A stretch of 64,000 nt of DNA, from contig NZ_QUWK01000013.1 of the NCBI RefSeq assembly GCF_003429665.1, positions 1-64,000 on the forward strand, read 5' to 3'. The notes under the pieces are model-generated. The model searched no databases, was not told where the DNA came from, and saw only the letters and a list, made by a program, of their open reading frames with translations. Made by a program: the position numbers and the translations under genes. Positions within the stretch are counted from its first letter, which is position 1, and each line of letters begins with the position of its first letter. Origin of the DNA: Sphaerochaeta halotolerans. Its GTDB lineage: Bacteria; Spirochaetota; Spirochaetia; Sphaerochaetales; Sphaerochaetaceae. Shown here in pieces: positions 1-64,000 of the stretch.

Positions 1-152
1 TACATCAAGATTTGGAGGACTTTTCTGACCTGTTGGAAGGGTGATTGGGTGCTTAAAATCGATAGCAAAAACATGGGTGGAAAACAAAGATTGCTCAAGA
101 AGAAAAACCTATACCTGAGCAGTTACAAAAAATCTATACAATCACCAGCTAT

Positions 153-533
153 ATGCATACCCATTTTGATGATAAGCTCCCACTCTCTGAGGTTGCTGAG
201 AAATTTGCCATAAGCCCTTACTATCTCTCGAGGCAGTTCAAGCTGGTCACCGGAACAGGATATGTTACGTATTTACAGATGATTCGGATCAGGCACGCCC
301 AGAATGAACTGCTTTACAGCAAGAAACCCATTCAACAAATCTGTGAAGAAAGTGGCTTCCCCTCCTTCAGCCAGTTTAATCGTGTTTTCCAGCAATACTG
401 TGCGATGAGTCCCTCTGCTTTCAGAAAGGATACTGATCATCAATCCCAGCTCTTGTTAAGACGTTCAGATCCTGAACACAACACCAAAGCAACACTACCA
501 AGAATTCTGCAAACGCCCGAAGAACAAGGCTAA
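153..533 (+). CDS. AraC-family regulator, C-terminal DNA-binding remnant
   Basis: This is the two-helix-turn-helix AraC domain only: about 100 residues with the pattern LPLSEVAEKFAISPYYLSRQ, then a second helix pair (IQQICEESGFPSFSQFNRVF) and the closing MSPSAFRK. A complete AraC regulator would have 150-200 more residues as a sensor domain. The same frame upstream is open only back to about base 66 and carries stops at 42-44, 54-56 and 63-65, so the sensor half is lost or frame-broken. It overlaps by 3 bases the end of a decayed oxidoreductase on the other strand. Probably a non-functional leftover, although a stand-alone DNA-binding domain cannot be excluded. Confidence 0.6.
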   Translation: MHTHFDDKLPLSEVAEKFAISPYYLSRQFKLVTGTGYVTYLQMIRIRHAQNELLYSKKPIQQICEESGFPSFSQFNRVFQQYCAMSPSAFRKDTDHQSQLLLRRSDPEHNTKATLPRILQTPEEQG

Positions 534-874
534 AGCTGCATATCCTTGGTACCAAAATCATAGAGTGGAAGAGAAACAGGAGCTTTGTCCAGATGGCTCT
601 TATAGATGGCAAGTACCAATTCAAGTGCATCTCTTCCCGCTTGAGCTGGAACATAGGGCATCTGATGTAATTCTATTGATTGCTTGCAATTCTCCGAATA
701 CCTGAAAATAACTGAGAACATACACAAAGAGGAAAAGTTCTTACGATAGTCGGAATATTACTCAAAACTGTTTAAAAGGGTATCAATCGCTTCTGCATCT
801 ATATCACACAGCGCAAACACCTCCATCTAACAAGCAAGCGTAGATGAAAGATGATCGGGAGCACCTACACCCAA
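530..874 (-). pseudogene. Gfo/Idh/MocA oxidoreductase, decayed, internal deletion
   Basis: Reading one minus-strand frame gives a start-like piece (LGVGAPDHLSSTLAC), a stop at 829-827, then MEVFALCDIDAEAIDTLL, a second stop at 760-758, YSDYRKN, and finally MPYVPAQAGRDALELVLAIY through PLYDFGTKDM to a normal stop. The first part resembles the NAD-binding N-terminus of Gfo/Idh/MocA sugar dehydrogenases and the last part resembles their C-terminal helix and strand. About 250 residues in between are missing and the start codon is not recognisable. The gene next to it is a relative that has decayed in the same way. Family assignment rests on motif recognition only. Confidence 0.6.
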
Positions 875-893
875 TCAATGATTATTATATACC

Positions 894-1487
894 CTAGCGA
901 ATCCTCACTGCTTTTTCTTCCGCCTCAATTGCCAATTCAATCGCCCTAAAGGTATGTTCCTGTTTCATTGCCGTTTCACTGCGGTCGAGGCAATCCCTGA
1001 TCAAGCGACCAAAATCAGAAAATCCCACTTTTCCCCTTACACGAAAATGCTTCTCTCCCTCTCCATCAACCAAAATCACATGGTCTCCCTCTTTGGAGGT
1101 TGCGACATAAATATACTTCCGTAGTTCTAAGTATCCTTCGGTGCCCACGATGAACATACGTCCATCTCCCCAGGTACCAAGTCCATCAGGGGTATACCAA
1201 TCGAGAGAGAAGTAGCAGGGGACTCCATTGCTTGCTGTAAAACAAGCATCCCCAAAGTCTTCCAGACCTAGATACTCCCGGTGGTAGAGATTCCCTACCC
1301 TACTGGAAACCAATGTAGCATCCTCTGCTCCACTGAGATTGCTTCGCTGTGCAAGCCTTTCAGCCTTCGACGGATAGAAATCACAAAGAGCCCTTACCTT
1401 GCAGAGGTCCCCTGAGGCAAGATACCCTTTCACGTGAGCTCATGCAATATACCCAGAACCAATAATTGCAACGCCAAGTTTTTTCAT
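894..1487 (-). pseudogene. Gfo/Idh/MocA oxidoreductase, nonsense and internal deletion
   Basis: The frame opens with MKKLGVAIIGSGYIA (a Rossmann GxGxxA dinucleotide site), hits a TGA at 1442-1440 as codon 16, then continues AHVKGYLASGD and RALCDFYPSKAERLA. After about 45 residues it jumps to sequence typical of the C-terminal half of Gfo/Idh enzymes, including WGDGRMFIVGTEGYLELR and a final helix. Total length is about 197 codons, against the usual 330-400, so the catalytic middle is deleted. The stop could have arisen from a TGG or CGA codon. It lies head to tail with another decayed family member, which suggests loss of an inositol/sugar oxidation locus. Confidence 0.7.
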
Positions 1488-1541
1488 AGCTTCTCCCTTT
1501 TCTTTCTTTAGGATACATGCTTACACCACCGGCATAATACA

Positions 1542-1563
1542 TGATGGTTCGAAGAAACCATCA
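1542..1563 (-). terminator. Hairpin downstream of the etf-tetR operon
   Basis: A perfect 8-bp stem (TGATGGTT/AACCATCA) with a 6-base loop lies 50 bp after the tetR stop codon on the minus strand. No T-run follows it, so it may be a weak or factor-assisted end point, or only an mRNA 3' stabiliser. Confidence 0.4.
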
Positions 1564-1613
1564 AGTTGCAAATAAGACCTTTTCTGGGCTACTCTTACTG
1601 CTGGGAAATCTTC

Positions 1614-2225
1614 TCATCTCCTGACTGAAAGGGCTGGAATCAACAAGTTCCTGCAATAAGCCAAACCCTCTTCGACCAAGTCGAATCCTGCAGAGCTGAT
1701 ATTCCAATCCAGGAAAAGCCCCCTGATGGCTCTATTGAAAAGCACCGCCAGATAGGAGCTCTCCATGTCCTTTCTGATTTCACCTGTTTGCTGTCCTTTC
1801 TCAATGATTGTCTTGATGAACGTATGCCAGAACCGGGACTGGTCGGTAATGACCTTGGTGGAACCCTCGTTGCTCACCTGGTTGGCATAGAGCACTTTCA
1901 GCATCTCAACACCAATGACATCCCGTACATAGGTAAGTTGCAACTCAGTAAACTTGAGAAGCTTGTGAGCGGCATCCTCCTCTCTGGACACCTCATCCTC
2001 TATGCTTCGGTAGTAGGCATCAATGGCCCAGAACGCATCCACTATGATGTCGCTCTTCGTGGAGAAGTAGGTATAAAAACTCCCCTTTGCAGTCCCTGCA
2101 TAGTCAGTTATCTGCTGGATGGAAACTTGGTTGAACCCCTTTTGTCTGAAAAGCGTCAGCGCACTTTCAAAGATCAGACGCTTGGTCGCCTCAGCTTTGC
2201 TTGTTCCCTTCGATTTCTTGGCCAT
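1614..2225 (-). CDS. TetR/AcrR-family transcriptional regulator
   Basis: A 203-residue protein of normal TetR length. Residues about 13-60 form the TetR helix-turn-helix (ATKRLIFESALTLFRQKGF ... SIQQITDYAGTAKGSFYTYF), and the rest is an all-helical ligand-binding domain. It is the last gene of the minus-strand run etfB-etfA-glcD-like-tetR, 9 bp after the oxidase, and has an AAGGAAG ribosome site 4 bases before ATG. The context suggests that it controls its own operon, perhaps in response to a 2-hydroxyacid, acyl-CoA or related ligand. A candidate operator is the palindrome at 5509-5522. The ligand is unknown. Confidence 0.85.
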   Translation of the reverse strand: MAKKSKGTSKAEATKRLIFESALTLFRQKGFNQVSIQQITDYAGTAKGSFYTYFSTKSDIIVDAFWAIDAYYRSIEDEVSREEDAAHKLLKFTELQLTYVRDVIGVEMLKVLYANQVSNEGSTKVITDQSRFWHTFIKTIIEKGQQTGEIRKDMESSYLAVLFNRAIRGLFLDWNISSAGFDLVEEGLAYCRNLLIPALSVRR

Positions 2226-2234
2226 TGAACTTCC

Positions 2235-3653
2235 TTATAAGAGAATCTTTCCTGGATTCATGATGTTCTTGGGGTCAAGCGCCTGCTTGACTGCACACAG
2301 TAGTTGATACTCAGGTCTAGGAGTTACATCCTTGAAAAACGACCTTCGTTTCAGCCCAATACCATGCTCCCCGCTGATCTTCCCCCCAAGCTCCCCTACG
2401 ATAAATGCATAGAACTCGGAAAGCAACCGTGGTTCCATCTCCAACCACTCCTCCATGGAACTTTCGGGATTCTTCACCAGCGTCGCATGGAGATTACCAT
2501 CACCAGCGTGTCCATAACAAGGAATTCTCATGTTGTACTTCCCGGAGAGCTGTTCAAGACAGGGAAGGACCAAAGGAATGGAACCAATGGGGACAACCAC
2601 ATCTTCCAGACTCTGGATGGGGCTGTAGACCTTGATTGCCTCGGCAATATTCCGCCTGATCGACCAGATCCTCTCCCTGGTCGTGGCATCCTCAGCAATG
2701 TAGACCTCCATCGCTTTATGCCCAGAGCAGAGATCCCCAACCTGGATCAGATCATGCTCCACCTGCTGCTCATCAGTGCCATCAATCTCAATAAGCAGCA
2801 TAGCCCCTACTCCCTCCAGTGGCAAACTTTCATTCAGATACGAACAGGACATCTCTAGGGAACTTTTGTCCATGAACTCGATACTGGTGGGTATGATCCC
2901 TTGCTTCATGATCAGGGGAACGACAGAGATGGCATCCTGGGCAGTCCTAAAAGGAACCAACAGATTCGAGGCATACTTTGGGACACCAAGGAGCCTAATG
3001 GTCGCCTTTGTGATGATGCCAAGGGTTCCCTCCGAACCGATGTACAGCTGCTTGAGGTCATACCCGCTGACATCCTTGGTCACCTTCCCCCCTAGTTGGA
3101 CTACCTCTCCCTGGGGAGTGACGACCTCCATACCGAGGACATAGCGTCCAGTCACCCCATATTTCACTGCCTTTCCACCACCTGCGTTCTCAGCAATATT
3201 TCCCCCAAGAAAGCATGTCTCCAGACTCATCGGATAACCAGCAAAGAAGAGCCCTGTCCTCTTGAGCTGTTCATTCAGCTCATTGGTTACAATGCCTGCT
3301 TCAGCGGTCACGGTAAGATTTGCTTCATCAATCTCCAGCACCTTGTTCATCTTCTCAACCGAAAGCACAATTCCCCCATGGATAGGAATTGCACCCCCGG
3401 AAAGGCCAGAGCCTGCACCCCGTGGGGTTACCGGAATGGTGTACCGGTCAGCCACCTTCATGACCTCGCTGATCTGTTCTGTGGAGATAGGGGTAAGCAC
3501 TACCTCCGGCATATGGCTGAATTGTTCCTTGCTGGTTTCGTCATGGCTATAGTTTTCTATTCGTTCCGTGTCGGTAAACAGGTTGTGCTCCCCTACGATC
3601 GCCTTCAGCTCTTCAAGAATGGATGGGGTAATTGCTGTATAGCTGGTATTCAT
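2235..3653 (-). CDS. FAD-linked oxidase, GlcD/lactate dehydrogenase type
   Basis: A 472-residue flavoprotein of the FAD_binding_4/FAD-oxidase_C family, which includes D-lactate dehydrogenases and glycolate oxidase subunit D. The FAD-binding PCMH domain is visible (VTPRGAGSGLSGGAIP near residue 80, then GGNIAENAGGGKAVKYGVT). The C-terminal domain has the GHAGDGNLHATL and GEHGIGLKRR motifs used for substrate and flavin contact. Its start overlaps the etfA stop by 4 bases (ATGA), indicating translational coupling. The Etf partners just upstream match the arrangement of the Acetobacterium lactate dehydrogenase/Etf complex, so oxidation of lactate or a similar 2-hydroxyacid with electron transfer to Etf is the best guess. 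The substrate is not proven by sequence. Confidence 0.88.
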   Translation of the reverse strand: MNTSYTAITPSILEELKAIVGEHNLFTDTERIENYSHDETSKEQFSHMPEVVLTPISTEQISEVMKVADRYTIPVTPRGAGSGLSGGAIPIHGGIVLSVEKMNKVLEIDEANLTVTAEAGIVTNELNEQLKRTGLFFAGYPMSLETCFLGGNIAENAGGGKAVKYGVTGRYVLGMEVVTPQGEVVQLGGKVTKDVSGYDLKQLYIGSEGTLGIITKATIRLLGVPKYASNLLVPFRTAQDAISVVPLIMKQGIIPTSIEFMDKSSLEMSCSYLNESLPLEGVGAMLLIEIDGTDEQQVEHDLIQVGDLCSGHKAMEVYIAEDATTRERIWSIRRNIAEAIKVYSPIQSLEDVVVPIGSIPLVLPCLEQLSGKYNMRIPCYGHAGDGNLHATLVKNPESSMEEWLEMEPRLLSEFYAFIVGELGGKISGEHGIGLKRRSFFKDVTPRPEYQLLCAVKQALDPKNIMNPGKILL

Positions 3654-4645
3654 GCCTTCCTCCTCTGCTCAAGGCGTTTCTCTATCTCCGGAAGTACCTG
3701 AAATAGATCCCCTATGATGGCGAAATCGGCAAGCCCAAGGATATTGGCTTGCTCATCATTATTAATCGCTACAATACACTTGGCTGTCTTGATGCCTGCC
3801 AGATGCTGGATGGCCCCAGAGATACCGGCAGCAAGATAGAGACGGGGAGAGATGGTTTTTCCTGAAAGACCAACCTGATGGGGGTAGGAAACCCAACCCC
3901 GGTCCACTGCATCCCGGCTCGCACCTACCTCTGCACCAAACGCTTTGGCCAGACGCTCAATCAGGACAAAGTTATCTCGTTTCTTCAAACCCTTTCCTCC
4001 GGCAATGACAATATCTGCTTCTTCGATAGACCCACTCTGGCCTTCCAACCCCCGCAGTCCCAATACCTCAACAGAGGATTTTTCACTCCTTGGAGCAACC
4101 GGGACCTCCTCTACCACGAAAGGACGGTCGTGTTGGGCTGCAAGCGGCTTGGTCGATCGTGGCCTGACTGTCGCCATCTGCGGCCGATGCCCTGGAGTCT
4201 TGATGGTTGCCATGATGTTTCCACCGATTGCAGGGCGGGTCTGCAGGAGGTTCTCCGTCCCTTCTTCAATAGCCAGTTCGGTACAGTCCGCAGTCAGCCC
4301 AGCATGGGCCTTGACCGCCACATAGGGCATCAAGGTTCTTCCAGAGGTGGTGGCTGCTGCAATGATGATCTGAGGCTTCTTCTCAGAAATAAGTTTGAGG
4401 AGCAACGCTGCATATCGTCCACAAACAAACGAGGAGAGCGAGGGATCATCGGCAAGGTAGAGTATATCCGCCCCCTGATAGGCAAGCTGCTTTACATCGT
4501 CTGTATTGATATTGCTGCCGATAACTACGGTCCCCAGTCTCACCTTGAGGGTGTCAGCAAGCGACCGCCCTCGTGCTAATAGCTCGTAAGAGACATCCTT
4601 TACCCTACCTTGATGACATTCACTGATTGTCCAAACCTCATGCAT
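3650..4645 (-). CDS. etfA: Electron transfer flavoprotein, alpha subunit
   Basis: A 331-residue EtfA/FixB protein. The C-terminal FAD domain is clear: GGKGLKKRDNFVLIERLA, GASRDAVDRGWV, QVGLSGKTISPRLYLAAGIS, and INNDEQANI before the end. The N-terminal half has the nucleotide-fold pattern shared with EtfB. It pairs with EtfB to pass electrons from the neighbouring flavin dehydrogenase. There is no N-terminal ferredoxin domain such as the one on some lactate-type EtfA proteins. An AGGAGG site lies 5 bases before ATG, inside the end of etfB (8-base overlap). Whether the pair is electron-bifurcating cannot be decided from what is visible. Confidence 0.93.
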   Translation of the reverse strand: MHEVWTISECHQGRVKDVSYELLARGRSLADTLKVRLGTVVIGSNINTDDVKQLAYQGADILYLADDPSLSSFVCGRYAALLLKLISEKKPQIIIAAATTSGRTLMPYVAVKAHAGLTADCTELAIEEGTENLLQTRPAIGGNIMATIKTPGHRPQMATVRPRSTKPLAAQHDRPFVVEEVPVAPRSEKSSVEVLGLRGLEGQSGSIEEADIVIAGGKGLKKRDNFVLIERLAKAFGAEVGASRDAVDRGWVSYPHQVGLSGKTISPRLYLAAGISGAIQHLAGIKTAKCIVAINNDEQANILGLADFAIIGDLFQVLPEIEKRLEQRRKA

Positions 4646-5450
4646 TGAGTCCTCCTAGCAGATCGCGTTCCTCAAGAAAGGTAAAGAGTTGGTCTACAGC
4701 TTCGATGAGTGAGTCATCATCCTCCACTTTCACCATTCTGCATTGCCTACTGACTTTGGGGGTCGCAATTTTCACCACTCGGGTTGGAGAACCCCTCAGC
4801 CCCATGAAAGCTTGATCTGCATCCAGGTCGGAGGCACTCCAAGTGACAATATTTGTGGCCATTGCACGTTTCTTCCCCCTGAGCGTGGGAAGACGAGGCT
4901 CTGCAATCTCCTTGACCACGGTAAGAAGGGCTGGGAGTGGAGACTGGACTCGCTGGTACCCCTCCTCGATCAAGCGTTCGACTATCAAGGAGTCACTGGT
5001 AAGATTTTCAATTGATGCAACATAGGTGAGAACCGGGAGGTCGAGCCATGATGCCACGGCCGGTCCAACCTGGGCGGTATCACCGTCGGTTGCCCGCTCC
5101 CCGGTAATGACCAAATCGGGAATACCAATCTTCTCTATGGCTTTTGCCAGCACATAGGAGGTTGCCCAAGTATCGGAGCCTGCGAAGGCCCGGTCATTGA
5201 GATGATAGACATCATCACACCCCATGGCGATTGCCTCCTTGAGTACTTTGACAGCACTCGCTGGTCCCATGGTGATGACCGTCACTCGTCCACCGTTGCG
5301 GTCTTTAATCTGCAACGCCGTTTCCAAGGCATACACATCCAAGGGATTCAGAATGGAGGTGGAACCGCTACGGATCATGGTGCCGGTCTCCTTATCCATC
5401 TGTACATCACTGGTCTGTGGAACCTGCTTGATAAGAACTATACTATGCAT
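4638..5450 (-). CDS. etfB: Electron transfer flavoprotein, beta subunit
   Basis: First gene of the operon, 270 residues. It starts MHSIVLIKQVPQTSDV, typical of EtfB/FixA, with the family signature region GERATDGDTAQVGPAVASWL and the later LRGKKRAMA. A longer start 5 codons upstream is possible, but GAGGGG lies 7 bases before the chosen ATG, so this start is preferred. EtfB forms the heterodimer with EtfA and contacts the dehydrogenase. The well-formed promoter is at 5473-5501. Confidence 0.93.
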   Translation of the reverse strand: MHSIVLIKQVPQTSDVQMDKETGTMIRSGSTSILNPLDVYALETALQIKDRNGGRVTVITMGPASAVKVLKEAIAMGCDDVYHLNDRAFAGSDTWATSYVLAKAIEKIGIPDLVITGERATDGDTAQVGPAVASWLDLPVLTYVASIENLTSDSLIVERLIEEGYQRVQSPLPALLTVVKEIAEPRLPTLRGKKRAMATNIVTWSASDLDADQAFMGLRGSPTRVVKIATPKVSRQCRMVKVEDDDSLIEAVDQLFTFLEERDLLGGLNA

Positions 5451-5472
5451 GAAAATTCCCCTCATTTTCTCT

Positions 5473-5501
5473 ATCCTAAAGGGGGTTCTTTGCTAAGTCA
5501 A
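5473..5501 (-). promoter_or_regulatory. Promoter of etfB-etfA-glcD-tetR
   Basis: On the minus strand, TTGACT (5501-5496) is followed after 17 bp by TAGGAT (5478-5473). Transcription would start around 5466, leaving a leader of about 15 bases that carries the GAGGGG ribosome site. Confidence 0.55.
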
Positions 5502-5508
5502 CATTTTT

Positions 5509-5522
5509 TTGACCGCGGTCAA
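5509..5522. promoter_or_regulatory. 14-bp palindrome, likely TetR operator
   Basis: TTGACCGCGGTCAA is a perfect palindrome sitting 7 bp upstream of the -35 box of the etf operon. TetR regulators usually bind such short perfect dyads next to their own promoters, and the operon's last gene encodes a TetR protein. The assignment is by position only. Confidence 0.5.
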
Positions 5523-5557
5523 TTTTTAATATGCTTCTCCTTCCATTATTAAAGTAG

Positions 5558-5899
5558 AGGCAGATTCATGACCACCAGTTCTTCTCCACTCCATCGGACT
5601 TTCGCGTAGTGTTAAGAAACATAAATTATTCATTCAGCAGAGTTACCGCGCAAGTTACCGCGCAAGTTACCGCGCAAGACACCGCGCAAGACACCGCGCA
5701 AGATACCCGATTACACCTGGTGTTGGATTTTTGCTCTGTTCCAAGAACAAGGGAAGAAATACAAGAATATATTGGCATAGAACATAGGGAACATTTTAGA
5801 AAAACGTTCCTCACGCCATTACTCGCATCTGGAAAACTCCAGATGACCATACCAGACAAGCCTACCAGCAAATATCAGAAGTACTTTGCCGTACGATGA
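5558..5899 (+). pseudogene. C-terminal remnant of an AlbA/Fic-type regulator
   Basis: Only the tail of a larger protein is left. The frame reads FSTPSDFRVVL, then five TAQV/TAQD tetrapeptides, then a winged-helix-like end (REEIQEYIGIEHREHFRKTF ... MTIPDKPTSKYQKY). This combination of a repeated linker and closing helix-turn-helix is familiar from the C-termini of putative DNA-binding AlbA_2/Schlafen-like or Fic-related proteins. A stop at 5555-5557 closes the frame upstream, and the N-terminal catalytic domain is absent. The longest start codon available is GTG at 5609 without a ribosome site. It is probably dead, and the exact parent family is uncertain. Confidence 0.5.
5642..5701 (+). repeat. 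Five 12-bp tandem repeats in coding sequence
   Basis: Five direct units of (G)TTACCGCGCAA or GACACCGCGCAA lie head to tail, three of the first type and two of the second. They encode the TAQV/TAQD linker of the remnant protein. Because each unit is 12 bp, changes in copy number keep the frame. Confidence 0.85.
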
Positions 5900-5917
5900 T
5901 TTTCAGCTGGAGAATCA

Positions 5918-7189
5918 CTACATTCCTGAGAGCATATCCAAGGCTAGGTCAAACAGTCCCAATTCGTAGTAGAGATCTAGCACGGTATAGCGGTTTCGGA
6001 TCATCTGAGCACCAGTAACTGCATGGCGGAGCCCTTCCAGATTACTTGCAATATCAGCAGGAGAAACCGGACAGCCAACCTCCTTCATTGCTTCTTTCAG
6101 TTCCTGGTACGGGGGTAGTTGCTCATCCATTCTCTCAATTAGGGCAGGGAGCAAGGAGACAAGCTTCTCTCTTCGGGTAAGCAAGGCGTCCCCATCAAGG
6201 AATTTCTCTTTTGCGATGGCCAAGGTCTGTTTCCTTACGCTTTCATCGGGGAAGAATGCTGCAATCGATTGCTCGCGTTCCTCCCAACTCTCTGCACCGG
6301 TGAGCGGGATACCAGCAAGATCCAACTGCTTGAGCTGTTCATAGAGGTAGGTAATGGTCAGGGTACCGATGGAGACCTTAAAGCCATGGCTTACCGGAAG
6401 CCCATCCTTACTCAAGTGTTCCATCTCCCAGATATGGCTGATCAAGTGCTCAGCACCACTGGCAGGGCGTGAGTCATGCATCACTTGCATCGCAAACCCA
6501 CTTGCTGAAAGCGCATCGAAAAGCAGCCCGATGGAACGCCCCCTTCTTTGTGCTATCCCTGCATGATGGGCATAGACTTTTCTCAGCGGAATCTGGACCA
6601 TGTCCCATACATCTCTGCGGATTGGGTGAACCCCAACCAGATCTGCAAGAATCCAATCCATACCGGCAGTGTACTTTGCCATGCAATCACCAAAACCACT
6701 TGCGATCATGTCCATGGGAGCTTCACGGAGTACTTTGGTATCAGCAAGCACCACCATAGGGGCAGCACAGGGAAGCGTCTGCTTGAAACCACCTACCGAG
6801 ACTGCTGCGCCATAGGAGGTATATCCATCAACAGAAGGAGCTGTGGCGACAACCATATAAGGACGGTCCAATTCAGCACTTGCACGCTTGGTAATATCGT
6901 TGAGTGTTCCAGAGCCAAGGACCACTGCAATACTGTTGTCCCTCTCCAGGCTCAGCCTAACTTGTGCAATTGCATGCTCATCAGCATAAGGCTGCGGCTC
7001 AGAAGGGAAAATGAACTGTCTGACCTGGATATCAGCCTTCTCAAGCGATCTGGAAACAGGGAACCCACCGACTTTCAGTGTTATGCCATCTGCTACCAAC
7101 AACGCCGGGGTATGCCCAAATGCCTCAACAAAGACTGATCCCACCCGTTCAAGAGCCCCTTCCTCAACTACTGAAATTTTCGTATCCAT
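5918..7189 (-). CDS. AraM-like sn-glycerol-1-phosphate dehydrogenase
   Basis: A 423-residue member of the iron/zinc-containing alcohol dehydrogenase superfamily, AraM/EgsA branch. Features seen are the NAD(P) loop VVLGSGTLNDITKR, the TAPSVDGYTSYGAAV segment and the metal-binding stretch ASGAEHLISHIWEMEH with SHGFKVSIG further on. Family members reduce dihydroxyacetone phosphate to sn-glycerol-1-phosphate. In Bacillus this feeds an archaeal-type lipid, and in other bacteria the role is unclear. Start chosen at 7189 because AGGAGG lies 5 bases upstream; a longer frame to 7300 has no such site. It is transcribed divergently from a broken SGNH hydrolase gene. Confidence 0.85.
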   Translation of the reverse strand: MDTKISVVEEGALERVGSVFVEAFGHTPALLVADGITLKVGGFPVSRSLEKADIQVRQFIFPSEPQPYADEHAIAQVRLSLERDNSIAVVLGSGTLNDITKRASAELDRPYMVVATAPSVDGYTSYGAAVSVGGFKQTLPCAAPMVVLADTKVLREAPMDMIASGFGDCMAKYTAGMDWILADLVGVHPIRRDVWDMVQIPLRKVYAHHAGIAQRRGRSIGLLFDALSASGFAMQVMHDSRPASGAEHLISHIWEMEHLSKDGLPVSHGFKVSIGTLTITYLYEQLKQLDLAGIPLTGAESWEEREQSIAAFFPDESVRKQTLAIAKEKFLDGDALLTRREKLVSLLPALIERMDEQLPPYQELKEAMKEVGCPVSPADIASNLEGLRHAVTGAQMIRNRYTVLDLYYELGLFDLALDMLSGM

Positions 7190-7221
7190 GCAATCCTCCT
7201 CGCCCAGCATACCACAGACTC

Positions 7222-7250
7222 TTGTAGCGGGAAAAGCTGTAGGATACACT
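7222..7250 (+). promoter_or_regulatory. Promoter of the SGNH hydrolase gene, no leader
   Basis: TTGTAG (7222-7227), 17 bp, TACACT (7245-7250), then only 6 bases to ATG at 7257, with no ribosome site. The expected transcript would begin at or next to the start codon. Confidence 0.45.
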
Positions 7251-7256
7251 ACCCGC

Positions 7257-8043
7257 ATGAAGACACAGACCTTTTCCATCCTCGGCGATTCCATCTCCAC
7301 CTTTGCAGGTTTTGTCCCTGATGAGAACGAAATCTTCTACCCCCGTGAGGGAGTGGATGTAACTCAAGTGGAACACACCTGGTGGTATCTCCTCCAAGAA
7401 CGTACAGGACTAAAACTCCTGATGAATGAAAGGTATCAATACCCCAGGGCAAGCCCTGGACTCAGGAGGCGTTGCCTCCTTTTCCGCCCCAAGGGACGGG
7501 TTATCTCACCTTGCTTTCCCGGCACTCTCTCGGGAGAGGAACCTTCCTGCTGATTCCTTTCCTCTCGCTCCGTTGGGGAATGAGTCTTATTCTGGAAGCA
7601 GGATAAGCAGAACAGGAGTCCGACCTCCCTCCTCTTCCTTCTTGGACGAGAAAAGGCAACAGCGGTTGACAGGGAACATCATCATTGTATTCGGAGGAAC
7701 CAACGACTGGGGACAGGCTGAAGAACCTACCACCATTGAGGTATTTCAAGAAGCATATGAAACACTGGTGAGTGATATGCCTGCAAGACACAAATCGAGC
7801 ACATTGTACTTCTGTACCCCGCTGCAACGGACAGACAGGGGCCTTAGGGAAGAGAACATCCACCACTGGAACCAGAAAGACCTTGCTGGGAGTATTCACG
7901 AGATTGTTTCTAGGCATGAAGGAGTCAACCTCATTGACCTTGCGAGCTACCCGATCAAGGCCGGTGATGGGCTTCTCGCTGACGGATTACACCCCAGCAT
8001 GGAAGTACTGGCTACCCTGATGCAAAAAGGACTGGGGCTTTAG
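7257..8043 (+). pseudogene. SGNH/GDSL hydrolase, split by repeat insertion
   Basis: The N-terminal part reads FSILGDSISTFAGFVP ... VEHTWWYLLQERTGLKLLMN, with the GDS nucleophile block. The C-terminal part resumes NESYSGSRISRTG, then IIIVFGGTNDWGQ (block III) and LADGLHPSMEV (catalytic Asp/His). Between LLMN and NESY lies a 149-bp repeat core plus a 5-base duplication (AATGA), 154 bp in all. This is not a multiple of three, so the two halves are in different frames and the upstream frame stops at 7553. Removing the insert joins the halves exactly. Intact relatives are esterase-like hydrolases of about 210 residues. The insertion looks recent because both halves are otherwise open. Confidence 0.85.
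7425..7583. repeat. 149-bp multi-hairpin repeat, copy 1, with AATGA duplication
   Basis: Core 7430-7578, flanked on both sides by AATGA (7425-7429 and 7579-7583), consistent with a 5-base target duplication. It contains consecutive hairpins: GGTAT/ATACC (7432-7443), CAGGGC/GCCCTG (7445-7458), AGGAGGC/GCCTCCT (7464-7480), CCGcCCC/GGGaCGG (7484-7499) and GAGAGGAA/TTCCTCTC (7534-7566). A second copy at 49405-49563 is identical at all but 5 of 149 core positions. No protein that would move it is encoded inside. It resembles a MITE- or REP-like non-autonomous element, but I do not recognise the family. Confidence 0.85.
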
Positions 8044-8885
8044 ATTCCAGCAAGGCGTTTCATCGCTCGCTGACGTTCTGCAAGGGTATTTTCTGCCTGC
8101 ATCTGGATCAATATGGTCTTCACCAAGGAGAAGAGTTCACCCCCGCTGGTGTAATCTGCCTCAGTGAAGAAGTTGATGCGATCCTCCTTCATCAGCCGAT
8201 AGCTGATCGCCTCTCTGCCCTTCGCATAGACAGCAATGCTCTTTCCCCCGTTCTGTTTTACCAGCTTCATGCAGGGAACATCGGTCAAACCATCACCGAT
8301 ATACACCATATTCCTGAAGGGGACACTACGTTCACTCTCCGCTTTATAGGCATTCAGAGCTTGGTCATCATACACATCAAGCACCCCTTTGTTGATTCTG
8401 AACAGAAATTGGGTCTTGGCAGTGTAATTAACCGATAGTTTCGGCCAGGTGGCAACCCCGTTTTCATCATAGAAGTACTCACAAGCATAGATACGTTTGA
8501 ACTGTTTTCCGATGGCAGATCCTTCGATGATCTCTCTCAAGCCTGAGGAGATGATGAAGTGCTCTATGTCCAAGCCCAATTTCACACCAAGGTTGTTTAC
8601 CTCATCGAACCACGAGAGTACGCCTGGGAAGAATTCCAGACTCTTGCCCAACGAGACAAAGTCACTTCTTCTGATCGACTGCTCATGGCGCCTGGACTCG
8701 TCAAGCATCAGCTTCATATATGCCAGAATGCTGTCCATGCCTTGCTTTCTGGCGAGCGTATTTGACTTCTGCCAAAATGCTTCGGCAGACATCCCAAGCT
8801 TGGGAATGAACGTATACTCCTGCATATCTTTGGTGCTCAAGGTCTTGTCAAAATCATACATGATGGCGATGGTTGGTTTCTGCAT
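8040..8885 (-). CDS. HAD-superfamily phosphatase
   Basis: A 281-residue haloacid-dehalogenase-type hydrolase. Motif I is MYDFDKTLST (nucleophile Asp11, acid Asp13), motif II is HFIISSGLREI, and motif IV is YIGDGLTDVPC. Between motifs I and II lies a helical cap (residues about 20-95), as in phosphoserine phosphatase-like enzymes. The substrate is unknown. No ribosome site precedes ATG, but an extended -10 (TGA-TATACT) ends 6 bases upstream, so the message is probably leaderless. Its stop codon overlaps the end of the convergent SGNH pseudogene. Confidence 0.85.
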   Translation of the reverse strand: MQKPTIAIMYDFDKTLSTKDMQEYTFIPKLGMSAEAFWQKSNTLARKQGMDSILAYMKLMLDESRRHEQSIRRSDFVSLGKSLEFFPGVLSWFDEVNNLGVKLGLDIEHFIISSGLREIIEGSAIGKQFKRIYACEYFYDENGVATWPKLSVNYTAKTQFLFRINKGVLDVYDDQALNAYKAESERSVPFRNMVYIGDGLTDVPCMKLVKQNGGKSIAVYAKGREAISYRLMKEDRINFFTEADYTSGGELFSLVKTILIQMQAENTLAERQRAMKRLAGI

Positions 8886-8891
8886 GGATAG

Positions 8892-8900
8892 AGTATATCA
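8892..8900 (-). promoter_or_regulatory. Extended -10 of the HAD phosphatase gene
   Basis: The minus strand reads TGA-TATACT with 6 bases left before the start codon and no convincing -35. This is the extended -10 form of a housekeeping promoter and predicts a leaderless transcript. Confidence 0.45.
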
Positions 8901-9099
8901 CGAACCGAGGGGAACAGTTGATCATGTCGTAGAGAAGGTACTGTTGCACTACAATTGGTGACCTCATGTTTTCCCAATTATATCGGCAAACCATTAAAGA
9001 ACATACCCTTTCCTACTCGTGTGGATTTGAGGTATAACTGATTCTGAAGGAAGCACCTGTTTCCTAGTGGGGGAAATACTGCGACATATTGAAGGCAAA

Positions 9100-10647
9100 A
9101 TGAAACAGAAGAGAGAAAGAAAGAAAAAATTCTGGCATGTATTCTTATTCATCACCATTCTCATCGGAATGACCCTAGTTGGTCTATTATTCCGCACAGT
9201 CGGCTTTCCTGAAACCAACATCGTATTGTTGTACCTATTGGGTGTTCTCCTGATTTCACGATTCACCGGCGGTTACGCCTATGGTATCACTAGTTCCGTA
9301 TTTGCTACCGGAGCGTTCAACTATTTTTTCACTGAACCCTATTACACCCTGTCTGTTTATGATTCGAGCTACCTCATTACCTTTGCCATCATGATGGCGA
9401 CCGCCTTCATCACCAGCACACTTACTTCCAAAATCAAAATGAATGCAGAGATTGCACGTGAGAGAGAAGCGGAGGCGAATGCCTTATACCGATTAACTAG
9501 TCGCTTAACCGATGTTACGGAAATCTCGGAAATCACCAGCACGGTGGTCGAGATGGTCAGCAATCTCTTTAATTGCCAAGCAGCTTGTCTGGTCTATACA
9601 GACTTGCAAGAACCTGAGAATACCTTTATTCAGCAACAAATGAAAGGCAAACAGATTCGTCGTGAGGTTCAGGACCCCCATGCATTAAAACATCAGATTG
9701 CTGGATTGAGAACCGAATTCAATGTAGGTGAAGAATTCCATGATTGGCCTTTGTATGGCCGTGATACGATCCTTGGTGTTCTACGGATTCCCAATTCGGA
9801 TGTGTCCTTTATGAATGATTCCCAGATGAGACTGCTTCATTCAATGATTGAAAGCACTGCCCTGGCAATGGATAGGGTAAAGAGTGTTTCCGAACGACAA
9901 AGATTGAAGGAGGAAGCTACGCAAGAGCGATACCGTGGGAATCTCCTTCGAGCGATATCTCATGACTTCCGGACTCCTCTTTCGAGTATCATGGGCACCT
10001 CAGAAATGATCATGGGAGTGACAGACCCCGGGGCAGACACGCACATGCTAGCTAACACTATCTATAATGATGCTGAGCGGTTGCATTCTTTGGTAGAGAA
10101 CATCCTGGCACTTACCCGTTTGCATGAAGGCAAACTGGTTCCGGAGAAACAGCTGGAAGCTGTCGAAGAAGTGGTAGGAGCGGCAATCAAGGCTATGGCG
10201 AACCGATTGGCTGATCGTTCTGTCAAGGTGAACATTCCCAACGAAATCCTGTTGGTCCCCATGGATGCAAAACTCATCGAGCAAGTTCTTATCAACCTTC
10301 TGGACAATGCCGTCAAACACACACAACCCGACGAAGAGATTTGTATCTCGGTAGTTGAGAATAAAGTAGAGAAAAGAGCGGAGTTTCATATCGCGGACAG
10401 AGGGAAAGGGATCTCTTCAGCGGATTTGCCATATATTTTCCAGATGTTCTTTACAAGCCAGAGTGACAAGAAGGAAAAACGCCGGGGAATTGGATTGGGG
10501 CTCTCAATCTGCGAATCAATCGTCGTTGCACACGGAGGAACAATCAAGGCCGGCAATAGGATAGATGGTCCCGGAGCGGAACTTATTTTTACACTTCCCC
10601 TTCAGATTGATTGCCTGGATGAGGGAGAGACTACAAACAATGATTGA
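9100..10647 (+). CDS. KdpD-like sensor histidine kinase without KdpD/Usp domains
   Basis: A 515-residue membrane kinase. Residues about 10-105 form the four-helix DUF4118 membrane region of KdpD (WHVFLFITILIGMTLVGLLF, then LLISRFTGGYAYGI). A GAF-like domain follows, then HisKA with the phosphorylated His288 in AISHDFRTPLSSIMG, and an ATPase with LINLLDNAVKH, ADRGKGIS and GIGLGLSICE. The cytoplasmic KdpD and universal-stress domains that open classical KdpD are absent. The start is placed at 9100, where GAAGG precedes ATG; a GTG at 9067 has no such site. It is followed directly by its response regulator and then Trk genes, so potassium sensing is likely. No kdpFABC is present in the window. 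Confidence 0.88.
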   Translation: MKQKRERKKKFWHVFLFITILIGMTLVGLLFRTVGFPETNIVLLYLLGVLLISRFTGGYAYGITSSVFATGAFNYFFTEPYYTLSVYDSSYLITFAIMMATAFITSTLTSKIKMNAEIAREREAEANALYRLTSRLTDVTEISEITSTVVEMVSNLFNCQAACLVYTDLQEPENTFIQQQMKGKQIRREVQDPHALKHQIAGLRTEFNVGEEFHDWPLYGRDTILGVLRIPNSDVSFMNDSQMRLLHSMIESTALAMDRVKSVSERQRLKEEATQERYRGNLLRAISHDFRTPLSSIMGTSEMIMGVTDPGADTHMLANTIYNDAERLHSLVENILALTRLHEGKLVPEKQLEAVEEVVGAAIKAMANRLADRSVKVNIPNEILLVPMDAKLIEQVLINLLDNAVKHTQPDEEICISVVENKVEKRAEFHIADRGKGISSADLPYIFQMFFTSQSDKKEKRRGIGLGLSICESIVVAHGGTIKAGNRIDGPGAELIFTLPLQIDCLDEGETTNND

Positions 10648-10655
10648 CGGGAGAC

Positions 10656-11360
10656 ATGTCTATGCAAAATAAGAAGGAGAAAATCCTTGTTGTTGAGGAT
10701 GATGGGCAGATACGGAAATTTCTGCAATTCGCATTGGAGCAGGTAGGATTCACTGTTTCCACCGCCGGTTCGGCTCAAGATGGCTTGTCACAGTTGGTTA
10801 CCGGCCAAACCGATCTGATCCTACTTGACCTAGGTCTTCCCGATTTTGATGGATTGGAAGTGATTAGGAAAATCAGGGAGTGGTCTGAAATACCCATAAT
10901 CGTCATTTCAGCCCGTGATCAGGATAAGGATAAGATATCTGCATTGGATCAAGGGGCGGATGATTACCTGACTAAACCCTTCTCCACGGTGGAATTATTA
11001 GCAAGAATACGCGTCGCCTTGCGGCATAGGGACAGACTAGACGGGCATAAATCTGAGACAAGCGCTACTGTAGGGGAGTTGACTATCAACTTTGGCAAGC
11101 GATTGGTGTACTTAAAGGGGGAAGAATTACATACCACTCCGCTGGAGTACGCACTTCTTTCATTCCTGTTCAAGAACATTGGCAGAGTGGTCACCACGAA
11201 GAGTCTACTTCAAGAGCTGTATGGTATTTCACATAACGACGACACCCAAGCCCTGCGGGCCTTGATGGCGGGTTTACGACGAAAAATCGAGCGTAATCCT
11301 GCGACCCCCCGTTATATTTTGACTGAAATTGGCGTAGGGTATCGTTTGGTCGATGAATAA
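10656..11360 (+). CDS. KdpE-like OmpR-family response regulator
   Basis: About 234 residues: a receiver domain (KILVVEDDGQIRKFL, phosphorylation Asp58 in LILLDLGLPDFDG, conserved Lys in DDYLTKPFS) followed by an OmpR/PhoB winged helix ending in ILTEIGVGYRLVDE. It is encoded 8 bases after the kinase. Translation may begin at 10656 or at the second ATG at 10662, which lies 8 bases after GGGAG. As a KdpE relative it would activate transcription by binding direct repeats. Such repeats occur 47 bp downstream of its stop, before the TPR-trk operon. Confidence 0.9.
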   Translation: MSMQNKKEKILVVEDDGQIRKFLQFALEQVGFTVSTAGSAQDGLSQLVTGQTDLILLDLGLPDFDGLEVIRKIREWSEIPIIVISARDQDKDKISALDQGADDYLTKPFSTVELLARIRVALRHRDRLDGHKSETSATVGELTINFGKRLVYLKGEELHTTPLEYALLSFLFKNIGRVVTTKSLLQELYGISHNDDTQALRALMAGLRRKIERNPATPRYILTEIGVGYRLVDE

Positions 11361-11406
11361 GCCCCAATCACAAATTTGAAATGACCAGAATAGTCGAAGG
11401 GGAGTG

Positions 11407-11473
11407 AATCTCACACCATTCTCACAAGATTCTTGTCGTTCTCACGGGAACCTCATATACAAATTGCTATCAT
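11407..11473 (+). promoter_or_regulatory. Tandem 11-bp repeats and -10 of the trk operon
   Basis: Four related octamers, AATCTCAC, ATTCTCAC, ATTCTTGT and GTTCTCAC, begin at 11407, 11418, 11429 and 11438, spacings of 11, 11 and 9 bp, so they face the same side of the helix. A good -10 (TATCAT, 11468-11473) follows, but the expected -35 position (11445-11450) is CGGGAA, unlike TTGACA. This is the layout of a promoter activated by an OmpR/KdpE-type regulator bound next to the -35. Confidence 0.55.
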
Positions 11474-11520
11474 ATGGATGCTTGAAGGAAGGTAATAACC
11501 TTACTTAGAGGAGCTGAAGT

Positions 11521-11922
11521 ATGGATAGGCAAGACCGAACTGATATTGAGATTCAAAAGTATTGTGACATCATACGGAACCTGTTATTACAGCGAGCTTA
11601 TGATGAATGCGAGAGACGAATAATGCGAATGATGGAAAGATTTCCCCATCTGCCTGAACCCCACAACCTTTATGGGATTCTCCTGGAGAAACGGGGAGAA
11701 CATCTTTTGGCGCTGAAACACTTTAGGGCAGCATTGTCGTTGGACCCCTCCTATGCGCCGGCCATCCATAATCTTGAGACATATGCGACGCTGTTTTCCC
11801 ACGGCGCATATGCAATAGATGAGAGTGATTGTCAATCGCATGAAATCAAAACGGAATACTCCGAGTTGAAACCAAGCGAAAAGAACTGTGTTGAGGAGGA
11901 ATCAGAATACCCATGCAAATAA
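11521..11922 (+). CDS. Small TPR protein, first gene of trk operon
   Basis: A 133-residue soluble protein with about two tetratricopeptide repeats (LPEPHNLYGILLEKRGEHLL and ALKHFRAALSLDPSYAPAIH), preceded by a helical N-terminus and followed by an acidic, probably disordered tail. There is no signal peptide. It overlaps the first TrkA-type gene by 10 bases and shares the operon and promoter. TPR proteins are adaptors, so a link between the TrkA gating ring and another partner is possible but is only inference. I know of no named gene with this role. Confidence 0.75.
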   Translation: MDRQDRTDIEIQKYCDIIRNLLLQRAYDECERRIMRMMERFPHLPEPHNLYGILLEKRGEHLLALKHFRAALSLDPSYAPAIHNLETYATLFSHGAYAIDESDCQSHEIKTEYSELKPSEKNCVEEESEYPCK

Positions 11923-12392
11923 AGCCACAAAAGAAAAAATCGTCCTTATTCACAATCATTATCGGATGCGGCAAGTTGGGTGCGTCGATAGCGAATATGA
12001 TCTCAGATAGTGGAGGCGATGTTCTTATCCTCGATAAGGACAAGGATGCTTTCCGTCGTCTATCACTTCACTACGGAGGTTTGTCGGTAGTGGGGGATGC
12101 GCTTGATCTTGATAAGCTGAAGGAGATACAAATCCAAAAGGCTACGACCTTACTCGTTGTAACAAACGACGATAATACCAACAACATGGTAGCCCAGTTG
12201 GCAGTGTACCAGTTCTCAATAAAACGTGTAATCGCACGAGTCGTTGATAGAGATAAGGAAAGCATCTTCAACGCAAACGGAATACAAACCTTCTGTCCTG
12301 TTTCCTTATCCCAAGAGAGGATTGGTCAACTTTTATCAGCGGATGATCCTGTGGATGGTCAAACTGTTGATACAGAAGGGAGGGAACAATAG
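11913..12392 (+). CDS. trkA: TrkA-type potassium channel regulator, RCK_N only
   Basis: A 159-residue RCK (regulator of K+ conductance) N-terminal domain: Rossmann fold with FTIIIGCGKLGASIANMI (GxGxxG), an acidic ligand at the end of strand 2 (VLILDKDKD) and the VVGDALD segment. The second, C-terminal RCK domain seen in full TrkA/KtrA is absent or reduced to about 20 residues. It binds nucleotides and gates the TrkH subunit. The next gene, beginning right after its stop (TAGATG), is a second, longer RCK protein, so the gating ring may be mixed. Confidence 0.87.
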   Translation: MQIKPQKKKSSLFTIIIGCGKLGASIANMISDSGGDVLILDKDKDAFRRLSLHYGGLSVVGDALDLDKLKEIQIQKATTLLVVTNDDNTNNMVAQLAVYQFSIKRVIARVVDRDKESIFNANGIQTFCPVSLSQERIGQLLSADDPVDGQTVDTEGREQ

Positions 12393-13058
12393 ATGAAAAA
12401 GTCGATAGTAATAGTTGGGGGCCGCAAGAAAGCAATTATTCTAGCCAAATCCATATTGAGAAAAGGGTATGAAGTCATTGTCATAAACGAGTCATATGAA
12501 GACTGTTTATCCCTTTATGAGATACCGGGAATCTCGGTCATTCAAGGCGATGGAACAAAACCATATGTTCTGGATGATGCAAACATACACAATGTGGATA
12601 TAGCGATTGCATTGACACCCAATGATGAGGATAATCTCATGATATGTCAGTTGTGTAAGGCCCACTTCTCTGTAAAGAAAACAGTCGCTGTCGTCTCAGA
12701 TCCGAAGAAAATAGACTTCTTTTATGCAATGGGAATTGATAGGGCGGTATGCACCATTTCAACGGTCACGAGCATAATCGAGCAACAGGCATTCATCAAC
12801 GATATCACCAATATCATTCCCATTCGGGGTGGAAATATCCAGATTGTGGAGGTTCGCATCGATGGGTATTCTCCCGCAGTGGATAAGCAGTTATGGGAAA
12901 TCGATTTGCCATCGGAAGTCATCATCGGTTGCATATTACGTGGTGATGAAGCTTTGGTACCGCGGGGTAATTCCAGAATCTCAATGGGGGATACCCTGGT
13001 ACTGATTGCAGGACAACAACAAGAAATACCGGCGATCAAAGCATTGACGGGAAGGTGA
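12393..13058 (+). CDS. trkA: TrkA-type potassium uptake regulator, RCK_N and RCK_C
   Basis: A 221-residue protein with an RCK_N domain (IVIVGGRKKAIILAKSILRK, VIQGDGTKPYVLDDA, ALTPNDEDNLMICQL) and an RCK_C domain (EVRIDGYSPAVDKQLWEIDL ... GDTLVLIAG). It begins one base after the preceding RCK gene. The usual GxGxxG is altered to GGRKKA, so nucleotide binding may differ from its partner. It should assemble on the cytoplasmic face of TrkH. Confidence 0.87.
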   Translation: MKKSIVIVGGRKKAIILAKSILRKGYEVIVINESYEDCLSLYEIPGISVIQGDGTKPYVLDDANIHNVDIAIALTPNDEDNLMICQLCKAHFSVKKTVAVVSDPKKIDFFYAMGIDRAVCTISTVTSIIEQQAFINDITNIIPIRGGNIQIVEVRIDGYSPAVDKQLWEIDLPSEVIIGCILRGDEALVPRGNSRISMGDTLVLIAGQQQEIPAIKALTGR

Positions 13059-13062
13059 AGTC

Positions 13063-14541
13063 ATGGGATATTCAGTTTCCAAACTCTCAAGTGTGGGCAA
13101 ATTCATGATGCTGATTGGCATTCTGGTTGCTATTCCATTGTTAGTTGTTCCATTTGATGCGCAGGACAATCAGTTTGCCTGGAGCTTTATTATTCCGGCG
13201 TCATTCTCTCTTCTTTGTGGCTTCCTGTTATTTCTGTATAGAAAAAAAAGGAGTGGAGCGGTAGAAAATCTCGGCTGGAAATCATCAATGCAGCATAGCA
13301 GCATCATTGTTCTATTTGCATGGGCCTGGGGTATGGTGATTGGTGCATTCCCGTTTTTCTTAAGCGGTCAATTGCGTTTGATTCAGTCCTTGTTCGAATC
13401 GATAAGTGGATGGACAACGACAGGATTGTCAGTGATGGATACATCGAATACACCTAAGATCTTTCTGTTTTATCGGAGTTTCATGCAATTTTGTGGTGGT
13501 CTAGGGTTTGTGATGATGATGAACATGTTCATCCAAGAAAAACAATCAATGAGACTTTATAATGCTGAAGGGCATTCCGACAAACTTTTACCAAATTTGA
13601 GAAAAACCACCCAGCTTATCTTTCTAATGTATGGAGGATTGTTGGCAGCTGGCACTTTGCTCTATAGCATTGTTGGCATGAATATTTTTGAATCATTGTT
13701 ACACGCAATGTGTGCACTGTCTACCGGTGGCTTTTCAACTCGATTGGGAAGCATTGGGGAATACAACAGCATCGGAATCGAGCTAGTCACAATTCTTCTC
13801 ATGCTGTTCGGAACAACTAATTTTGCCGTTCTTCTACTCATATTCAAAATGAAATGGAGACAAGTGGGTCGTGTCAGCGAAGTACAGTTGCTGCTCGGAC
13901 TTCTCTGTCTCGGGATACCTGTTTTTGCTCTCGGATTGCTGCAAAATCATCAGTATATGGGAATAGAAGCATTCAGGATTGCAGTATTCAATGTGATTTC
14001 CGCGCTTTCGACCACTGGTTACTCTACAATTGATTTTCAAGGAATGTCCCCATCTTCACTTGGGGTGATAATCCTGATGATGCTTATCGGAGGTGGAATA
14101 GGTTCAACTGCGGGGGGGATAAAGCTGGAACGGGTGTATATTGGTATCAATGTCATCGCACTGAACTTTCGCACCCGAATCAATTCTGCCAGAAGTATCC
14201 ATCCGGGATTTTTTTACAAAGCCCAAGGTAAGCACATGATTGATGACAAATTAATATTGGAGACTTCTGCCCATATATTGAGTTATCTATCAATAATTGG
14301 AGTTGGAACCATCCTTCTTGCGACAGCGGCAAATACCAACCTAATCGACGCACTTTTTGAATTTGCTTCGGCGTTTGGTACTGTCGGTTTATCAATCGGT
14401 ATTACAAATCCTAATCTTGGTAACGCAGCTTTGCTCATTGAGATGTTCGCGATGGTTCTTGGCAGATTGGAAATCTTTATTGTCTTTATCGCAATCCACT
14501 CCAGCATTGAGTTGATGCATTTGAGACCAAAAAAGGCATGA
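13063..14541 (+). CDS. trkH: TrkH/KtrB-type potassium transporter membrane subunit
   Basis: A 492-residue integral membrane protein with about ten hydrophobic segments. The selectivity-filter loops of the Trk/Ktr/HKT family are recognisable: SGWTTTGLSVMD, ALSTGGFSTR, LSTTGYSTIDF and FGTVGLSIGI. It forms the K+ path across the inner membrane and is gated by the two RCK proteins just upstream. A GGGAAGG site lies 6 bases before ATG. It is the last gene of the TPR-trk operon. Confidence 0.92.
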   Translation: MGYSVSKLSSVGKFMMLIGILVAIPLLVVPFDAQDNQFAWSFIIPASFSLLCGFLLFLYRKKRSGAVENLGWKSSMQHSSIIVLFAWAWGMVIGAFPFFLSGQLRLIQSLFESISGWTTTGLSVMDTSNTPKIFLFYRSFMQFCGGLGFVMMMNMFIQEKQSMRLYNAEGHSDKLLPNLRKTTQLIFLMYGGLLAAGTLLYSIVGMNIFESLLHAMCALSTGGFSTRLGSIGEYNSIGIELVTILLMLFGTTNFAVLLLIFKMKWRQVGRVSEVQLLLGLLCLGIPVFALGLLQNHQYMGIEAFRIAVFNVISALSTTGYSTIDFQGMSPSSLGVIILMMLIGGGIGSTAGGIKLERVYIGINVIALNFRTRINSARSIHPGFFYKAQGKHMIDDKLILETSAHILSYLSIIGVGTILLATAANTNLIDALFEFASAFGTVGLSIGITNPNLGNAALLIEMFAMVLGRLEIFIVFIAIHSSIELMHLRPKKA

Positions 14542-14653
14542 AGCTCAAGATTCAAGAATCATGTCCAATAGTCTCAGTGACAGAGTATTCATCTTTGAGG
14601 TAATATTGAACCAGAGAAGAGACTCTGGCTCACAAATGAAACATAGTACCCTG

Positions 14654-15124
14654 CTACATATTGGTAGGAATATAACCCCCAAAAACCTTCGGCAAGATAA
14701 GGCTAATCTCAGGTATGAACGACACGAAAAGCAGTGCAATTATCATACAGACATAGAACGGGAGCGTCGCCTTGACCACCTTCTCCATTGGCACCTTTCC
14801 AACGGCTGAACCGATGAATAGCACGGCTCCAACCGGTGGGGTCAAGAGACCGATACCACAGTTGAGTACTACCATGATTCCGAACTGAATCGGAGTTGCA
14901 ATAAGAATGACCGGTGCCATGTCCATGATGGCGCCAAGAACCAGCAGGATGATGATAATCCTATTGCTGGTGAAGTTTGTGATTGCCTCAGCTGCAAGAG
15001 CGGGAACATGGAGTGTAGTAAGGCAGTACCCGAAGACAGAGGAGGTAGCGATAAGGATGAGAACTATCGCAAGGGTTCCTACACAATCGTCCAGTACCTT
15101 CCAAACCCCCTTCCAATTCAAGCC
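14654..15124 (-). pseudogene. TRAP transporter large permease (DctM), fragment
   Basis: About 157 codons match the C-terminal third of DctM: GVWKVLDDCVGTLAIVLILI, LAAEAITNF, LVLGAIMDMAPVILIATPI and FGIMVVLNCGIGLLTPPVGA. A functional DctM has about 430 residues. About 15 residues are also missing between ATPI and FGIM, where the family normally has a conserved loop. The open frame extends to 15307 but without recognisable DctM sequence. No DctP or DctQ gene is nearby. This is a decayed remnant of a dicarboxylate or sugar-acid TRAP system. Confidence 0.75.
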
Positions 15125-15293
15125 TATAACAAAAGACAGAGCATTCTTGCTCCCTCTTGCGTTGCTTGAAAACAGCAACAAAGTCTGGAAGATTATAGAG
15201 GGAAAAATAGGAACCGAGCGATGCACTAGGGAGAGGTAATTCGAGAACCTCACACTGGGTTTCATAAGAATGCGGGATTGATTCCCGATTAAT

Positions 15294-15331
15294 GGTTGAC
15301 AAATCAACCACTATCTTTTATATATCTCCAT
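15294..15331 (+). promoter_or_regulatory. marR promoter with overlapping inverted-repeat operator
   Basis: TTGACA (15296-15301), 17 bp, TATATA (15319-15324), then 7 bases to ATG at 15332: a near-consensus promoter predicting a leaderless message. The -35 lies inside the perfect inverted repeat GGTTGACAAATCAACC (15294-15309), a plausible site for autorepression by the MarR protein. Confidence 0.6.
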
Positions 15332-15760
15332 ATGAATACTAGCCTTGGACACCTTGTCGCCATTCTCCACCGAAACAACCAGATGTATCTCAACACTCAC
15401 CTGAAAGCGTATGGCATTACCAGCGCTGAGGTGGGAATCCTCATGAACCTCTTTAAAGAAGAAGGGAAAACACAGGAAGAACTTTCCAAGTGGTTACACA
15501 TCGACAAGGCAGCAACTACACGTACGGTGCACACCCTTGAAGAGAAGGGAATCATCATACGTAAGCAAGATGACCGTGACCATCGATGCAACCGCATCTT
15601 TCTCACGGAGAAAGGAAAAACACTGGAAACCAAGGTAGTTCCCGTGGTTCTCGCTTGGAGTGATCATATCAGCAAGATTACCGGGAAAGAGACCTACAGC
15701 AGGCTCTGTAATGACCTTGCATCCATCTTCACTGCACTGAAAAAGGAGCCTATACAATGA
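15332..15760 (+). CDS. MarR-family transcriptional regulator
   Basis: A 142-residue winged-helix regulator: LNTHLKAYGITSAEVGILMN, KTQEELSKWLHIDKAATTRT (recognition helix) and the wing DDRDHRCNRIFLTEKG. The ATG at 15332 is chosen because a strong promoter ends 7 bases before it; an alternative TTG at 15296 would fall inside the -35 box. Its last codons overlap the MATE efflux gene by 4 bases, so it very likely represses its own operon until a drug-like ligand binds. Confidence 0.88.
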   Translation: MNTSLGHLVAILHRNNQMYLNTHLKAYGITSAEVGILMNLFKEEGKTQEELSKWLHIDKAATTRTVHTLEEKGIIIRKQDDRDHRCNRIFLTEKGKTLETKVVPVVLAWSDHISKITGKETYSRLCNDLASIFTALKKEPIQ

Positions 15761-17124
15761 GTACCACCCTCGAGAAAGAGAATCCTCTCGGCACCGAACC
15801 AATTTTCAAGCTCCTGGTCCGCTTCAGTGTTCCAGCCATCGTGGGAATGATGGTCAATGCACTCTACAATATTGTTGACCGGATCTACATCGGAAACAGC
15901 CCTTCCCTCGGAGCTGACGGTATTGCCGGTATCACCATTGCCTTCCCCATCATGATCATTCTGATGTCAATGGGGGCACTGTTTGGAATCGGTGGAGCAA
16001 CGCTCTTTTCCATTCGTTTAGGACAGAAAGAGAAAGGACAAGCACAAGAAGTGATGGGGAACGCCTTCTTCCTGCTTGTTGCCAGTGGGCTTACCTTCCT
16101 TGTACTCGGTCAGATCTTTCTCACTGATATACTCACCCTCTTCGGTGCCAGTGAGCAGGTACTTCCTTACGCAACCAATTACATGCGCATCATTTTCTTT
16201 GGAGCCATATTCCATGTAACCAATATGGGGATGAACAACTTCATACGTGCTGATGGAAACCCAAAGATTGCCATGCTTTCAATGTTCCTGGGTGCAGGCA
16301 CCAATATAGTCCTTGATCCTATTTTCATCTATGCCTTGGATTGGGGAATGGCAGGGGCTGCCATCGCCACGGTGATCAGCCAGATGGTCTCCTTCACCTG
16401 GGTACTCTCTTACTTCTTGGGGAAGCGCAGCAGAGTGAAGCTCAAACTGAGGGCCATCCGTCCCCAGCGTCACAATACTGCTTTGATCATAAGTCTGGGG
16501 TTGCCAGGCTTCGTACTCCAGATCACCAACAGCATCCTGAACGTAATCCTCAATAAAACCCTATTGCAGTATGGAGGGGATCTTGGCATCTCAGCCATGG
16601 GAATTGTCAACAGCCTGCACACCCTGCTCATCATGCCGGTTATTGGTATCAACCAAGGAGTACAGCCTCTGATCAGTTTCAATTTTGGGGCACAGAAATA
16701 TGACAGGGTAAAAGAAGCAACCAAGCTTGGCATTATCAGCGCAACCGTTGTTATCATGGTGGGATACCTTGCCACCCGGTTCTTTCCAACAGCCATGGTG
16801 GCGATGTTCAACCGTGACCCTGCACTCCTTGAGCTCGGTACAACTGCCCTGACACGGTGGTTCCTGCTAACCCCGCTGGTGGGGTTTCAGATTATTGCAG
16901 GAAACTTTTTCCAGGCTGTCGGAAAGAGCAGAATTGCACTCTTGCTCACGCTTTCAAGGCAGGGAATCTTCCTCATTCCTTCCATCCTACTCTTTGCACA
17001 CTTCTTTGGATTGCAGGGAATTCTCTATTCAGCACCAGTTTCCGATTTGCTCTCGTTCTTGCTGACCTCAATCTTCTTCATCCCAGGTATCAGGGACCTT
17101 GAGAAGAATGCTCGCATCATCTAG
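15757..17124 (+). CDS. MATE-family multidrug efflux transporter
   Basis: A 455-residue protein with 12 predicted membrane helices in two similar halves. The N-terminal signature is LLVRFSVPAIVGMMVNALYN followed by VDRIYIG, and the second-half start is LIISLGLPGFVLQITNSI. MATE proteins expel cationic drugs or metabolites in exchange for Na+ or H+. It is translationally coupled to marR. Its end overlaps by 4 bases the convergent accA gene. The substrate is unknown. Confidence 0.9.
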   Translation: MSTTLEKENPLGTEPIFKLLVRFSVPAIVGMMVNALYNIVDRIYIGNSPSLGADGIAGITIAFPIMIILMSMGALFGIGGATLFSIRLGQKEKGQAQEVMGNAFFLLVASGLTFLVLGQIFLTDILTLFGASEQVLPYATNYMRIIFFGAIFHVTNMGMNNFIRADGNPKIAMLSMFLGAGTNIVLDPIFIYALDWGMAGAAIATVISQMVSFTWVLSYFLGKRSRVKLKLRAIRPQRHNTALIISLGLPGFVLQITNSILNVILNKTLLQYGGDLGISAMGIVNSLHTLLIMPVIGINQGVQPLISFNFGAQKYDRVKEATKLGIISATVVIMVGYLATRFFPTAMVAMFNRDPALLELGTTALTRWFLLTPLVGFQIIAGNFFQAVGKSRIALLLTLSRQGIFLIPSILLFAHFFGLQGILYSAPVSDLLSFLLTSIFFIPGIRDLEKNARII

Positions 17125-18038
17125 CGGAAGCTCTGGGTCTTGGCGAATACCTCAAGCAGCGGTTGCCACCACTCTTTTCCTCCACTTACTTCCCCGATGC
17201 CTCGAATCTTTTTCAGCCGGTATCGCACAAGATGCTCAGGTGGTTTGCTGCAGAGGTTGTCAAGGTCACGAATTATGGTTTCCTTGATTAAACGAGCTGT
17301 TTCCTCAGGGCTCTTTTCCTCAATGATGTCATGGATGACCCCGAACTCTTTCAGGTGATGGCTGGTCATCTTCATGGCCTCAGCCGCTTCCTTGGCTTTC
17401 GAAGGATCACGGAGCAGGATGGAGGCAAAGCCCTCAGGGGTAATGACTGAATAGACTGCATTCTCCAACATGTAGAGCTTGTCTCCTATCCCAATTCCCA
17501 GAGCCCCTCCGCTACCACCTTCTCCGATGATAAAGCAAAGCACCGGAGTCTTGAGCGTTGAAAACACCTTCAGGTTTTGGGCAATGGCTTGCCCAATTCC
17601 CCGTTCTTCACTCCCCAAGCCAGGATATGCTCCCGGGGTATCTATGAAACAGACCACCGGACGGCCGAACTTTTCAGCTTGCTTGGCCAGACGCAATGCT
17701 TTGCGATATCCCTCAGGATTACTCATGCCATAGTTGCAAGAGACATTCTCCCTAAAATTGGCACCTTTTCTATTTCCGATAAAGGTGATCGCCCTTCCCT
17801 CTACCGTTCCGATTCCTCCGATCATGGCAGGATCGTCACCATAGGAGCGGTCCCCATGCAACTCCATGAACTGATCACAGATCATGGAAATAAAGGCCTT
17901 GGCACCGGGTCTTCCACTCTGGCGAGAGAGAAGCACACAATCCCAGGACGATTTTGCTTCAAACTTCTGATTATTGCTAAGCATGGATTCCATATGTTCT
18001 ACGGTTTCCTGCAGTACTTGTTTCTTTTCATCTGCCAT
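17121..18038 (-). CDS. accA: Acetyl-CoA carboxylase carboxyltransferase, alpha subunit
   Basis: A 305-residue AccA. Characteristic stretches are FMELHGDRSYGDDPAMIGGI, GMSNPEGYRKALRLAKQAEK, VVCFIDTPGAYPGLGSEERG and IGEGGSGGALGIGIGD. With AccD it transfers the carboxyl group from biotin to acetyl-CoA, giving malonyl-CoA. It is the last gene of the accBCDA operon, 3 bases after accD, with AGGAGGG 9 bases before ATG. Confidence 0.96.
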   Translation of the reverse strand: MADEKKQVLQETVEHMESMLSNNQKFEAKSSWDCVLLSRQSGRPGAKAFISMICDQFMELHGDRSYGDDPAMIGGIGTVEGRAITFIGNRKGANFRENVSCNYGMSNPEGYRKALRLAKQAEKFGRPVVCFIDTPGAYPGLGSEERGIGQAIAQNLKVFSTLKTPVLCFIIGEGGSGGALGIGIGDKLYMLENAVYSVITPEGFASILLRDPSKAKEAAEAMKMTSHHLKEFGVIHDIIEEKSPEETARLIKETIIRDLDNLCSKPPEHLVRYRLKKIRGIGEVSGGKEWWQPLLEVFAKTQSFR

Positions 18039-18041
18039 GGG

Positions 18042-18812
18042 TTATGCCCTCCTTGTGTGGGTTTCGATCAAGAAGGAAAGGGTCTCTTTCAACTTCTTTC
18101 TCTCAACGATGGAATCGATGAAACCCTTCTCAAGCTGGAACTCCGAACGCTGGAACCCTTCGGGCAGTTTCTCCCCGATGGTTCCTTCTATTACTCTAGG
18201 CCCTGCAAATCCAATAATCGCCCCGGGTTCTGCAAGAATCACATCTCCCAGCATGGCAAAGGAGGCTGTCACCCCACCGGTGGTAGGATTGGTCAAGACC
18301 AAAAAGAGCGGGGTACGGGTCTCCTCCAAGAGGGCTGCAGTACTGGCAGTCTTTGCCATCTGCATCAGGCTGAAGATTCCCTCCTGCATCCGTGCCCCTC
18401 CACTTGCAGTGAAGAGAACCACAGGATCCCCAGTGAGGGCTCCCTCGACCATTGCCTGTGTGATTTTCTCACCCACCACCGAGCCCATACTACCCCCCAT
18501 GAAGGCAAAGGACATGATACCGACCACCACGGGTTTCCCCCCAATCGTACATCGGCCGATGGTAACAGCATCGCTCAGCGATGATTTCTTCTGGTTCTCT
18601 TTCAACTTCTCTTCATAGCCGGCAAGCGAGATGGGGTTCATCGACCGCATCCCGCTACTCATTTCCTTGAATGAGCCTTCGTCCGCAAACAGGGCAAGGC
18701 GTTCTGCAACGGTAAGCGGAAAATGATAATTGCAATATGGGCATATTTTGTGCTCCCCTACCTGTACATCTTTCTGGCACTGGGGGCATCGTTTCAAAAC
18801 TTCGTTTGACAT
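18042..18812 (-). CDS. accD: Acetyl-CoA carboxylase carboxyltransferase, beta subunit
   Basis: A 256-residue AccD. The N-terminal zinc ribbon is complete (Cys9, Cys12, Cys24, Cys27), followed by the carboxyltransferase core: GMRSMNPISLAGYEEKL, FAFMGGSMGSVVGEKI, SGGARMQEGI, and GFAGPRVIEGTIGEKLPEGF. It forms the heterotetramer with AccA. Somewhat shorter than the E. coli protein (304) because the C-terminal tail is missing, as in many bacteria. An AGGAGA ribosome site precedes ATG by 8 bases. Confidence 0.96.
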   Translation of the reverse strand: MSNEVLKRCPQCQKDVQVGEHKICPYCNYHFPLTVAERLALFADEGSFKEMSSGMRSMNPISLAGYEEKLKENQKKSSLSDAVTIGRCTIGGKPVVVGIMSFAFMGGSMGSVVGEKITQAMVEGALTGDPVVLFTASGGARMQEGIFSLMQMAKTASTAALLEETRTPLFLVLTNPTTGGVTASFAMLGDVILAEPGAIIGFAGPRVIEGTIGEKLPEGFQRSEFQLEKGFIDSIVERKKLKETLSFLIETHTRRA

Positions 18813-18815
18813 CTG

Positions 18816-20138
18816 TTACTTCTCCTGTTCACAAACCTTCTGGTAGAGGTCGGTTGTGAAGCGACCACCCCTGAACTGTTTGGAGGCGATGAGGCGTTTT
18901 TGCTCATCTAAATTGGTAGTAATCCCTTGGATGTTCACTTCCTCCAGGGCTCTGAGCATGACTGCAATACCCTGGTCCCTGTCCGGGGCCCAGATGATGA
19001 TCTTCGCCACCATCGAGTCATAGTAGGGACTTAGAATGGATCCAGCCTCAAGATGGGAGTCCACTCGTACAAAGGGGCCTGACGGCAGTTGAAGAGTGGT
19101 GATTACCCCAGCAGAGAGTGCATTGATCCTGCATTCAAGCGCATATCCAGAGATACGAATATCTTTCTGTTTGAAGGGTAGCTTCTTTCCTTGTGCTATC
19201 TTGATCTGGGCTTGTACCAGATCAAGGGAGCTTACCAGCTCACTCACTGGATGCTCAACCTGCAAACGTGCATTCACTTCCATGAAGTAGTAGGCATCAC
19301 GCTCAACAAGAAACTCCACGGTTCCTGCTCCGCGATAACCCAATTCCTTAAAAAGTCTCACAGAATCATGACACATCGCTTTTCTTAGACCTTCATCGAG
19401 GTTTGGGGAAGGGCTCTCTTCGAGTAGCTTCTGATGGTTTTTCTGCACTGAGCAGTCACGTTCCCCTAGGTGTACCACCCCGCCCTGCCCATCGGCCAAG
19501 AGCTGGATTTCTACATGACGAGGCTGTTCAAGGAACCGCTCCATATGCACCGAGGCATCCCCAAAAAAAGCAAGAGCCTCTTTTCGGGCCATCTGCAAGG
19601 ACTGCTCCAGCTGTTCCTCTTTCCTGACGATACGCATACCGCGTCCGCCACCCCCTGCGGCGGCTTTGAGGATGATTGGATAACCGATATGTTCAGCAGT
19701 TTTCTTTGCATCAGCGAGATCAACCAGTGCTTCACTGCTCCCCGGGGTTATGGGAATTCCAGCGGCAAGGGCAGCCTGACGGGCAGCAACCTTGTTACCA
19801 AGCAGTGCAATGGTCTCACTTCTCGGACCAATGAAAACGAGACCGGCGTCCTCCACCTGCTTTGCAAAATCAGCATTCTCTGAGAGAAACCCTACACCAG
19901 GGTGGATGGCATCACAACGAAGCGCACAAGCCGTAGTAATAATGTTCCGTACATTCAGGTAACTCTTGTCAGTAGGAGCCTCTCCAATGCAAACCGCCTC
20001 GTCTGCCATGGCAACCGGCATACCCTGGGCATCGGCAGTGGAATAGACAGCAACGGTTTTAATCCCCAAGTCGCGGCAAGCCCTGATAACGCGTACTGCT
20101 ATCTCTGCACGGTTTGCTACAAGCAATTTCTTGATCAT
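18816..20138 (-). CDS. accC: Biotin carboxylase subunit of acetyl-CoA carboxylase
   Basis: A 440-residue AccC. The biotin carboxylase N-domain (KKLLVANRAEIAVRVIRACR), the ATP-grasp glycine-rich loop (IILKAAAGGGGRGMRIV) and catalytic stretches such as FMEVNARLQVEHPVSE and the C-domain FVRVDSHLEAG are all present. It carboxylates the biotin carried by AccB. The start overlaps the accB stop by 4 bases. Confidence 0.96.
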   Translation of the reverse strand: MIKKLLVANRAEIAVRVIRACRDLGIKTVAVYSTADAQGMPVAMADEAVCIGEAPTDKSYLNVRNIITTACALRCDAIHPGVGFLSENADFAKQVEDAGLVFIGPRSETIALLGNKVAARQAALAAGIPITPGSSEALVDLADAKKTAEHIGYPIILKAAAGGGGRGMRIVRKEEQLEQSLQMARKEALAFFGDASVHMERFLEQPRHVEIQLLADGQGGVVHLGERDCSVQKNHQKLLEESPSPNLDEGLRKAMCHDSVRLFKELGYRGAGTVEFLVERDAYYFMEVNARLQVEHPVSELVSSLDLVQAQIKIAQGKKLPFKQKDIRISGYALECRINALSAGVITTLQLPSGPFVRVDSHLEAGSILSPYYDSMVAKIIIWAPDRDQGIAVMLRALEEVNIQGITTNLDEQKRLIASKQFRGGRFTTDLYQKVCEQEK

Positions 20139-20578
20139 AGTTTCTTGACCTTGAAAAGGGGTTGGCCAAATTCCACCAGCTGTTCAGGCTTGGCAAGGAT
20201 TTCCACAATTTCACAGGAGTACTCACACTCAAGCTGGTTCATGAGTTTCATTGCTTCTATCGTGCAGAGGACCTGCCCACGTTCTACCTTACTGCCTACC
20301 TGTACATAGGGAGGGGCATCGGGTGCAGGGGTCAAGTAAAAGGTTCCTACAATCGGGCTGGTGATGATCTCCAATTCCTCTGTATTGTCGGCAGTGGCCG
20401 GCGTTGGTTTCACTTGAGTTTCCTGAACGCTTTGTTTCATCGCTTTTACAGGCTCACCTACAACAGGTCTCTTCAGTTTTAGGGAGAAGCTTGAACAGGA
20501 AATCTCAAGCTCGCTTAAGGTGCTGGAATCAAATAGGGTAAGGACCTCACTGAGGTCCATGTGTTCAATACTATCCAT
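20135..20578 (-). CDS. accB: Biotin carboxyl carrier protein of acetyl-CoA carboxylase
   Basis: A 147-residue AccB. The N-terminal part (VLTLFDSSTLSELEIS) is followed by a Pro/Thr/Ala linker and the biotinyl domain with IEAMKLMNQ, where Lys111 takes biotin (usual motif EAMKM). ATG at 20578 is preferred over one 4 codons upstream because AGGA lies 5 bases before it. It is the first gene of the accBCDA operon and diverges from fabH. Confidence 0.95.
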   Translation of the reverse strand: MDSIEHMDLSEVLTLFDSSTLSELEISCSSFSLKLKRPVVGEPVKAMKQSVQETQVKPTPATADNTEELEIITSPIVGTFYLTPAPDAPPYVQVGSKVERGQVLCTIEAMKLMNQLECEYSCEIVEILAKPEQLVEFGQPLFKVKKL

Positions 20579-20657
20579 AGTGTTCCTCATAACAAGATGG
20601 GGATGGGATGTTGCAAAAGAACATCCAGACTAAAATTAATCATAACAATAAGGACTT

Positions 20658-20697
20658 ATAGTGTCAATGTTGACATTATTTCTCAAATTGTAATAAT
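20658..20697. promoter_or_regulatory. Shared acc/fab control region: palindrome over fabH -35
   Basis: Between accB and fabH the perfect arms TGTCAA and TTGACA, 2 bp apart (20662-20675), form a dyad whose symmetry extends three more pairs outward. The right arm is an exact -35 (TTGACA, 20670-20675) followed after 16 bp by AATAAT (20692-20697) toward fabH. A repressor here could control the two divergent operons together. No regulator gene is adjacent. Confidence 0.55.
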
Positions 20698-20735
20698 GAT
20701 ATACCTATGGTAGTATGTACACAAGGAGGAAGCCA

Positions 20736-21692
20736 TTGAAGCCTCCACAATCGATACACATCACCGCCCTTGGCAGTTACGCACCGACGAGGGTGGTAAC
20801 CAATAACGACCTGAGTGAGATGGTCGACACGAGTGATGCGTGGATTCAAAGTCACACAGGAATCAGGGAACGACATATTGCTGATGAAGAAGAATTAACC
20901 AGCAATCTCGCCTACCGAGCTATCGATGATTTGCTTGCAGGCTACAACCTGGAAGCATCCCATATTGATGGCATCGTGTGTGCAACTGCTACCCCTGACT
21001 ATCCAGGATTTCCTTCGGTTGCCTGCATGATTGCAGAACACTTCGGTATTACCGGACCAGCACTGGATGTAAGTGCCGGTTGTACAGGCTTCATCTATGC
21101 CCTGGAAGTAGCCAGAGCCATGATCGCCACCGGTTCCATGAAGAATGCACTGGTAGTAGGTGCAGAGAAACTTTCAAGCGTAGTGAACTGGAAGGACCGC
21201 AATACGTGCGTGCTTTTCGGCGACGGAGCTGGATGCGCACTGCTTGAGCCCTCTGAAGAGGGTGGAACAGGTTTTATCGACACCCTGCTCAAGGCAGAGG
21301 CTGCAGGAACCAAGGCACTGACCATTCATCCTAAGAATCATGCCATTGAAATGGATGGAAGGGCGGTCTACTCCTTTGCAGTGAGAACAATCGGGGCTAC
21401 CATCCTGGCACTGGTGGAACGAAATAATTTGTCTCTGGAATCCATTGACTGGATTGTTCCCCACCAAGCAAACCGGCGGATTATCCAAGCCTGTTCCAAA
21501 CGGTACGGGATTCCAGAAGAGAAGTTCTATATGAACATTGATCGCTATGCCAACACATCGGCGGCATCCATCCCACTCGCATTGCGAGAGATGGACAGAG
21601 CAGGTTTGCTCAAGAAAGGCCAAAATATCCTGCTGGTGGGATTTGGAGCCGGACTGACCTACGGAGGAACACTACTGACATGGACTCACTGA
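20736..21692 (+). CDS. fabH: Beta-ketoacyl-ACP synthase III
   Basis: A 318-residue KAS III. The catalytic triad is visible: Cys116 in DVSAGCTGF, His243 in WIVPHQANRRI and Asn273 in RYANTSAASIP. It starts fatty acid synthesis by condensing acetyl-CoA with malonyl-ACP. The start is placed at TTG 20736, because AAGGAGG lies exactly 6 bases upstream and the protein then begins as in the family; an ATG at 20715 lies before this ribosome site. It is the first gene of the fab operon and overlaps fabD by 13 bases. Confidence 0.95.
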   Translation: MKPPQSIHITALGSYAPTRVVTNNDLSEMVDTSDAWIQSHTGIRERHIADEEELTSNLAYRAIDDLLAGYNLEASHIDGIVCATATPDYPGFPSVACMIAEHFGITGPALDVSAGCTGFIYALEVARAMIATGSMKNALVVGAEKLSSVVNWKDRNTCVLFGDGAGCALLEPSEEGGTGFIDTLLKAEAAGTKALTIHPKNHAIEMDGRAVYSFAVRTIGATILALVERNNLSLESIDWIVPHQANRRIIQACSKRYGIPEEKFYMNIDRYANTSAASIPLALREMDRAGLLKKGQNILLVGFGAGLTYGGTLLTWTH

Positions 21693-22636
21693 TAGCACTC
21701 TACCCCGGACAGGGGTCCCAAAAACCAAAGATGGCCTTGGATCTTTATGATGCAAGCAAGCAAGTCAGGCATCTATTCACCCTTGCAAGCGAGGTAAGCG
21801 GACTCGATTTGTACCAATTGCTCGCTGATGGCAGTGAAGAGGATTTGAAACAGACCAAAGCTACCCAGCTGGCAGTAACCCTTGCCAGTCGTAGTGCATA
21901 CCTGAGGCTTCGTGAGCTTGGATTCTCCTTTACTGCCCATAGCGGGTTCAGCCTTGGGGAACTTTCTGCTTATGCAGGAGGAGGTCTCCTTGATGATGAA
22001 ACGCTCTTCACCCTGGTCGCAAAACGTGCTGCCTTGATGGATGAAGAAGCAAGAAAGATTGAGGAGACACAAGGGAAACTCGGAATGGCAGCTATCATTG
22101 GGCTTGATTATGCGACAGTTGAGCAAGCCTTGAGAGAGGCTCAAATACCTGGTGTTTACGCCTCGAATGACAACAGTGCTACGCAGGTGGTCATCGCTGG
22201 ATTACAGGAGAGCATCAGTAAAGGCAAGGAAGTACTACAAGCAAAGGGAGCCAGGAGAGTAATCCCCCTGAGGGTCTCCGGTCCGTTCCACACCCCCTTT
22301 ATGGAGGGCGCAACAGAGCCCTTCTCTGCCTTCCTAGAGACGCTCAAGTTTAAGAATCCCCACTCCTTGGTGATCTCAAGCGTGGATGGAACGGTCATTA
22401 GAAGTGCTCAGGAAGCAAAGGAGCATCTAGCAATGCAACTGGCAAAACCAGTGCGTTGGACAGAGGCAATGAAGCATCTCGCTTCCATCTCACAGGAAGA
22501 GCATGCACAGGTAGCTGAGGTCGGGTTTGGAACGGTGCTCAGTGGTCTGTGGAAAAACAGTAATGCGGCAATCCCTTGCCGGAATCTCGGCAGCGAGGAT
22601 GCAATCTGGGCATACAGAAAGGAAATGGAATCATGA
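21680..22636 (+). CDS. fabD: Malonyl-CoA:ACP transacylase
   Basis: A 318-residue transacylase that loads malonate on ACP. The N-terminal YPGQGSQKPKMALDLY and the nucleophile elbow GFSLGELSAYAGGG are clear; the catalytic Ser is in GFSLGE, and the second catalytic His is likely in VSGPFHTPFM. The residue before the nucleophile, His in the textbook GHSLGE motif, is Phe here, which is unusual. It overlaps fabG by 4 bases. Confidence 0.93.
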   Translation: MDSLIALYPGQGSQKPKMALDLYDASKQVRHLFTLASEVSGLDLYQLLADGSEEDLKQTKATQLAVTLASRSAYLRLRELGFSFTAHSGFSLGELSAYAGGGLLDDETLFTLVAKRAALMDEEARKIEETQGKLGMAAIIGLDYATVEQALREAQIPGVYASNDNSATQVVIAGLQESISKGKEVLQAKGARRVIPLRVSGPFHTPFMEGATEPFSAFLETLKFKNPHSLVISSVDGTVIRSAQEAKEHLAMQLAKPVRWTEAMKHLASISQEEHAQVAEVGFGTVLSGLWKNSNAAIPCRNLGSEDAIWAYRKEMES

Positions 22637-23337
22637 GTGAAAAGAAACACGCCTTGGTGACCGGAGGGTCACGGGGAATAGGAAGAACCATCATAGAGAC
22701 GTTGCTTGCCGAAGGATTCGAAGTTTGGTATCTCTCCAGGAGCAAGGCAGAAGGTCTGGAGGCGAACCATATCAGTTGCGATATGGCAAACCGAGGAAGT
22801 GTTGAAGCTGCACTGGAGACTGTGGTCTCTGAGGCAAAATACATCGATGTCCTGGTCAACAATGCCGGTATCACTCGCGATGGATTGATCATGCGGATGA
22901 AAGACGAAGCATGGGATGATGTCATTGCCGTCAACCTTACCTCAGTGTTCCTTACCTGTCGAAGGATTGGTCGTTTGATGGCAACCCAGCGCCGTGGTGC
23001 CATTGTCAACATCTCCAGTGTGGTAGGTATTGTCGGCAACGGTGGCCAGACCAACTATGCAGCAAGCAAGGCTGGTATCATTGGTTTCTCCAAGAGCCTT
23101 GCCAAGGAACTTGCAGGGAGAAATGTACGGGTCAATGTAGTCGCCCCAGGCTTCATTGGGACTGCCATGACCGAGGTTCTTTCTGAGAAGTTGAAGGACC
23201 AGATCAAGAGCCAGATTCCTCTCTCAAGAATTGGGAATACGGAAGAGGTTGCCCAGAGTGTGGCGTTCCTCGCAAGCGATAAAGCATCCTACATCACCGG
23301 CCAGGTTCTCGCGGTCGATGGCGGGATGGCAATGTAA
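22633..23337 (+). CDS. fabG: 3-oxoacyl-ACP reductase
   Basis: A 234-residue short-chain dehydrogenase/reductase. It has the cofactor motif VTGGSRGIGRTI, the structural NNAGI, and the catalytic Ser129, Tyr142 and Lys146 (NISS..., NYAASKAG). FabG reduces 3-oxoacyl-ACP with NADPH in chain elongation. ATG at 22633 overlaps the fabD stop (ATGA); a longer frame upstream lies inside fabD. Confidence 0.95.
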   Translation: MSEKKHALVTGGSRGIGRTIIETLLAEGFEVWYLSRSKAEGLEANHISCDMANRGSVEAALETVVSEAKYIDVLVNNAGITRDGLIMRMKDEAWDDVIAVNLTSVFLTCRRIGRLMATQRRGAIVNISSVVGIVGNGGQTNYAASKAGIIGFSKSLAKELAGRNVRVNVVAPGFIGTAMTEVLSEKLKDQIKSQIPLSRIGNTEEVAQSVAFLASDKASYITGQVLAVDGGMAM

Positions 23338-23350
23338 GGAGGAGAACAAG

Positions 23351-24595
23351 ATGGAACGTGTGGTAGTAACCGGCATGGGAACTGTCAACCCACTGGGAAC
23401 AGAGGTGGAACAGTTCTGGAAGCAGATACAGGCGGGATCCTGTGGCATTGACATGATCACCAAGTTTGATACAACCGACTATCCTGCCAAAATTGCTGGG
23501 GAAGTCAAGGATTTCGATCCCTCAGACCTGCTTGATCGCAAGGAACTCAGAGGCATGGCTGACTTCTCTACATTTGCCACCCATGCAGCCGTACAGGCAA
23601 TGAATCAAGCAAACCTAGAGAAAGGTTCCTTTGACCCCTATAGAAGTGGTGTATATATTGGGAATGGTATTGGAGGATTCGAAGTTGCAGAGGAGAACCT
23701 TGCCAAGCTTTTTAAGAGAGGTCCCCATGCAGTAGCACCGCTTACCATCCCCAAGCTTATCATCAATGAGGCTGCAGGAAATATTGCAATTCACTTTGGC
23801 ATACAAGGCCCCTGTCACACCACCGCCACTGCCTGTGCCTCCGGTACCGATGCAATCGGGGATGCATTCAACGCAATTCGTTTCGGATTGGTAGATATGG
23901 CACTGGCTGGTGGCACTGAGGCTGCCATAACACAACTCAGTGTTGCGGGGTTCTGCCGCCTGCAGGCATTGGCAACCAAGTACAATGACACACCCAAGAT
24001 TGCCAGTCGACCGTTCGACAAGGAACGCGATGGGTTTGTCATAGGAGAGGGAGCTGGCATGCTCGTGCTTGAATCTTTGTCACATGCGAAAAAGCGTGGT
24101 GCAACCATTCTTGGTGAGATTGCCGGCTACGGCATAACCTGTGATGCCTTCCACCTTACTGCTCCTAATCCAGAAGGGGAAGGAGCTGCCAGAGCAATGA
24201 AACAAGCAATCGAGATGGCAGGAGCAAGTCTTGATGAGGTGGATTATATCAATGCCCATGGCACAAGCACGGCAGCAAATGACTCCATGGAAACCAAGGC
24301 GATCAAGCGTGTATTCGGGGATGCAGCGTATAAACTCAAGGTCTCATCGACCAAATCTATGACCAGTCACCTGGTGGGAGCAGCGGGAGCAGTTGAAGCT
24401 ATCATCTGTCTGCTGGCCATTAGGGATCAGTACTTCCCCTGTACACTTAACCTAACTAATCCAGACAGTGAGTGTGATCTTGACTATGTACCAAATAAAG
24501 GTATGTATGGTACAATTCGCTATGCTGTCAGTAATTCTTTGGGCTTTGGTGGGCATAATGGTGTGCTTGTTTTTAAAGCCTATCAGGAAAGCTAA
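23351..24595 (+). CDS. fabF: Beta-ketoacyl-ACP synthase II
   Basis: A 414-residue elongating condensing enzyme. The protein begins MERVVVTGMGTVNPLGT; catalytic Cys162 lies in TACASGTDAIGDA, with the two His residues in INAHGTSTAAND and TSHLVGAAGAVE. ATG at 23351 has AAGGAGG 9 bases upstream. It lies 13 bases after fabG in the operon. Confidence 0.96.
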   Translation: MERVVVTGMGTVNPLGTEVEQFWKQIQAGSCGIDMITKFDTTDYPAKIAGEVKDFDPSDLLDRKELRGMADFSTFATHAAVQAMNQANLEKGSFDPYRSGVYIGNGIGGFEVAEENLAKLFKRGPHAVAPLTIPKLIINEAAGNIAIHFGIQGPCHTTATACASGTDAIGDAFNAIRFGLVDMALAGGTEAAITQLSVAGFCRLQALATKYNDTPKIASRPFDKERDGFVIGEGAGMLVLESLSHAKKRGATILGEIAGYGITCDAFHLTAPNPEGEGAARAMKQAIEMAGASLDEVDYINAHGTSTAANDSMETKAIKRVFGDAAYKLKVSSTKSMTSHLVGAAGAVEAIICLLAIRDQYFPCTLNLTNPDSECDLDYVPNKGMYGTIRYAVSNSLGFGGHNGVLVFKAYQES

Positions 24596-24607
24596 GGAGG
24601 AGAAATA

Positions 24608-25051
24608 ATGCAAGAGCAGTTAGAGACGCCGGAGGAACTACTTCCTCACCGAGATCCATTTTTGTTCCTTGATGAGTTGATCGAGGCTGATGAAGAACAC
24701 ACCGTTGCAAAAAGGGTTTTCACCGATGACCACTTCTTTTTCAAGGGTCACTTCCCTGCTTATCCAGTGGTACCGGGAGTCATTCTTGTGGAAACCATGG
24801 CACAGTGTGGCGGGGCCGGGCTCTGTCAGACAGGGTTGCTTCCCCATGGGGCCTTCTTTGTACTAGCCTCCATTGAAAAGGCCAAATTTCGTGCTCAAGT
24901 ACGCCCTGGTGATTGTGCTATCATTGATGTGCAGAACGTCAGAGTAAGCAAGATAATGCTCCGCCAGAAGGGAACCATAACTGTCAACGGGAATGTTGCT
25001 GCTGAAGCATCCTGGATGTGCATCGTCAATAGCCAGCAAGAAAGGATTTAG
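24608..25051 (+). CDS. fabZ: 3-hydroxyacyl-ACP dehydratase
   Basis: A 147-residue hot-dog-fold dehydratase. The catalytic His48 and Glu62 lie in FKGHFPAYPVVPGVILVE, and LLPHRDPFLFLDE is the usual N-terminal signature. FabZ removes water from 3-hydroxyacyl-ACP. An AAGGAGG site 8 bases before ATG. Confidence 0.95.
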   Translation: MQEQLETPEELLPHRDPFLFLDELIEADEEHTVAKRVFTDDHFFFKGHFPAYPVVPGVILVETMAQCGGAGLCQTGLLPHGAFFVLASIEKAKFRAQVRPGDCAIIDVQNVRVSKIMLRQKGTITVNGNVAAEASWMCIVNSQQERI

Positions 25052-25053
25052 TT

Positions 25054-26265
25054 GTGATCATCACGAAAAAAGTAATGCGTAATGTCTCTCTTACCGCTCA
25101 CCCCGCTGGGTGTAAGCGGTATGTTCAACAACAAATTGCCTGGGTAAAGAACCAAGCACAGAATGGGGTGGATGCACGCTATCCCAAGCCAACAGCAGAG
25201 ATGCTTCCAAGACGAGTGCTTGTCATCGGTGGATCCACTGGGTATGGACTCTCCAGCCGTATCGTTGCCGCCTACACAGGAGGAGCCGACACCATCAATG
25301 TGTCCTTTGAGCGTGAACCAGCCGAGAAAAAGACAGCTACCCCCGGCTGGTACAACACCATGGCATTCGAGCAACAAGCTCAGAAAGACGGCATGAAGGC
25401 AAGCTCGGTTTTCGGTGATGCATTCAGTACGGCCATCAAGGAAGAGACCGCCCGGAAAATCAAGGAAGAACTTGGGCAGGTTGACCTGGTTATCTACAGC
25501 CTTGCAAGTCCCTTGAGAAACGATCCAGTTACTGGAGAGACCTACCGTTCAGTACTCAAACCCATAGGAAAACCATTTACCGCCCTCTCCGTAGACTTGG
25601 GTGATGATGTGGTCAAACAAGCTACCATAGACCCTGCCACTGATGAGCAGGTACAGGATACGATCAAGGTGATGGGTGGAGAGGACTGGATGCTCTGGAT
25701 TGACTTTCTTCTCGCACAAAACCTTCTTGCAACAGGAGCCATGACAGTAGCTTACTCCTACATTGGCCCCAGGATCACCTACCCGGTCTACCGGGAAGGG
25801 ACCATTGGAAAGGCGAAGGAACATTTGGAAAACAGTGCAAGTGCATTGACCAATAAACTCGAAGCCATCGGTGGCAAGGCATTTGTATCGGTCAACAAAG
25901 CCCTTGTCACCCGCGCAAGCGCAGTTATTCCTGTCGTACCTTTGTACATGGCACTGCTCTATCAAGTGATGAAAGAGAAACATATCCATGAGCACTGTAC
26001 CCAGCAAATCTATCGCCTGTTCCACAGCCGACTGTACACCAAAGATGAGATTCCCACCGACCAGGAAGGACGACTCAGGGTTGATGATTGGGAGATGCTT
26101 GAAGAGGTCCAGAAAGAGGTGGAACGCCGGTGGGCTCTCCAAAAGGAAGGGCAACCGCTCTTGCAAGGGGACTTGGATGGGGTCATGGAGGAATATGAAC
26201 ACATCCATGGGTTCGGCTTCCCCGATATCGACTATCAAGCAGACATTGATCCAAGAATTGTCTGA
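25054..26265 (+). CDS. fabV: Enoyl-ACP/trans-2-enoyl-CoA reductase, FabV family
   Basis: A 403-residue FabV. The cofactor site is VLVIGGSTGYGLSSRI (residues about 55-70) and the active-site pair is Tyr246 and Lys255 in YREGTIGKAK, the Y-x8-K spacing of this family. ASPLRNDPVTGETY and the C-terminal DWEMLEEVQKEVE are also typical. It catalyses the last step of each elongation round, and relatives in Treponema reduce crotonyl-CoA. The start is GTG. It ends the fab operon, and a strong terminator follows 10 bases later. Confidence 0.95.
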   Translation: MIITKKVMRNVSLTAHPAGCKRYVQQQIAWVKNQAQNGVDARYPKPTAEMLPRRVLVIGGSTGYGLSSRIVAAYTGGADTINVSFEREPAEKKTATPGWYNTMAFEQQAQKDGMKASSVFGDAFSTAIKEETARKIKEELGQVDLVIYSLASPLRNDPVTGETYRSVLKPIGKPFTALSVDLGDDVVKQATIDPATDEQVQDTIKVMGGEDWMLWIDFLLAQNLLATGAMTVAYSYIGPRITYPVYREGTIGKAKEHLENSASALTNKLEAIGGKAFVSVNKALVTRASAVIPVVPLYMALLYQVMKEKHIHEHCTQQIYRLFHSRLYTKDEIPTDQEGRLRVDDWEMLEEVQKEVERRWALQKEGQPLLQGDLDGVMEEYEHIHGFGFPDIDYQADIDPRIV

Positions 26266-26275
26266 TTAGTACATG

Positions 26276-26308
26276 GGCAACTTCCTTTAGGAGGTTGCCT
26301 TTTCTTTC
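26276..26308 (+). terminator. Rho-independent terminator of the fab operon
   Basis: A 10-bp stem GGCAACTTCC/GGAGGTTGCC with one wobble pair, a 4-base loop (TTTA) and a following TTTTCTTTC run, directly after fabV. Confidence 0.85.
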
Positions 26309-26426
26309 TATAAGTTTCTATTTATTTGCTTTCTTTACTTCCTATCTCGGTCCTTTATTAGAGTTCATTATATAATACCCCCCTGTTCAAATACTACACG
26401 AATACATGGTATACTCAGCCTCATCA

Positions 26427-26456
26427 TTGCAAGTGTTTATACAGGTGTGATACATT
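26427..26456 (+). promoter_or_regulatory. Promoter of the NMT1-type ABC operon
   Basis: TTGCAA (26427-26432), 18 bp, TACATT (26451-26456), preceded by TG one base upstream (extended -10). The start codon follows 10 bases later, leaving almost no leader. I looked for a TPP riboswitch in 26309-26466 and saw none. Confidence 0.4.
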
Positions 26457-26466
26457 TTTCTCATCT

Positions 26467-27408
26467 ATGAAACTACTCAGAATGCAAACCATGCTCATAC
26501 TCATTCTCTCCTTGGCACTCATTGCCACAGGATGTGCAAAGGATGCGCAGCAAAGCGCATCAGAAAAAGCAGGACCAGAGCCAACACTGAAAGTTGGAAT
26601 GATGAGTGCTGTTGATGCTGCACCGTTCTACCATGCACTCGAGGCAGGGTATTACGAGGATGAAGGCGTAGATGTTGAACTGGTACTCTTTACCAACGGA
26701 CAGCATCGCCAGACTGCACTGCAAACCCAGCAGGTTGATGGCGCAATGAGCGACTTGGTAGCTCTCATCACCCAGAGCACGAGCGATTTTCGCTTGATCG
26801 GTACGCTCTCGACGGACGGGGCTTTCCCTTTGCTTGCCACCGGACCTCTCACAGAGGGGACAACGGTAACGGCGGGAACGATGGAGATCAGCGTTACCAA
26901 CTACCTCCTTGATGCATATCTTAAAGAGCGCTATGCAGTGGAGAAGGTGTTCATCAATGAAATTCCTGCTCGCCTGGAGGCAGTTGTCTCCGGTCAGTTG
27001 GATACAGGAATCTTCCCTGAGCCGTTTGCCAGTATTGGAGAACTCAGAAATCTGGAAAAACTCACGTTTGAGGGTATACCGAGAGAGAGCCTGAACATCA
27101 TTGCTTTCACCGAGAAGGCGTTAGAGGGGAAAGAAAAACAGATAGCCGGGTTCCATAGAGCCTATGAGCGGGCAGTCAAAGATCTACAGCGTGACCCTGA
27201 GCTTGCCCGTACTGCTCTGATGAATGCAATTCCAGCCTTGCCTGAAGAGATACGCTCTACCATGGGACTTCCCACCTATCATACCCCCTCACTTCCCAGT
27301 GAATCCTTTACCGAGGAGATCATCTCATGGACTGAAGGCATTACTGGAACCGAGTATACTGTCGGGCCCGAGGACCTCTTTGATGCGAGGTTTATAAACG
27401 CCTTATGA
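26467..27408 (+). CDS. ABC substrate-binding lipoprotein, NMT1/SsuA type
   Basis: A 313-residue lipoprotein precursor: a hydrophobic signal of about 22 residues ends in the lipobox LIATGC, so Cys would be lipidated. The mature part has the NMT1/THI5-like pattern (LKVGMMSAVDAAPFYHALEA, GYYEDEGVDVELV, DGAMSDL). Such proteins bind thiamine precursors, sulfonates, nitrate or similar small molecules. The stop overlaps the ATPase gene by 4 bases. The substrate cannot be told from the sequence, and the lack of a riboswitch argues mildly against thiamine. Confidence 0.85.
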   Translation: MKLLRMQTMLILILSLALIATGCAKDAQQSASEKAGPEPTLKVGMMSAVDAAPFYHALEAGYYEDEGVDVELVLFTNGQHRQTALQTQQVDGAMSDLVALITQSTSDFRLIGTLSTDGAFPLLATGPLTEGTTVTAGTMEISVTNYLLDAYLKERYAVEKVFINEIPARLEAVVSGQLDTGIFPEPFASIGELRNLEKLTFEGIPRESLNIIAFTEKALEGKEKQIAGFHRAYERAVKDLQRDPELARTALMNAIPALPEEIRSTMGLPTYHTPSLPSESFTEEIISWTEGITGTEYTVGPEDLFDARFINAL

Positions 27409-28103
27409 TACTCTCCCTCACCGATGCAAAGCTCGACTATCCCAAAACCACCGCCTTCCAACACTTTTCCTTGACAGTTGAAGATGGAGAAATGGTCAGC
27501 ATCATCGGACGGAGTGGGTGCGGTAAAACCAGTTTGCTCTATACCATTGCTGGCCTGCTGCCTCTCTCTGGAGGGACTATGCAGAGGGCTTTTGGAAATG
27601 AGGGGGTCGCACTCATGTTCCAACAGGATCGACTCCTTCCCTGGAAACGTATCATCGACAATGTGTTGCTCGGCCTTTCCAAGGAAAAGACAGAAGAGGC
27701 TGCTACGTTTTTGCGTTCCATGGGACTGGGCACTGTGATGCATCACTATCCCCATGAACTCAGTGGCGGGATGCGGCAGCGTGTAGCGTTGGCAAGAGCA
27801 TTAATTAGGAAGCCTAACATACTACTGCTTGATGAGCCCCTTGCCAGTCTTGATGAGCAGCAACGGGAGATGCTACAGAACGATATCAAGAAGTATGTAA
27901 GGGACCAAGGAATAACGCTTCTCCTTGTGACGCACAGCATTCAGGAAGCGGTATTCATGGGAAGTAGGATTGTTATGATGACTAACAAAGGAGTTTCCTA
28001 CGAGCTGAAGAACCAGCTCCATGACGATCCCAACCTCCGTACCCGTGATGAGTTCTTCTCCATGCAGAAGACCTTGCGCCTCCACTTGGAGGCAACACGA
28101 TGA
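27405..28103 (+). CDS. ABC transporter ATPase, SsuB/TauB/ThiZ type
   Basis: A 232-residue ATPase. It carries Walker A GRSGCGKTSLL, a Q-loop (MFQQDRLLPWKR), the signature HELSGGMRQRVALARAL, Walker B ILLLDEPLASLD and the switch His in VTHSIQEAV. The QQDRLLPW stretch is typical of the nitrate/sulfonate/HMP subfamily. It overlaps both neighbours by 4 bases, giving a tight three-gene importer. Confidence 0.9.
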   Translation: MILSLTDAKLDYPKTTAFQHFSLTVEDGEMVSIIGRSGCGKTSLLYTIAGLLPLSGGTMQRAFGNEGVALMFQQDRLLPWKRIIDNVLLGLSKEKTEEAATFLRSMGLGTVMHHYPHELSGGMRQRVALARALIRKPNILLLDEPLASLDEQQREMLQNDIKKYVRDQGITLLLVTHSIQEAVFMGSRIVMMTNKGVSYELKNQLHDDPNLRTRDEFFSMQKTLRLHLEATR

Positions 28104-28831
28104 AATACCTAAGAGGAATGGGTGTTGTATTGTTGCTCTGGTACGTAGCAGCATTTCTCATCTCGTCCCCGGTCATTCCATTCCCCCACTCTGTCTTCAT
28201 CTATACTCTGGATCAATTTGTTCCCCAGGAGATGCACCTGCATCTCCTCTATTCCCTCTACAGAATACTCTTGGGATTGTTCATTGCGCTCTTCTTTGCC
28301 ATTCCCACGGGGATGATCGCAGGAAGAGTGCCTGCACTTGACCGCTTGATCTCCCCGGTTCTCTATCTGCTCTATCCACTACCGAAGATTGCTTTTCTGC
28401 CTGTGTTCATGGTGTTGCTGGGTATCGGGGACCTCTCCAAGATCATCTTGATTGCCATCATTATCTATTTCCCTGCCTCCGTAACCATACGGGATGGAGT
28501 GAAAGAAATTCCGTTTGAATTCCTCCAATTGGCAGTGGCCTACCACCTGAGCAGAAAACAAGTCCTTAAGGACATTATCTGGCCTGCAATACTGCCACGT
28601 ATTTTCTCTTCCCTACGAATCACACTGGGCATTTCTCTCTCTGTGTTGTTCATAAGCGAGACCTATGCAGCATCCTATGGGCTCGGGTACTCAATCATGA
28701 ACTACTGGGTCATGGCCCAGTATACAGGCATGTATGCTGCAATCATGCTGCTCAGTCTTCTTGGGTTACTGCTCTACATCATTGTGGATTGGGCTGAGAG
28801 ACTCTGTGTGCATCCACGGGCGAATATGTAG
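28100..28831 (+). CDS. ABC transporter permease, SsuC/ThiX type
   Basis: A 243-residue membrane protein with about six helices. The BPD_transp_1 EAA-type loop is seen near residues 130-160 (EFLQLAVAYHLSRKQVLKDI). It is the last gene of the NMT1-type importer. A hairpin lies at its stop codon. Confidence 0.88.
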   Translation: MKYLRGMGVVLLLWYVAAFLISSPVIPFPHSVFIYTLDQFVPQEMHLHLLYSLYRILLGLFIALFFAIPTGMIAGRVPALDRLISPVLYLLYPLPKIAFLPVFMVLLGIGDLSKIILIAIIIYFPASVTIRDGVKEIPFEFLQLAVAYHLSRKQVLKDIIWPAILPRIFSSLRITLGISLSVLFISETYAASYGLGYSIMNYWVMAQYTGMYAAIMLLSLLGLLLYIIVDWAERLCVHPRANM

Positions 28832-28854
28832 CAGCCTCCCAATTGAGAGGCTGC
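28831..28854. terminator. Hairpin between convergent operons
   Basis: A perfect 8-bp stem GCAGCCTC/GAGGCTGC with an 8-base loop, located between the permease stop and the converging isomerase gene. The T-content after it is low on both strands, so termination efficiency is uncertain. Confidence 0.6.
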
Positions 28855-28888
28855 CTTACCAACCTAAAAGAACGCTTATGCAATAGTT

Positions 28889-29863
28889 CTATTTGAAGAA
28901 GGTTTTTCGGATCCAGCGTTGTGATTCGACGGCATTTCCTTTTGTAAGCAAATCCCTGATCTCTTCCATTACCTGATCACTCAACTTCTCCTCAATCATT
29001 CGCAGGAACTCTACACTCTCGCGTAGCGCACCCTGTCCATCTTCACGATACGGATACTGGTCCATCGAAAGCCACCCATCATACTTGGTTTCTTTCAGCC
29101 AGAAAAGCATTTCAATATATCTCGGGAAATGCACCGACCCGACAATCATATCATCATCCCAGGTTCCATAGTTGTCATTGAAATGCATGTGGAACAGCTT
29201 TCTTCCGTACTCCTGGAGAATGACAATGGACTCAGCCACATTCTCCCCTGCGACGAACGCATGACCGGTATCAATGCAGACACCCACGTTATCCAGCTTG
29301 GTCTCCTTTGCAAGCAACAGGGTATCTGAAGCTCTGGCCATGAAGCTGAAATTTCGTGGTTCTTTTGGCTTATATTCAAGTGCAAACCTGATATCTGGAG
29401 CAGCTGTTGCCACTGTTTGGATGGCATCTTTCAACCAGGCACGCTCCTGTACCAGATTGGATTGCAGTGTATAGTCGTATCCATCCTGCCCCGGCCAGAT
29501 ATTCAGTGTTTTGCAGTTCAGCTTCCTGGCCATTTCTACACAGTCGAATGTATAGTCCAGTGCTTGCTTGCGTATTTCACTATCCTTTGCTGCAAGACAC
29601 CCTTTCCCCCATCGTTTCTGACTGAAATGATCTGGAATAATGGAAACACACTCTAGGCCATACCTATCGAGCAATTCACCAACTTCATCGACATTCTCTG
29701 GAGCAACATCCCACGTTCCTACCAGCTCGACACCTTCAACACCCTCAATTTCGGATGCCTGTTTGATCAATTCAGCTTTGGGAATCTCATCCTTGTACCC
29801 TGAAGAAAGAAACCTGTCACAGGTGTTCCCTAAGTTTCCTAGAATAATTGAATACTTACTCAT
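28889..29863 (-). CDS. Sugar phosphate isomerase/epimerase, TIM barrel
   Basis: A 324-residue AP_endonuclease_2/xylose-isomerase-like TIM barrel. Metal-binding positions are suggested by FALEYKPKEP (Glu), VGVCIDTGHAFVAGE (Asp/His), HMHFNDNYG and WLSMDQYPYR. It follows lacI by 16 bases with AAGGAGGT before ATG and diverges from a sugar ABC operon, so it likely isomerises the imported sugar or its phosphate. Related proteins include rhamnose- and xylose-isomerase-like enzymes. The exact sugar is unknown. Confidence 0.85.
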   Translation of the reverse strand: MSKYSIILGNLGNTCDRFLSSGYKDEIPKAELIKQASEIEGVEGVELVGTWDVAPENVDEVGELLDRYGLECVSIIPDHFSQKRWGKGCLAAKDSEIRKQALDYTFDCVEMARKLNCKTLNIWPGQDGYDYTLQSNLVQERAWLKDAIQTVATAAPDIRFALEYKPKEPRNFSFMARASDTLLLAKETKLDNVGVCIDTGHAFVAGENVAESIVILQEYGRKLFHMHFNDNYGTWDDDMIVGSVHFPRYIEMLFWLKETKYDGWLSMDQYPYREDGQGALRESVEFLRMIEEKLSDQVMEEIRDLLTKGNAVESQRWIRKTFFK

Positions 29864-29879
29864 GACGTGTACCTCCTTG

Positions 29880-30899
29880 TCATGTTCTTCTCATAACACT
29901 ATCCCTAACCACCAAGTTCCCTTGGACAAGCCAGGTGGATGGTTCCAGCACCCATTTTGTTTTTATTTTTTCGAGTAGTACGTGTACTGCCTTCTCTCCG
30001 ATTCGTCTTGTTGGAATTTTCACGGTTGTTAGATGGGGCTCCATCATTGCTGCCATCGGAAGGTCATCAAAACCGACAACTGAAACATCTCTTGGAATTC
30101 TATATTTCTTTTCTTTCAATGCTTTTATCACCCCAAAAGCAGCTACATCATTGTAGCAGAACAAAGCTTCTGGCAGCAAAGGCTCATTATCAAGATACGC
30201 TTTCATTGTTTGGTATGCACCATCAAAACCTGGTTCTACAGAAATGAAGGAAGCCTCATCCATCTGGAGGCGGTTATGGGCCATAGCAAGTGCAAAGCCT
30301 CGTTCACGCAGTACAATATTCCCTGATTTCATGGAACTGGTAACCATCTGTATTCTCACGTGGCCATATGATACCAGATGATCAATCACTTGATATACTG
30401 CATTAATATTTGCCATATCCACAAAATCGCAGGCAACTTGGTCAAAGAAGGTATCAATTACCACAAAGGGAACACTACATGAATGTAGAATCTCCAGGTC
30501 AGATTCATCTAATTCTGTACCTATACATACTACTCCTTTGGGGTGTCTTCTCTGAATCTCTTCTACACAACCTTGAAGCGTACTACATTGGGTCTCAAAT
30601 ATTTCAAACTGATATCCTTCAGCACTGACAGCTTTGTTGATACTATCGATATAGTCCATGATGAAAACGCTCTGGTCTTGATTCAACAGCAATCCATGTT
30701 TTCTGAGTCGGGCGAGTAAAATCGGGCCATTACTGGGACTACTCATTGGACGGTCCCCAGGCACTCGATAATTCATTTCTCGTGCCAAGGCAATAATCCG
30801 CATGCGCGTTTCATGACTCACACCACGATGACCATTTAACGCAAGGGAGACGGTTGTTTTTGACACTCCAGCCTTCTTGGCTATCTCTTTAATTCCCAT
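29880..30899 (-). CDS. LacI-family transcriptional regulator
   Basis: About 339 residues: LacI helix-turn-helix (GIKEIAKKAGVSKTTVSLAL) followed by a periplasmic-binding-like sugar domain with a family C-terminus (VSVVGFDDLPMAAMMEPHLT). ATG at 30899 puts the helix-turn-helix at the N-terminus as usual; a TTG at 30935 is possible. It is transcribed divergently from the sugar ABC operon and together with the isomerase. It probably represses both units until its sugar binds. Confidence 0.9.
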   Translation of the reverse strand: MGIKEIAKKAGVSKTTVSLALNGHRGVSHETRMRIIALAREMNYRVPGDRPMSSPSNGPILLARLRKHGLLLNQDQSVFIMDYIDSINKAVSAEGYQFEIFETQCSTLQGCVEEIQRRHPKGVVCIGTELDESDLEILHSCSVPFVVIDTFFDQVACDFVDMANINAVYQVIDHLVSYGHVRIQMVTSSMKSGNIVLRERGFALAMAHNRLQMDEASFISVEPGFDGAYQTMKAYLDNEPLLPEALFCYNDVAAFGVIKALKEKKYRIPRDVSVVGFDDLPMAAMMEPHLTTVKIPTRRIGEKAVHVLLEKIKTKWVLEPSTWLVQGNLVVRDSVMRRT

Positions 30900-30933
30900 A
30901 TATACAGAAGTATCACGCGTAGGAATTCCTGTC

Positions 30934-30964
30934 AAATAGTTTATTAAATTTTGCTAAACTATTT
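30934..30964. promoter_or_regulatory. 10-bp inverted repeat upstream of lacI
   Basis: Perfect arms AAATAGTTTA and TAAACTATTT are separated by 11 bp in the lacI/binding-protein intergenic region. This could be the LacI operator, although it lacks the central CG of classic LacI sites; a hairpin role is also possible. Confidence 0.4.
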
Positions 30965-31062
30965 TATTATTATTACAATTCTTTCATGATTTATGTGTTT
31001 TTAGCATTATTTTTCTTTTCTATGTGTTATTTTATCATTTCTTCCTAACAAGTTAATTATAT

Positions 31063-31091
31063 TTGACTTCTCGATAATGCGGCGTTAGAAT
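31063..31091 (+). promoter_or_regulatory. Promoter of the sugar ABC operon
   Basis: TTGACT (31063-31068), 17 bp, TAGAAT (31086-31091). The leader of about 25 bases ends with AAGGAGG 8 bases before ATG at 31123. Confidence 0.65.
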
Positions 31092-31122
31092 TCAAATACG
31101 TACTGTAAAGGAGGACTACAGA

Positions 31123-32127
31123 ATGAAAAAAATTCTTGCTTTCGCGTTGATTGTTTTGCTTTTAGGACCAACTCTGTTTGCTGCAGGGCAAGCAGAGAAG
31201 AAAACAGGCTATGAGATTGTAGTAGTACCTAAGGATGCTTCAAACCCATGGTTCGTGCGAATGAAAGTTGGTGTAGATGAGTATGCCAAAGAAACCGGCT
31301 TGAATGTATATCAGAGAGGAACTGCTCAGATTGATGCAACATTACAGGCCCAGTTGGTACAAGACTTGATTGCACAGGGAGTAGATGCTATTTGTGTCGT
31401 CCCAGTAGATCTTGAGTCATTGGAACCGGTGCTTGGTCAAGCAAGGGATGCTGGGATTGTGGTAATTGCACATGAAGGTGCTGACCTCGAGAACGTTGAC
31501 TATGATATTGAAGCCTTCAGCAACGCTGGATATGGCGCATTCATCATGGACAACCTTGCAGAGGCAATGGGCGGCGAAGGATTGTACACCACCATGGTTG
31601 CATCCCTTACCAATGGTTCCCACAATGAATGGGCCAATGCAGGTGTCGCACATCAGAAAGCAACATACCCCAAGATGAAGCTTCTGGAACAAGAACCCAG
31701 AGTTGAATCAAACGATAATGGTGATGTTGCTTACAATGTAGCCAAGGAGCTTTTCAAGAAGTATCCCAATCTGAAGGGAGTTATGGGGACCTCTTCATAT
31801 GATGCTCCGGGTGTTGCAAGAGCCATTCAGGAATTGGGCTTGGTAGACAAGGCTTTCACGTCAGGTACCGGTATGCCTCTTGATAACGCTGAACTGCTTG
31901 AGAGCGGCGTCGTCAAGTCACTTACCCTCTGGGATCCTGCACTTGCAGGAAAAGCAATGATTTCTCTTGCTGTCAAGGTATTGGACGGCGAAGAAATCAC
32001 AGAACCAGTGGATCTGGGTGTGGAAGGATACACCAACATGATGTTCAGGAAAGGCAGTAGCACTGTTCTTGAAGGTGAAGGCTGGATCGTTATCAACGCT
32101 GATAATGTCTATGACTTTGGTTTCTAA
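31123..32127 (+). CDS. Sugar ABC transporter periplasmic binding protein
   Basis: A 334-residue Peripla_BP_4-type protein of the RbsB/LsrB group. A signal peptide of about 21 residues ends LFAAGQAEKK, a form common in spirochaetes. The mature protein shows SNPWFVRMKVGVDEYAKETG and DLIAQGVDAICVVPVD, typical of pentose, rhamnose or autoinducer-2 binding proteins. It is the first gene of the operon with ATPase, two permeases and a GATase1-like protein. A strong hairpin follows its stop, which would give more binding protein than transporter. Confidence 0.9.
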   Translation: MKKILAFALIVLLLGPTLFAAGQAEKKTGYEIVVVPKDASNPWFVRMKVGVDEYAKETGLNVYQRGTAQIDATLQAQLVQDLIAQGVDAICVVPVDLESLEPVLGQARDAGIVVIAHEGADLENVDYDIEAFSNAGYGAFIMDNLAEAMGGEGLYTTMVASLTNGSHNEWANAGVAHQKATYPKMKLLEQEPRVESNDNGDVAYNVAKELFKKYPNLKGVMGTSSYDAPGVARAIQELGLVDKAFTSGTGMPLDNAELLESGVVKSLTLWDPALAGKAMISLAVKVLDGEEITEPVDLGVEGYTNMMFRKGSSTVLEGEGWIVINADNVYDFGF

Positions 32128-32144
32128 GGATTGCTTCTAAGAAG

Positions 32145-32188
32145 GATTGCCCTGCAGAATTCGAAATTTCGCAGGGCAATCTTCATTT
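32145..32188 (+). terminator. Attenuator-type terminator after the binding-protein gene
   Basis: An 11-bp perfect stem GATTGCCCTGC/GCAGGGCAATC with a 15-base loop, followed by TTCATTT. Placed between the binding protein and the ATPase, it would reduce expression of the downstream membrane genes. Confidence 0.7.
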
Positions 32189-32239
32189 AGTAGAGACATA
32201 TCTGATGAACAGAACTGCACAAGAAGGGAGGAATGAGCC

Positions 32240-33724
32240 ATGTCGGAGAGCCTACTCGAGACCGTAGGTATATACAAATCATTTGTGGGAGTGCAGGCGC
32301 TCAAGAATGTATCGTTCAGTATGCAGCCCGGAGAGATTCATTGCCTTGCCGGAGAGAACGGAAGTGGGAAATCCACACTGATCAAAGTTATCAGTGGTGT
32401 ATATACACCAGATGCGGGGCATATAGAGTTTCAGGGAAAGCAATACAAGAAGATTAGCCCGATTGATGCCATCAACAACGGGATTCAGGTAATATACCAA
32501 GACTTTTCTGTTTTTCCCAATTTAACAGTCATGGAAAACCTTGCTTTCAACAATGAACTTGCGGAAGGCCGACGGCTTGTAAATTGGAAACGAATGAAAA
32601 GCATTGCGGAAGAAGCGCTCTCGAAAATCAATGTTTCAATTGACTTGGATGCCTATGTGGGGACCCTCTCTGTCGCTGAAAAACAAATGATTGCAATCAG
32701 TCGCGCATTAATGCAAGATGCGAGACTGATCATCATGGATGAACCTACCACAGCCCTTACTAAAAAAGAGGTTACCAATCTTTTCGAGATTATCACCCAG
32801 CTCAAAGCACAAGGTATAGCCACCCTCTTCGTCAGCCACAAATTGAATGAAGTGTTCGAGATATCAGAACGGTTTACCATTCTACGAAGTGGTGAAGTAG
32901 TGGCATCTGGAGCAACCTCGGATCTAGATGACAGAAAATTCTCTTTCTATATGACTGGACGCGAATTTGAGAAACGAAACTTTAAGGCTGAAAATGTTTC
33001 CAAGAATCCCATTTTTAGAGCAGAGAAAGCAGGGTTGTCTAATCATTTTTCAGATATTTCATTTTCGCTTCGCCAAGGAGAGATTATTGGTATTACCGGA
33101 CTCTTGGATTCAGGACGAACAGAATTAGCCCTCTCCATGTTTGGTGTCAGGCCAATCGATAAAGGCACGTTCTTCGTGGATGAAAAACCGGTTTCCATAC
33201 GGAGTCCACGAGATGCAATCAATTATGATATTGGCTATGTCCCAGAAGATCGTTTGAGTGAGGGCCTGTTCCTTTCACAAAGTATTGCAGATAACATCGT
33301 CATTTCTAAAATTGACCAACTCACTAAGAAAGCAGGGGTTCTTGACAAAGAGCAACGTTCCAAGGAGGTTGCCCGATGGGTGGAGAACCTTGCTATTGCT
33401 ACACCGGATGCAAACAACGCAAGTCAGACTCTTTCAGGAGGCAACCAGCAGAGAATCGTGCTTGCAAAATGGCTTGCCTGTAATCCAAGGATTTTGGTTA
33501 TGAACGGACCTACGGTTGGAGTAGATATCGGATCAAAACATGATATCCATGGTATTCTCCATGATTTGGCGAAGAACGGGATTGGCATCATCATCTTCAG
33601 TGACGACCTTCCTGAGGTGATAGAAAATTGTTCCCGTATACTGGTCATGAAGAATGGGACCATTGTTACGGAACTCTCACCAGAGAACACTGATGAGAAA
33701 ATGATTTTGTCATATATGTTGTAG
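32240..33724 (+). CDS. Sugar ABC transporter ATPase, RbsA type
   Basis: A 494-residue protein with two fused ATPase domains. The first has Walker A GENGSGKSTL, Walker B IIMDEPTTALT and a switch His (VSHKLNEV). The second has a degenerate Walker A (GLLDSGRTEL) but a good signature (LSGGNQQRIVLAKW); its Walker B is VMNGPTVGVD, where the usual Asp-Glu pair is Asn-Gly. One active and one inactive site is known for this family, but loss of both acidic residues is notable. It powers the two permeases that follow. Confidence 0.92.
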   Translation: MSESLLETVGIYKSFVGVQALKNVSFSMQPGEIHCLAGENGSGKSTLIKVISGVYTPDAGHIEFQGKQYKKISPIDAINNGIQVIYQDFSVFPNLTVMENLAFNNELAEGRRLVNWKRMKSIAEEALSKINVSIDLDAYVGTLSVAEKQMIAISRALMQDARLIIMDEPTTALTKKEVTNLFEIITQLKAQGIATLFVSHKLNEVFEISERFTILRSGEVVASGATSDLDDRKFSFYMTGREFEKRNFKAENVSKNPIFRAEKAGLSNHFSDISFSLRQGEIIGITGLLDSGRTELALSMFGVRPIDKGTFFVDEKPVSIRSPRDAINYDIGYVPEDRLSEGLFLSQSIADNIVISKIDQLTKKAGVLDKEQRSKEVARWVENLAIATPDANNASQTLSGGNQQRIVLAKWLACNPRILVMNGPTVGVDIGSKHDIHGILHDLAKNGIGIIIFSDDLPEVIENCSRILVMKNGTIVTELSPENTDEKMILSYML

Positions 33725-33736
33725 GGAGGCATTACG

Positions 33737-34774
33737 ATGGATACAACACGTACGTTACTAAAAAAACTTTCTCGTCGGAATGAACCCTATATCTTTCTGG
33801 TACTTCTGGCATTGTGTTTGTTGATAGAATTCCGATCCGGACAATTTTTCTCTTCCAACAACCTTGTCGACATCGCATCTGCATTGATTGTTCCCGGTCT
33901 ATTTGCAATAGGGACTTTCCTTGTAATCATCTCCGGTGGTATTGATGTTTCCTTTCCTGCTCTTGCTTCATTGAGTATGTATGCAACCACGAAGTATCTG
34001 TTGGACATCAACTATCAAGGGGGTGTTTGGGCCGCAATCTTGATGGCTCTTGTTATCGGGGCCTTGCTAGGAGCTTTTAATGGGCTGTTCATTGGATACT
34101 TCAAGCTTCCAGCTCTCATTGTAACACTCGGATCCTCGAGTGTATTCAAAGGAATAATGCAAGGTGCACTGAATTCCAAACAGTTGACCATCATTCCTTC
34201 AGGAATGCGGAACTGGGGAACTTCAGCTATCTTTACAGCCCGTAATCCAGTATCAGGACTGACCAGCCGGATGCCAGTAGCATTCATTGCCTTCGTTATT
34301 GTATTGCTCTTTGTCTTTTTCATCCTGAAGTACACCATGTTTGGTCGTGGAATCTATGCAATCGGAGGAAGCGAAGTCAGTGCACACAGAGCAGGTTTCA
34401 ACGTGGTACGGACCAAGGTTGTCATGTATATAATGGTAGGGATGATTGCAAGTCTTGCTGGCGTTATTAGGGCTTGCATGATGCAACAAGCTCATCCAAC
34501 CAATATGCTCGGTATGGAAATGAATATTATCGCCGGTGTCGTCTTGGGTGGGACAGCAATTACAGGAGGACGCGGTACACTACTTGGATGTATGCTTGGA
34601 ACGCTGCTTATCGTGATTGTAGAAAATTCCATGATTCTGTTGGGAATCCCAACTTCATACAGGAGCGTTTTCACTGGTGCTATGATTATCATTGGAACCG
34701 GCATAAGTGCATATCAGGTTATGCACATGAATAAGACGCATAGTAAAAGAACAAAGAGCAAGGAGGCTGCATGA
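33737..34774 (+). CDS. Sugar ABC transporter permease 1, RbsC type
   Basis: A 345-residue protein with about 8-10 membrane helices (BPD_transp_2 family). IISGGIDVSFPALASLS, FNGLFIGYFKLPALIVTLGS and GVVLGGTAITGGRGTLLG are the usual landmarks of ribose/AI-2-type permeases. It overlaps the second permease by 4 bases, and the two form the membrane channel. Confidence 0.92.
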   Translation: MDTTRTLLKKLSRRNEPYIFLVLLALCLLIEFRSGQFFSSNNLVDIASALIVPGLFAIGTFLVIISGGIDVSFPALASLSMYATTKYLLDINYQGGVWAAILMALVIGALLGAFNGLFIGYFKLPALIVTLGSSSVFKGIMQGALNSKQLTIIPSGMRNWGTSAIFTARNPVSGLTSRMPVAFIAFVIVLLFVFFILKYTMFGRGIYAIGGSEVSAHRAGFNVVRTKVVMYIMVGMIASLAGVIRACMMQQAHPTNMLGMEMNIIAGVVLGGTAITGGRGTLLGCMLGTLLIVIVENSMILLGIPTSYRSVFTGAMIIIGTGISAYQVMHMNKTHSKRTKSKEAA

Positions 34775-35832
34775 TGACCAAGGATACAATACAGCCATTG
34801 CAACGTTTCCAGCACATGTACCGCAATGATCGACATCTTTGGCGTTTGGTCTTGATGATTGTCCTCTGGTTGTTGTTCATGGCAATTACTCGTTTCAGCA
34901 AGTTTTATTCCATGATTAATTTCCAGACGATGGCCGCACAGTTCCCAGAGTTCGGTATTATGAGCCTGGGAGTTATGCTATGCATGATCACCGGAGGCAT
35001 TGACTTATCTGTTGTAGGGACAGCAAACCTTACTTCCATCCTTATGGGATTCTTGCTCCTTCGGCTTACTGATGCTGCTGGAGGGCTTCCGGCTTTTGCC
35101 ATTCCCTTGGTATTTCTCCTGGCAATTCTTATAGGAGGATCCTTGGGTCTCTTTAACGGATTACTTGTTTCAAAATTCCATATACCTCCCATACTGGCCA
35201 CAATGGGCTCGGGTGAATTGTTTACCGGTATATGCCTAGCAATGACGAACGGGAATGCGGTAAGCAAGTTTTCTCGCACGTATGCAAAGACCATAAACAA
35301 CCGTCTTTTCGACCTGATACCCGTGCAATTAATTATTTTCATTGTGATGGCAGCCCTTATCTGGTTTCTTATTTCTAAGACAGTTTTTGGGACAAAGATC
35401 TACATGCTGGGGACCAATGAGAATGTAGCAAAATTCAGTGGTTTGAATATTGACAGTCTGTATCTGAAAACCTATATGCTTTCAGGAATTTGTGCAGCCC
35501 TTGGCGGGATGATAATGCTTGCCAATTACAACTCTGCCAGAGCCGATTACGGAACGGTCTATACACTGCAATGTGTCTTGATTGTTGTATTGGGAGGGGT
35601 AAATCCTTCTGGTGGCCGAGGACGGATCAGCGGTGTTGTATTAGCAATTATACTGCTGCGCCTTCTTGAAACGGGTCTCAACCGATTCCCAAGAATCAGC
35701 AGCTACTATATTTCCCTCATCTGGGGAGGTGTTCTCATTCTGGTCATGGTTATGAATTACTTTACCGAACATAAGAAAGTGGTCTTCCAAGAGCCTACAC
35801 ACCCAACCCTACAAAAGGAAACTACGGAATGA
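34771..35832 (+). CDS. Sugar ABC transporter permease 2, RbsC type
   Basis: A 353-residue BPD_transp_2 permease. Landmarks are MLCMITGGIDLSVVGTANLT, LFNGLLVSKFHIPPILATMG and VLGGVNPSGGRGRISGVVLA. It is similar in plan but not close in sequence to permease 1, so a heterodimeric channel as in AI-2 or rhamnose importers is likely. It overlaps the next gene by 4 bases (ATGA). Confidence 0.92.
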   Translation: MMTKDTIQPLQRFQHMYRNDRHLWRLVLMIVLWLLFMAITRFSKFYSMINFQTMAAQFPEFGIMSLGVMLCMITGGIDLSVVGTANLTSILMGFLLLRLTDAAGGLPAFAIPLVFLLAILIGGSLGLFNGLLVSKFHIPPILATMGSGELFTGICLAMTNGNAVSKFSRTYAKTINNRLFDLIPVQLIIFIVMAALIWFLISKTVFGTKIYMLGTNENVAKFSGLNIDSLYLKTYMLSGICAALGGMIMLANYNSARADYGTVYTLQCVLIVVLGGVNPSGGRGRISGVVLAIILLRLLETGLNRFPRISSYYISLIWGGVLILVMVMNYFTEHKKVVFQEPTHPTLQKETTE

Positions 35833-36587
35833 AACGTATTAGAGTCATGCTGGTCGGTGAATCATGGTTCTCTGAAAGTTCTCATTTTAAAGGCTTTGAC
35901 CATTTCAGCTCAGGGTACTATGAAACAGGACAAGAACACATGAGGAAAGCTCTGGAAGCAGATGGAGAGATTGAATACATGCATCTCCCAGGTCATCTTG
36001 CTGGAGAGTCATTTCCTACCAGCATGGAGGAATTATCCAAATATGATGTTGTCATTCTTAGTGACATTGGTGCAAATTCACTCTTATTGAGTCAAGGTGT
36101 GTTTGTTGAAGGGAAAACTTCGGTCAATCGCCTTCAGCTGATTCGAGAATGGGTACAAAATGGTGGTGCACTCTGTATGTGTGGAGGATACCTGTCTTTC
36201 GCCGGTATCCAAGCTTCTGCCAAGTACTTTAGAACACCGATTGAAGAGGTGCTTCCTGTAGATATTTATACATTTGATGACCGTATTGAGACACCTGAAG
36301 GGACAACCATACAGGTCCTTGACCCTGTACATCCAATTATTAAGAACATACCAAAGCAGTGGCCAATCCTCTTGGGGTATCAAGAAGCACCATTGAAAAA
36401 GGATGCTCATCTTATCCTAGAAACAGGCTATGGGCATCCTCTTCTTGCTACGATGGAATATGGGAAAGGGCGATCATTGGTTTGGATGTCTGATATCGGG
36501 CCACATTGGTGTCCAAAAAAGTTTGTCGAGTGGGAAGGCTATCGGCTGATGTGGCAGAATGCTATGCATTGGCTTGCAAAGCGATGA
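35829..36587 (+). CDS. GATase1-like protein of a sugar operon
   Basis: A 252-residue member of the putative glutamine-amidotransferase-like family (PF07090 type, by recognition). It has the flavodoxin-like start RVMLVGESWFSES, YDVVILSDIGANSLLL, and NGGALCMCGGYLSFAGIQ, where Cys occupies a nucleophile-elbow-like position. It is translationally coupled to the sugar permeases, so it probably acts on the same sugar or its derivative. No reaction is established for this family, and the assignment as an amidotransferase is by fold only. Confidence 0.75.
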   Translation: MKRIRVMLVGESWFSESSHFKGFDHFSSGYYETGQEHMRKALEADGEIEYMHLPGHLAGESFPTSMEELSKYDVVILSDIGANSLLLSQGVFVEGKTSVNRLQLIREWVQNGGALCMCGGYLSFAGIQASAKYFRTPIEEVLPVDIYTFDDRIETPEGTTIQVLDPVHPIIKNIPKQWPILLGYQEAPLKKDAHLILETGYGHPLLATMEYGKGRSLVWMSDIGPHWCPKKFVEWEGYRLMWQNAMHWLAKR

Positions 36588-36956
36588 TATTGCCACCCAC
36601 CCTATGGAGTAATTTTACCAGTTATCTTCTCCTCTTATTTTGTTTAAGAAGCTCAGTATCATGCAATCCACTACTCATTTCACAGCACTTCTCCATGAGT
36701 AGCTGCTTCACGTTTGCTTTTACATTCCCCCCGGAGTAATCGGTACGGAAAACCAGCTATATGCGTAATCTCTCAGCAATACAAAGGTAATAAGTACACA
36801 CTCATCCTCAGGTAAAATGATGGAGTCCCGTTTCGTTGTTTCGCTTTTTAGGAGAAACTTGAGATTTATTTCCAAATACTCTTGTCTCTTTGCATGCCCT
36901 TGCGTATTGTTACCAATGAAAATTAATAAAGACTTATTAGTTAAGGATGCAACTAA
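36588..36956. other. Intergenic region before marR-ABC exporter
   Basis: No gene is supported here. The open frames on the minus strand run into marR as shadows. A 17-base stretch at 36721-36737 (ACATTCCCCCCGGAGTA) matches 16 of 17 bases in the downstream marR gene near 37022, too little to call a duplicated gene. The marR operator candidate lies at the right edge. Confidence 0.5.
36937..36956. promoter_or_regulatory. Inverted repeat at the marR ribosome site
   Basis: Perfect arms TTAGTT and AACTAA flank the AAGGA ribosome site, and the right arm touches the start codon at 36957. A MarR dimer bound here would block its own operon, and in RNA the arms could pair and hide the ribosome site. 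Confidence 0.5.
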
Positions 36957-37442
36957 ATGGAAGACAATACATTGAAGGAGCAATTGATACAAGCATTGCT
37001 GCGGTTCAAGAGACTGAGTATGACATTCCCCCCTGAGTATCATGTGAATGTCGGAGAATTCTTTGTGATGAAGAAACTGGAAAAAAACAACTTGTGCTCT
37101 GAGAGCCCGGTAAATGTCTCGGATATCCATAGCAACCTGCACGTGACCAAGCCTGCCGTCTCCCAAATGTTGAATTCCTTGGAGAAAAAGGGATATGTAA
37201 GCCGAGCGATTGACAAGACCGACAGGCGGCGGATTTCCGTCACATTGACTGCGGAAGGGATGAAGGTATTGAAGGCAATGACACAGTATATGGACCAAAC
37301 GCTCGGGACGACCGTTATGCGGTTTGGAGAAGAAAATACTCGCCAGCTTATTTCACTTTTCACCTTACTTGCAGATATTTCAGAAGATGTGCAAGCAGAA
37401 GCCATGGCTGCATACAGGAAGGGAGTAAACCCAATTGACTAA
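36957..37442 (+). CDS. MarR-family transcriptional regulator
   Basis: A 161-residue MarR protein. The winged helix is clear: VNVSDIHSNLHVTKPAVSQM (helix-turn-helix) and wing DKTDRRRISVTLTAEGMKVL. It overlaps the first exporter gene by 8 bases and very probably represses this operon. The N-terminal helix reads FKRLSMTFPPEYHVNVGEFF. The ligand is unknown; the ABC exporters suggest a toxic or antimicrobial compound. Confidence 0.9.
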   Translation: MEDNTLKEQLIQALLRFKRLSMTFPPEYHVNVGEFFVMKKLEKNNLCSESPVNVSDIHSNLHVTKPAVSQMLNSLEKKGYVSRAIDKTDRRRISVTLTAEGMKVLKAMTQYMDQTLGTTVMRFGEENTRQLISLFTLLADISEDVQAEAMAAYRKGVNPID

Positions 37443-39651
37443 ATTAGCAAAATATTTGAAGCCATTCTCCGTTGGCTTGATACTGACTATTCTGTTATTG
37501 GTAGTCCAGGTGGTAAGTACCCTGAGTCTACCCAATTACATGTCGGATATCGTGAATGTCGGGATTCAGCAGAACGGAATCACCCATGCAGCCCCCGAAG
37601 CCATCAGTGAAACCGGTATGCAGCTGATAACCACGTTTATGGATGAATCGGAGAAGCAAACATTTACCCAAAGCTATACACGCAAAGCCGTAACAGATGT
37701 GAATAAATCGGGAGTCAGCTACCAGACGCTGTATCCGAAGGCAACAGGTGCTCTGTATGTCAAGCAAGCAGGAAGCGCAAAAAATCAGCAGCAGCTTGAC
37801 CAGATATTTGGGGCGGCAGCCATGACCATGGCGACTCTGCTGCAGGACATGGGTACTGCCGATGCATCTGCCATAAGTACGCAACAGATGGACAGTACAA
37901 CGCTCTATCAAGTGGCGAAAATGGTGGATTCCGTACCGCAATCGGCCATTTCCGAAGTTCATGCCAACGTACTTGAGAAGGATCCATCGTTTCTTAAGCA
38001 AAGCGGTATTGTGCTTTCCAAAATCTTTTTGGCTGAAATCGGTGTTGATGTGATGGAGACACAGACATCCTACATCCTAAGAATTGGGATGATCATGCTG
38101 GTAATCACGCTATTGGGGGGTATTGCCACCATCTTGGTGAGCTTCCTGTCCTCAAGGATATCCAGCGCAGTGGCACGAGACCTTAGAAAGGATGTCTTCG
38201 AACGAATCGAAAACTTCACCAATGCTGAATTTGACCGATTTTCTACCGCTTCCTTGATTACTCGTTGTACGAACGATGTCATGCAAATCCAACGGTTTCT
38301 CACAATGGGCATCAGAATGATCGCCTACGCCCCGATCATGGGACTGGGCAGCGTGCTAATGGCCATTGACAAGTCCGTATCGATGAGTTGGATCATCGCA
38401 GTAGCCTGTCTGGTCCTCATTGGTTTGATCATGGTGCTGATGGCCATCGTCATGCCCAAGTTCAAGGTCATCCAGACGTTGGTCGATCGATTGAACCTGG
38501 TTTCCCGAGAAAACCTGAGCGGGTTGATGGTCATCAGGGCATTCGGTACCCAAGCATATGAGAAACAACGGTTTGCACTTGCCAATGATGATCTGACCAA
38601 AACCAATTTGTTTGTGAACCGGGTCATGTCGTTGATGATGCCATTGATGACATTGGTCATGAATGGGGTAACTTTAACCATTGTGTGGGTTGGTGCCCAC
38701 CAAATTGCCAATTCCGTCTTGCAGGTCGGGGATATGATGGCATTCATGCAATATGCCCTACAGATTATCATGGCATTCTTGATGCTTTCCTTCATGTTCG
38801 TCATGGCTCCCCGTGCAGCGGTGTCCGCAGGCCGTATCGCCGAAGTTCTAGAGACCGGGATTGCCATCAAGGACCCTGAGCATCCCGAACCGTTCAAGGA
38901 AGAAAGGAAGGGGTATGTGGAATTCAATCATGTGAATTTCCGGTATCACAATGCAGAGGAAGATGTGCTCTCCGATATCACCTTTACTGCAAAGCCAGGG
39001 GAGATGACTGCGATTATAGGTTCAACGGGTTCAGGAAAATCCACAATAGCAAATATGATTCTTCGTTTCTATGATGTCACTGCAGGTGAGATTCTGGTCG
39101 ACGGTGTTGATGTCAGGCAGGTAAGGCAACAGGAGCTGCGTGAGAAAATCGGGTACATCCCGCAAAAAGGGATGTTGTTCTCCGGAACCATTGCCTCAAA
39201 CCTGCGCTACGGAAAGGAAGATGCCACAGACGCGGAGGTCGAGGATGCTGCTAGGGTGGCACAAGCCATTGATTTCATTGATGAGAAACCTGATCGGTTC
39301 GATACGCCGATTTCCCAAGGTGGTTCGAATGTCTCGGGAGGACAAAAACAACGTTTGTCAATTGCCCGTGCATTGATCAAGAAACCAGAGATTTTCGTGT
39401 TCGACGACAGCTTCTCCGCTTTGGACTACAAAACGGATGTGATGCTGCGAAAAGCATTGAATGAATCCACTGGAGACAGTACGGTCATCATCATTGCACA
39501 ACGGGTAAGCACAATCAAACATGCCCAGCAGATTATCGTGTTGGATAAGGGAAGAATCGTCGGAAAGGGAACACACGAGGAATTGCTGAAAACCTGTACA
39601 CCCTATTATGAGATTGCGTCTTCGCAACTCTCCCAGGAGGAATTGGCATGA
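37435..39651 (+). CDS. ABC exporter subunit 1 with large extracytoplasmic insert
   Basis: A 738-residue fused membrane-ATPase protein. Between the first and second membrane helices there is an unusually long insert (residues about 35-210) rich in Gln, Ala and Thr, predicted outside the cytoplasm. The ATPase has Walker A GSTGSGKST and signature NVSGGQKQRLSIARA. Walker B reads FVFDDSFSALD, with Asp where the catalytic Glu normally sits, so this site is probably degenerate as in heterodimeric exporters. It starts with TTG 8-9 bases after GGGAG inside the end of marR. Confidence 0.92.
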   Translation: MTKLAKYLKPFSVGLILTILLLVVQVVSTLSLPNYMSDIVNVGIQQNGITHAAPEAISETGMQLITTFMDESEKQTFTQSYTRKAVTDVNKSGVSYQTLYPKATGALYVKQAGSAKNQQQLDQIFGAAAMTMATLLQDMGTADASAISTQQMDSTTLYQVAKMVDSVPQSAISEVHANVLEKDPSFLKQSGIVLSKIFLAEIGVDVMETQTSYILRIGMIMLVITLLGGIATILVSFLSSRISSAVARDLRKDVFERIENFTNAEFDRFSTASLITRCTNDVMQIQRFLTMGIRMIAYAPIMGLGSVLMAIDKSVSMSWIIAVACLVLIGLIMVLMAIVMPKFKVIQTLVDRLNLVSRENLSGLMVIRAFGTQAYEKQRFALANDDLTKTNLFVNRVMSLMMPLMTLVMNGVTLTIVWVGAHQIANSVLQVGDMMAFMQYALQIIMAFLMLSFMFVMAPRAAVSAGRIAEVLETGIAIKDPEHPEPFKEERKGYVEFNHVNFRYHNAEEDVLSDITFTAKPGEMTAIIGSTGSGKSTIANMILRFYDVTAGEILVDGVDVRQVRQQELREKIGYIPQKGMLFSGTIASNLRYGKEDATDAEVEDAARVAQAIDFIDEKPDRFDTPISQGGSNVSGGQKQRLSIARALIKKPEIFVFDDSFSALDYKTDVMLRKALNESTGDSTVIIIAQRVSTIKHAQQIIVLDKGRIVGKGTHEELLKTCTPYYEIASSQLSQEELA

Positions 39652-41543
39652 AAGAAACTACTACAAAGAAAAGCATGCCGCAACGAAACCCAACGAGGCC
39701 AAGAGGCGGTCATGGGATGATGATGCAGGGGGAGAAAGCGAAAGATTTCTCCGGATCCATGGCAAAATTGATTGCATATTTGGGAGCTTATAAATGGGCT
39801 ATTCTCTTCGTATGGGTTCTGGCCATTATCTCTACCATATTCACCATCTTAGGACCGAAATTTCTGGGGATGGCAACCGATGAACTGTTTTCCGGCATTA
39901 TGGCCAAACTTGCAGGAAGCGGAGATGTGAATTTTGGAAGGATCTCTCAGATCATTATCTTTCTGATCGGCTTGTATATCGTCAGCGCATTGTTTTCCTA
40001 CTTGCAACGGTATGTGATGGCAGGAGTGTCAGCCAAACTTACCTTCAGATTGCGCAAGGATATCAACGAAAAAATACATGCGCTTCCGTTCTCCTATTAT
40101 GATAAGACTACTCATGGGGAGGTGCTGAGTAGGATTACCAACGATGTCGATACAATCAACCAGACGCTGAATCAGAGCATGACCGAAATCATCACCTCTG
40201 TGACAACTTTGCTCGGTATCATTGTGATGATGCTCACCATCAGTTGGCAACTCACCTTGATTGCCTTGTGCATCCTCCCCCTTTCCTTGCTGGTGGTCAT
40301 GGTGATCATCAAGAAATCTCAGAAACATTTCATGAATCAGCAGAACTTTCTGGGAAACGTCAACGGACATGTAGAGGAAATGATCTCCAGCCATGTAGTC
40401 GTTAAGTCCTTCAATGGGGAAGAGAAGTCGATGAAGACATTCAATACTTTGAATGACAACCTGTACAAATCGGCATGGAAGGCTAACTTTCTTTCCGGCC
40501 TGATGAGGCCCATCATCACCTTTATCGGCAATTTCGCCTATGTAGCCATCTGTATATTCGGTGGATATATGACAATCAAAGGGACTATGACTGTCGGTGG
40601 CATCCAGGCATTCATCCAATATGTCAGGACATTCACCCAACCTATTACCCAAATTGCCAACATTTCCAATGTGCTGCAGCTCACCGCTGCTGCAACAGAA
40701 CGGGTGTTTGAATTTCTGGGAGAAACGGAAGAAGCCGCTGACGCTCCTGATGCATTGACGGTGCAGCGTGATTCTAATCTTGCTCCTTCGCCGAACAGCG
40801 TAAAGGTGGAAGGGACAGTAAAATTCAACGATGTTTCCTTTGGCTATGATCCAGAGAAGCTCGTCATCCACGATTTCAATGCAACGGTCAAACCAGGGCA
40901 GAAGATTGCCATTGTCGGTCCTACCGGTGCCGGGAAGACAACCATCGTGAAGCTGCTGATGCGGTTCTATGATGTGAACAAGGGATCAATCACGATTGAC
41001 GGGAATTCCATACAACTGTTCAAACGTAATGAGCTACGCTCGTTGTTCGGTATGGTGTTGCAGGATACCTGGCTGTTCAACGGTACCATTGCAGACAATA
41101 TACGGTATGGAAAACTGGACGCCACAGATGAGGAAGTCAAAAAGGCTGCGCAGACTGCACAAGTGGATCATTTTGTTCACACACTTCCAGAGGGGTATCA
41201 TATGGTCCTCAACGAGGAGGCGGATAATATTTCTCAGGGACAGAAACAGCTGCTTACTATTGCCCGTGCCATTCTCGCTGATCCTGAGATTCTCATTCTT
41301 GATGAAGCGACCAGCAGTGTCGATACCCGAACGGAGATCTTGATCCAGAAGGCTATGGACAACATGATGAAAGGACGGACGAGCTTTATCATCGCCCACC
41401 GGTTGTCTACCATCCGCAATGCCGATCTGATTCTGGTGATGCAAGATGGTGACATTGTTGAGCAAGGCACGCATGATGAATTGATCAAACACAAGGGTGC
41501 GTATGCAGCCTTGTACAACAGCCAGTTTGAATTAGCTGTCTGA
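39648..41543 (+). CDS. ABC exporter subunit 2
   Basis: A 631-residue half-transporter with a Lys/Arg/Met-rich N-terminal tail of about 40 residues, six membrane helices and an ATPase. Walker A is GPTGAGKTTIV, the Walker B ILILDEATSSVD has the catalytic Glu, and the signature is altered to NISQGQKQLL. These complementary changes with subunit 1 indicate a heterodimer with one active and one degenerate ATP site (BmrCD/TM287-288 type). It overlaps subunit 1 by 4 bases. The substrate is unknown. Confidence 0.93.
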   Translation: MKETTTKKSMPQRNPTRPRGGHGMMMQGEKAKDFSGSMAKLIAYLGAYKWAILFVWVLAIISTIFTILGPKFLGMATDELFSGIMAKLAGSGDVNFGRISQIIIFLIGLYIVSALFSYLQRYVMAGVSAKLTFRLRKDINEKIHALPFSYYDKTTHGEVLSRITNDVDTINQTLNQSMTEIITSVTTLLGIIVMMLTISWQLTLIALCILPLSLLVVMVIIKKSQKHFMNQQNFLGNVNGHVEEMISSHVVVKSFNGEEKSMKTFNTLNDNLYKSAWKANFLSGLMRPIITFIGNFAYVAICIFGGYMTIKGTMTVGGIQAFIQYVRTFTQPITQIANISNVLQLTAAATERVFEFLGETEEAADAPDALTVQRDSNLAPSPNSVKVEGTVKFNDVSFGYDPEKLVIHDFNATVKPGQKIAIVGPTGAGKTTIVKLLMRFYDVNKGSITIDGNSIQLFKRNELRSLFGMVLQDTWLFNGTIADNIRYGKLDATDEEVKKAAQTAQVDHFVHTLPEGYHMVLNEEADNISQGQKQLLTIARAILADPEILILDEATSSVDTRTEILIQKAMDNMMKGRTSFIIAHRLSTIRNADLILVMQDGDIVEQGTHDELIKHKGAYAALYNSQFELAV

Positions 41544-41550
41544 TAGGTGT

Positions 41551-41584
41551 TTGGCAAGGTCTTTTGTGCGAAGTACCTTGCCAA
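41551..41584. terminator. Hairpin between convergent exporter and merR operons
   Basis: A 10-bp perfect stem TTGGCAAGGT/ACCTTGCCAA whose 14-base loop contains a further CTT/AAG pairing, 8 bp after the exporter stop. No T-run follows on either strand. Probably a shared transcript end. Confidence 0.55.
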
Positions 41585-41718
41585 GCTTGCTTCAACTCCC
41601 CTCTTGTTGCTATGGGTTTAAGCTGCCTGGGAAACACTGTGATTTCTTTTATCTCATAGCTCGTCTTCACGAGAAGGGCAACCAGATTATGTTCTGAACA
41701 CAGAAGAAAAATATGCAG

Positions 41719-42483
41719 CTATGCTCCTACAAGAATGGGAATCTGGATCTCAGTAATAAATCTACTACTATCACGCTCTACAAACTGATCGAGAATATTG
41801 AAATTGACCTCCCAATCAGCAAGGCGATACTCCCCTTTCCCTTTCCTGATCCGTTCTATTGCTGTCCCTATTGTCTCGTACGAACCCTGATGATAGCCAC
41901 AAAGGAAAGCTCCTCCTTTGATGACTGACACATCATGAAGTGAAGGAAGCTCTGTCTCATCAGGTATGTATTCAAAGAGGTATGCACCAAACTGTTTCGT
42001 GTTTTCCCGATAAAACACCAGTGTTGGATGGAAATAGAATACATCAGATCCGTAAAGTATCTCCTCTGAACCGATGTCTAGATAGTACCGGTCAGGGAAT
42101 GTCTTCACCTGTACCTCCTGCAGACTCACCTGAGGAAGCTGCACCTTGATAAACTCAATTTTTCGCTGGATTGCAGAATCGATGGAAATAAGTTCTTGCC
42201 AACGTTGCTTGAGAAGAGCCGACTGCCCTTGCAAGCGTTCGATGGTGTGATCAAGGGTTCTGCTATCCAAATACTCCCGGATTTGCTCCAAAGAGTACCC
42301 TAACCGCTTCAAATACCGAATAGAAGCAACCTGGTAGACCTGGTCAAACTTGTAGAGCCGATAGCCGTTGGCATGATTCCTGTGGGAAGGTATCAACAGG
42401 CCAATCTTGTCATAGTACCGTAGTGTCTGCACATCGATGGCAAACAAATCCGCCAATTCCCCGATGGTGAAAAAGTCTTTCAT
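41719..42483 (-). CDS. BmrR-like MerR-family regulator of the purine operon
   Basis: A 254-residue protein: MerR DNA-binding domain at residues 1-75 (FTIGELADLFAIDVQTLRYYDKIGLL), a coiled coil (about 80-110), and a GyrI-like effector domain to the end (GGAFLCGYHQGSYETIGTAI, then ITEIQIPI). It is the last gene of the nucleobase uptake operon, 9 bases after a permease. The operon's promoter has a 19-bp spacer filled by a dyad, the hallmark of MerR activation, so this protein most likely binds a purine-like ligand and activates the operon, including itself. No clear ribosome site. Confidence 0.88.
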   Translation of the reverse strand: MKDFFTIGELADLFAIDVQTLRYYDKIGLLIPSHRNHANGYRLYKFDQVYQVASIRYLKRLGYSLEQIREYLDSRTLDHTIERLQGQSALLKQRWQELISIDSAIQRKIEFIKVQLPQVSLQEVQVKTFPDRYYLDIGSEEILYGSDVFYFHPTLVFYRENTKQFGAYLFEYIPDETELPSLHDVSVIKGGAFLCGYHQGSYETIGTAIERIRKGKGEYRLADWEVNFNILDQFVERDSSRFITEIQIPILVGA

Positions 42484-42492
42484 GAAGCAATA

Positions 42493-43431
42493 TTAGCGCT
42501 TGTCTCGCTCATACGGAACCCCCAGTGCAGAGGGATCCTGACTCTTTCCAATTGAAAAGAGCAGTACCAGAATTGTCACTAAGTAAGGGAACATAGCAAA
42601 CGCCTGGGAAGGTATCAAAGAGCCCATTGTTTGGAGTCGAATCTGTAGGGCTTCAGCTGAACCTATAACCAATGCAGCGGCAAGAACTCCAAGAGGATTC
42701 CGCCGCCCAAGAATGACCGTGACCAAGGCAATATAGCCCTTTCCACTGGTGAGATTCTCCATAAAGAACCCAAGCTTCACCGTTGAGAGATATGCTCCAC
42801 CCAGTCCACCGAGCACTCCATTGATGCATGCAGCACTGTAACGAACCATATTGACCCTAATTCCTGCAGTATCCGCGGCTCGTGGATTCTCTCCAACTGC
42901 CTTGAGGATGACCCCCCACTCCGTCTTATAAAACAGCACAAACAGCAGTATCACACACAGGAACAGCAGATACACGAAAGAATCTTGGTAAAACAATGCA
43001 GGACCAATGATGGGAATTCTGTTGAGCAAAGGAAGCTTTACACGACTGATAATCTCGATGGAAGGAAGTGTAGTAGTCTTGCCAAACTGGATCAGGAACA
43101 AGAAGCTGGTCAACCCAAGAAACAAGAAATTCAGGGCAAGTCCTGCAATTGTTTGGTCAGCCTTGTAGTGGATGCTCAACACCGCATGAATCATGCTGGC
43201 GGCCACACCACCGGCAATACCGGCAAGCAGACCAAGTACAACACTGGAAGTCTGAAACATCGCCCAGAAGCTGAAATATGCACCACTGAGCATAATTGCT
43301 TCCACTCCAATATTGCTTATTCCAGCACGTTCACTTACTGTCTCTCCCAATCCAGCAAGTGCTATAGGAGTTGCCATACGGATAGTTGCTGCAAGAAAGG
43401 TTGTTACCAACGTAAGCGTTACAGGATTCAT
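42493..43431 (-). CDS. Nucleoside-type ABC transporter permease 2
   Basis: A 312-residue BPD_transp_2 permease of the YufQ/NupC type with about eight membrane helices. The N-terminal LAGLGETVSERAGISNIGVE is diagnostic, followed by GENPRAADTAGIRV and VTVILGRRNPLGVLAA. ATG at 43431 is chosen because GGAGG lies 7 bases upstream; a longer frame overlaps permease 1. It works with permease 1 and the ATPase to import nucleosides or nucleobases. Confidence 0.9.
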   Translation of the reverse strand: MNPVTLTLVTTFLAATIRMATPIALAGLGETVSERAGISNIGVEAIMLSGAYFSFWAMFQTSSVVLGLLAGIAGGVAASMIHAVLSIHYKADQTIAGLALNFLFLGLTSFLFLIQFGKTTTLPSIEIISRVKLPLLNRIPIIGPALFYQDSFVYLLFLCVILLFVLFYKTEWGVILKAVGENPRAADTAGIRVNMVRYSAACINGVLGGLGGAYLSTVKLGFFMENLTSGKGYIALVTVILGRRNPLGVLAAALVIGSAEALQIRLQTMGSLIPSQAFAMFPYLVTILVLLFSIGKSQDPSALGVPYERDKR

Positions 43432-43432
43432 C

Positions 43433-44452
43433 CTACACCTCCCTGTAGCCAAAGAACTGCTTCCGTGCCAGAATCATAATGACCAACAACCCCATGATGA
43501 TACTGGCGATGGAAGTCGGAACCCCACTGCTGCGTTGCATTGCCATCGATCCAACCTGCAATGCTGCGATACCCAGTGAGCTGAGAATAATCCAGAAGGG
43601 GTGATTCTTACCCAGGAGAGAGACCACGATAGCCAAGTACCCATAGCTTGGGCTGATTCCTTCGATCAAGCGGTGATGCAAGCCTGCAATCTCACTCACC
43701 CCCGCCAAACCGGCAAGTCCACCACTGAGCAATGCAGAAAGCACCATGTGGCTTTTCACAGAAATACCGCTGCACATACTAGCCCGTTTATTAAGGCCCA
43801 CAGCCCGCATACAGAACCCCGTTGAAGACCTAAACATCAGTAAGTAGACCAAAACGGCGCAAATCAGGGCAAGAAGAAATCCTGCATGCAGGCGCGTAGG
43901 CAAAAGCAACATAGGAAAATACGAAGCAGGAGGCAGTATCGGTGACATCGGATAGGGATAGGAGGGATCCTTCAAACTGGTCCTCACCAGTATCCCCACC
44001 AAGTTGATTGCAATGTAATTCAGCATAATGGTGTTGATAATCTCAGAAAGACCAAACTTGGCCTTGAGAATACCAGGGATGACCGACCAAACCCCTCCAG
44101 CGAGAAACCCTACCAGTATCGCAAAGAAAATCATCAGTATTGGCGGCAAGGAGGGAAAAGTCATCCCCAACCAAGTAATTGCAATAGCGCCAAGGTAAAT
44201 CTGCCCCTCTGCACCAATATTGATGAACCCAGTACGAAACCCGATGGAAACACCCAGGGCAGCAAGCATCAGGGGGGTTGCGCGTACCAAGACTTCCCCG
44301 ATCGAATACGTTGATCCCACGATACCCCGTATGAAACTAGAGAGAGATGAAGGAATACTACTACCCACCATGGCGATTAGAAGGAGAGAAACGCCCAGTA
44401 CGATACACGTCACTACGGTGAGCGAAAGAGCATTGGAAACAGACCGTTTCAT
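43433..44452 (-). CDS. Nucleoside-type ABC transporter permease 1
   Basis: A 339-residue YufP/NupB-type permease. Landmarks are LAALGVSIGFRTGFINIGAE, GLSEIINTIMLNYIAINLVG, AVGLNKRASMCSGI and SGGLAGLAGVSEI. Its start overlaps the ATPase stop by 4 bases, and its stop lies 1 base before permease 2. Confidence 0.9.
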   Translation of the reverse strand: MKRSVSNALSLTVVTCIVLGVSLLLIAMVGSSIPSSLSSFIRGIVGSTYSIGEVLVRATPLMLAALGVSIGFRTGFINIGAEGQIYLGAIAITWLGMTFPSLPPILMIFFAILVGFLAGGVWSVIPGILKAKFGLSEIINTIMLNYIAINLVGILVRTSLKDPSYPYPMSPILPPASYFPMLLLPTRLHAGFLLALICAVLVYLLMFRSSTGFCMRAVGLNKRASMCSGISVKSHMVLSALLSGGLAGLAGVSEIAGLHHRLIEGISPSYGYLAIVVSLLGKNHPFWIILSSLGIAALQVGSMAMQRSSGVPTSIASIIMGLLVIMILARKQFFGYREV

Positions 44453-45960
44453 GCATTCCTCCTTGCAGGGGATCCTGCCATCAATAGTCCAAGATAGGTC
44501 AAATCAACATCTCCTTCTCTCTCGATTACATCAACAATGGTTCCACGATACATCACGGCAATGTTGTCACTCAAATCCAAGATTTCCTCTAGGTCGGAAG
44601 AGATCAGAATGACAGATGAACCTTGGCTTCTGAGTTCCAAAAGGGTTTTATGGACATCCTCAGTCGAACCTACGTCCAAACCTCGTGTAGGCTGGCAGGC
44701 AATGACTACCTTCACATTTCCAGCCAGTTCACGGGCAAGAATCAACTTCTGTTGGTTTCCTCCCGAGAGATAGCGCACGGGATGCTCCAGCGACCCACTC
44801 TTGATCGCATACTTCTTTACTGCCTGTTCAGTCAACTCACGTAGCTTCTTTCGAGCAATGAAGTGGTGGTGATTGCACTCCTGTCCACGATAGCGGGTAA
44901 GCAGAAGGTTTTCCTGCATATCCATATCTAACACTAGGCTATCGAGCAAGCGGTCATCGGAAATGTACCCAAACCCTAACGCCCTGCGTTGTTTTACCCC
45001 CAGGTGTTCCAGGTTCTTACCATCCAAGGTCAAGGAGCCTTCCTTTATCTTTCGTATTCCCAATAGCAACTCAGCAAAGGCTTTTTGTCCGTTACCATCG
45101 ACACCGGCAATCCCGATAATCCTTCCAGGGGGAACTTCCAAGGAGATGGGGCCTACGGATTCCTGAGCATCCTGTATAGCTGTAATACTCAATCCTTCTC
45201 GGTCAAAGGTACAAGGCAACTTTGCTCGTATCATCCGATTGAGTCTTCTTCCCACCATCAGCTGGGAGAGTTCTGCTTCATTCGTCTCTTTTGTCTTGAC
45301 GTCCCCTACCTTCAAGCCTCCCCTCAGGACTGTTATCCGGTCAGTGAGTGAGAGAACCTCAGCAATATGGTGCGTAATGATGATGACAGAGTGTCCTTCT
45401 GCTCTCAACCTTTTAAGGATGTCAAACAGGCTCTCCACCTCTTGCGGTGTGAGCACAGCTGTTGGTTCATCAAGTATGAGCAACTGTGCTTCTCGGTAGA
45501 GGACCTTGATGATCTCCACCCGCTGTTGCTGTCCTACTGAGAGTGAGCTCACCAGCGCCGTGGGATCAACGGCAAGGTTATAGCGCTCACTCAGCAAACG
45601 GATTTCCTCATCGACCTGCTTGCGTTTGACAAACGGGTACCCTGGGCTTTTCAACCCGAGGGTGATGTTCTCACTGACTGTCAGGGTGGGAACCAACGTA
45701 AAATGTTGATGTACCATTCCAATCTTATGGTTGATGGCATCCTTCGGACTTTTTATCTGGACGAGAACTCCATCCAACGTGATAGAACCACCATCTGCTT
45801 GATAAATCCCGTAGAGAATGTTCATCAAGGTGGTCTTTCCTGCCCCATTCTCACCAAGCAAGGCATGAATCTCCCCATGGTCAACATACAAGTTAACCTT
45901 GGAATTGGCGCTCTTGCCAAAGAATGCCTTGTCAATGTCAATCATTTCCAGAAACGCCAT
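44449..45960 (-). CDS. Nucleoside-type ABC transporter ATPase
   Basis: A 503-residue double ATPase of the YufO/NupA type. The first domain has Walker A GENGAGKTTLM, signature SLSVGQQQRVEI and Walker B LILDEPTAVLTP. The second has a partly changed Walker A (GVDGNGQKAFAE), a good signature LSGGNQQKLILAREL and IACQPTRGLDVGS in place of Walker B. It energises the two permeases that follow. Confidence 0.92.
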   Translation of the reverse strand: MAFLEMIDIDKAFFGKSANSKVNLYVDHGEIHALLGENGAGKTTLMNILYGIYQADGGSITLDGVLVQIKSPKDAINHKIGMVHQHFTLVPTLTVSENITLGLKSPGYPFVKRKQVDEEIRLLSERYNLAVDPTALVSSLSVGQQQRVEIIKVLYREAQLLILDEPTAVLTPQEVESLFDILKRLRAEGHSVIIITHHIAEVLSLTDRITVLRGGLKVGDVKTKETNEAELSQLMVGRRLNRMIRAKLPCTFDREGLSITAIQDAQESVGPISLEVPPGRIIGIAGVDGNGQKAFAELLLGIRKIKEGSLTLDGKNLEHLGVKQRRALGFGYISDDRLLDSLVLDMDMQENLLLTRYRGQECNHHHFIARKKLRELTEQAVKKYAIKSGSLEHPVRYLSGGNQQKLILARELAGNVKVVIACQPTRGLDVGSTEDVHKTLLELRSQGSSVILISSDLEEILDLSDNIAVMYRGTIVDVIEREGDVDLTYLGLLMAGSPARRNA

Positions 45961-45984
45961 GCCATCTCCTCATACAACTAAGCA

Positions 45985-46006
45985 TGCTCCCCGTTTATAG
46001 GGAGCA
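45985..46006 (-). other. Intercistronic hairpin, binding protein to ATPase
   Basis: A 7-bp stem TGCTCCC/GGGAGCA lies 14 bases past the binding-protein stop and lacks a T-run on the transcribed strand. As in other binding-protein operons it may protect the upstream mRNA end and set a higher level of binding protein. Confidence 0.45.
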
Positions 46007-46020
46007 CGACATTTTTTATA

Positions 46021-47022
46021 TTACTTGGTTCGCGTCTCGATTAAGGGAACGGTAAGGCTCCCATCAAGAATCTGCTGTCTGGTTGAGGCAACCATGTCCT
46101 TGACGTCCTGTGGAATCTTGTCCTCAAAACTGTTGTACCCTGAGATATCCACAACCCCATCCTGCATACCAAGGTTGAATACCCCACCCTCATAGGTATC
46201 GGTACTTACCTTCTCAACTGCAGTCAGGACCAGGGCAGGTACACTGTAAATGGTAGAAGCCATTACGGTATCAGGGGCGATGGAGTTCTGGTCGTAGGAG
46301 TCACCGGTTGCAAGCAACCCGCGCTCCTCAGCGGCCTTAATCACTCCGGTTCCTGCCTGGTTCGCACAGTGGGAGAGAACGTCTGCTCCTTGGTCAGCCA
46401 TGGAGAGCGCTGCCTCCTTTCCTAGTGCCACGTCAGTGAAACTGCTTACATAGGCTTCCAATACCCTGATTGATGGATTCACTGCCTTGGCGCCAATCTT
46501 GTATGCCTCCAGTACCTTAACGATGGAAGGCTGTTCGAATCCGCCAACAATGCCGATGGTTCCACTCTCTGACATGGAAGCTGCGAGCATACCCATCAAA
46601 TATCCGGCCTCTTCACAGGCCATTACATAGCTGGCTGCATTGTCGCTGTAAACATTGGATTCAATTGCCATGAACTTGGTATTGGGGAACTGGGAAGAAA
46701 TCCTGACAGCTGGTTCACCAAATTGGAAACCGTGTCCGATCACCAAGTCATACCCTTGAGCTGCATAGTCTCGGAACGCTGCCTCTCCATCAGCAATTCC
46801 CACATTCTCTGAATATGCAGTCTGGAGATTGTACTTCTCCTCTGCCTCTTTTAAACCGGCAAAGGCTACTGCATTCCATCCTTGGTCGTTGGCCGGCCCA
46901 GAAAGCAACAGCGCAACCTTCATCTTTCCCTCTGCTTCATCCTTCTCTGCTGAGCCACCAGCAAACAAGAGCGATGTTCCGAGTACCAGAATCAAACAAG
47001 TTACCATCAATGTCTTTTTCAT
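46021..47022 (-). CDS. BMP-family nucleoside/nucleobase-binding protein
   Basis: A 333-residue BMP/PnrA-type binding protein. The signal ends LLFAGGSAEKDEAEGK; the mature part starts KVALLLSGPANDQGWN, the pattern of purine nucleoside receptors such as PnrA of Treponema. It also has GHGFQFGEPAVRISSQFPNT and GIVGGFEQPSIVKVLEAYKI. It is followed by the ATPase and two permeases, and preceded by a purine-deaminase-like enzyme, which supports a nucleobase or nucleoside ligand. Confidence 0.92.
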   Translation of the reverse strand: MKKTLMVTCLILVLGTSLLFAGGSAEKDEAEGKMKVALLLSGPANDQGWNAVAFAGLKEAEEKYNLQTAYSENVGIADGEAAFRDYAAQGYDLVIGHGFQFGEPAVRISSQFPNTKFMAIESNVYSDNAASYVMACEEAGYLMGMLAASMSESGTIGIVGGFEQPSIVKVLEAYKIGAKAVNPSIRVLEAYVSSFTDVALGKEAALSMADQGADVLSHCANQAGTGVIKAAEERGLLATGDSYDQNSIAPDTVMASTIYSVPALVLTAVEKVSTDTYEGGVFNLGMQDGVVDISGYNSFEDKIPQDVKDMVASTRQQILDGSLTVPLIETRTK

Positions 47023-47063
47023 GTTCGTTACTCCTCTAAAGGGTTTCCCCTGTGAATGCCAAC

Positions 47064-48452
47064 TTACCTAAAAATCTCGGGAAATAGAGAGCGCAGCCTC
47101 TCATCGCAAGCTTGTTCTGCCTGGGTTGCCAGACGGACTTCATCAATGCCTGTCAGCTCTCCGTCCTTGAATTTGATCTCACCACCGACCATGGTCATTG
47201 CAACCTCCCCGGTATACCCGACACGGGCAAGAAGATTAAGCGGATCATGCAAGGTTCCAGCAAGTGGAAGCGTATTTACGTCAATGGCAAAAAGATCGGC
47301 TGCCTTTCCAACCTCGAGGGAACCGATATCATCCCTGCCTAGCATCTTGGCACCACCAGCTGTAGCCATTTTGAGCATCTCATAGGCTGAAGGGGCTCCT
47401 CCTCGGCTCTTGCTATGGTAAGACTGAGCCAAGTAAGCCATGCGCAAGGAATCGAGCAGGTTGGAACTATCATTGGTAGCAGAACCATCACAACCAAGCG
47501 AAACGTTCATCCCTGCCTTCGTCATCGCTGGGATATCGATGATGGGAAAGCCTCCCAGAACGGCAGGGGCCGGACAGTGGGAAAGTCCGGTTCCCGTCTG
47601 TGCCATTACATTGTATTCATCCTTCTGGAGTTCCCATCCATGCGCAAACCAGACATCCTCCCCAACAAACCCAATCTCTTCTGCCCAGGCAAGCGTTCTC
47701 TTGCCGTAGCGTTCCACCATAATGGAGTTCTCCCCCTCGCCGAGGTGGGTGTGGAGCCTGAGGCCATGCTTCCTTGCAAATGCCAATGACTCCTCGAACG
47801 TTTCCTGATAGCTGTTAATCGGTTGGCAGGGAGCGACCACAATCTGGCTCATGCTGTTGGGATTTGGGTCATGATACGCTTTCATCAAACGTTCACAATC
47901 AAGCAGGAACTCATCGGTGGTCTCCAACATCTCCTCAGGGATGGTACTTCCCTTCTCCCTCTCCAAGGTATTGCAACCTCTGCCTGCATGGTACCTGATA
48001 CCCAACAGGGATGCAGCTTCCACCTGGCGGTCCACCGCTTCCTTTCCGGTTTTCTTGGTATAGCAGTACTGGTGGTCGAACGCAGTGGTACAACCATGTT
48101 TGAGGAGGTCTGCCATGGCAACAAGAGAGGAGTAGTAGATACCTTCGCTGTCAATCTGGGAAAAAATAGGATAAATCTTGTCGAGCCAGTCGACAACAAG
48201 AAGATTCGGATAATCGATGGTTATCAGATTCCGTACAAACGTCTGGAAAAAGTGATGGTGCGTATTCACCAATCCTGGATACACAATGTAGTTACTTGCA
48301 TCGATGACCTGAGCATCACCACGAGGAAGATTCTTTCCAATCTTAGCAATTTGGTATCCGTCAATCAGGAGATCACAATCGGAGTAAACAGTATCAGATC
48401 CATCGCAACTCACGAGAGAACGTATATTTGTAAGAAGTTTCTGGTTACCCAT
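47064..48452 (-). CDS. Amidohydrolase, 8-oxoguanine/guanine deaminase type
   Basis: A 462-residue zinc amidohydrolase (TIM barrel). Metal and catalytic residues are visible in VNTHHHFFQTFVRN (HxH-like), RLHTHLGEGE (His, Glu), FAHGWEL (His) and SLGCDGSATNDSSN (Asp). The fold and motifs fit the group with 8-oxoguanine deaminase, isoguanine deaminase and chloroatrazine hydrolases. As first gene of a purine-type uptake operon it probably deaminates an imported or damaged purine. ATG at 48452 has AAGGTGG 6 bases upstream. The exact base is not predictable here. Confidence 0.88.
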   Translation of the reverse strand: MGNQKLLTNIRSLVSCDGSDTVYSDCDLLIDGYQIAKIGKNLPRGDAQVIDASNYIVYPGLVNTHHHFFQTFVRNLITIDYPNLLVVDWLDKIYPIFSQIDSEGIYYSSLVAMADLLKHGCTTAFDHQYCYTKKTGKEAVDRQVEAASLLGIRYHAGRGCNTLEREKGSTIPEEMLETTDEFLLDCERLMKAYHDPNPNSMSQIVVAPCQPINSYQETFEESLAFARKHGLRLHTHLGEGENSIMVERYGKRTLAWAEEIGFVGEDVWFAHGWELQKDEYNVMAQTGTGLSHCPAPAVLGGFPIIDIPAMTKAGMNVSLGCDGSATNDSSNLLDSLRMAYLAQSYHSKSRGGAPSAYEMLKMATAGGAKMLGRDDIGSLEVGKAADLFAIDVNTLPLAGTLHDPLNLLARVGYTGEVAMTMVGGEIKFKDGELTGIDEVRLATQAEQACDERLRSLFPEIFR

Positions 48453-48482
48453 CACCTACCACCTTACTGACTTGATGACTGC

Positions 48483-48513
48483 ACGATAAACCCTATAGTT
48501 ACTATAGGGTCAA
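48483..48513 (-). promoter_or_regulatory. MerR-type promoter of the purine uptake operon
   Basis: On the minus strand TTGACC (48513-48508) and TATCGT (48488-48483) are separated by 19 bp instead of 17. The spacer is nearly filled by a perfect dyad with 9-bp arms ACCCTATAG and CTATAGGGT three bases apart (48490-48510). This geometry is specific to promoters activated by MerR proteins, and a MerR gene ends the operon. Transcription would start near 48476, about 24 bases before the first start codon. Confidence 0.8.
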
Positions 48514-48536
48514 GAAAAAACAGAAACTTTTCCTAG

Positions 48537-48598
48537 TTCTTTATCTATGATACATCCATCATGTACTATGAGTACAATTACCTTGGTTGCTATTGCAA
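48537..48598. repeat. 62-bp direct repeat, arm A
   Basis: Matches 49577-49638 without gaps at about 47 of 62 positions, best over the last 22 bases (ACCTTGG then GCTATTGCAA). The two arms bracket the antitoxin-toxin genes and the second hairpin repeat. In arm B the last bases contain the otnC stop codon. Confidence 0.55.
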
Positions 48599-48750
48599 AC
48601 GACTGCACTAAACAGCACTGTTGCTTTATCTTTTATGACAACTGTAAAGCCGCAGGAACCAAGAATTTACGATTAAAGGTAATAAAAAGCACCTTTGAAC
48701 ACCCATAGGGATTCCATGCTCAATAATCCAAAACCAATAATAAGTATGAA

Positions 48751-48794
48751 ATGTAATGACATATATTGACTTATTCATTACATATAGTTATTGT
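48751..48794 (+). promoter_or_regulatory. Toxin-antitoxin promoter and operator
   Basis: Perfect 9-bp arms ATGTAATGA and TCATTACAT, 15 bp apart, surround a -35 (TTGACT, 48766-48771) followed after 17 bp by TATTGT (48789-48794). The antitoxin start follows with GAGAGGAG 6 bases upstream. Inverted repeats over the promoter are typical for autorepression by RelB-like antitoxins. Confidence 0.55.
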
Positions 48795-48815
48795 ATTGCT
48801 AGAGAGGAGAAGCGT

Positions 48816-49079
48816 ATGGGACACCAGACTGTAAATATAAATTTTCGCATGGATGCAGAGTTGAAAAGCAACTTGGAGAAAGCCTGCCAAGAACTTGGCT
48901 TGACCCCTACTGCGGCTTTCACCATTTTTGCTACCAAAGTGGCAAGGGAGAGACGTATCCCTTTTGAGGTTGCTGTCGATCCATTCTACAGCGAGCGAAA
49001 CATGGCGAGGCTCAGGAAATCGATTGCCCAGATGGAATCGACCGGCGGCACAATCCACGAGGTGGATGTTAGTGATTAA
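48816..49079 (+). CDS. RelB/DinJ-family antitoxin
   Basis: An 87-residue RelB/DinJ protein: ribbon-helix-helix N-terminus (TVNINFRMDAELKSNLEKAC, LGLTPTAAFTIFATKVA) and a C-terminal toxin-binding tail. It would neutralise the YoeB-type toxin encoded by the next gene, which overlaps its end, and autorepress the promoter. Because the toxin gene is broken, the antitoxin may now act alone, either as a repressor or against other toxins. Confidence 0.9.
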   Translation: MGHQTVNINFRMDAELKSNLEKACQELGLTPTAAFTIFATKVARERRIPFEVAVDPFYSERNMARLRKSIAQMESTGGTIHEVDVSD

Positions 49080-49335
49080 GGCTTGGTCAGACGATGCTTG
49101 GGAGGATTTTGAGTACTGGACACAGCAGGATAAGAAAACCTTAAAGCGAATCTTGTCACTTCTCTGAGATATCGACAGGAATGGGTACAAAGGAATCGGT
49201 AAACCGGAGCGGTTATCTGGGAACCTTGCACCGTATTGGAGCCGAAGGATTGATGATTGCAACCGCTTGGTTTACCGTATCGATGGGAATGTCATTCGCA
49301 TCGTTCAATGTGGATCGCATTATCGGGATAGATGA
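49066..49335 (+). pseudogene. yoeB: YoeB-type mRNA interferase with nonsense codon
   Basis: The frame from ATG 49066 reads VIKAWSDDAWEDFEYW and KTLKRILSLL, meets TGA at 49165-49167 (codon 34), then continues DIDRNGYKGIGKPERLSGNL, YWSRRIDDCNRLVYRI and CGSHYRD to a normal stop at 49335. This is a complete YoeB/Txe toxin with catalytic Glu, Arg and His-Tyr residues intact, interrupted where relatives have Arg; CGA to TGA is a single change. It overlaps the antitoxin gene by 14 bases. It should be inactive unless the stop is read through. Confidence 0.88.
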
Positions 49336-49404
49336 AGGGTGGGCACCCTATCAGCAAAGCCAAGTAGGAATTGTCTCGTTATTCATAAAAGATGCTTTGC
49401 AAAG

Positions 49405-49563
49405 AATGAAAGGTATCAATACCCCAGGGCAAGCCCTGTACTCAGGAGGCGTTGCCTCCTTTTCCGCCCCAAGGGACGGGGTATCTCACCTTGCTTTCCC
49501 GGCACTCGCTCGGGAGAGGAACCATCATGCTGATTCCTTTCCTCTCGCTCCGTTGGGGAATAA
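49405..49563. repeat. 149-bp multi-hairpin repeat, copy 2
   Basis: Core 49410-49558, same orientation as copy 1 at 7425-7583 and differing at 5 of 149 positions. Flanks are AATGA (49405-49409) and AATAA (49559-49563), so a 5-base duplication here is imperfect. In this copy ATACCCC near the start can also pair with GGGGTAT after the fourth hairpin, closing a multi-stem structure. It lies between the broken toxin gene and arm B of the direct repeat. Confidence 0.85.
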
Positions 49564-49576
49564 ACACTATCTTTAA

Positions 49577-49638
49577 TTCTTTATCCGTAATGCAAAAGTC
49601 ATATGCTATACGTACAGATACCTTGGCTGCTATTGCAA
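49577..49638. repeat. 62-bp direct repeat, arm B
   Basis: Ungapped partner of 48537-48598 (about 76% identity). It begins 13 bases after the hairpin repeat and runs into the last codons of otnC. Confidence 0.55.
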
Positions 49639-50247
49639 CTCTGCCATTTCATCTTCACTCAGTCTCCTGATATCCAATCCCTGTCCCAGATACCAGAGCT
49701 TTGCACTCTCCTCGAACTCCTCGGCAGCGAATACTGCTTCCTGAAGTGTCTTGCCGGTGGTAATGAGCCCATGATTCTGCATGAGATAGGTGGAGAACCC
49801 AGGTTTCTTACGGATATCCTCTGCAATAAGGGGAGAACCTGGTTTTCGGTATGGGAGAATCCCCACCTTGTTCACCTTCATGATGAAATAGGGAGTGAAA
49901 GGGGTAAAGGGACTGCCATCCCTCAAGTCCTTGGTGCTCGCAAGCAACGTTGCATAGGTGGAGTGCAGGTGAACTACGGCTCGAATCTCAGGGTGAGAAG
50001 CATAACAAGCTAGATGGAACGGAACCTCCTTGGTAGGCGCCTTTCCCCCAAGCAACGTTCCATCCTCCTTGAAGTGGGACACCTCTGCCTCGCTCAACAT
50101 ACCAAAGGAAGAACCGGTTGGAGTGGCAAGGTAGGTACCATCAGAAAGCTTTACCGAGATATTTCCTGCACTTCCCACGACAAATCCTCGTTGGTAAAGG
50201 CTTGTCGCGAAGGTAACCAGTTCTCGTTTCATCTCAATTTCATCCAT
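49630..50247 (-). CDS. otnC: 3-oxo-tetronate 4-phosphate decarboxylase, class II aldolase
   Basis: A 205-residue class II aldolase/adducin-family enzyme. Zinc and substrate motifs are GSAGNISVKL, TPTGSSFG, VVHLHSTYATLLA (two zinc His) and MQNHGLITTG (third His). With OtnK it would turn 3-oxo-tetronate 4-phosphate into dihydroxyacetone phosphate and CO2. Start at 50247 is chosen since AGGAG lies 8 bases upstream, within the end of otnK (8-base overlap). Other class II aldolase reactions (fuculose type) are possible, but the kinase neighbour favours OtnC. Confidence 0.82.
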   Translation of the reverse strand: MDEIEMKRELVTFATSLYQRGFVVGSAGNISVKLSDGTYLATPTGSSFGMLSEAEVSHFKEDGTLLGGKAPTKEVPFHLACYASHPEIRAVVHLHSTYATLLASTKDLRDGSPFTPFTPYFIMKVNKVGILPYRKPGSPLIAEDIRKKPGFSTYLMQNHGLITTGKTLQEAVFAAEEFEESAKLWYLGQGLDIRRLSEDEMAELQ

Positions 50248-51499
50248 TGATAGACTCCTGTGCTTTCTCCAAGAAAGAAACTGAACCAAAGTTACCGCTC
50301 TTCAATACCAGTTGGTATCTCCTGTCCAAGGACTGTACCCAAGAGACTCCCGGGTCGATCTGCTCTCCGATTAGGTAGGCATCCACCCCCAAGGTAGAGG
50401 CGACCACCCCGCTGGTCTCTCCGCCTCCTACAATGAAGGTTTCAACCCCTTCTCGTGCAAGGATAGCTGTCATCTTTCCAAATACCTGCTCAATAATTCC
50501 TGCTAAGTCCACTCCCTTGAACCGTTCTCGATTATGCTGCAGATCCTCTGGTGAGCGTGTCGCAAAGACCATGGGAGCAAGTGTGCTTCCCTGGTGGGCA
50601 AGTACCCACCGGGCAAGTGTCTCTGGATAGGAAGGGTCATCCACACAGGCTTGTTCATCAATACTGAGACTCTCGGCCTTCTCCTGATAATAGGCAACCT
50701 GCTTCTGCATCATTGCAGAACAAGAACCTGCAATAACCACTGCTTTCGTCTTCCTAGGCAGGAACGCAGGCATAGCCGTGCCTTTCTTTCCAAGGGACTC
50801 AGCCCAAACTGCGGCAATACCTTGGGCTAGACCAGAGCCACCGGTGACAAGAAGCATGTCTTGACTTGCCTTGGCAATCGTTACCAAGTCCTCATCATTG
50901 ATGACATCGACTATGATGTTGTTCACCCCGTTCTTTTCCAGAGCCTCAATGCGGTTTTTTACTGCTATAGCCCCTTGCCTGACTTCCTCATAATAGACAT
51001 GGCCATTGGTTGCAGGACTCTGCATGGCAAGCAAATCGGCGAGTTTCGACTGTTTCATCGGATTGAGAGGATGGTGACGCATTGGCGAGTCACTGAGCAG
51101 TTGGTCACCTACAAACAGGTAGCCGTGATAGACGGTTCTTCCATTGACAGGGAGAGAGGGACAGATGAGCGTACTGGAGAGCCCCAGTGCATTCCTGAGT
51201 GCATCACTTATAGGGCCGATGTTCCCTTTCTCCGTGGAATCGAAGGTTGAGCAGTATTTGTAGTAGAAGCGGTCACAACCAGCTTCCTGAAGGAAAGCAA
51301 GAGCAGAAAGAGATTCTGTCACTGCATCAGAAGAGGGGATACTCCTAATTTTCAGGCTCATGACAATCGCATCGGTTTCGGGAAGTTGCTCTGTAGCAAC
51401 AGGCTTCGCACACATGAGTGTTCTCATGCCTCCAGATGCCAAAAAACCCGCTATATCCACGGCTCCGGTAAAATCGTCTGCGATAACTCCTAGTTTCAT
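50240..51499 (-). CDS. otnK: 3-oxo-tetronate kinase, four-carbon acid sugar kinase family
   Basis: A 419-residue member of the former DUF1537 family. The N-terminal KLGVIADDFTGAVDIAGFLA and YKYCSTFDSTEKGNIGPI motifs and the C-terminal FIVGGGETSGVVASTLGV are diagnostic. It phosphorylates four-carbon acid sugars in threonate/erythronate breakdown. ATG at 51499 gives the family N-terminus; GGGGGA lies 4 bases before it. It is encoded just upstream of otnC; the dehydrogenase and isomerase that usually complete the pathway are not in the window. Confidence 0.88.
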   Translation of the reverse strand: MKLGVIADDFTGAVDIAGFLASGGMRTLMCAKPVATEQLPETDAIVMSLKIRSIPSSDAVTESLSALAFLQEAGCDRFYYKYCSTFDSTEKGNIGPISDALRNALGLSSTLICPSLPVNGRTVYHGYLFVGDQLLSDSPMRHHPLNPMKQSKLADLLAMQSPATNGHVYYEEVRQGAIAVKNRIEALEKNGVNNIIVDVINDEDLVTIAKASQDMLLVTGGSGLAQGIAAVWAESLGKKGTAMPAFLPRKTKAVVIAGSCSAMMQKQVAYYQEKAESLSIDEQACVDDPSYPETLARWVLAHQGSTLAPMVFATRSPEDLQHNRERFKGVDLAGIIEQVFGKMTAILAREGVETFIVGGGETSGVVASTLGVDAYLIGEQIDPGVSWVQSLDRRYQLVLKSGNFGSVSFLEKAQESING

Positions 51500-51646
51500 A
51501 CATCCCCCATTACGGCATCGTTGGGTTACATAGTATGCCAATATTCTACGCTCTCTGCCACTATCGATCAAATCTTTTCTGTTGACCCTCTCTTGATACC
51601 ACTTCTTTCTACGAATAGCGCTGAAATCATCCTCTTCATAAATTCC

Positions 51647-52432
51647 CTAAAGAGAAGCAAACTTCCAAACATTAAATGCTGATAGAAAAACTATTAGGAG
51701 CATTACACCCATGAACAGCCGGTCAACCTGCTCATTGGCAAGACGCTTCGTCAGTGATCTCCCTACCATTGCCCCTACAATACCAGTGACCATCATACTC
51801 ACAAGCAGGAGCATATTGAATTCCGGAAAGGTACCCTGGATGACATTGGTAAGGAAATTTGCAACCTGGCTGAAAAAGATGATGTAGAGACTGTTCAGTG
51901 CAGCATGCTTGCTATCCATCGAGAAGAAATAGGAGAGGAACATAATATTAATTGGGCCACCTCCGATCCCCAGGAAGGATGAGAAAACACCCAACACAAA
52001 ACCAAGCAATCCCGCTACTCCTTTGCTTGTTACCTGCAGGGTATGAATCCTTGCTTTTTCCAGAACATAGATGAATACCGTGGCAGTCAACACGACCATG
52101 ATGATGTTCTGTATCATTCCTATGAGAGCGTTATTGCCTGCTGCTGCCTTGACCCAAGAGAACACCATCTTTCCAGCTACCCCACCTATTGCACCGCCAA
52201 GTGCAAGAGGGGTACCAACCAATGGGTCAACGGAAATGGTATCCTTCCGACTCCTAAGCAAGGATACAGCCGTCATCGCAAGGACGGTACTTCCGCTGAG
52301 AAAGCTAATTGTAGCGATTGGAAAATCAACCAAGGCATCCATGGCCGGTTTGATGATAACCCCACCACCAATTCCACTGATAGCTCCTATCACTGTTGCA
52401 GCAAATGTCAGTATTACGAGTATAATTTCCAC
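51647..52432 (-). CDS. TauE/SafE-family membrane anion exporter
   Basis: A 261-residue protein with about eight membrane helices. The paired family signatures are visible: IGAISGIGGGVIIKPAMDAL near the start and SSFLGIGGGPINIMFLSYFF in the second half. TauE/SafE proteins export sulfite, sulfoacetate or related sulfur anions. It follows a sulfatase-maturating enzyme by 11 bases, which fits export of sulfate/sulfite from sulfated substrates. Start is GTG with AAAGGGA upstream. Confidence 0.88.
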   Translation of the reverse strand: MEIILVILTFAATVIGAISGIGGGVIIKPAMDALVDFPIATISFLSGSTVLAMTAVSLLRSRKDTISVDPLVGTPLALGGAIGGVAGKMVFSWVKAAAGNNALIGMIQNIIMVVLTATVFIYVLEKARIHTLQVTSKGVAGLLGFVLGVFSSFLGIGGGPINIMFLSYFFSMDSKHAALNSLYIIFFSQVANFLTNVIQGTFPEFNMLLLVSMMVTGIVGAMVGRSLTKRLANEQVDRLFMGVMLLIVFLSAFNVWKFASL

Positions 52433-52443
52433 ATGCGTCCCTT

Positions 52444-53544
52444 TTATGTTCTAGATTTTAGAGTATTGGCTACCATTTCCAAGCGATTAATAACATAGGG
52501 AAAGAACGATTTCATGGAAGCACAAAAGCGATACCCGTCCTCATTACGATACCGTTTACAGCCACCTCTGCAAAGGGCTTTCCAAGGACAGGGAACACAA
52601 TCATCAATTGAATTGGAAGAATCCTCAATGAACCTAAGGGCACTCCGTCTTGCATCAAGTGATGCAATGGGGTCCCGAGTGATGTTTCCCAAGAGATAGG
52701 AGTCAAGGCAGAAGAAATCACAGGGATAGACATCCCCATTGCTCTCTGCGACATACTGGACTGAACACACCCCGGCCATATCACAAGCCTCAGGGGGATA
52801 GCCGGCTAGCATACCCACTAGGTTGTCAAAAAAGCGGACTGAGACAGGCTTGCCAGACTGGAATGAGGCAAACCAGAGGTCGAAGAGATCCTTAAGGAAT
52901 TGTGCGTACTGTGTAGGGGAAAGGAACCGTTTCTCTCCATCAAAGGAATCCATACAGGGGATGTACTGCTGGTAGACCAGCCCATGTTCAACAAAATATG
53001 GGTAGACCACACCAATATTCTGTGCCAATTCATTGGTGACCACACTGAGGACGTTGAATTCCACCCCTTCTTTCTGGAGAAGGGAGATGCTTTGCATCAC
53101 CTTTCTTCCGCTGCCTTTGCCTTCCCGGTCTTTTCTGTGTAGGTTGTTCAGACGCGGGGGACCATCAAGGGAGACTCCCACCAAGAACCCATGTTGTGTA
53201 AAAAACCTTGCCCAAGTTTCATCAAGCAACATGCCATTGGTCTGAAACGCATAGCTTACCTGAGAGTCTTCTTTCTTGGTCCGACCTACTTTGTCCACAA
53301 AATACTCAAAGAAGGAAAGTCCTGCCAAGGAGGGTTCTCCCCCTTGGAACGCGAAGGAACAGTGTTTTGCTGCCTCTAGGCTCTTCTCGATGATTGCATC
53401 GACAACACTCCGCTCCATAAGTGGTCTGATACCCTCTGTTCGGGTATCTGCCTCATCGAAATAGAAGCAGTAATCACAGCGAAGATTACACGCAGCTGAG
53501 GCTGGCTTTATCATCATGGTAAGGTAAGGTCGACGTGTATCCAT
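52444..53544 (-). CDS. Anaerobic sulfatase-maturating radical SAM enzyme
   Basis: A 366-residue radical SAM/SPASM protein. The SAM [4Fe-4S] motif is CNLRCDYC, then FAFQGGEPSLAG; VSLDGPPRLNN contains the proposed catalytic Asp. The C-terminal SPASM region has many cysteines (CDMAGVC, YPCDFFC, CVPC, LCRGGC, FCASM) for two more clusters. It converts a Cys or Ser of sulfatases to formylglycine. No sulfatase gene is in the window. It has no ribosome site; a promoter ends 7 bases before ATG. Confidence 0.88.
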   Translation of the reverse strand: MDTRRPYLTMMIKPASAACNLRCDYCFYFDEADTRTEGIRPLMERSVVDAIIEKSLEAAKHCSFAFQGGEPSLAGLSFFEYFVDKVGRTKKEDSQVSYAFQTNGMLLDETWARFFTQHGFLVGVSLDGPPRLNNLHRKDREGKGSGRKVMQSISLLQKEGVEFNVLSVVTNELAQNIGVVYPYFVEHGLVYQQYIPCMDSFDGEKRFLSPTQYAQFLKDLFDLWFASFQSGKPVSVRFFDNLVGMLAGYPPEACDMAGVCSVQYVAESNGDVYPCDFFCLDSYLLGNITRDPIASLDARRSALRFIEDSSNSIDDCVPCPWKALCRGGCKRYRNEDGYRFCASMKSFFPYVINRLEMVANTLKSRT

Positions 53545-53551
53545 TACTTAT

Positions 53552-53580
53552 TGTATAGCCGGTTACGTAATTCTAGGCAA
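53552..53580 (-). promoter_or_regulatory. Promoter of the radical SAM-TauE operon, no leader
   Basis: On the minus strand TTGCCT (53580-53575), 17 bp, TATACA (53557-53552), then 7 bases to ATG at 53544. This predicts a transcript starting at the start codon. Confidence 0.5.
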
Positions 53581-53777
53581 GCAACCATGAGTAGATATAC
53601 TCTGGTTCAGCCCACTCTATCGTTCCTTGTTGGAGCAGCAGGTGTGCTCTTGATCTTTCATGACAATGCCCAAAGATATTTTTATAAGCCTCTAGCTACT
53701 CACTATCTCTCTGCCTAGTTCAATGCTGCACCATGATACTTTAGAGTTTTTAGTATTCCATTCTTCAGTTGCAAGAA

Positions 53778-54692
53778 CTAGGAAATACTGGTAGTTGAAC
53801 ATGAGAGAGGAGGCCTACTCGCCATCCTTTTCATCCGTAACTGTTTGCGGAATTCAGAAGGAGCAATGTGATGAAACTCCTTGAATGCCTTGGAAAAAGC
53901 TAGCTCATCATCAAATCCTACACAATGAGCGACTTGACCTATGTTCATATATTTCGAAACCAAGAGGCTGGCAGCATGTTCCATTCGAACACTATCCAAA
54001 AACTGCTTCGGCGATACCTTATATACATCCTTGAAACAAGAATAGAGATAATTCCTGCTAATTCCAATTTCACTTGCAAGGTCCTGAATCTTAATGGATT
54101 TAGAAAAATTGTCCATAATGTAGTGGTAGACTTTCCTTGCATATTGAGCGGACTGCAAATTACTTTCGCTACCCAATACCCCCTGTGCTTGGTAGTCCTC
54201 AATCAAGTGGGCAATAAAATGGAAGAAACACCCATTTCGGCGGAGCTCGTTCGTGAACGTGAGATGATAGGTTTCAATCATCCCCTCGATATCATGTTGA
54301 AGGATACTTTCATTACCGACAGCCCTAACAGGATGTTCCAAGCTGAACCCTGCCATCCCCATGCTCTCTTCAGACATCAATCCAGAAAAACCTACCCACA
54401 TATAGGTCCATGGATCTGTTAAATCCGCTGTATACTGTGCAGAAACTCCCGCAGGAATCAAGAATGCCTGATGCGCACAAAGATTGTATTCTCTTCCTTG
54501 CATTCTTAATACTCCTTTACCACTAGTAATAACATGAATAAAACTAGTATCTCGTATCTCTGGTCCATTGTTATGCAAGGGAGAACACTGTTGAATTCCA
54601 CAGTAGGAAAGGGCTAGATCGATAGCAGACTTCTTTAACCCATCAAGGCCAACAAATCGAGCGGCTTTAATCAGGAGTTCATCATCTGACAT
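53778..54692 (-). CDS. AraC-family transcriptional regulator
   Basis: A 304-residue AraC protein with an N-terminal cupin-like sensor (FIHVITSGKGVLRMQGREYN) and C-terminal double helix-turn-helix (IKIQDLASEIGISRNYLYSC and MNIGQVAHCVGFDDELAFSK, ending HHIAPSEFRKQ). ATG at 54692 has AAGGAGG 8 bases upstream. It is the last gene behind a sugar ABC importer and a GH4 glycosidase, and resembles MsmR/RafR-type activators of alpha-galactoside use. Confidence 0.9.
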   Translation of the reverse strand: MSDDELLIKAARFVGLDGLKKSAIDLALSYCGIQQCSPLHNNGPEIRDTSFIHVITSGKGVLRMQGREYNLCAHQAFLIPAGVSAQYTADLTDPWTYMWVGFSGLMSEESMGMAGFSLEHPVRAVGNESILQHDIEGMIETYHLTFTNELRRNGCFFHFIAHLIEDYQAQGVLGSESNLQSAQYARKVYHYIMDNFSKSIKIQDLASEIGISRNYLYSCFKDVYKVSPKQFLDSVRMEHAASLLVSKYMNIGQVAHCVGFDDELAFSKAFKEFHHIAPSEFRKQLRMKRMASRPPLSCSTTSIS

Positions 54693-54772
54693 GCAAACAG
54701 CCTCCTTTCCTACATAGTATACACCAATCAAAGATCAAAATCCAAAATCAATGCCTCATAAAAGACAGATCA

Positions 54773-56092
54773 TCAGCAATACATCGCCATGAATTGACCA
54801 TGTGCATCAATCATCTCGTTACACATCTTGACGATATCATCAATTGAAAGCTCAGAGGCGGTATGTGGGTCAAGCATGGCTGCATGATAGATTGCATCCT
54901 TTCGCTTACTTACTGCCGCTTCAATGGCTAACAATTGCACATTGATATTCGTCATATTCATTGCAGCAAGATGTACAGGCAATCGTCCCACATGGCAAGG
55001 AGTGACCCCGCTACCATCAACTAGGCAAGGTACTTCTACACAAGCCTCACCAGGAAGATTATCAATCAAGTGGGTATTCAAGACATTCCCATTAATTTTG
55101 TATGGCGTATTGGTTACCACGGCCTCCATGACATGGGAAGCATATTCGAGAGATCGCTCATGAGTAATGTTACCTTTGTTAAGTATACGCTCCTTCTCTT
55201 CTGTCCACTCAGCAATCTGGTTGATACAACGCCTCGGATACTCATCGAGTGGAATATTGAAGTCCTCTATCAATTGGGGGTACGCTTTTTTGATGAAGAA
55301 AGGATTATACTCCGCATTATGCTCGCTCGACTCAGTACAGTAATACCCTAGATGTTTTATGTACTCAAAGCGAATCATATCCTCATGTTTCTTTTCCTTA
55401 TTTTTCCGTAGCGCACGCTTCCTAATCTCAGGATAGAGGTCATTACCGTCCTTATCATGCAAACTGAGCAACCAGGCCATATGGTTTATTCCTGCAATCG
55501 TTTCTACCCGCCCGACAAGTTTGTCCTCCATGGAAAGCTCTTTGAGCAACGTCTCGGAACACACCTGTACACTATGGCATAGACCAACATTCTTCACCTC
55601 GGTGTAGCGCTGCATATACCCACTAAGCATCGCCATCGGATTCGAGTAATTCAAGAACAAAGCATCTGGACACACCTCTTCGATAGCTTTTGCAAAATCA
55701 TCCATGACAGGGATAGTCCTTAAGGCACGCATAATTCCCCCGATTCCTATCGTATCAGCAATAGTTTGTCGCAGACCATACTTCTTGGGAATCTCAAAAT
55801 CGATGACTGTACTTGGATCATAACCCCCAACCTGGATAGCGTTGACAATAAATCGAGCTCCCTTCAGAGCTGCTTTCAAGTTTTCCAAACCGTGATAGAC
55901 CACTATCTTTGCTCTGCCTTGGTTGATACTCTGATTCATGCTCTCCAATATGATTCGCGATTCCTCCAAGCGTCTGGCGTTGATGTCATATAACGCCATT
56001 TCAGCCTGTTGTAATACCGGCGTACCAAGACAATCTCCAAGCACGTTGCGTGCAAACACCGTGCTGCCAGCTCCTAAAAACGTAATTTTCAT
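54773..56092 (-). CDS. GH4 glycosidase, alpha-galactosidase (MelA) type
   Basis: A 439-residue NAD- and metal-dependent glycosidase of family 4. The NAD loop is ITFLGAGSTVFARNVLGD; NYSNPMAMLSGYM and LCHSVQV contain the Asn and Cys metal ligands, and AGINHMAWLL the next His. It hydrolyses alpha-galactosides or alpha-glucosides (possibly phosphorylated) after uptake by the adjacent ABC importer. GGGAG lies 9 bases before ATG. It is cytoplasmic, having no signal peptide. Confidence 0.9.
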   Translation of the reverse strand: MKITFLGAGSTVFARNVLGDCLGTPVLQQAEMALYDINARRLEESRIILESMNQSINQGRAKIVVYHGLENLKAALKGARFIVNAIQVGGYDPSTVIDFEIPKKYGLRQTIADTIGIGGIMRALRTIPVMDDFAKAIEEVCPDALFLNYSNPMAMLSGYMQRYTEVKNVGLCHSVQVCSETLLKELSMEDKLVGRVETIAGINHMAWLLSLHDKDGNDLYPEIRKRALRKNKEKKHEDMIRFEYIKHLGYYCTESSEHNAEYNPFFIKKAYPQLIEDFNIPLDEYPRRCINQIAEWTEEKERILNKGNITHERSLEYASHVMEAVVTNTPYKINGNVLNTHLIDNLPGEACVEVPCLVDGSGVTPCHVGRLPVHLAAMNMTNINVQLLAIEAAVSKRKDAIYHAAMLDPHTASELSIDDIVKMCNEMIDAHGQFMAMYC

Positions 56093-56222
56093 CCTATTTC
56101 TCCCTTCTTCCTGGATTTGAAAACCAAAAATCTTGTACTATCAAATACTTCTGATGAGCATATGTACCCTGTAGCTAGCTCTTGCAATAGCCTTACTAAC
56201 ACTATGGACTAAACATCTTCAC

Positions 56223-57053
56223 TTACAACTTTCCTCCCGAGGTTGCGATACCTTCGATAAACTGCTTCTGGAATATGAAGTACAGAATGATCATCGGGAC
56301 ACATGCAATCAAGGAGGCTGCCATGAGCTCTGGATAATTTGAAACATATTGTCCTTTCATTTTGGCAAGTGCTGACGCCAATACCAATGCATCTTTGGAT
56401 GGATTAACAATCATCGGCCACATAAGATCCTTGTATGCAAAAACGGCAGTGAATACACTCAAGGCAATTAAACTGGACTTGGTCAATGGTGCCAAAATAA
56501 GCAGGAAAGTCTTTCCAATATTCAACCCGTCAAGTTTGGCTGCTTCCTCAAGATCTTTTGGAAGCATCTTATATGCCTGCCGCATCAAGAATGTACCGAA
56601 CGCGGTAACCAACCCAGGAAAGACCAGTGCAAAGATGGTATTCGTCATACCCATCCGTGAAATCATCTGATATTGGGGGATGATGAAAATTTGAGGAGGA
56701 ATCATCATCTGTATCAATACAAGGGAAAATGCAATATCTGAACCCCGGAAATGTAATCTTCCGAAGGCAAATCCTGCCATACTGGCGGTGATTACCGCAC
56801 ACAGAATTCTGAAAGCAATCATAAGCAACGTATTCTTGTATAGGTTCAAAAAGTTGTTCGTGGTAAACACCCTTGTGAAGGCTTCCATACGAATTTCAGA
56901 AGGAAAAAATACAAAGGGATCGAGCTGTACTGATTCACCAACGGTTTTGAAAGATGTTAAAACCATCCAAACAAAAGGGACAATCATAATGAGAGCAACT
57001 ATGATAAGAACGCCATGCATTACGATAACGGAAAGTATATTTCTTCTCTGCAT
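56223..57053 (-). CDS. Sugar ABC transporter permease, MalG type
   Basis: A 276-residue CUT1 permease with six helices. The EAA loop reads EEAAKLDGLNIGKTFLLILA and the N-terminal FVWMVLTSFKTVGES is typical. It is encoded 9 bases after the MalF-type gene and forms the channel with it. Confidence 0.92.
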   Translation of the reverse strand: MQRRNILSVIVMHGVLIIVALIMIVPFVWMVLTSFKTVGESVQLDPFVFFPSEIRMEAFTRVFTTNNFLNLYKNTLLMIAFRILCAVITASMAGFAFGRLHFRGSDIAFSLVLIQMMIPPQIFIIPQYQMISRMGMTNTIFALVFPGLVTAFGTFLMRQAYKMLPKDLEEAAKLDGLNIGKTFLLILAPLTKSSLIALSVFTAVFAYKDLMWPMIVNPSKDALVLASALAKMKGQYVSNYPELMAASLIACVPMIILYFIFQKQFIEGIATSGGKL

Positions 57054-57062
57054 AACGTGCTC

Positions 57063-57956
57063 CTAATTATAATGTACCCATTTTTTCTGGGCTATCATTT
57101 GCAATGCTGTGATGAACATGATAATCATCAGCAATACCACAACAATAGTGGATCCATATCCAAGATCTCGTTCCACAAACGAGGATTGGTAGAATAGGAA
57201 TACCAGAGACTGTGTCTTGTACAATGCTGGATTAGAGCGCTCCATCACCATGAAAATGGTGTCGAACACCTGCATAGCAGCAATCATCCTGGTAACAATG
57301 ACGAAGAACAGGATTGGACTGATCATAGGAACCGTTATATGGACAAAACTCTGTACTGCACTAGCCCCATCCAAGTCAGCTGCCTCGTAATAGTCCTTTG
57401 GAACCTCCTGCAATCCTGCAAGGAAAAGAATCATATTGTACCCGATATCGGACCAGATACCGATGATAGCGATTGAGAACACAGCAATGCTCGGATTTGA
57501 GATCCAGTTGACATTCAAATTGAACAGATTATTGATCAACCCAAACTCAGAATTATACAACCAGCGCCATACCATGGCGATAGCAGCAGGGGCTACAACC
57601 ATCGGCATGAAGTAGATGGTCCTGTATATCGATCTTCCCCTGATCTTCTTATTGAGCATGACTGCAAGTATCAACGCAATAATCACAGAAAATGGTACCT
57701 GAGCGATGGTGTACTTGATCGTATTGATAATTGACTGGAGAACAGCATCATCGGAGAATAACTTTTGAAAATTCTTGAGCCCAATAAAAATATTTCCTTT
57801 CCCAAAATCTCCCGTTTTATGGAAACTTTGATAGATGGTTGCAATCAGAGGAATAATGTTCAAAACCAGCAAGCCAATCACTGTGGGAAGGATTAGAGCC
57901 CACCCCCAGAGAAATGTATTTGTGGTCATAGCAGACCGTAATGAACGATTTTTCAT
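57063..57956 (-). CDS. Sugar ABC transporter permease, MalF type
   Basis: A 297-residue CUT1 permease with six helices and the EAA loop YEAADLDGASAVQSFVHITV. It has AAGGAA 7 bases before ATG. A G9 run lies between it and the binding-protein gene. No ATPase gene is in this operon, so a shared MsmK/UgpC-type ATPase elsewhere must serve it. Confidence 0.92.
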   Translation of the reverse strand: MKNRSLRSAMTTNTFLWGWALILPTVIGLLVLNIIPLIATIYQSFHKTGDFGKGNIFIGLKNFQKLFSDDAVLQSIINTIKYTIAQVPFSVIIALILAVMLNKKIRGRSIYRTIYFMPMVVAPAAIAMVWRWLYNSEFGLINNLFNLNVNWISNPSIAVFSIAIIGIWSDIGYNMILFLAGLQEVPKDYYEAADLDGASAVQSFVHITVPMISPILFFVIVTRMIAAMQVFDTIFMVMERSNPALYKTQSLVFLFYQSSFVERDLGYGSTIVVVLLMIIMFITALQMIAQKKWVHYN

Positions 57957-57991
57957 GCATATGTTCCTTAAAACACTCCGAGTGGAGGTTT

Positions 57992-58000
57992 CCCCCCCCC
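57992..58000 (-). repeat. G9 homopolymer in an operon gap
   Basis: Nine Cs in the plus sequence (nine Gs on the transcribed strand), followed by A and three more Cs, 36 bp upstream of the MalF-type start. Such tracts slip during replication. Confidence 0.8.
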
Positions 58001-58021
58001 ACCCGGATCTTTTTTTAAAAC

Positions 58022-59293
58022 CTACTCTTCTGCGAGGATTTCATTCATCTGTCTGGCAGCTTCCTTACATCCTGCTTCCATAGGCATCTCCTTGGACCAT
58101 ACTTTCAGCATAACATCAAGGACTGCATTCTCCCACTTCACGGTATTCCGTGAGAACGGACGAATAACCATATCATCCTGCATGTCTAAGTATGCCTGCA
58201 AATTAAACCGGGGAACACTGTTCTTCCACTTCTCACTGGTATCCTTGTACGCTGACATGGTGACACCTAGCTCCGCTTGTCTGAGCTGTCCTTCTTCAGA
58301 CCCGAAATACTCGACCAACTTCCAAGCGTCATCAGCACGCAGGGTGTTTGCAGAAATGGCCCAGCCAAGTCCATTATAAATGGATGCACGTCGACCGGTT
58401 TTCTCATTCAAGGGGAGCATGGCAATATCACAGTTGGCATAGCTGTATTCATTGTCTCGGAAGGCAGCAACCATCCAGGAACCCTGCAGAGTCATCGCAA
58501 CCTTACCTGATTGAAACAGGACATCCTCACCACTCTCACTCATTACATTCTGGGGAGGCATCAAATTTTCATTGATCATCTTCTCCATCCACTTCATGGC
58601 TTCAATGGTATTTGGGTGATCCATACCTGATTTTTTCTTGTCTTCAGAAATCACATACCCGTTGTTGCTATAGATTAAATTGTACCAACCTGCTTGGTTG
58701 TTCGTATTCACATTGCAGAACCCATATACAGACCCGTCAGCTTTGGTCAACTTCTTTGCTGCCTGATACAGATCATCCCATGTCCAATTTTCATCAGGAT
58801 ATGCAACACCTGCTTCATCAAACAGGGTCTTATTATACCAGAGTGCAATGGTATCGATGTCCTTCGGTATTGCATAGTACTTCTTGTTATAGGTGTACAA
58901 GCTCCAGATATCTTCAGGATAATTTTTAGGATCAATGAGGGAACTTTTTGCAATCCTGTCAGTTACATCTAGCAGCAAATCGTTTGACATGTAGCGCTGG
59001 GATTCATTGGAGTGCATCCAAAACACGTCTGGAAGAGAGCCACCCTGGGCACCTGCAGAGAGCAGTGTCCAGTAGTTGTTCCAATCCACAACCTGAACAT
59101 CAGCCTCGATACCGGTTTTGGCGGTAAAGTCATCAATTATAAGCCTGATTCCTGGCTCCTGATTAGAATCCCAAATCATTACAGATAAAGGTTTAGATGG
59201 AGCAACTTTTGCTTTCTCTGCGTCTCCACCAGCGAAGACCAGAGCACTTGTCATAACAGCGACAATGCACAAAGAAACAATCTTTTTTTTCAT
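58022..59293 (-). CDS. Sugar ABC transporter binding protein, CUT1 family
   Basis: A 423-residue solute-binding protein (SBP_bac_1). The signal of about 22 residues ends ALVFAGGDAEKAK; the mature protein shows LSVMIWDSNQEPGIRLIIDD, PDVFWMHSNESQRYM and VAMTLQGSWMVAAF. It delivers an oligosaccharide, likely an alpha-galactoside or alpha-glucoside given the GH4 neighbour. ATG at 59293 has AGGAGG 6 bases upstream; 9 further codons upstream are possible. It is the first gene of the operon. Confidence 0.92.
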   Translation of the reverse strand: MKKKIVSLCIVAVMTSALVFAGGDAEKAKVAPSKPLSVMIWDSNQEPGIRLIIDDFTAKTGIEADVQVVDWNNYWTLLSAGAQGGSLPDVFWMHSNESQRYMSNDLLLDVTDRIAKSSLIDPKNYPEDIWSLYTYNKKYYAIPKDIDTIALWYNKTLFDEAGVAYPDENWTWDDLYQAAKKLTKADGSVYGFCNVNTNNQAGWYNLIYSNNGYVISEDKKKSGMDHPNTIEAMKWMEKMINENLMPPQNVMSESGEDVLFQSGKVAMTLQGSWMVAAFRDNEYSYANCDIAMLPLNEKTGRRASIYNGLGWAISANTLRADDAWKLVEYFGSEEGQLRQAELGVTMSAYKDTSEKWKNSVPRFNLQAYLDMQDDMVIRPFSRNTVKWENAVLDVMLKVWSKEMPMEAGCKEAARQMNEILAEE

Positions 59294-59545
59294 AGCCAAC
59301 CTCCTAGGTTTTTTTTGCAAATATTGTAATCACCATTGCATTCTGTTTACACAGAAATAAGGTAGTGACTCTTTTGGTAAGTACCTACTCAATCGTATGT
59401 TAATCCTAGGACAATTTATGAATAAAGCCATGTATAAATGTTACGAATATATGGGAAAATGTTCACACCATACAGAAAGTTCATACATACAATACAATGA
59501 AAGGTTTGATGAAAATATCCTTTCAACACATAGGTGGTGTATCCT

Positions 59546-60727
59546 CTACTGCCTCAACCCATCTAGTATCTCACAGGCTACCAGATACATACGGGGAATG
59601 TGGAATGGACCCTTGTACATAGTTCCCTTCAAGGGGGTGGAGAGCGAGTTGTCCCGATGCAGATACCCAAACCACTCGCCGTGCTCTTCGTCGAGGAAAT
59701 GAGTCTTGATGTATTTGTCGACTTGCTCAAATTGATGCAGATACTCCTGCTTTCCACTCATACTGTAAGCAAGCAGGTTTGCAATTGCTGCCTCACACTG
59801 AGGCCACCAAAACTTCATGTCATGCCAGTATTCAGTTGCACTCTTTCCCAGGGCATCACGGTAGTAGATGATTCCGCCGTAGTCTTCATCCCATCCGCGG
59901 GCGAACATCCAGTCAAGCATTGTAGTACCAAGATGCATCAGCTCGGCATCACCACCGCGCTTCTGTGCCTCTGTAAGGACGAACCATGCACCTTCAATCG
60001 CATGTCCCGGGTTCAGGAGCCGACCTTCAAAATGGTCCAATTGCAATGTTCCATCAGGATTACACTGCTCCACTACCACCTTGAGTTCTGGGCGTACAAA
60101 GAATATCTCAATCTCCTTGATGTACCCATCGATGGCACGAGTAAGCTCCTCGCTCTTCTCAGGAAGCGCTTCCCGCAGTTCACTGACTGTGTTGAGGAGA
60201 ATCATAGGAAGACCAAATCCCTTGCTCTCTCGTTCAAACTTGGGTATCAGTATCCCAGGTTCATTGAGATACCCTTCCACCTTCTTGAACAGCGCATACG
60301 CCTTTTTTGCATATTCAGGGCGATCAAAGGCCCGGCTGTATGCAGCGAAGCCAAGGATGGCAAACATCTCACTGAATACGTAGCGGATACGCTTTACTAC
60401 CGGCTTTCCCTCTTGGCTTAAGCGAAAGTACATCCGTCCATCAGAGGGATCAAAACAGTGGTTCTCGATAAAAGAAACCAAGGAATCACACAATTCTTGG
60501 TATTCAGGTCGCCTCTCCATCTGACGGTATGCAGTTGCATACACCCACAAGGCACGACCTTGAAACCAAACAGACTTATCAGTCTCAAGCAACGCACCAT
60601 TACGGTCCAAACCTGTATACACGCCTCCATGCGTTCTGTCAAAACCATATTGGAGCCAAAAGGGTAATACGTTCTCTAGAAGCATATTTTTATAGTCATG
60701 ATAGAGTTGGTCGAATTTCTGATTCAT
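59546..60727 (-). CDS. AGE-family N-acylglucosamine 2-epimerase-like enzyme
   Basis: A 393-residue (alpha/alpha)6-barrel protein of the N-acylglucosamine 2-epimerase/cellobiose 2-epimerase family. Typical stretches are GFDRTHGGVYTGLDRNG, DKSVWFQGRALWVYA, LLNPGHAIEGAWFVL (catalytic His), EYWHDMKFWWPQCEA and DEEHGEWFGYL. It interconverts hexose or amino-sugar epimers. It stands alone on the minus strand, diverging from the AAC(3)-like gene. The exact substrate is unknown. Confidence 0.9.
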   Translation of the reverse strand: MNQKFDQLYHDYKNMLLENVLPFWLQYGFDRTHGGVYTGLDRNGALLETDKSVWFQGRALWVYATAYRQMERRPEYQELCDSLVSFIENHCFDPSDGRMYFRLSQEGKPVVKRIRYVFSEMFAILGFAAYSRAFDRPEYAKKAYALFKKVEGYLNEPGILIPKFERESKGFGLPMILLNTVSELREALPEKSEELTRAIDGYIKEIEIFFVRPELKVVVEQCNPDGTLQLDHFEGRLLNPGHAIEGAWFVLTEAQKRGGDAELMHLGTTMLDWMFARGWDEDYGGIIYYRDALGKSATEYWHDMKFWWPQCEAAIANLLAYSMSGKQEYLHQFEQVDKYIKTHFLDEEHGEWFGYLHRDNSLSTPLKGTMYKGPFHIPRMYLVACEILDGLRQ

Positions 60728-60838
60728 TGATGCATCCTCATTTCTTGCATTCTACGCCTTGGAGGGTACACTGTCATCATGATTCTTTGAAAAAACTGCT
60801 TCTTGATTTGCCCATCCTCTCTATGCCATGATACTACC

Positions 60839-61582
60839 ATGCATACAAAAAAGAGTTTAATCAGGGACCTAGAACACATGAAACTTGACCCAAGAGGAAC
60901 TGTACTTGCCCACTTCTCATACAAGAGTTTGGGCGAGGTTGAGGGTGGCCCTCAGACGGTAATCGATGCCATGGTCACCTATATGAAAGATGGATTGATG
61001 GTATTCCCCACCCATACGTGGAACAATGTAAACCAGGATCAACCCTATTATAGTGTCAATGACACAGAAAGTTGCATTGGCATCATTCCAGAGCTGGCAC
61101 GAAAGGATGGACGAGGCCACCGAAGTGCTCACCCGACCCATTCGGTAGTAGCGTTCGGGGCAGAAGCAGAGGCTTTCATTGCCGACGATCATATACAGAC
61201 CACTCCGTGTGGACGCACAGGATCTTGGGGGAAACTGCTTGACCGTAATGCAACCATCCTTCTGGTAGGTGTAGGACTCAATAGGGACACCTTCTTCCAC
61301 GGTGTGGAAGAGTGGATGGATATCCCCCACAGGCTGAGCGATACGATGAACATGCTCTTCACCAGACTTGCCGATGGCAATCTCATTCCTACTCCGGTCA
61401 AGAACCATATAGCGCAGGTAGGAGAGAACTTTCCCCGAGTTGAACCCTATCTACGAGAAAAAGGAATCCTCAAGGAAGGAACACTTGGGGATGCAACCGT
61501 ACGCTACCACCAAAGTCAACCGGCCTATGAGGCGGTGAGGGAGCTATTACTGAAGGATCCGAATCTGTTTGGAGTACAATAA
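60839..61582 (+). CDS. AAC(3)-like N-acetyltransferase
   Basis: A 247-residue member of the aminoglycoside 3-N-acetyltransferase fold (Antibiotic_NAT). Motifs include VLAHFSYKSLGEVEGGPQTV, MVFPTHTWNNV, GRGHRSAHPTHSVVAFG, and WGKLLDRNATILLVGVG. Relatives also serve as amino-sugar acetyltransferases, and its place beside an AGE epimerase suggests a metabolic rather than a resistance role. No clear ribosome site precedes ATG 60839; a TTG at 60803 is an alternative start. Confidence 0.82.
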   Translation: MHTKKSLIRDLEHMKLDPRGTVLAHFSYKSLGEVEGGPQTVIDAMVTYMKDGLMVFPTHTWNNVNQDQPYYSVNDTESCIGIIPELARKDGRGHRSAHPTHSVVAFGAEAEAFIADDHIQTTPCGRTGSWGKLLDRNATILLVGVGLNRDTFFHGVEEWMDIPHRLSDTMNMLFTRLADGNLIPTPVKNHIAQVGENFPRVEPYLREKGILKEGTLGDATVRYHQSQPAYEAVRELLLKDPNLFGVQ

Positions 61583-61598
61583 CACTAGCTATTTCATA

Positions 61599-62606
61599 TT
61601 ACTCAGGAAACGATGAGCTCTCACTGAGTACCAAATGCAAGGGAGTAAACTTTCTTGCACCCTCAAGCAAGCACTTTCCCAATAACTGTGAAAGATACTC
61701 AACAGCAAGAGACCCAAGTTCAAGACGCTGATTCGACCACCGCGTCCAATGTCCATGCCCACCCAACCAGTCATCTTCCAGTACAGCACCCCAAACATCA
61801 CGTCCGAGCTTCATTTGCATTCGCTCCAAATCTCGCTCAAAGGGATCGAGCAAAAAGATACGATCAAACACTGCCACCTGGCACTCCTTGATCAGGTTGA
61901 AATCATTTTGACTCAGACGGTAGTGCTCATCAGCTTCAACCACATGTACAGTAATTCCCTGCTTTTGGGCAGCAGCAAGCAAAAAGGACCGTTTGTCCTT
62001 TCTGGGTTCCCACTCTTGCTCCTTTGTCTCAACATACACTAAGCTCTGTTTTCGACAGATTCGAGCAAGATGGTCAACCATTTCCTCGATAACCTCTTGA
62101 TAAGCAAAGGTCACCCAATGGGTATGTGCGCCGGCAACCTCTCTTCGTCCGACAAACACCAAGGGAAAGTGTGCTTTCACCAATCGTTCGATGCCCTTGT
62201 CATCTCGGTTGACACCCATCATGACAGCACCATCAGCAAGTGCAATCCTACTCGAATTCTCTTCAGTGGGACGGTTGTTCAGAATCAGGATGTCATACCC
62301 ATATTTTTCGGCAGTCTCCTGAATCCCGACGAAGAACCGATAATACTCATTCTCAGACTCAACAGGAAACATTGGCTCATAGGTGAAGACGGCAATCAAG
62401 GAGGTAGATCCGCTCTTGAGCTTACGTGCTGCCATATTGGGCACATAGCCCAACCGTTCAGCACATTCAAGAATTTTCTCCTTGGTTTGCGTTCCCACCC
62501 GGATACTCTTACCGTCCTTGCCATTGAGGACAGCAGAGACCGATGCATATGATACGTGGGCCTCCTTGGCAACATCCTGTAGCGTAACCCGTTTGAACGT
62601 CTTCAT
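61599..62606 (-). CDS. LacI-family transcriptional regulator
   Basis: A 335-residue LacI protein: helix-turn-helix (TLQDVAKEAHVSYASVSAVL, hinge MAARKLKSGSTSLIAVFTYE) and a sugar-binding core. It overlaps the upstream FAD oxidoreductase by 4 bases, so it is co-expressed with it and probably controls this or a neighbouring carbohydrate locus running off the window. Confidence 0.9.
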   Translation of the reverse strand: MKTFKRVTLQDVAKEAHVSYASVSAVLNGKDGKSIRVGTQTKEKILECAERLGYVPNMAARKLKSGSTSLIAVFTYEPMFPVESENEYYRFFVGIQETAEKYGYDILILNNRPTEENSSRIALADGAVMMGVNRDDKGIERLVKAHFPLVFVGRREVAGAHTHWVTFAYQEVIEEMVDHLARICRKQSLVYVETKEQEWEPRKDKRSFLLAAAQKQGITVHVVEADEHYRLSQNDFNLIKECQVAVFDRIFLLDPFERDLERMQMKLGRDVWGAVLEDDWLGGHGHWTRWSNQRLELGSLAVEYLSQLLGKCLLEGARKFTPLHLVLSESSSFPE

Positions 62607-63964
62607 CCTAAAAATACTCCTGCAGTACGTAGTTTAGCATGTAAAACGCCCATGGGTATATGAAAAAGGTCCTTTCCTGTCTCAATAGCTACTGCAACCG
62701 CAGTACCGGCTCCCTGCCCGATTGCTCCACTGGAAGGACTAACACGCAAGCTTGCATGTGCTGCAAACTCGCAGCTAATGTTCCTTCCTGCAGCCAATAC
62801 ATTGGTGACTTGTTCATTGAGCATGCTTCCAAGAGGAATGGTGTAGTACCCACCATCCCTAAGAAAATGGGAGTCAGTGGTTGCACCATCAGGGGAATGG
62901 ATATCGATGGGATACCCACACGCTGAAATAGCATCCTCAAAGATTCTCTCAGAAAAAAGGTCCTCTACAGAAATCCTATAGAATCCTTTCAATCGGCGAG
63001 AACTTCGTATACCGATGCGTGGGCCACTGTAGGTCAGTCTTGCTTGTTCAAATCCCGGAATATGTTTTTTGAGGAATCCGTACAGCTCCCAAACCTGACG
63101 CCGCCCCTCCATCTCTGCTTCACTGAGCTGGATGGGATCAACAGGATTCTTTCCCAAGACACGGGTCATATTCACAATGACCTCATTCTTGGCATTGGTC
63201 TCAAAACAGAGCACAATATCACGGTCAAAGGTAATCTCGCCTGTTTCCATCCCTTGACGCATACTATCTTGGAACCCAGAAAAAGAAAGTCTACTTGCCC
63301 TATGCTGAATTCCAGGTTTTGGTGCCAGGAAAGGAAACAGCTCAACATTTGTGTCCATCAGGTTCCTGATCGTCTGGATGTCGACATCAACAAGCTTGAA
63401 GTTCATCGTCATCGGTTGGTCCTTGCCATCCTCTTCTCTTCCCTGTTCAAAGGGGATGCCAGCCATGGCGATCAAGTCCGCGTCCCCTGAAGCGTCAATG
63501 AAATAGGAAGACTCAAGGGAAAAAAGGTTTCCGGCACAGAGACATGTAATGCTTTTCAGCGTTCCCTGATCGGATACTGCCTCTACCACGGTAGTGTGGT
63601 AGAGCAACTGCACCCCTGCTTCCCGGACCATCAACTCCAACTCCCGTTTCATGCCCTCAGCATCGAACGGGGTTACCGTGTAGGTGTAGCCTGTAGAATC
63701 GGGAATATGGCCCACAGAGAGGCCTTTGACCATCAATCGCTGTATCATTTCATCGGGCAAACCACGAACCACCTGGGTTTCCCCTGCATGGAATGTCATC
63801 ATGGGTCCGGTCCCTCCGGCAGTGAGACTTCCCCCAAGGAATCCTTCTTCCTCGATGAGCAGCACGTTCAATCCTTCCCTGCCGGCCGCTGTTGCCGCCA
63901 TGCTACCAGCGATTCCTCCGCCGACCACAATTAAATCAAAGTGTGTATCATAGAGTGTATTCAT
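62603..63964 (-). CDS. FAD-dependent oxidoreductase (FAD_oxidored family)
   Basis: A 453-residue flavoprotein. The FAD-binding start is DLIVVGGGIAGSMAATAAGR, with LLIEEEGFLGGSLTAGGTGP; the second glycine-rich part is DASGDADLIAMAG and the C-terminal one NVLAAGRNISCEFAAHA with GAIGQGAGTAVAVA. Proteins of this PF12831-like group are found in carbohydrate loci but lack a well-defined reaction. AAGGATG precedes ATG. The upstream partner genes lie beyond the window edge. Confidence 0.87.
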   Translation of the reverse strand: MNTLYDTHFDLIVVGGGIAGSMAATAAGREGLNVLLIEEEGFLGGSLTAGGTGPMMTFHAGETQVVRGLPDEMIQRLMVKGLSVGHIPDSTGYTYTVTPFDAEGMKRELELMVREAGVQLLYHTTVVEAVSDQGTLKSITCLCAGNLFSLESSYFIDASGDADLIAMAGIPFEQGREEDGKDQPMTMNFKLVDVDIQTIRNLMDTNVELFPFLAPKPGIQHRASRLSFSGFQDSMRQGMETGEITFDRDIVLCFETNAKNEVIVNMTRVLGKNPVDPIQLSEAEMEGRRQVWELYGFLKKHIPGFEQARLTYSGPRIGIRSSRRLKGFYRISVEDLFSERIFEDAISACGYPIDIHSPDGATTDSHFLRDGGYYTIPLGSMLNEQVTNVLAAGRNISCEFAAHASLRVSPSSGAIGQGAGTAVAVAIETGKDLFHIPMGVLHAKLRTAGVFLG

Positions 63965-64000
63965 GTAATCATCCTTATTTATTTCAAGCCTGTGTTCACC

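Follow-up and report, generated by a model that had tools for sequence, protein, structure and literature searches.

Palindrome-associated transposable elements (PATEs) have been described in Haloquadratum walsbyi (PMC3119063), with a further one in Halanaerobium (PMC7290912). In the IS200/IS605 group, target choice by IS608 is directed by a guide that has been altered experimentally (PMC5934647), and IS200/IS605 elements follow replication in the same strand pattern as that reported below (PMC5371812). REP sequences are defined as hairpins of 21–65 nt with a GTAG/GTGG foot (PMC6006769). We analyzed a 64-kb window, the whole stretch of DNA under study and part of contig C4 of a 2.93-Mb draft Sphaerochaeta genome (G000), and found two copies of a 154-bp repeat that is very probably a non-autonomous IS200/IS605-type (Y1 HUH) element of the PATE kind, one that would move by peel-and-paste as guide-directed single-stranded DNA. 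The repeat displays every PATE feature that is testable here: a fixed 5′ target, no target duplication or terminal inverted repeats, near-terminal hairpins, IS-like ends and a replication-linked orientation. An earlier note on this DNA did not recognize the family and suggested that it may be undescribed; its behavior places it with IS200/IS605-type PATEs, and searches of Rfam and the literature found no description of the family itself.

As that note had observed, the cores of the two copies (7430–7578 and 49410–49558) are nearly identical (96.6% identity, E=2e-66) within unrelated surroundings, and no open reading frame for a transposase lies inside the element. A 26-base internal pattern of the core matched 75 times in the genome and its reversed control pattern 0 times, placing the repeat number far above chance, and a covariance model gave 83 matches. 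The dispersed repeat, with ~80 copies in this genome, is therefore real, and searches of relatives recovered further copies. The 53 full copies differ pairwise by a mean of 7.9 of 149 bases, and short copies of ~105–115 bp lack the 5′ hairpin and keep both ends. Several contigs start or end inside or at copies (C9:1-135 and the right ends of C10 and C14 in G000, and contig ends in G021), so that true copy numbers are probably above these counts. At one locus (L009, C43:167937-168287) two copies in the same orientation are spaced by ~50 bases. Just upstream of window copy 2, a gene at 49074–49335, which by eye we take to encode the YoeB-type toxin of a toxin-antitoxin pair, is interrupted by an in-frame TGA, also read by eye.

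The following features lie at and around the two window copies:

7257–7424, plus strand: 5′ part of a GDSL/SGNH hydrolase gene, in frame with 7579–8043 across the insertion
7425–7578, minus strand: element copy 1, 154 bp, 5′-CCCCAACGG...GATACCTTTCATT-3′, delimited by empty sites and the flanks of 75 copies
7425–7429, minus strand: right-end cleavage site (TTTCATT) of the element, a constant AATGA in 50 of 53 full copies that is absent from the L021 empty site
7579–7583, minus strand: pre-existing target site of copy 1, TCATT, seen as a single AATGA in L249
7579–8043, plus strand: 3′ part of the GDSL/SGNH hydrolase gene
49405–49558, minus strand: element copy 2, 154 bp
49559–49563, minus strand: target site of copy 2, TTATT

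Copy 1 cuts the SGNH gene, whose halves rejoin in frame as the note had proposed, and the empty site that it suggested looking for exists in a congener: the homologue in Sphaerochaeta sp. MAG3 (L249:6781-7419:-), a GDSL lipase/acylhydrolase gene, is intact and carries a single AATGA at the insertion point. The letters AATGA do flank copy 1 on both sides, but the 5-bp target duplication read from them does not hold. At all loci, the left 5-mer of the 53 full copies is nearly constant (AATGA 50, GATGA 2, TATGA 1) and the right 5-mer fits AAT[G/A/C]A in all copies but one, corresponding to a minus-strand target [not A]T[not A]ATT with a TNATT core in which ATT is present in 53 of 53 full copies and the first T in 52 of 53. 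Three loci with empty sites bear on duplication, and the two 5-mers are distinguishable at one of them. At this locus (L021), a copy in the end of an IS605 tnpA gene has AATGA on its left and AATAA on its right; the site is empty in a second tnpA copy (L105) and in a homologue (L114), and the L105 empty site ...GGCAATAAAATT... contains the right-hand AATAA and lacks the left-hand AATGA. The other two loci, a Fic-type gene (filled in L043; empty in L047, at 94% identity, and in the genome's own paralogue L091) and the SGNH gene compared with L249, have the same geometry with a gap of 0. At a further copy (L079:2721), joining the flanks restores MKQLGIRAHDLG only with the right-hand AATCA as the target. 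Rejoining of open reading frames was tried on all 75 copies and is informative for few genes only.

Because the left 5-mer is constant, the right one varies and the L021 empty site reads AATAA, the left AATGA belongs to the element and the right 5-mer is the target: AATGA is the element end at 7425–7429 and the target at 7579–7583, alike by preference. The recurrence of AATGA-like repeats expected of a duplication thus reduces to a constant left side that is part of the element, and the 149-bp boundary gives way to one of 154 bp. Read on the minus strand, the element runs from CCCC, immediately 3′ of TNATT, to a terminal TTTCATT, and no target is duplicated; the ends, CCCCAAC... and ...TTTCATT when read directly, form no terminal inverted repeats. 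A plus-strand reading, with insertion 3′ of AATGA, was rejected, as it would need AATGA in the L021 empty site and as the L079 and L043 genes rejoin only under the minus-strand model.

Insertion into the lagging-strand template predicts that the element strand lies on the G-rich strand, a prediction set before the test. With skew taken over 20-kb stretches or the window, the element sense lies on the G-rich strand in 46 of 51 copies (p=2e-9); local skew agrees for 57 of 75 copies in this genome (p=7e-6) and for 73 of 90 copies elsewhere, most of them from MAG3 (p=2e-9). Orientation is also coherent inside contigs, with 65 of 73 copies sharing the prevailing orientation of their contig, a value reached by 0 of 200,000 simulations, and on contig C11 it switches with the skew, one copy excepted. 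The strand placement is that expected for insertion into the lagging-strand template, and selection on gene orientation may add to the bias.

The chain of hairpins that the note saw in each copy is present, and the minus strand arranges it into a 5′ domain closed by a stem P1 and a 3′ domain in which a stem P2 surrounds three hairpins:

7538–7557, minus strand: 5′ hairpin, enclosed by P1
7516–7580, minus strand: stem P1, in which target TT and element CCC pair with internal GGGAA, with double changes from CG to UA and GC
7430–7512, minus strand: stem P2 (AAGGT/ACCTT), which closes the domain of three hairpins adjoining the right end; 99.4% of cells are paired
7502–7505, minus strand: putative guide of the left end, GATA (X=G), at the foot of hairpin 1 on its 5′ side, from guide/target covariation in 32 genome-level cases
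7484–7499, minus strand: hairpin 1 (consensus CCGCCCCTTGGGGCGG), shared with left ends of an IS200-like clade
7464–7480, minus strand: hairpin 2 (AGGAGGC-AAC-GCCTCCT), with double-sided changes at all five outer pairs among 34 sequences
7444–7459, minus strand: hairpin 3 (CCAGGGCTTGCCCTGG)

In an alignment of 34 sequences from many genera, 93.5% of cells pair in the conserved fold, and P2 includes changes from A-U to U-A and G-C. Changes on both sides of a pair occur in 93 cells, compared with 20.8 in shuffles (0 of 500). Since the shuffles keep relatedness, most weight falls on the slid control, in which pairing drops to about half, and on how many pairs show double changes (24 versus 11.8). 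G-U pairs outnumber A-C mismatches by 54 to 22, which favors folding of the minus strand. On the evidence of this covariation, the folded minus strand is conserved across families.

At the foot of hairpin 1, the motif XATACC carries a base X that is complementary to N of the target TNATT. Counted by genome, X=A goes with TTATT in 7 of 8 cases, X=C with TGATT in 9 of 10 and X=G with TCATT in 8 of 14; one genome (G036) was moved by eye into the X=C group, in which it is a counterexample. Complementarity holds in 24 of 32 cases against a shuffled mean of 10.2 (p=1e-5, an optimistic value because the pattern was first spotted by eye in overlapping data), and the rule gains support from the finding of X=A, and likewise of X=C, in several families. 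The target rule is loose at X=G, with N in the copies of this genome being C 39, T 13, G 9 and A 1 times. At the right end, GATACC occurs with TCATT 66 times and AATACC with TTATT 2 times, with 2 exceptions, and the right ends of the IS200-like clade follow the same X/N rule (8 G/C and 3 A/T).

These features suggest how the element may move, movement itself being something we infer from sequence comparison. At the replication fork, the lagging-strand template would be single-stranded and the minus-strand element sequence could fold, so positioning guide bases beside the hairpin feet to pair with the cleavage sites, TNATT at the left and TTTCATT at the right end. A Y1 transposase acting in trans would then excise a putative single-stranded circle, which would be pasted 3′ of another TNATT on the lagging-strand template without target duplication. 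The earlier proposal of a structured, non-autonomous element mobilized in trans is supported in this form.

Two other accounts of the repeat itself were weighed. A DDE-type MITE of the conventional sort, duplicating 5 bp of its target, would explain the AATGA that brackets copy 1 and most other copies, but the right 5-mer varies beside a constant left one, empty sites hold the right 5-mer only, with L021 refuting a duplication, terminal inverted repeats are lacking and orientation follows replication; we consider this account extremely improbable. Slightly better placed, and still improbable, is a repeat that is primarily a functional structured RNA, such as the guide RNA used by a nuclease resembling TnpB or IscB, and that spreads as a side effect. 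The conserved minus-strand fold is in line with the energy rules of RNA (copy 1, z=-1.4; copy 2, z=-3.6), and the excess of G-U pairs over A-C mismatches agrees with an RNA, but G-T pairs are expected for single-stranded DNA too, P1 takes in two target bases outside the element, as is natural for a cleavage complex, and the lack of any match among Rfam families counts against it. A search of this genome for the IscB-type RRXRR domain gave no match over the cut-off; the sole sub-threshold match lies in a 1403-aa open reading frame (L109, C38:158041) that is probably Cas9, and an IscB/HEARO system was set aside.

The note had suggested seeking an autonomous element with matching ends; an IS200-like clade shares the TTCATT end and the XATACC-hairpin motif. 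The elements of this clade use the target TTTATT, have right ends TTCATT or TTTATT and carry XATACC before a hairpin at both ends. The genome encodes an IS200-like TnpA at C4:75427-75876 (NCBIfam transpos_IS200, 123.8 bits against a cut-off of 55), an intact TTCATT-clade gene that lies 26 kb downstream of the second window copy, and the covariance model matches the left end of this IS200 from TTATT exactly (E=0.00038 in 951 bases). Overall similarity between the element and IS200 sequences is weak, with E values of 0.00038 for this genome's own IS200 and about 0.04–1.7 elsewhere. Within the genus, TTCATT-clade TnpA is confined to the two Sphaerochaeta genomes richest in copies (83 here and at least 114 in a congener), the second gene having a stop codon; class-wide, its presence does not correlate with the element and most copy-bearing genomes lack it. 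The IS605 of C47/C48, whose ends lack element motifs, and other IS200 types of the genus (L112, L113 and L116), whose ends differ, were rejected as partners. The mover is probably a TTCATT-clade TnpA acting in trans, either the one at C4:75427-75876 or a past relative, and we regard this as likelier than a role for a RAYT-like protein.

This protein, encoded by a single-copy gene at C16:10001-10807, would make the element an unusually long REP-like substrate. It is a Y1 protein of ~270 aa with an HYH motif and a C-terminal extension, scores below the cut-off of NCBIfam REP_Tyr_transpos (62 of 80 bits), and its gene lies directly behind a dprA-like gene, presumably dprA itself to judge by its reading frame, in Sphaerochaeta and in certain other spirochaetes (L199; L200-L210, L349, L350). 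Among 26 Sphaerochaeta genomes, the gene is present in 9 of 10 carriers of the element, and 12 of the 13 genomes that lack it are free of the element (Fisher p=0.004), a closer match within the genus than that of TTCATT-clade TnpA, but the gene is inherited with dprA and shared ancestry may account for the association. RAYTs are single-stranded DNA nucleases tied to dispersed palindromes (PMC6006769, PMC8266576). In G359, a degenerate element copy lies about 100 bp downstream of the RAYT gene (L208), the one such case among 16 RAYT loci scanned; apart from it, RAYT loci lack element-type ends, whereas IS200-like elements share both the ends and the guide rule. Moreover, four genomes have the gene and lack the element (G004, G016, and, with partial genes, G020 and G024), and G056 and the f26 genomes contain many or diverged elements with no RAYT match at E<1e-10. 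A RAYT-like mover is thus a tentative second choice to TnpA. Somewhat more doubtful is the stronger proposal of a new REP-like system, in which the element would be the long-lived partner of a domesticated, dprA-linked RAYT-like protein. A host-encoded Y1 nuclease, not an IS transposase, would then spread the folded 154-nt DNA, whose guide consists of one reprogrammable base.

Of 26 Sphaerochaeta genomes, 10 contain related elements, and more diverged relatives occur in other families of class Spirochaetia; G056 has about 54 first-look candidate copies. Insertions at the same site occur across species (L103 in G000 and L048 in G025; L053 in G019 and L064 in G025; L066 in G011 and L067 in G013), and such common sites indicate old copies and vertical inheritance. 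One candidate carrier (G392) was discarded when its match proved to be an IS200-clade end (L196), and a search of IMG/VR viruses with the right-end pattern gave no match. As far as we searched, no description exists of the element family, of its fold conserved throughout the class or of the natural covariation between guide and target. Since a genome can hold some 80 to over 100 copies and empty sites are clear, these spirochaetes provide a large natural data set on guide/target pairing, on lagging-strand insertion and on the class-wide persistence of a gene-less single-strand transposon whose matching transposase is often missing.

Insertion-type MITEs are likewise short, non-autonomous and near-identical between copies, but the element has neither their terminal inverted repeats nor their target duplication. 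REP/REPIN-RAYT systems also combine many dispersed palindromic copies with a single-copy Y1 protein in the genome; the element differs in its 154-bp length, in an XATA foot and ends unlike the GT[AG]G tetranucleotide class, and in copies that also cut genes and do not cluster around the RAYT gene. Like IS608 and ISDra2 of the IS200/IS605 group, it inserts 3′ of a short target without duplication, has a guide at a hairpin foot and follows lagging-strand orientation, whereas it lacks tnpA and tnpB, uses a TNATT target with one base set by the guide and has several hairpins instead of one per end. The families with guides A, C and G, going to TTATT, TGATT and mostly TCATT, appear to be a natural counterpart of the experimental guide change in IS608. 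PATEs are closest: they too lack terminal inverted repeats and target duplication, have palindromes near their ends and a fixed target oligonucleotide, are too short for a transposase, and combine IS200/IS605-like ends and high copy number with a matching tnpA that is often missing or broken. Compared with PATEs, the 154-bp element has a two-domain fold of several hairpins and two long-range stems, with covariation across Spirochaetia families, and what it shares with an IS is the left-end hairpin, the guide and the cleavage sites, unlike a simple end-to-end deletion derivative.

Follow-up and report, generated by a model that had tools for sequence, protein, structure and literature searches.

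Sphaerochaeta halotolerans encodes a short KdpD-like kinase and a KdpE-like regulator upstream of a TPR-trkA-trkA-trkH gene cluster (contig NZ_QUWK01000013.1), and the pair probably represents a Trk-dedicated branch of the KdpDE family that activates trk directly. The sequence comparisons indicate that the short kinase-regulator pair switches on Trk, and we infer from them potassium sensing, phosphotransfer and activation by the pair. Judged by the genomes compared, the system is a branch found mainly in Bacillota and is not peculiar to S. halotolerans. No description of a Trk-dedicated KdpDE arrangement was found in the titles and abstract beginnings of the open-licence PMC papers that literature searches listed.

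Kinase, regulator and Trk genes

The gene order and coordinates given in a preliminary description of the window (the whole stretch of DNA analysed, 64,000 nucleotides) were borne out by the sequence. The genes are as follows.

9100..10647, + strand: short KdpD-like sensor kinase (ATG at 9100; open frame from GTG at 9067)
10644..11360, + strand: KdpE-like response regulator of the OmpR/PhoB family (open reading frame from TTG at 10644; ATG at 10656)
11521..11922, + strand: small TPR protein of 133 aa, first gene of the operon that the pair would control
11913..12392, + strand: TrkA-like protein 1, with TrkA_N only
12393..13058, + strand: TrkA-like protein 2, with TrkA_N and TrkA_C
13063..14541, + strand: TrkH potassium channel subunit of 492 aa

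The kinase matches DUF4118 (109 bits), HisKA (53) and HATPase (85) above their cut-offs, as expected of canonical KdpD. Neither the KdpD domain (PF02702, the serine kinase with Walker A and B motifs) nor the Usp domain was found in protein domain searches, and the NCBIfam KdpD model (895 positions) is covered at positions 400-884 only, so that the sensor consists, as first proposed, of the membrane and kinase parts of KdpD lacking its KdpD and Usp input domains. His299 in HisKA (numbered from 9067) is invariant, as are the catalytic residues across the short kinases compared. In a predicted model of the kinase (pTM 0.44), region 153-246 is mixed alpha-beta and lacks a Pfam GAF match; a putative GAF-like region between the membrane part and the kinase appears in the model only, and a fold search with the model returned kinases in general.

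The highest-scoring NCBIfam family of the regulator is KdpE, at 226 bits, under the equivalog cut-off of 325. Its recognition helix is DTQALRALMAGLRRKIE, and it conserves R193, R200 and T215 (E. coli numbering), which are essential in E. coli KdpE (PMC3264566).

A TrkH channel with TrkA RCK proteins is evident from matches to PF02386, PF02254 and PF02080. The nearest solved structures to the TrkH product are TrkH, and its score against TIGR00933 (249.6 bits) is below the cut-off of 331.15. TrkA is split across two genes at this locus, and the TPR gene and the first trkA share 10 bases. The TPR protein has five predicted helices and a conserved DESDC-like motif; a fold search with its model returned TPR proteins of a generic kind only, with no match at E <= 0.001. 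The TPR gene is a constant part of the module.

No KdpA, the marker used for kdpFABC, was found in the S. halotolerans genome (99.99% complete) by a search that was positive in five of 14 control genomes, which answers the question, raised earlier, of whether kdpFABC lies elsewhere. A single KdpD-domain match was obtained genome-wide, on contig 48 and below the cut-off (20.5 bits; cut-off 26.1); it was rejected as KdpD, the open reading frame being an FtsY-like GTPase by eye from its sequence. Without KdpFABC there is no KdpB target, and loss of the KdpD domain fits this, as the domain would have no use here. That Trk is usually thought of as constitutive, a premise of the preliminary description, agrees with parts of PMC3610689 and PMC5458449, in which Trk is the constitutive and Kdp the inducible potassium importer.

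Operator and promoter of the TPR-trk operon

Four half-sites and a -10 hexamer lie between the regulator and the TPR gene.

11409..11415, + strand: half-site R1, TCTCACA
11420..11426, + strand: half-site R2, TCTCACA, 11 bp after R1
11427..11439, + strand: 13-nt spacer, containing the third octamer of the preliminary description
11440..11446, + strand: half-site R3, TCTCACG, 20 bp after R2
11451..11457, + strand: half-site R4, CCTCATA, 11 bp after R3
11468..11473, + strand: -10 hexamer TATCAT, exactly 10 nt after R4

The conserved geometry is thus two 11-bp-spaced pairs (11-20-11) followed by 10 nt to the -10 hexamer, although R3 matches the half-site consensus at six of seven positions and R4 at only five. 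The array scores 25 of 28, against 18 for the runner-up in the window and a maximum of 21 in 50 dinucleotide shuffles, and the 2.93-Mb genome contains a single exact match to the three-site pattern (none in the control). The octamers initially reported, ATCTCACA, TTCTCACA, TTCTTGTC and TTCTCACG at 11408, 11419, 11430 and 11439, are present with their spacing of 11, 11 and 9, but their register is partly wrong: the third lies in the spacer, and CCTCATA at 11451, which is the true fourth half-site, had been overlooked, the operator being 2+2. The third octamer reads CCCAGTCG in a relative (L006, 92-93% identical) and was rejected as a binding site because it is not conserved there; conservation of the repeats in relatives holds for the R1-R4 array and not for this octamer.

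A promoter with a -10 and without a -35 had been proposed, and this stands: TATCAT is preceded by TG at 11465-11466, making an extended -10, the place of the -35 hexamer is flanked by R3 and R4, and the sigma-70 scan gave no -35/-10 pair there and no site at the operator, its totals for the window being no higher than in shuffles. Because no terminator was found between the regulator and the operator, read-through from the kinase genes is possible. Control by a riboswitch was rejected, with no Rfam matches in the window, ydaO (c-di-AMP) included.

From the operator geometry we infer direct activation by the regulator. Under potassium shortage the kinase would phosphorylate the regulator, two dimers of which would bind in head-to-tail orientation, the first on R1-R2 and the second on R3-R4; the promoter-proximal dimer would substitute for the missing -35 and recruit RNA polymerase, which would make Trk an inducible importer in a Kdp-less genome. 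It is possible, but unlikely, that the regulator binds the array and represses trk, or tunes it to an osmotic or c-di-AMP cue rather than to potassium shortage. The operator extends into the core promoter region, the potassium cue is deduced from sequence, and Usp, which binds c-di-AMP in some KdpD proteins according to parts of PMC11018627, is missing from the short kinase. Against this, the membrane and kinase half resembles that of KdpD, the regulated target is a potassium importer, and the lack of a recognisable -35 and the fixed 10 nt separating R4 and the -10 fit activation. The combination of a missing -35 with a fixed distance between half-site and -10 is typical of activation, as by PhoB.

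Distribution of the array and the module

An array scoring at least 23 is present in 25 of the 39 sources examined, which are not independent because many are close relatives, and TAnnnT stands at the fixed place in all 25. The next gene is that of the TPR protein in 20 of these sources, the kinase in two (L026 and L031), the first trkA in one, and that of a P-type cation ATPase with two TrkA genes after it in one (G409); in the last, the contig ends. Where the order is trkA-trkA-trkH-kinase-regulator (L035), the array still precedes trk. Three loci (L014, L021 and L084) have the array and the TPR gene with no adjacent trk; because of these, and of the two arrays before kinases, the regulon is not trk alone. 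The array is conserved across two phyla and carried by many gut Clostridia. In six kdpA regions inspected by eye the same array was not seen upstream of kdpA. With KdpA absent, the array unique in the genome and TPR-trk widely preceded by it, the original proposal that the pair is wired to Trk rather than to Kdp is upheld.

In four loci (L023, L029, L032 and L033) the pair is present and the array was not found in the sequence examined; in the genome of L032 an array lies about 14 kb away, at L084. The array of L027 scores only 19. Four sources (L011, L013, L016 and L028) cannot count against the array because their sequence ends before or near its possible place, one (L036) is fragmented, and two (L037 and L038) were excluded from the count, their kinases being 25-26% identical and not orthologues. 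More distant short systems keep the geometry as 11-21-11 and then 10 nt, with other half-sites. Among short kinases of 35-38% identity (L126, L127 and L129) no TCTCACA array was found, and by eye no repeat of its geometry was seen upstream of the TPR gene of L126. L124 has four contiguous 11-bp repeats, not 2+2, and was rejected as a 2+2 operator, its score being reached by 16 of 300 shuffles.

It is improbable that the array is the operator of another OmpR/PhoB-family regulator and that the KdpDE-like pair targets something else. Another member of the family uses a tandem 7-bp motif with a 4-bp spacer, direct repeats being family-wide according to parts of PMC4832192, and S. halotolerans has other kinases, with seven matches in its own genome. 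Nevertheless, the array and the adjacent pair are associated in many genomes that differ in gene order, and in L026 and L031 the kinase itself is preceded by the array. A search with the operator only, in 391 Clostridia, gave two matches (control 0) and retrieved the pair: in the previously unseen G392, a complete module has the array in the interval that separates its regulator gene from TPR-trkA-trkA-trkH. The other match, G409, was already known before this search. Helix and operator also change together: among matches with at least 80% query cover and at least 38% identity (regulator) or 28% (kinase), the helix given above is near-invariant in the array-bearing branch and differs in canonical KdpE of the same genomes, whereas in the diverged systems of G031, G032 and G058 both helix and operator have changed.

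The truncated kinase and the lack of kdp might suggest a degraded KdpDE remnant left after loss of kdpFABC, with trk adjoining by chance. This is very improbable, for the same short kinase coexists with full-length KdpD and KdpE beside kdp genes (L012, from the culturable Eisenbergiella tayi, and L014, L015 and L017), its catalytic residues and trk operator are conserved, and it belongs to a separate supported branch, splitting from canonical KdpDE with supports of 100/99 (kinase) and 97/92 (regulator) in trees that carry warnings of long branches. Chance repeats were rejected as having next to no likelihood: the bare pair pattern with two mismatches is not significantly enriched in the 64 kb (eight found, 6.8 expected), but the full array exceeds all shuffles, is conserved in two phyla and was found again by blind search.

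On the evidence of the trees and of its sparse distribution, the module was probably gained by horizontal transfer, with a relative in the Bacillota as the most likely source; no relevant paper on gene exchange between Sphaerochaeta and Clostridia was found.

Wider implications and known systems

A more speculative and rather doubtful reading is that the short KdpDE branch constitutes a potassium regulon of its own that moves horizontally, with Trk rather than Kdp as its inducible importer and the TPR protein as a third component, a fast post-translational brake or scaffold. The TPR protein is proposed for this role because its gene is the first after the operator and is kept in L014, L021 and L084 without nearby trk; it would replace the lost serine-kinase domain of KdpD, acting on TrkA/TrkH or on the kinase. 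As the switch in G409 is attached to a P-type cation ATPase and two TrkA genes, TrkA-type proteins may gate a P-type pump there. If the Trk-dedicated switch is real, the constitutive and inducible roles of Trk and Kdp can be swapped, the recognisable operator would allow inducible Trk systems to be predicted from sequence, and the kinase, as a natural KdpD that lacks the serine-kinase half, could help in studying potassium sensing apart from KdpB inhibition.

Like E. coli KdpD/KdpE, the system combines the membrane and kinase half of KdpD with a KdpE-type regulator that has the essential DNA-binding residues, and its half-sites are head to tail with an 11-bp period. Unlike E. coli, it has a short kinase without the serine-kinase domain and Usp, its target is TPR-trkA-trkA-trkH instead of kdpFABC in a genome without KdpA, and its operator has two pairs of TCTCACA half-sites, whereas that of E. 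coli KdpE has one pair (TTTATA/TTTACA). Parts of PMC11018627 describe the E. coli KdpD domain as a serine kinase that phosphorylates and inhibits KdpB, and split KdpD systems with the KdpD/Usp serine kinase on one chain and TM, GAF and kinase domains on another, in a survey restricted to species whose annotation includes a Kdp pump; these parts do not mention Trk as a target. The architecture of that separate kinase chain is shared by the short kinase, but in S. halotolerans both a second chain with KdpD and Usp and the pump itself are missing. A 7-bp motif, 4-bp spacer and tandem dimers also characterize Mycobacterium tuberculosis PhoP and other OmpR/PhoB regulators (parts of PMC4832192), from which the present system differs in motif, sensor and regulon. 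The c-di-AMP (ydaO) riboswitch, which controls potassium importers in Bacillota according to parts of PMC6488665 and PMC11018627, likewise makes transcription of a potassium importer controllable, but it is an RNA switch, whereas the switch proposed here would be a kinase-regulator pair.

The module and its operator

On the contig of Sphaerochaeta halotolerans, a gene pair encoding a short KdpD-like sensor kinase and a KdpE-like response regulator is followed on the same strand by TPR-trkA-trkA-trkH (10644-14541 from the regulator onward), in the order given by the preliminary description, whose main reading, a KdpDE-like pair wired to Trk and not to Kdp, holds once the operator register is corrected.

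9100-10647, +, KdpD-like kinase, 515 residues (domain matches DUF4118, HisKA, HATPase)
10644-11360, +, KdpE-like regulator
11409, 11420, 11440, 11451, starts of the four operator half-sites
11468-11473, -10 hexamer TATCAT, preceded by TG
11521-11922, +, TPR gene
11913-12392, +, trkA-like gene 1
12393-13058, +, trkA-like gene 2
13063-14541, +, trkH

The kinase has the membrane and kinase parts of KdpD, as described; a domain search found neither the KdpD nor the Usp domain in it, and it matches positions 400-884 alone of the KdpD model. Its phosphoacceptor histidine and ATP-site residues are invariant across 22 aligned rows.

A 160-base gap separates the regulator gene from the TPR gene. Aligning the DNA ahead of TPR or trk from related loci gave the operator consensus [TCTCACA]N4[TCTCACA]N13-14[TCTCACA]N4[nCTCACA]N10[TAnnnT]. 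The window array matches four copies of TCTCACA at 25 of 28 positions, a score that is descriptive and not blind because the heptamer was picked after the alignment was seen; the runner-up in the 64-kb window reaches 18 of 28, and the best scores of 50 dinucleotide shuffles lie between 18 and 21. Tandem repeats with a -10 before trk had been recognized in the preliminary description, but the third of its four octamers lies in the spacer, has the sequence CCCAGTCG in L006, the nearest relative, and is rejected as a half-site.

Conservation and context of the operator

A scan of genome contigs yielded 33 loci, mostly from Bacillota; 31 of these (L006-L036) look like orthologues. The 39 sources scored were the window, these 31, L084-L087, L094, L099 and L124. 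The repeats recur in relatives: the array scores at least 23 in 25 of the 39, many of which are close kin and so not independent, and TAnnnT stands at the fixed place in all 25. In 20 of the 25 (many closely related) the next recognized gene is TPR. The exceptions are L035, in which trk comes ahead of the kinase genes and trkA1 is next; L026 and L031, in which the kinase gene is next; L094, which has a P-type ATPase gene and then two trkA-like genes; and L008, where the contig ends. Scores fall below threshold in L027 (19), L085, L086 and L087 (21-22), the fragmented L036 (20) and L124 (19, a four-times-11 variant). The array is absent from the examined DNA of L023, L029, L032 and L033, though the pair is present; in L011, L013, L016 and L028 the sequence ends too early to judge.

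The 946-residue ATPase of L094 (G409:C3, 5426-9760) follows the same set of short kinase, regulator and operator; its best model is the PMR1-type Ca2+ ATPase, at a score below that model's cut-off, and no TrkH was found at this locus. At L026 (6851) and L031 (1542), trk is not near the array before the kinase gene, which raises the question of autoregulation; a small gene after the regulator is MarR-like by eye. The TPR gene adjoins the array without adjacent trk genes in L014 (9265-9844), L021 (14952-15464) and L084 (2833-3286). The TPR protein is modelled as five helices (mean pLDDT 77.7) and has 14 invariant columns across 17 rows; that it is a third component of the system is a novel reading of low probability.

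Three loci have irregular genes. Two overlapping frames make up trkH at L035 (5474-6981; frameshift or assembly error). At L036 (2384-4705), short or fragmented kinase, TrkA-like and TrkH-like genes precede a piece of the regulator, either a decaying module or poor assembly. At L021 (5726-9310), a 676-residue frame with a KdpD-domain-like start by eye directly precedes the short kinase; the two are possibly a split KdpD.

Inspection by eye of the DNA upstream of kdpA showed no array in any of six loci (L007, L019, L021, L023, L032, L033). In L007 and L019, kdpA lies downstream of trkH on the same strand, so read-through from trk could co-regulate kdp. A kdp operon elsewhere in the window's own genome had been left to be checked; no KdpA was found in that assembly (2.93 Mb, 49 contigs, estimated 99.99% complete). 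Its sole KdpD-domain match scores 20.5 bits, below the cut-off of 26.1, and lies inside an ORF that reads as FtsY-like and is rejected as a KdpD. Contig 28 carries another complete TrkH-family gene, paired with a TrkA-like one (L089 4873-7018), and contig 20 a shortened TrkH-like frame of 302 residues (L090 4492-5400, minus strand); the operator was not found in the examined region of either (best scores 18).

Descent, operator searches and co-change

The kinase tree separates 31 short-branch rows from seven others (outliers that include the C-terminal halves of full-length KdpD; support 100/99) and the regulator tree 35 rows from nine (97/92), each with a long-branch warning. Among 139 genomes of the order, close matches to the kinase are confined to G122 (93%), to G031, G032 and G058 (44-46%) and to its own genome, with none in any of the 25 other genomes of the genus. 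Because the window pair, G031/G032/G058 and L035 occupy different places in the regulator tree, horizontal spread of the module appears the likelier reading.

The window's genome has one exact match to the three-site pattern; of 28 pair-bearing genomes, 13 have one match each and the other 15 none (control zero in all 28). A search for the 31-position operator, allowing up to three mismatches, found it in one of 296 Spirochaetota genomes (the window's own) and two of 391 Clostridia (G409, G392), with controls at zero. G409 was known beforehand; G392 has a full module whose kinase is 54% identical, with the match in the gap that separates the regulator from TPR-trkA-trkA-trkH, a single blind success, not many. 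A kinase search of the same Clostridia (E <=1e-80) found 21 genomes, four with a kinase of at least 50% identity: G392 and G409 have the 2+2 array, G145 has it with the 21-bp spacing, and G436 has the contiguous variant.

Recognition helix and operator change together. The helix of the array-bearing branch is DTQALRALMAGLRRKIE, with few changes; canonical KdpE in the same genomes (L012, L014, L015, L017, L021) has a different helix, such as DIPSLRVYMATLRKKIE; the regulators of G031, G032 and G058 have DTQVLRSVMASTRRKIE, and their operators have also drifted. Distant short systems (L125 in G418, L128 in G247, L130 in G538) have CTTCACA/CTTTATA or CTTAACA/CTTTATA half-sites before a TPR gene and keep the 11-21-11-then-10-nt geometry; 0, 1 and 0 of 300 shuffles reached their respective scores.

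Proposed mechanism and known systems

At the level of sequence, the parts, order, operator, conservation and co-change of a Trk-linked KdpDE-like system are established. The short kinase would sense potassium and pass phosphate to the regulator, two tandem dimers of which may bind the operator, the proximal one activating in place of a -35 element. The short architecture is itself already known, since separate TM/GAF/kinase chains are described in species with the Kdp pump (PMC11018627). The same source describes the KdpD domain of E. coli as a serine kinase inhibiting KdpB, so its loss would make sense where the target is Trk. Binding by E. coli KdpE is reported to need R193, R200 and T215 (PMC3264566), all kept in the aligned window regulator, and its half-sites, TTTATA and TTTACA, each 6 bp long and 5 bp apart, have the same 11-bp period as the window array.
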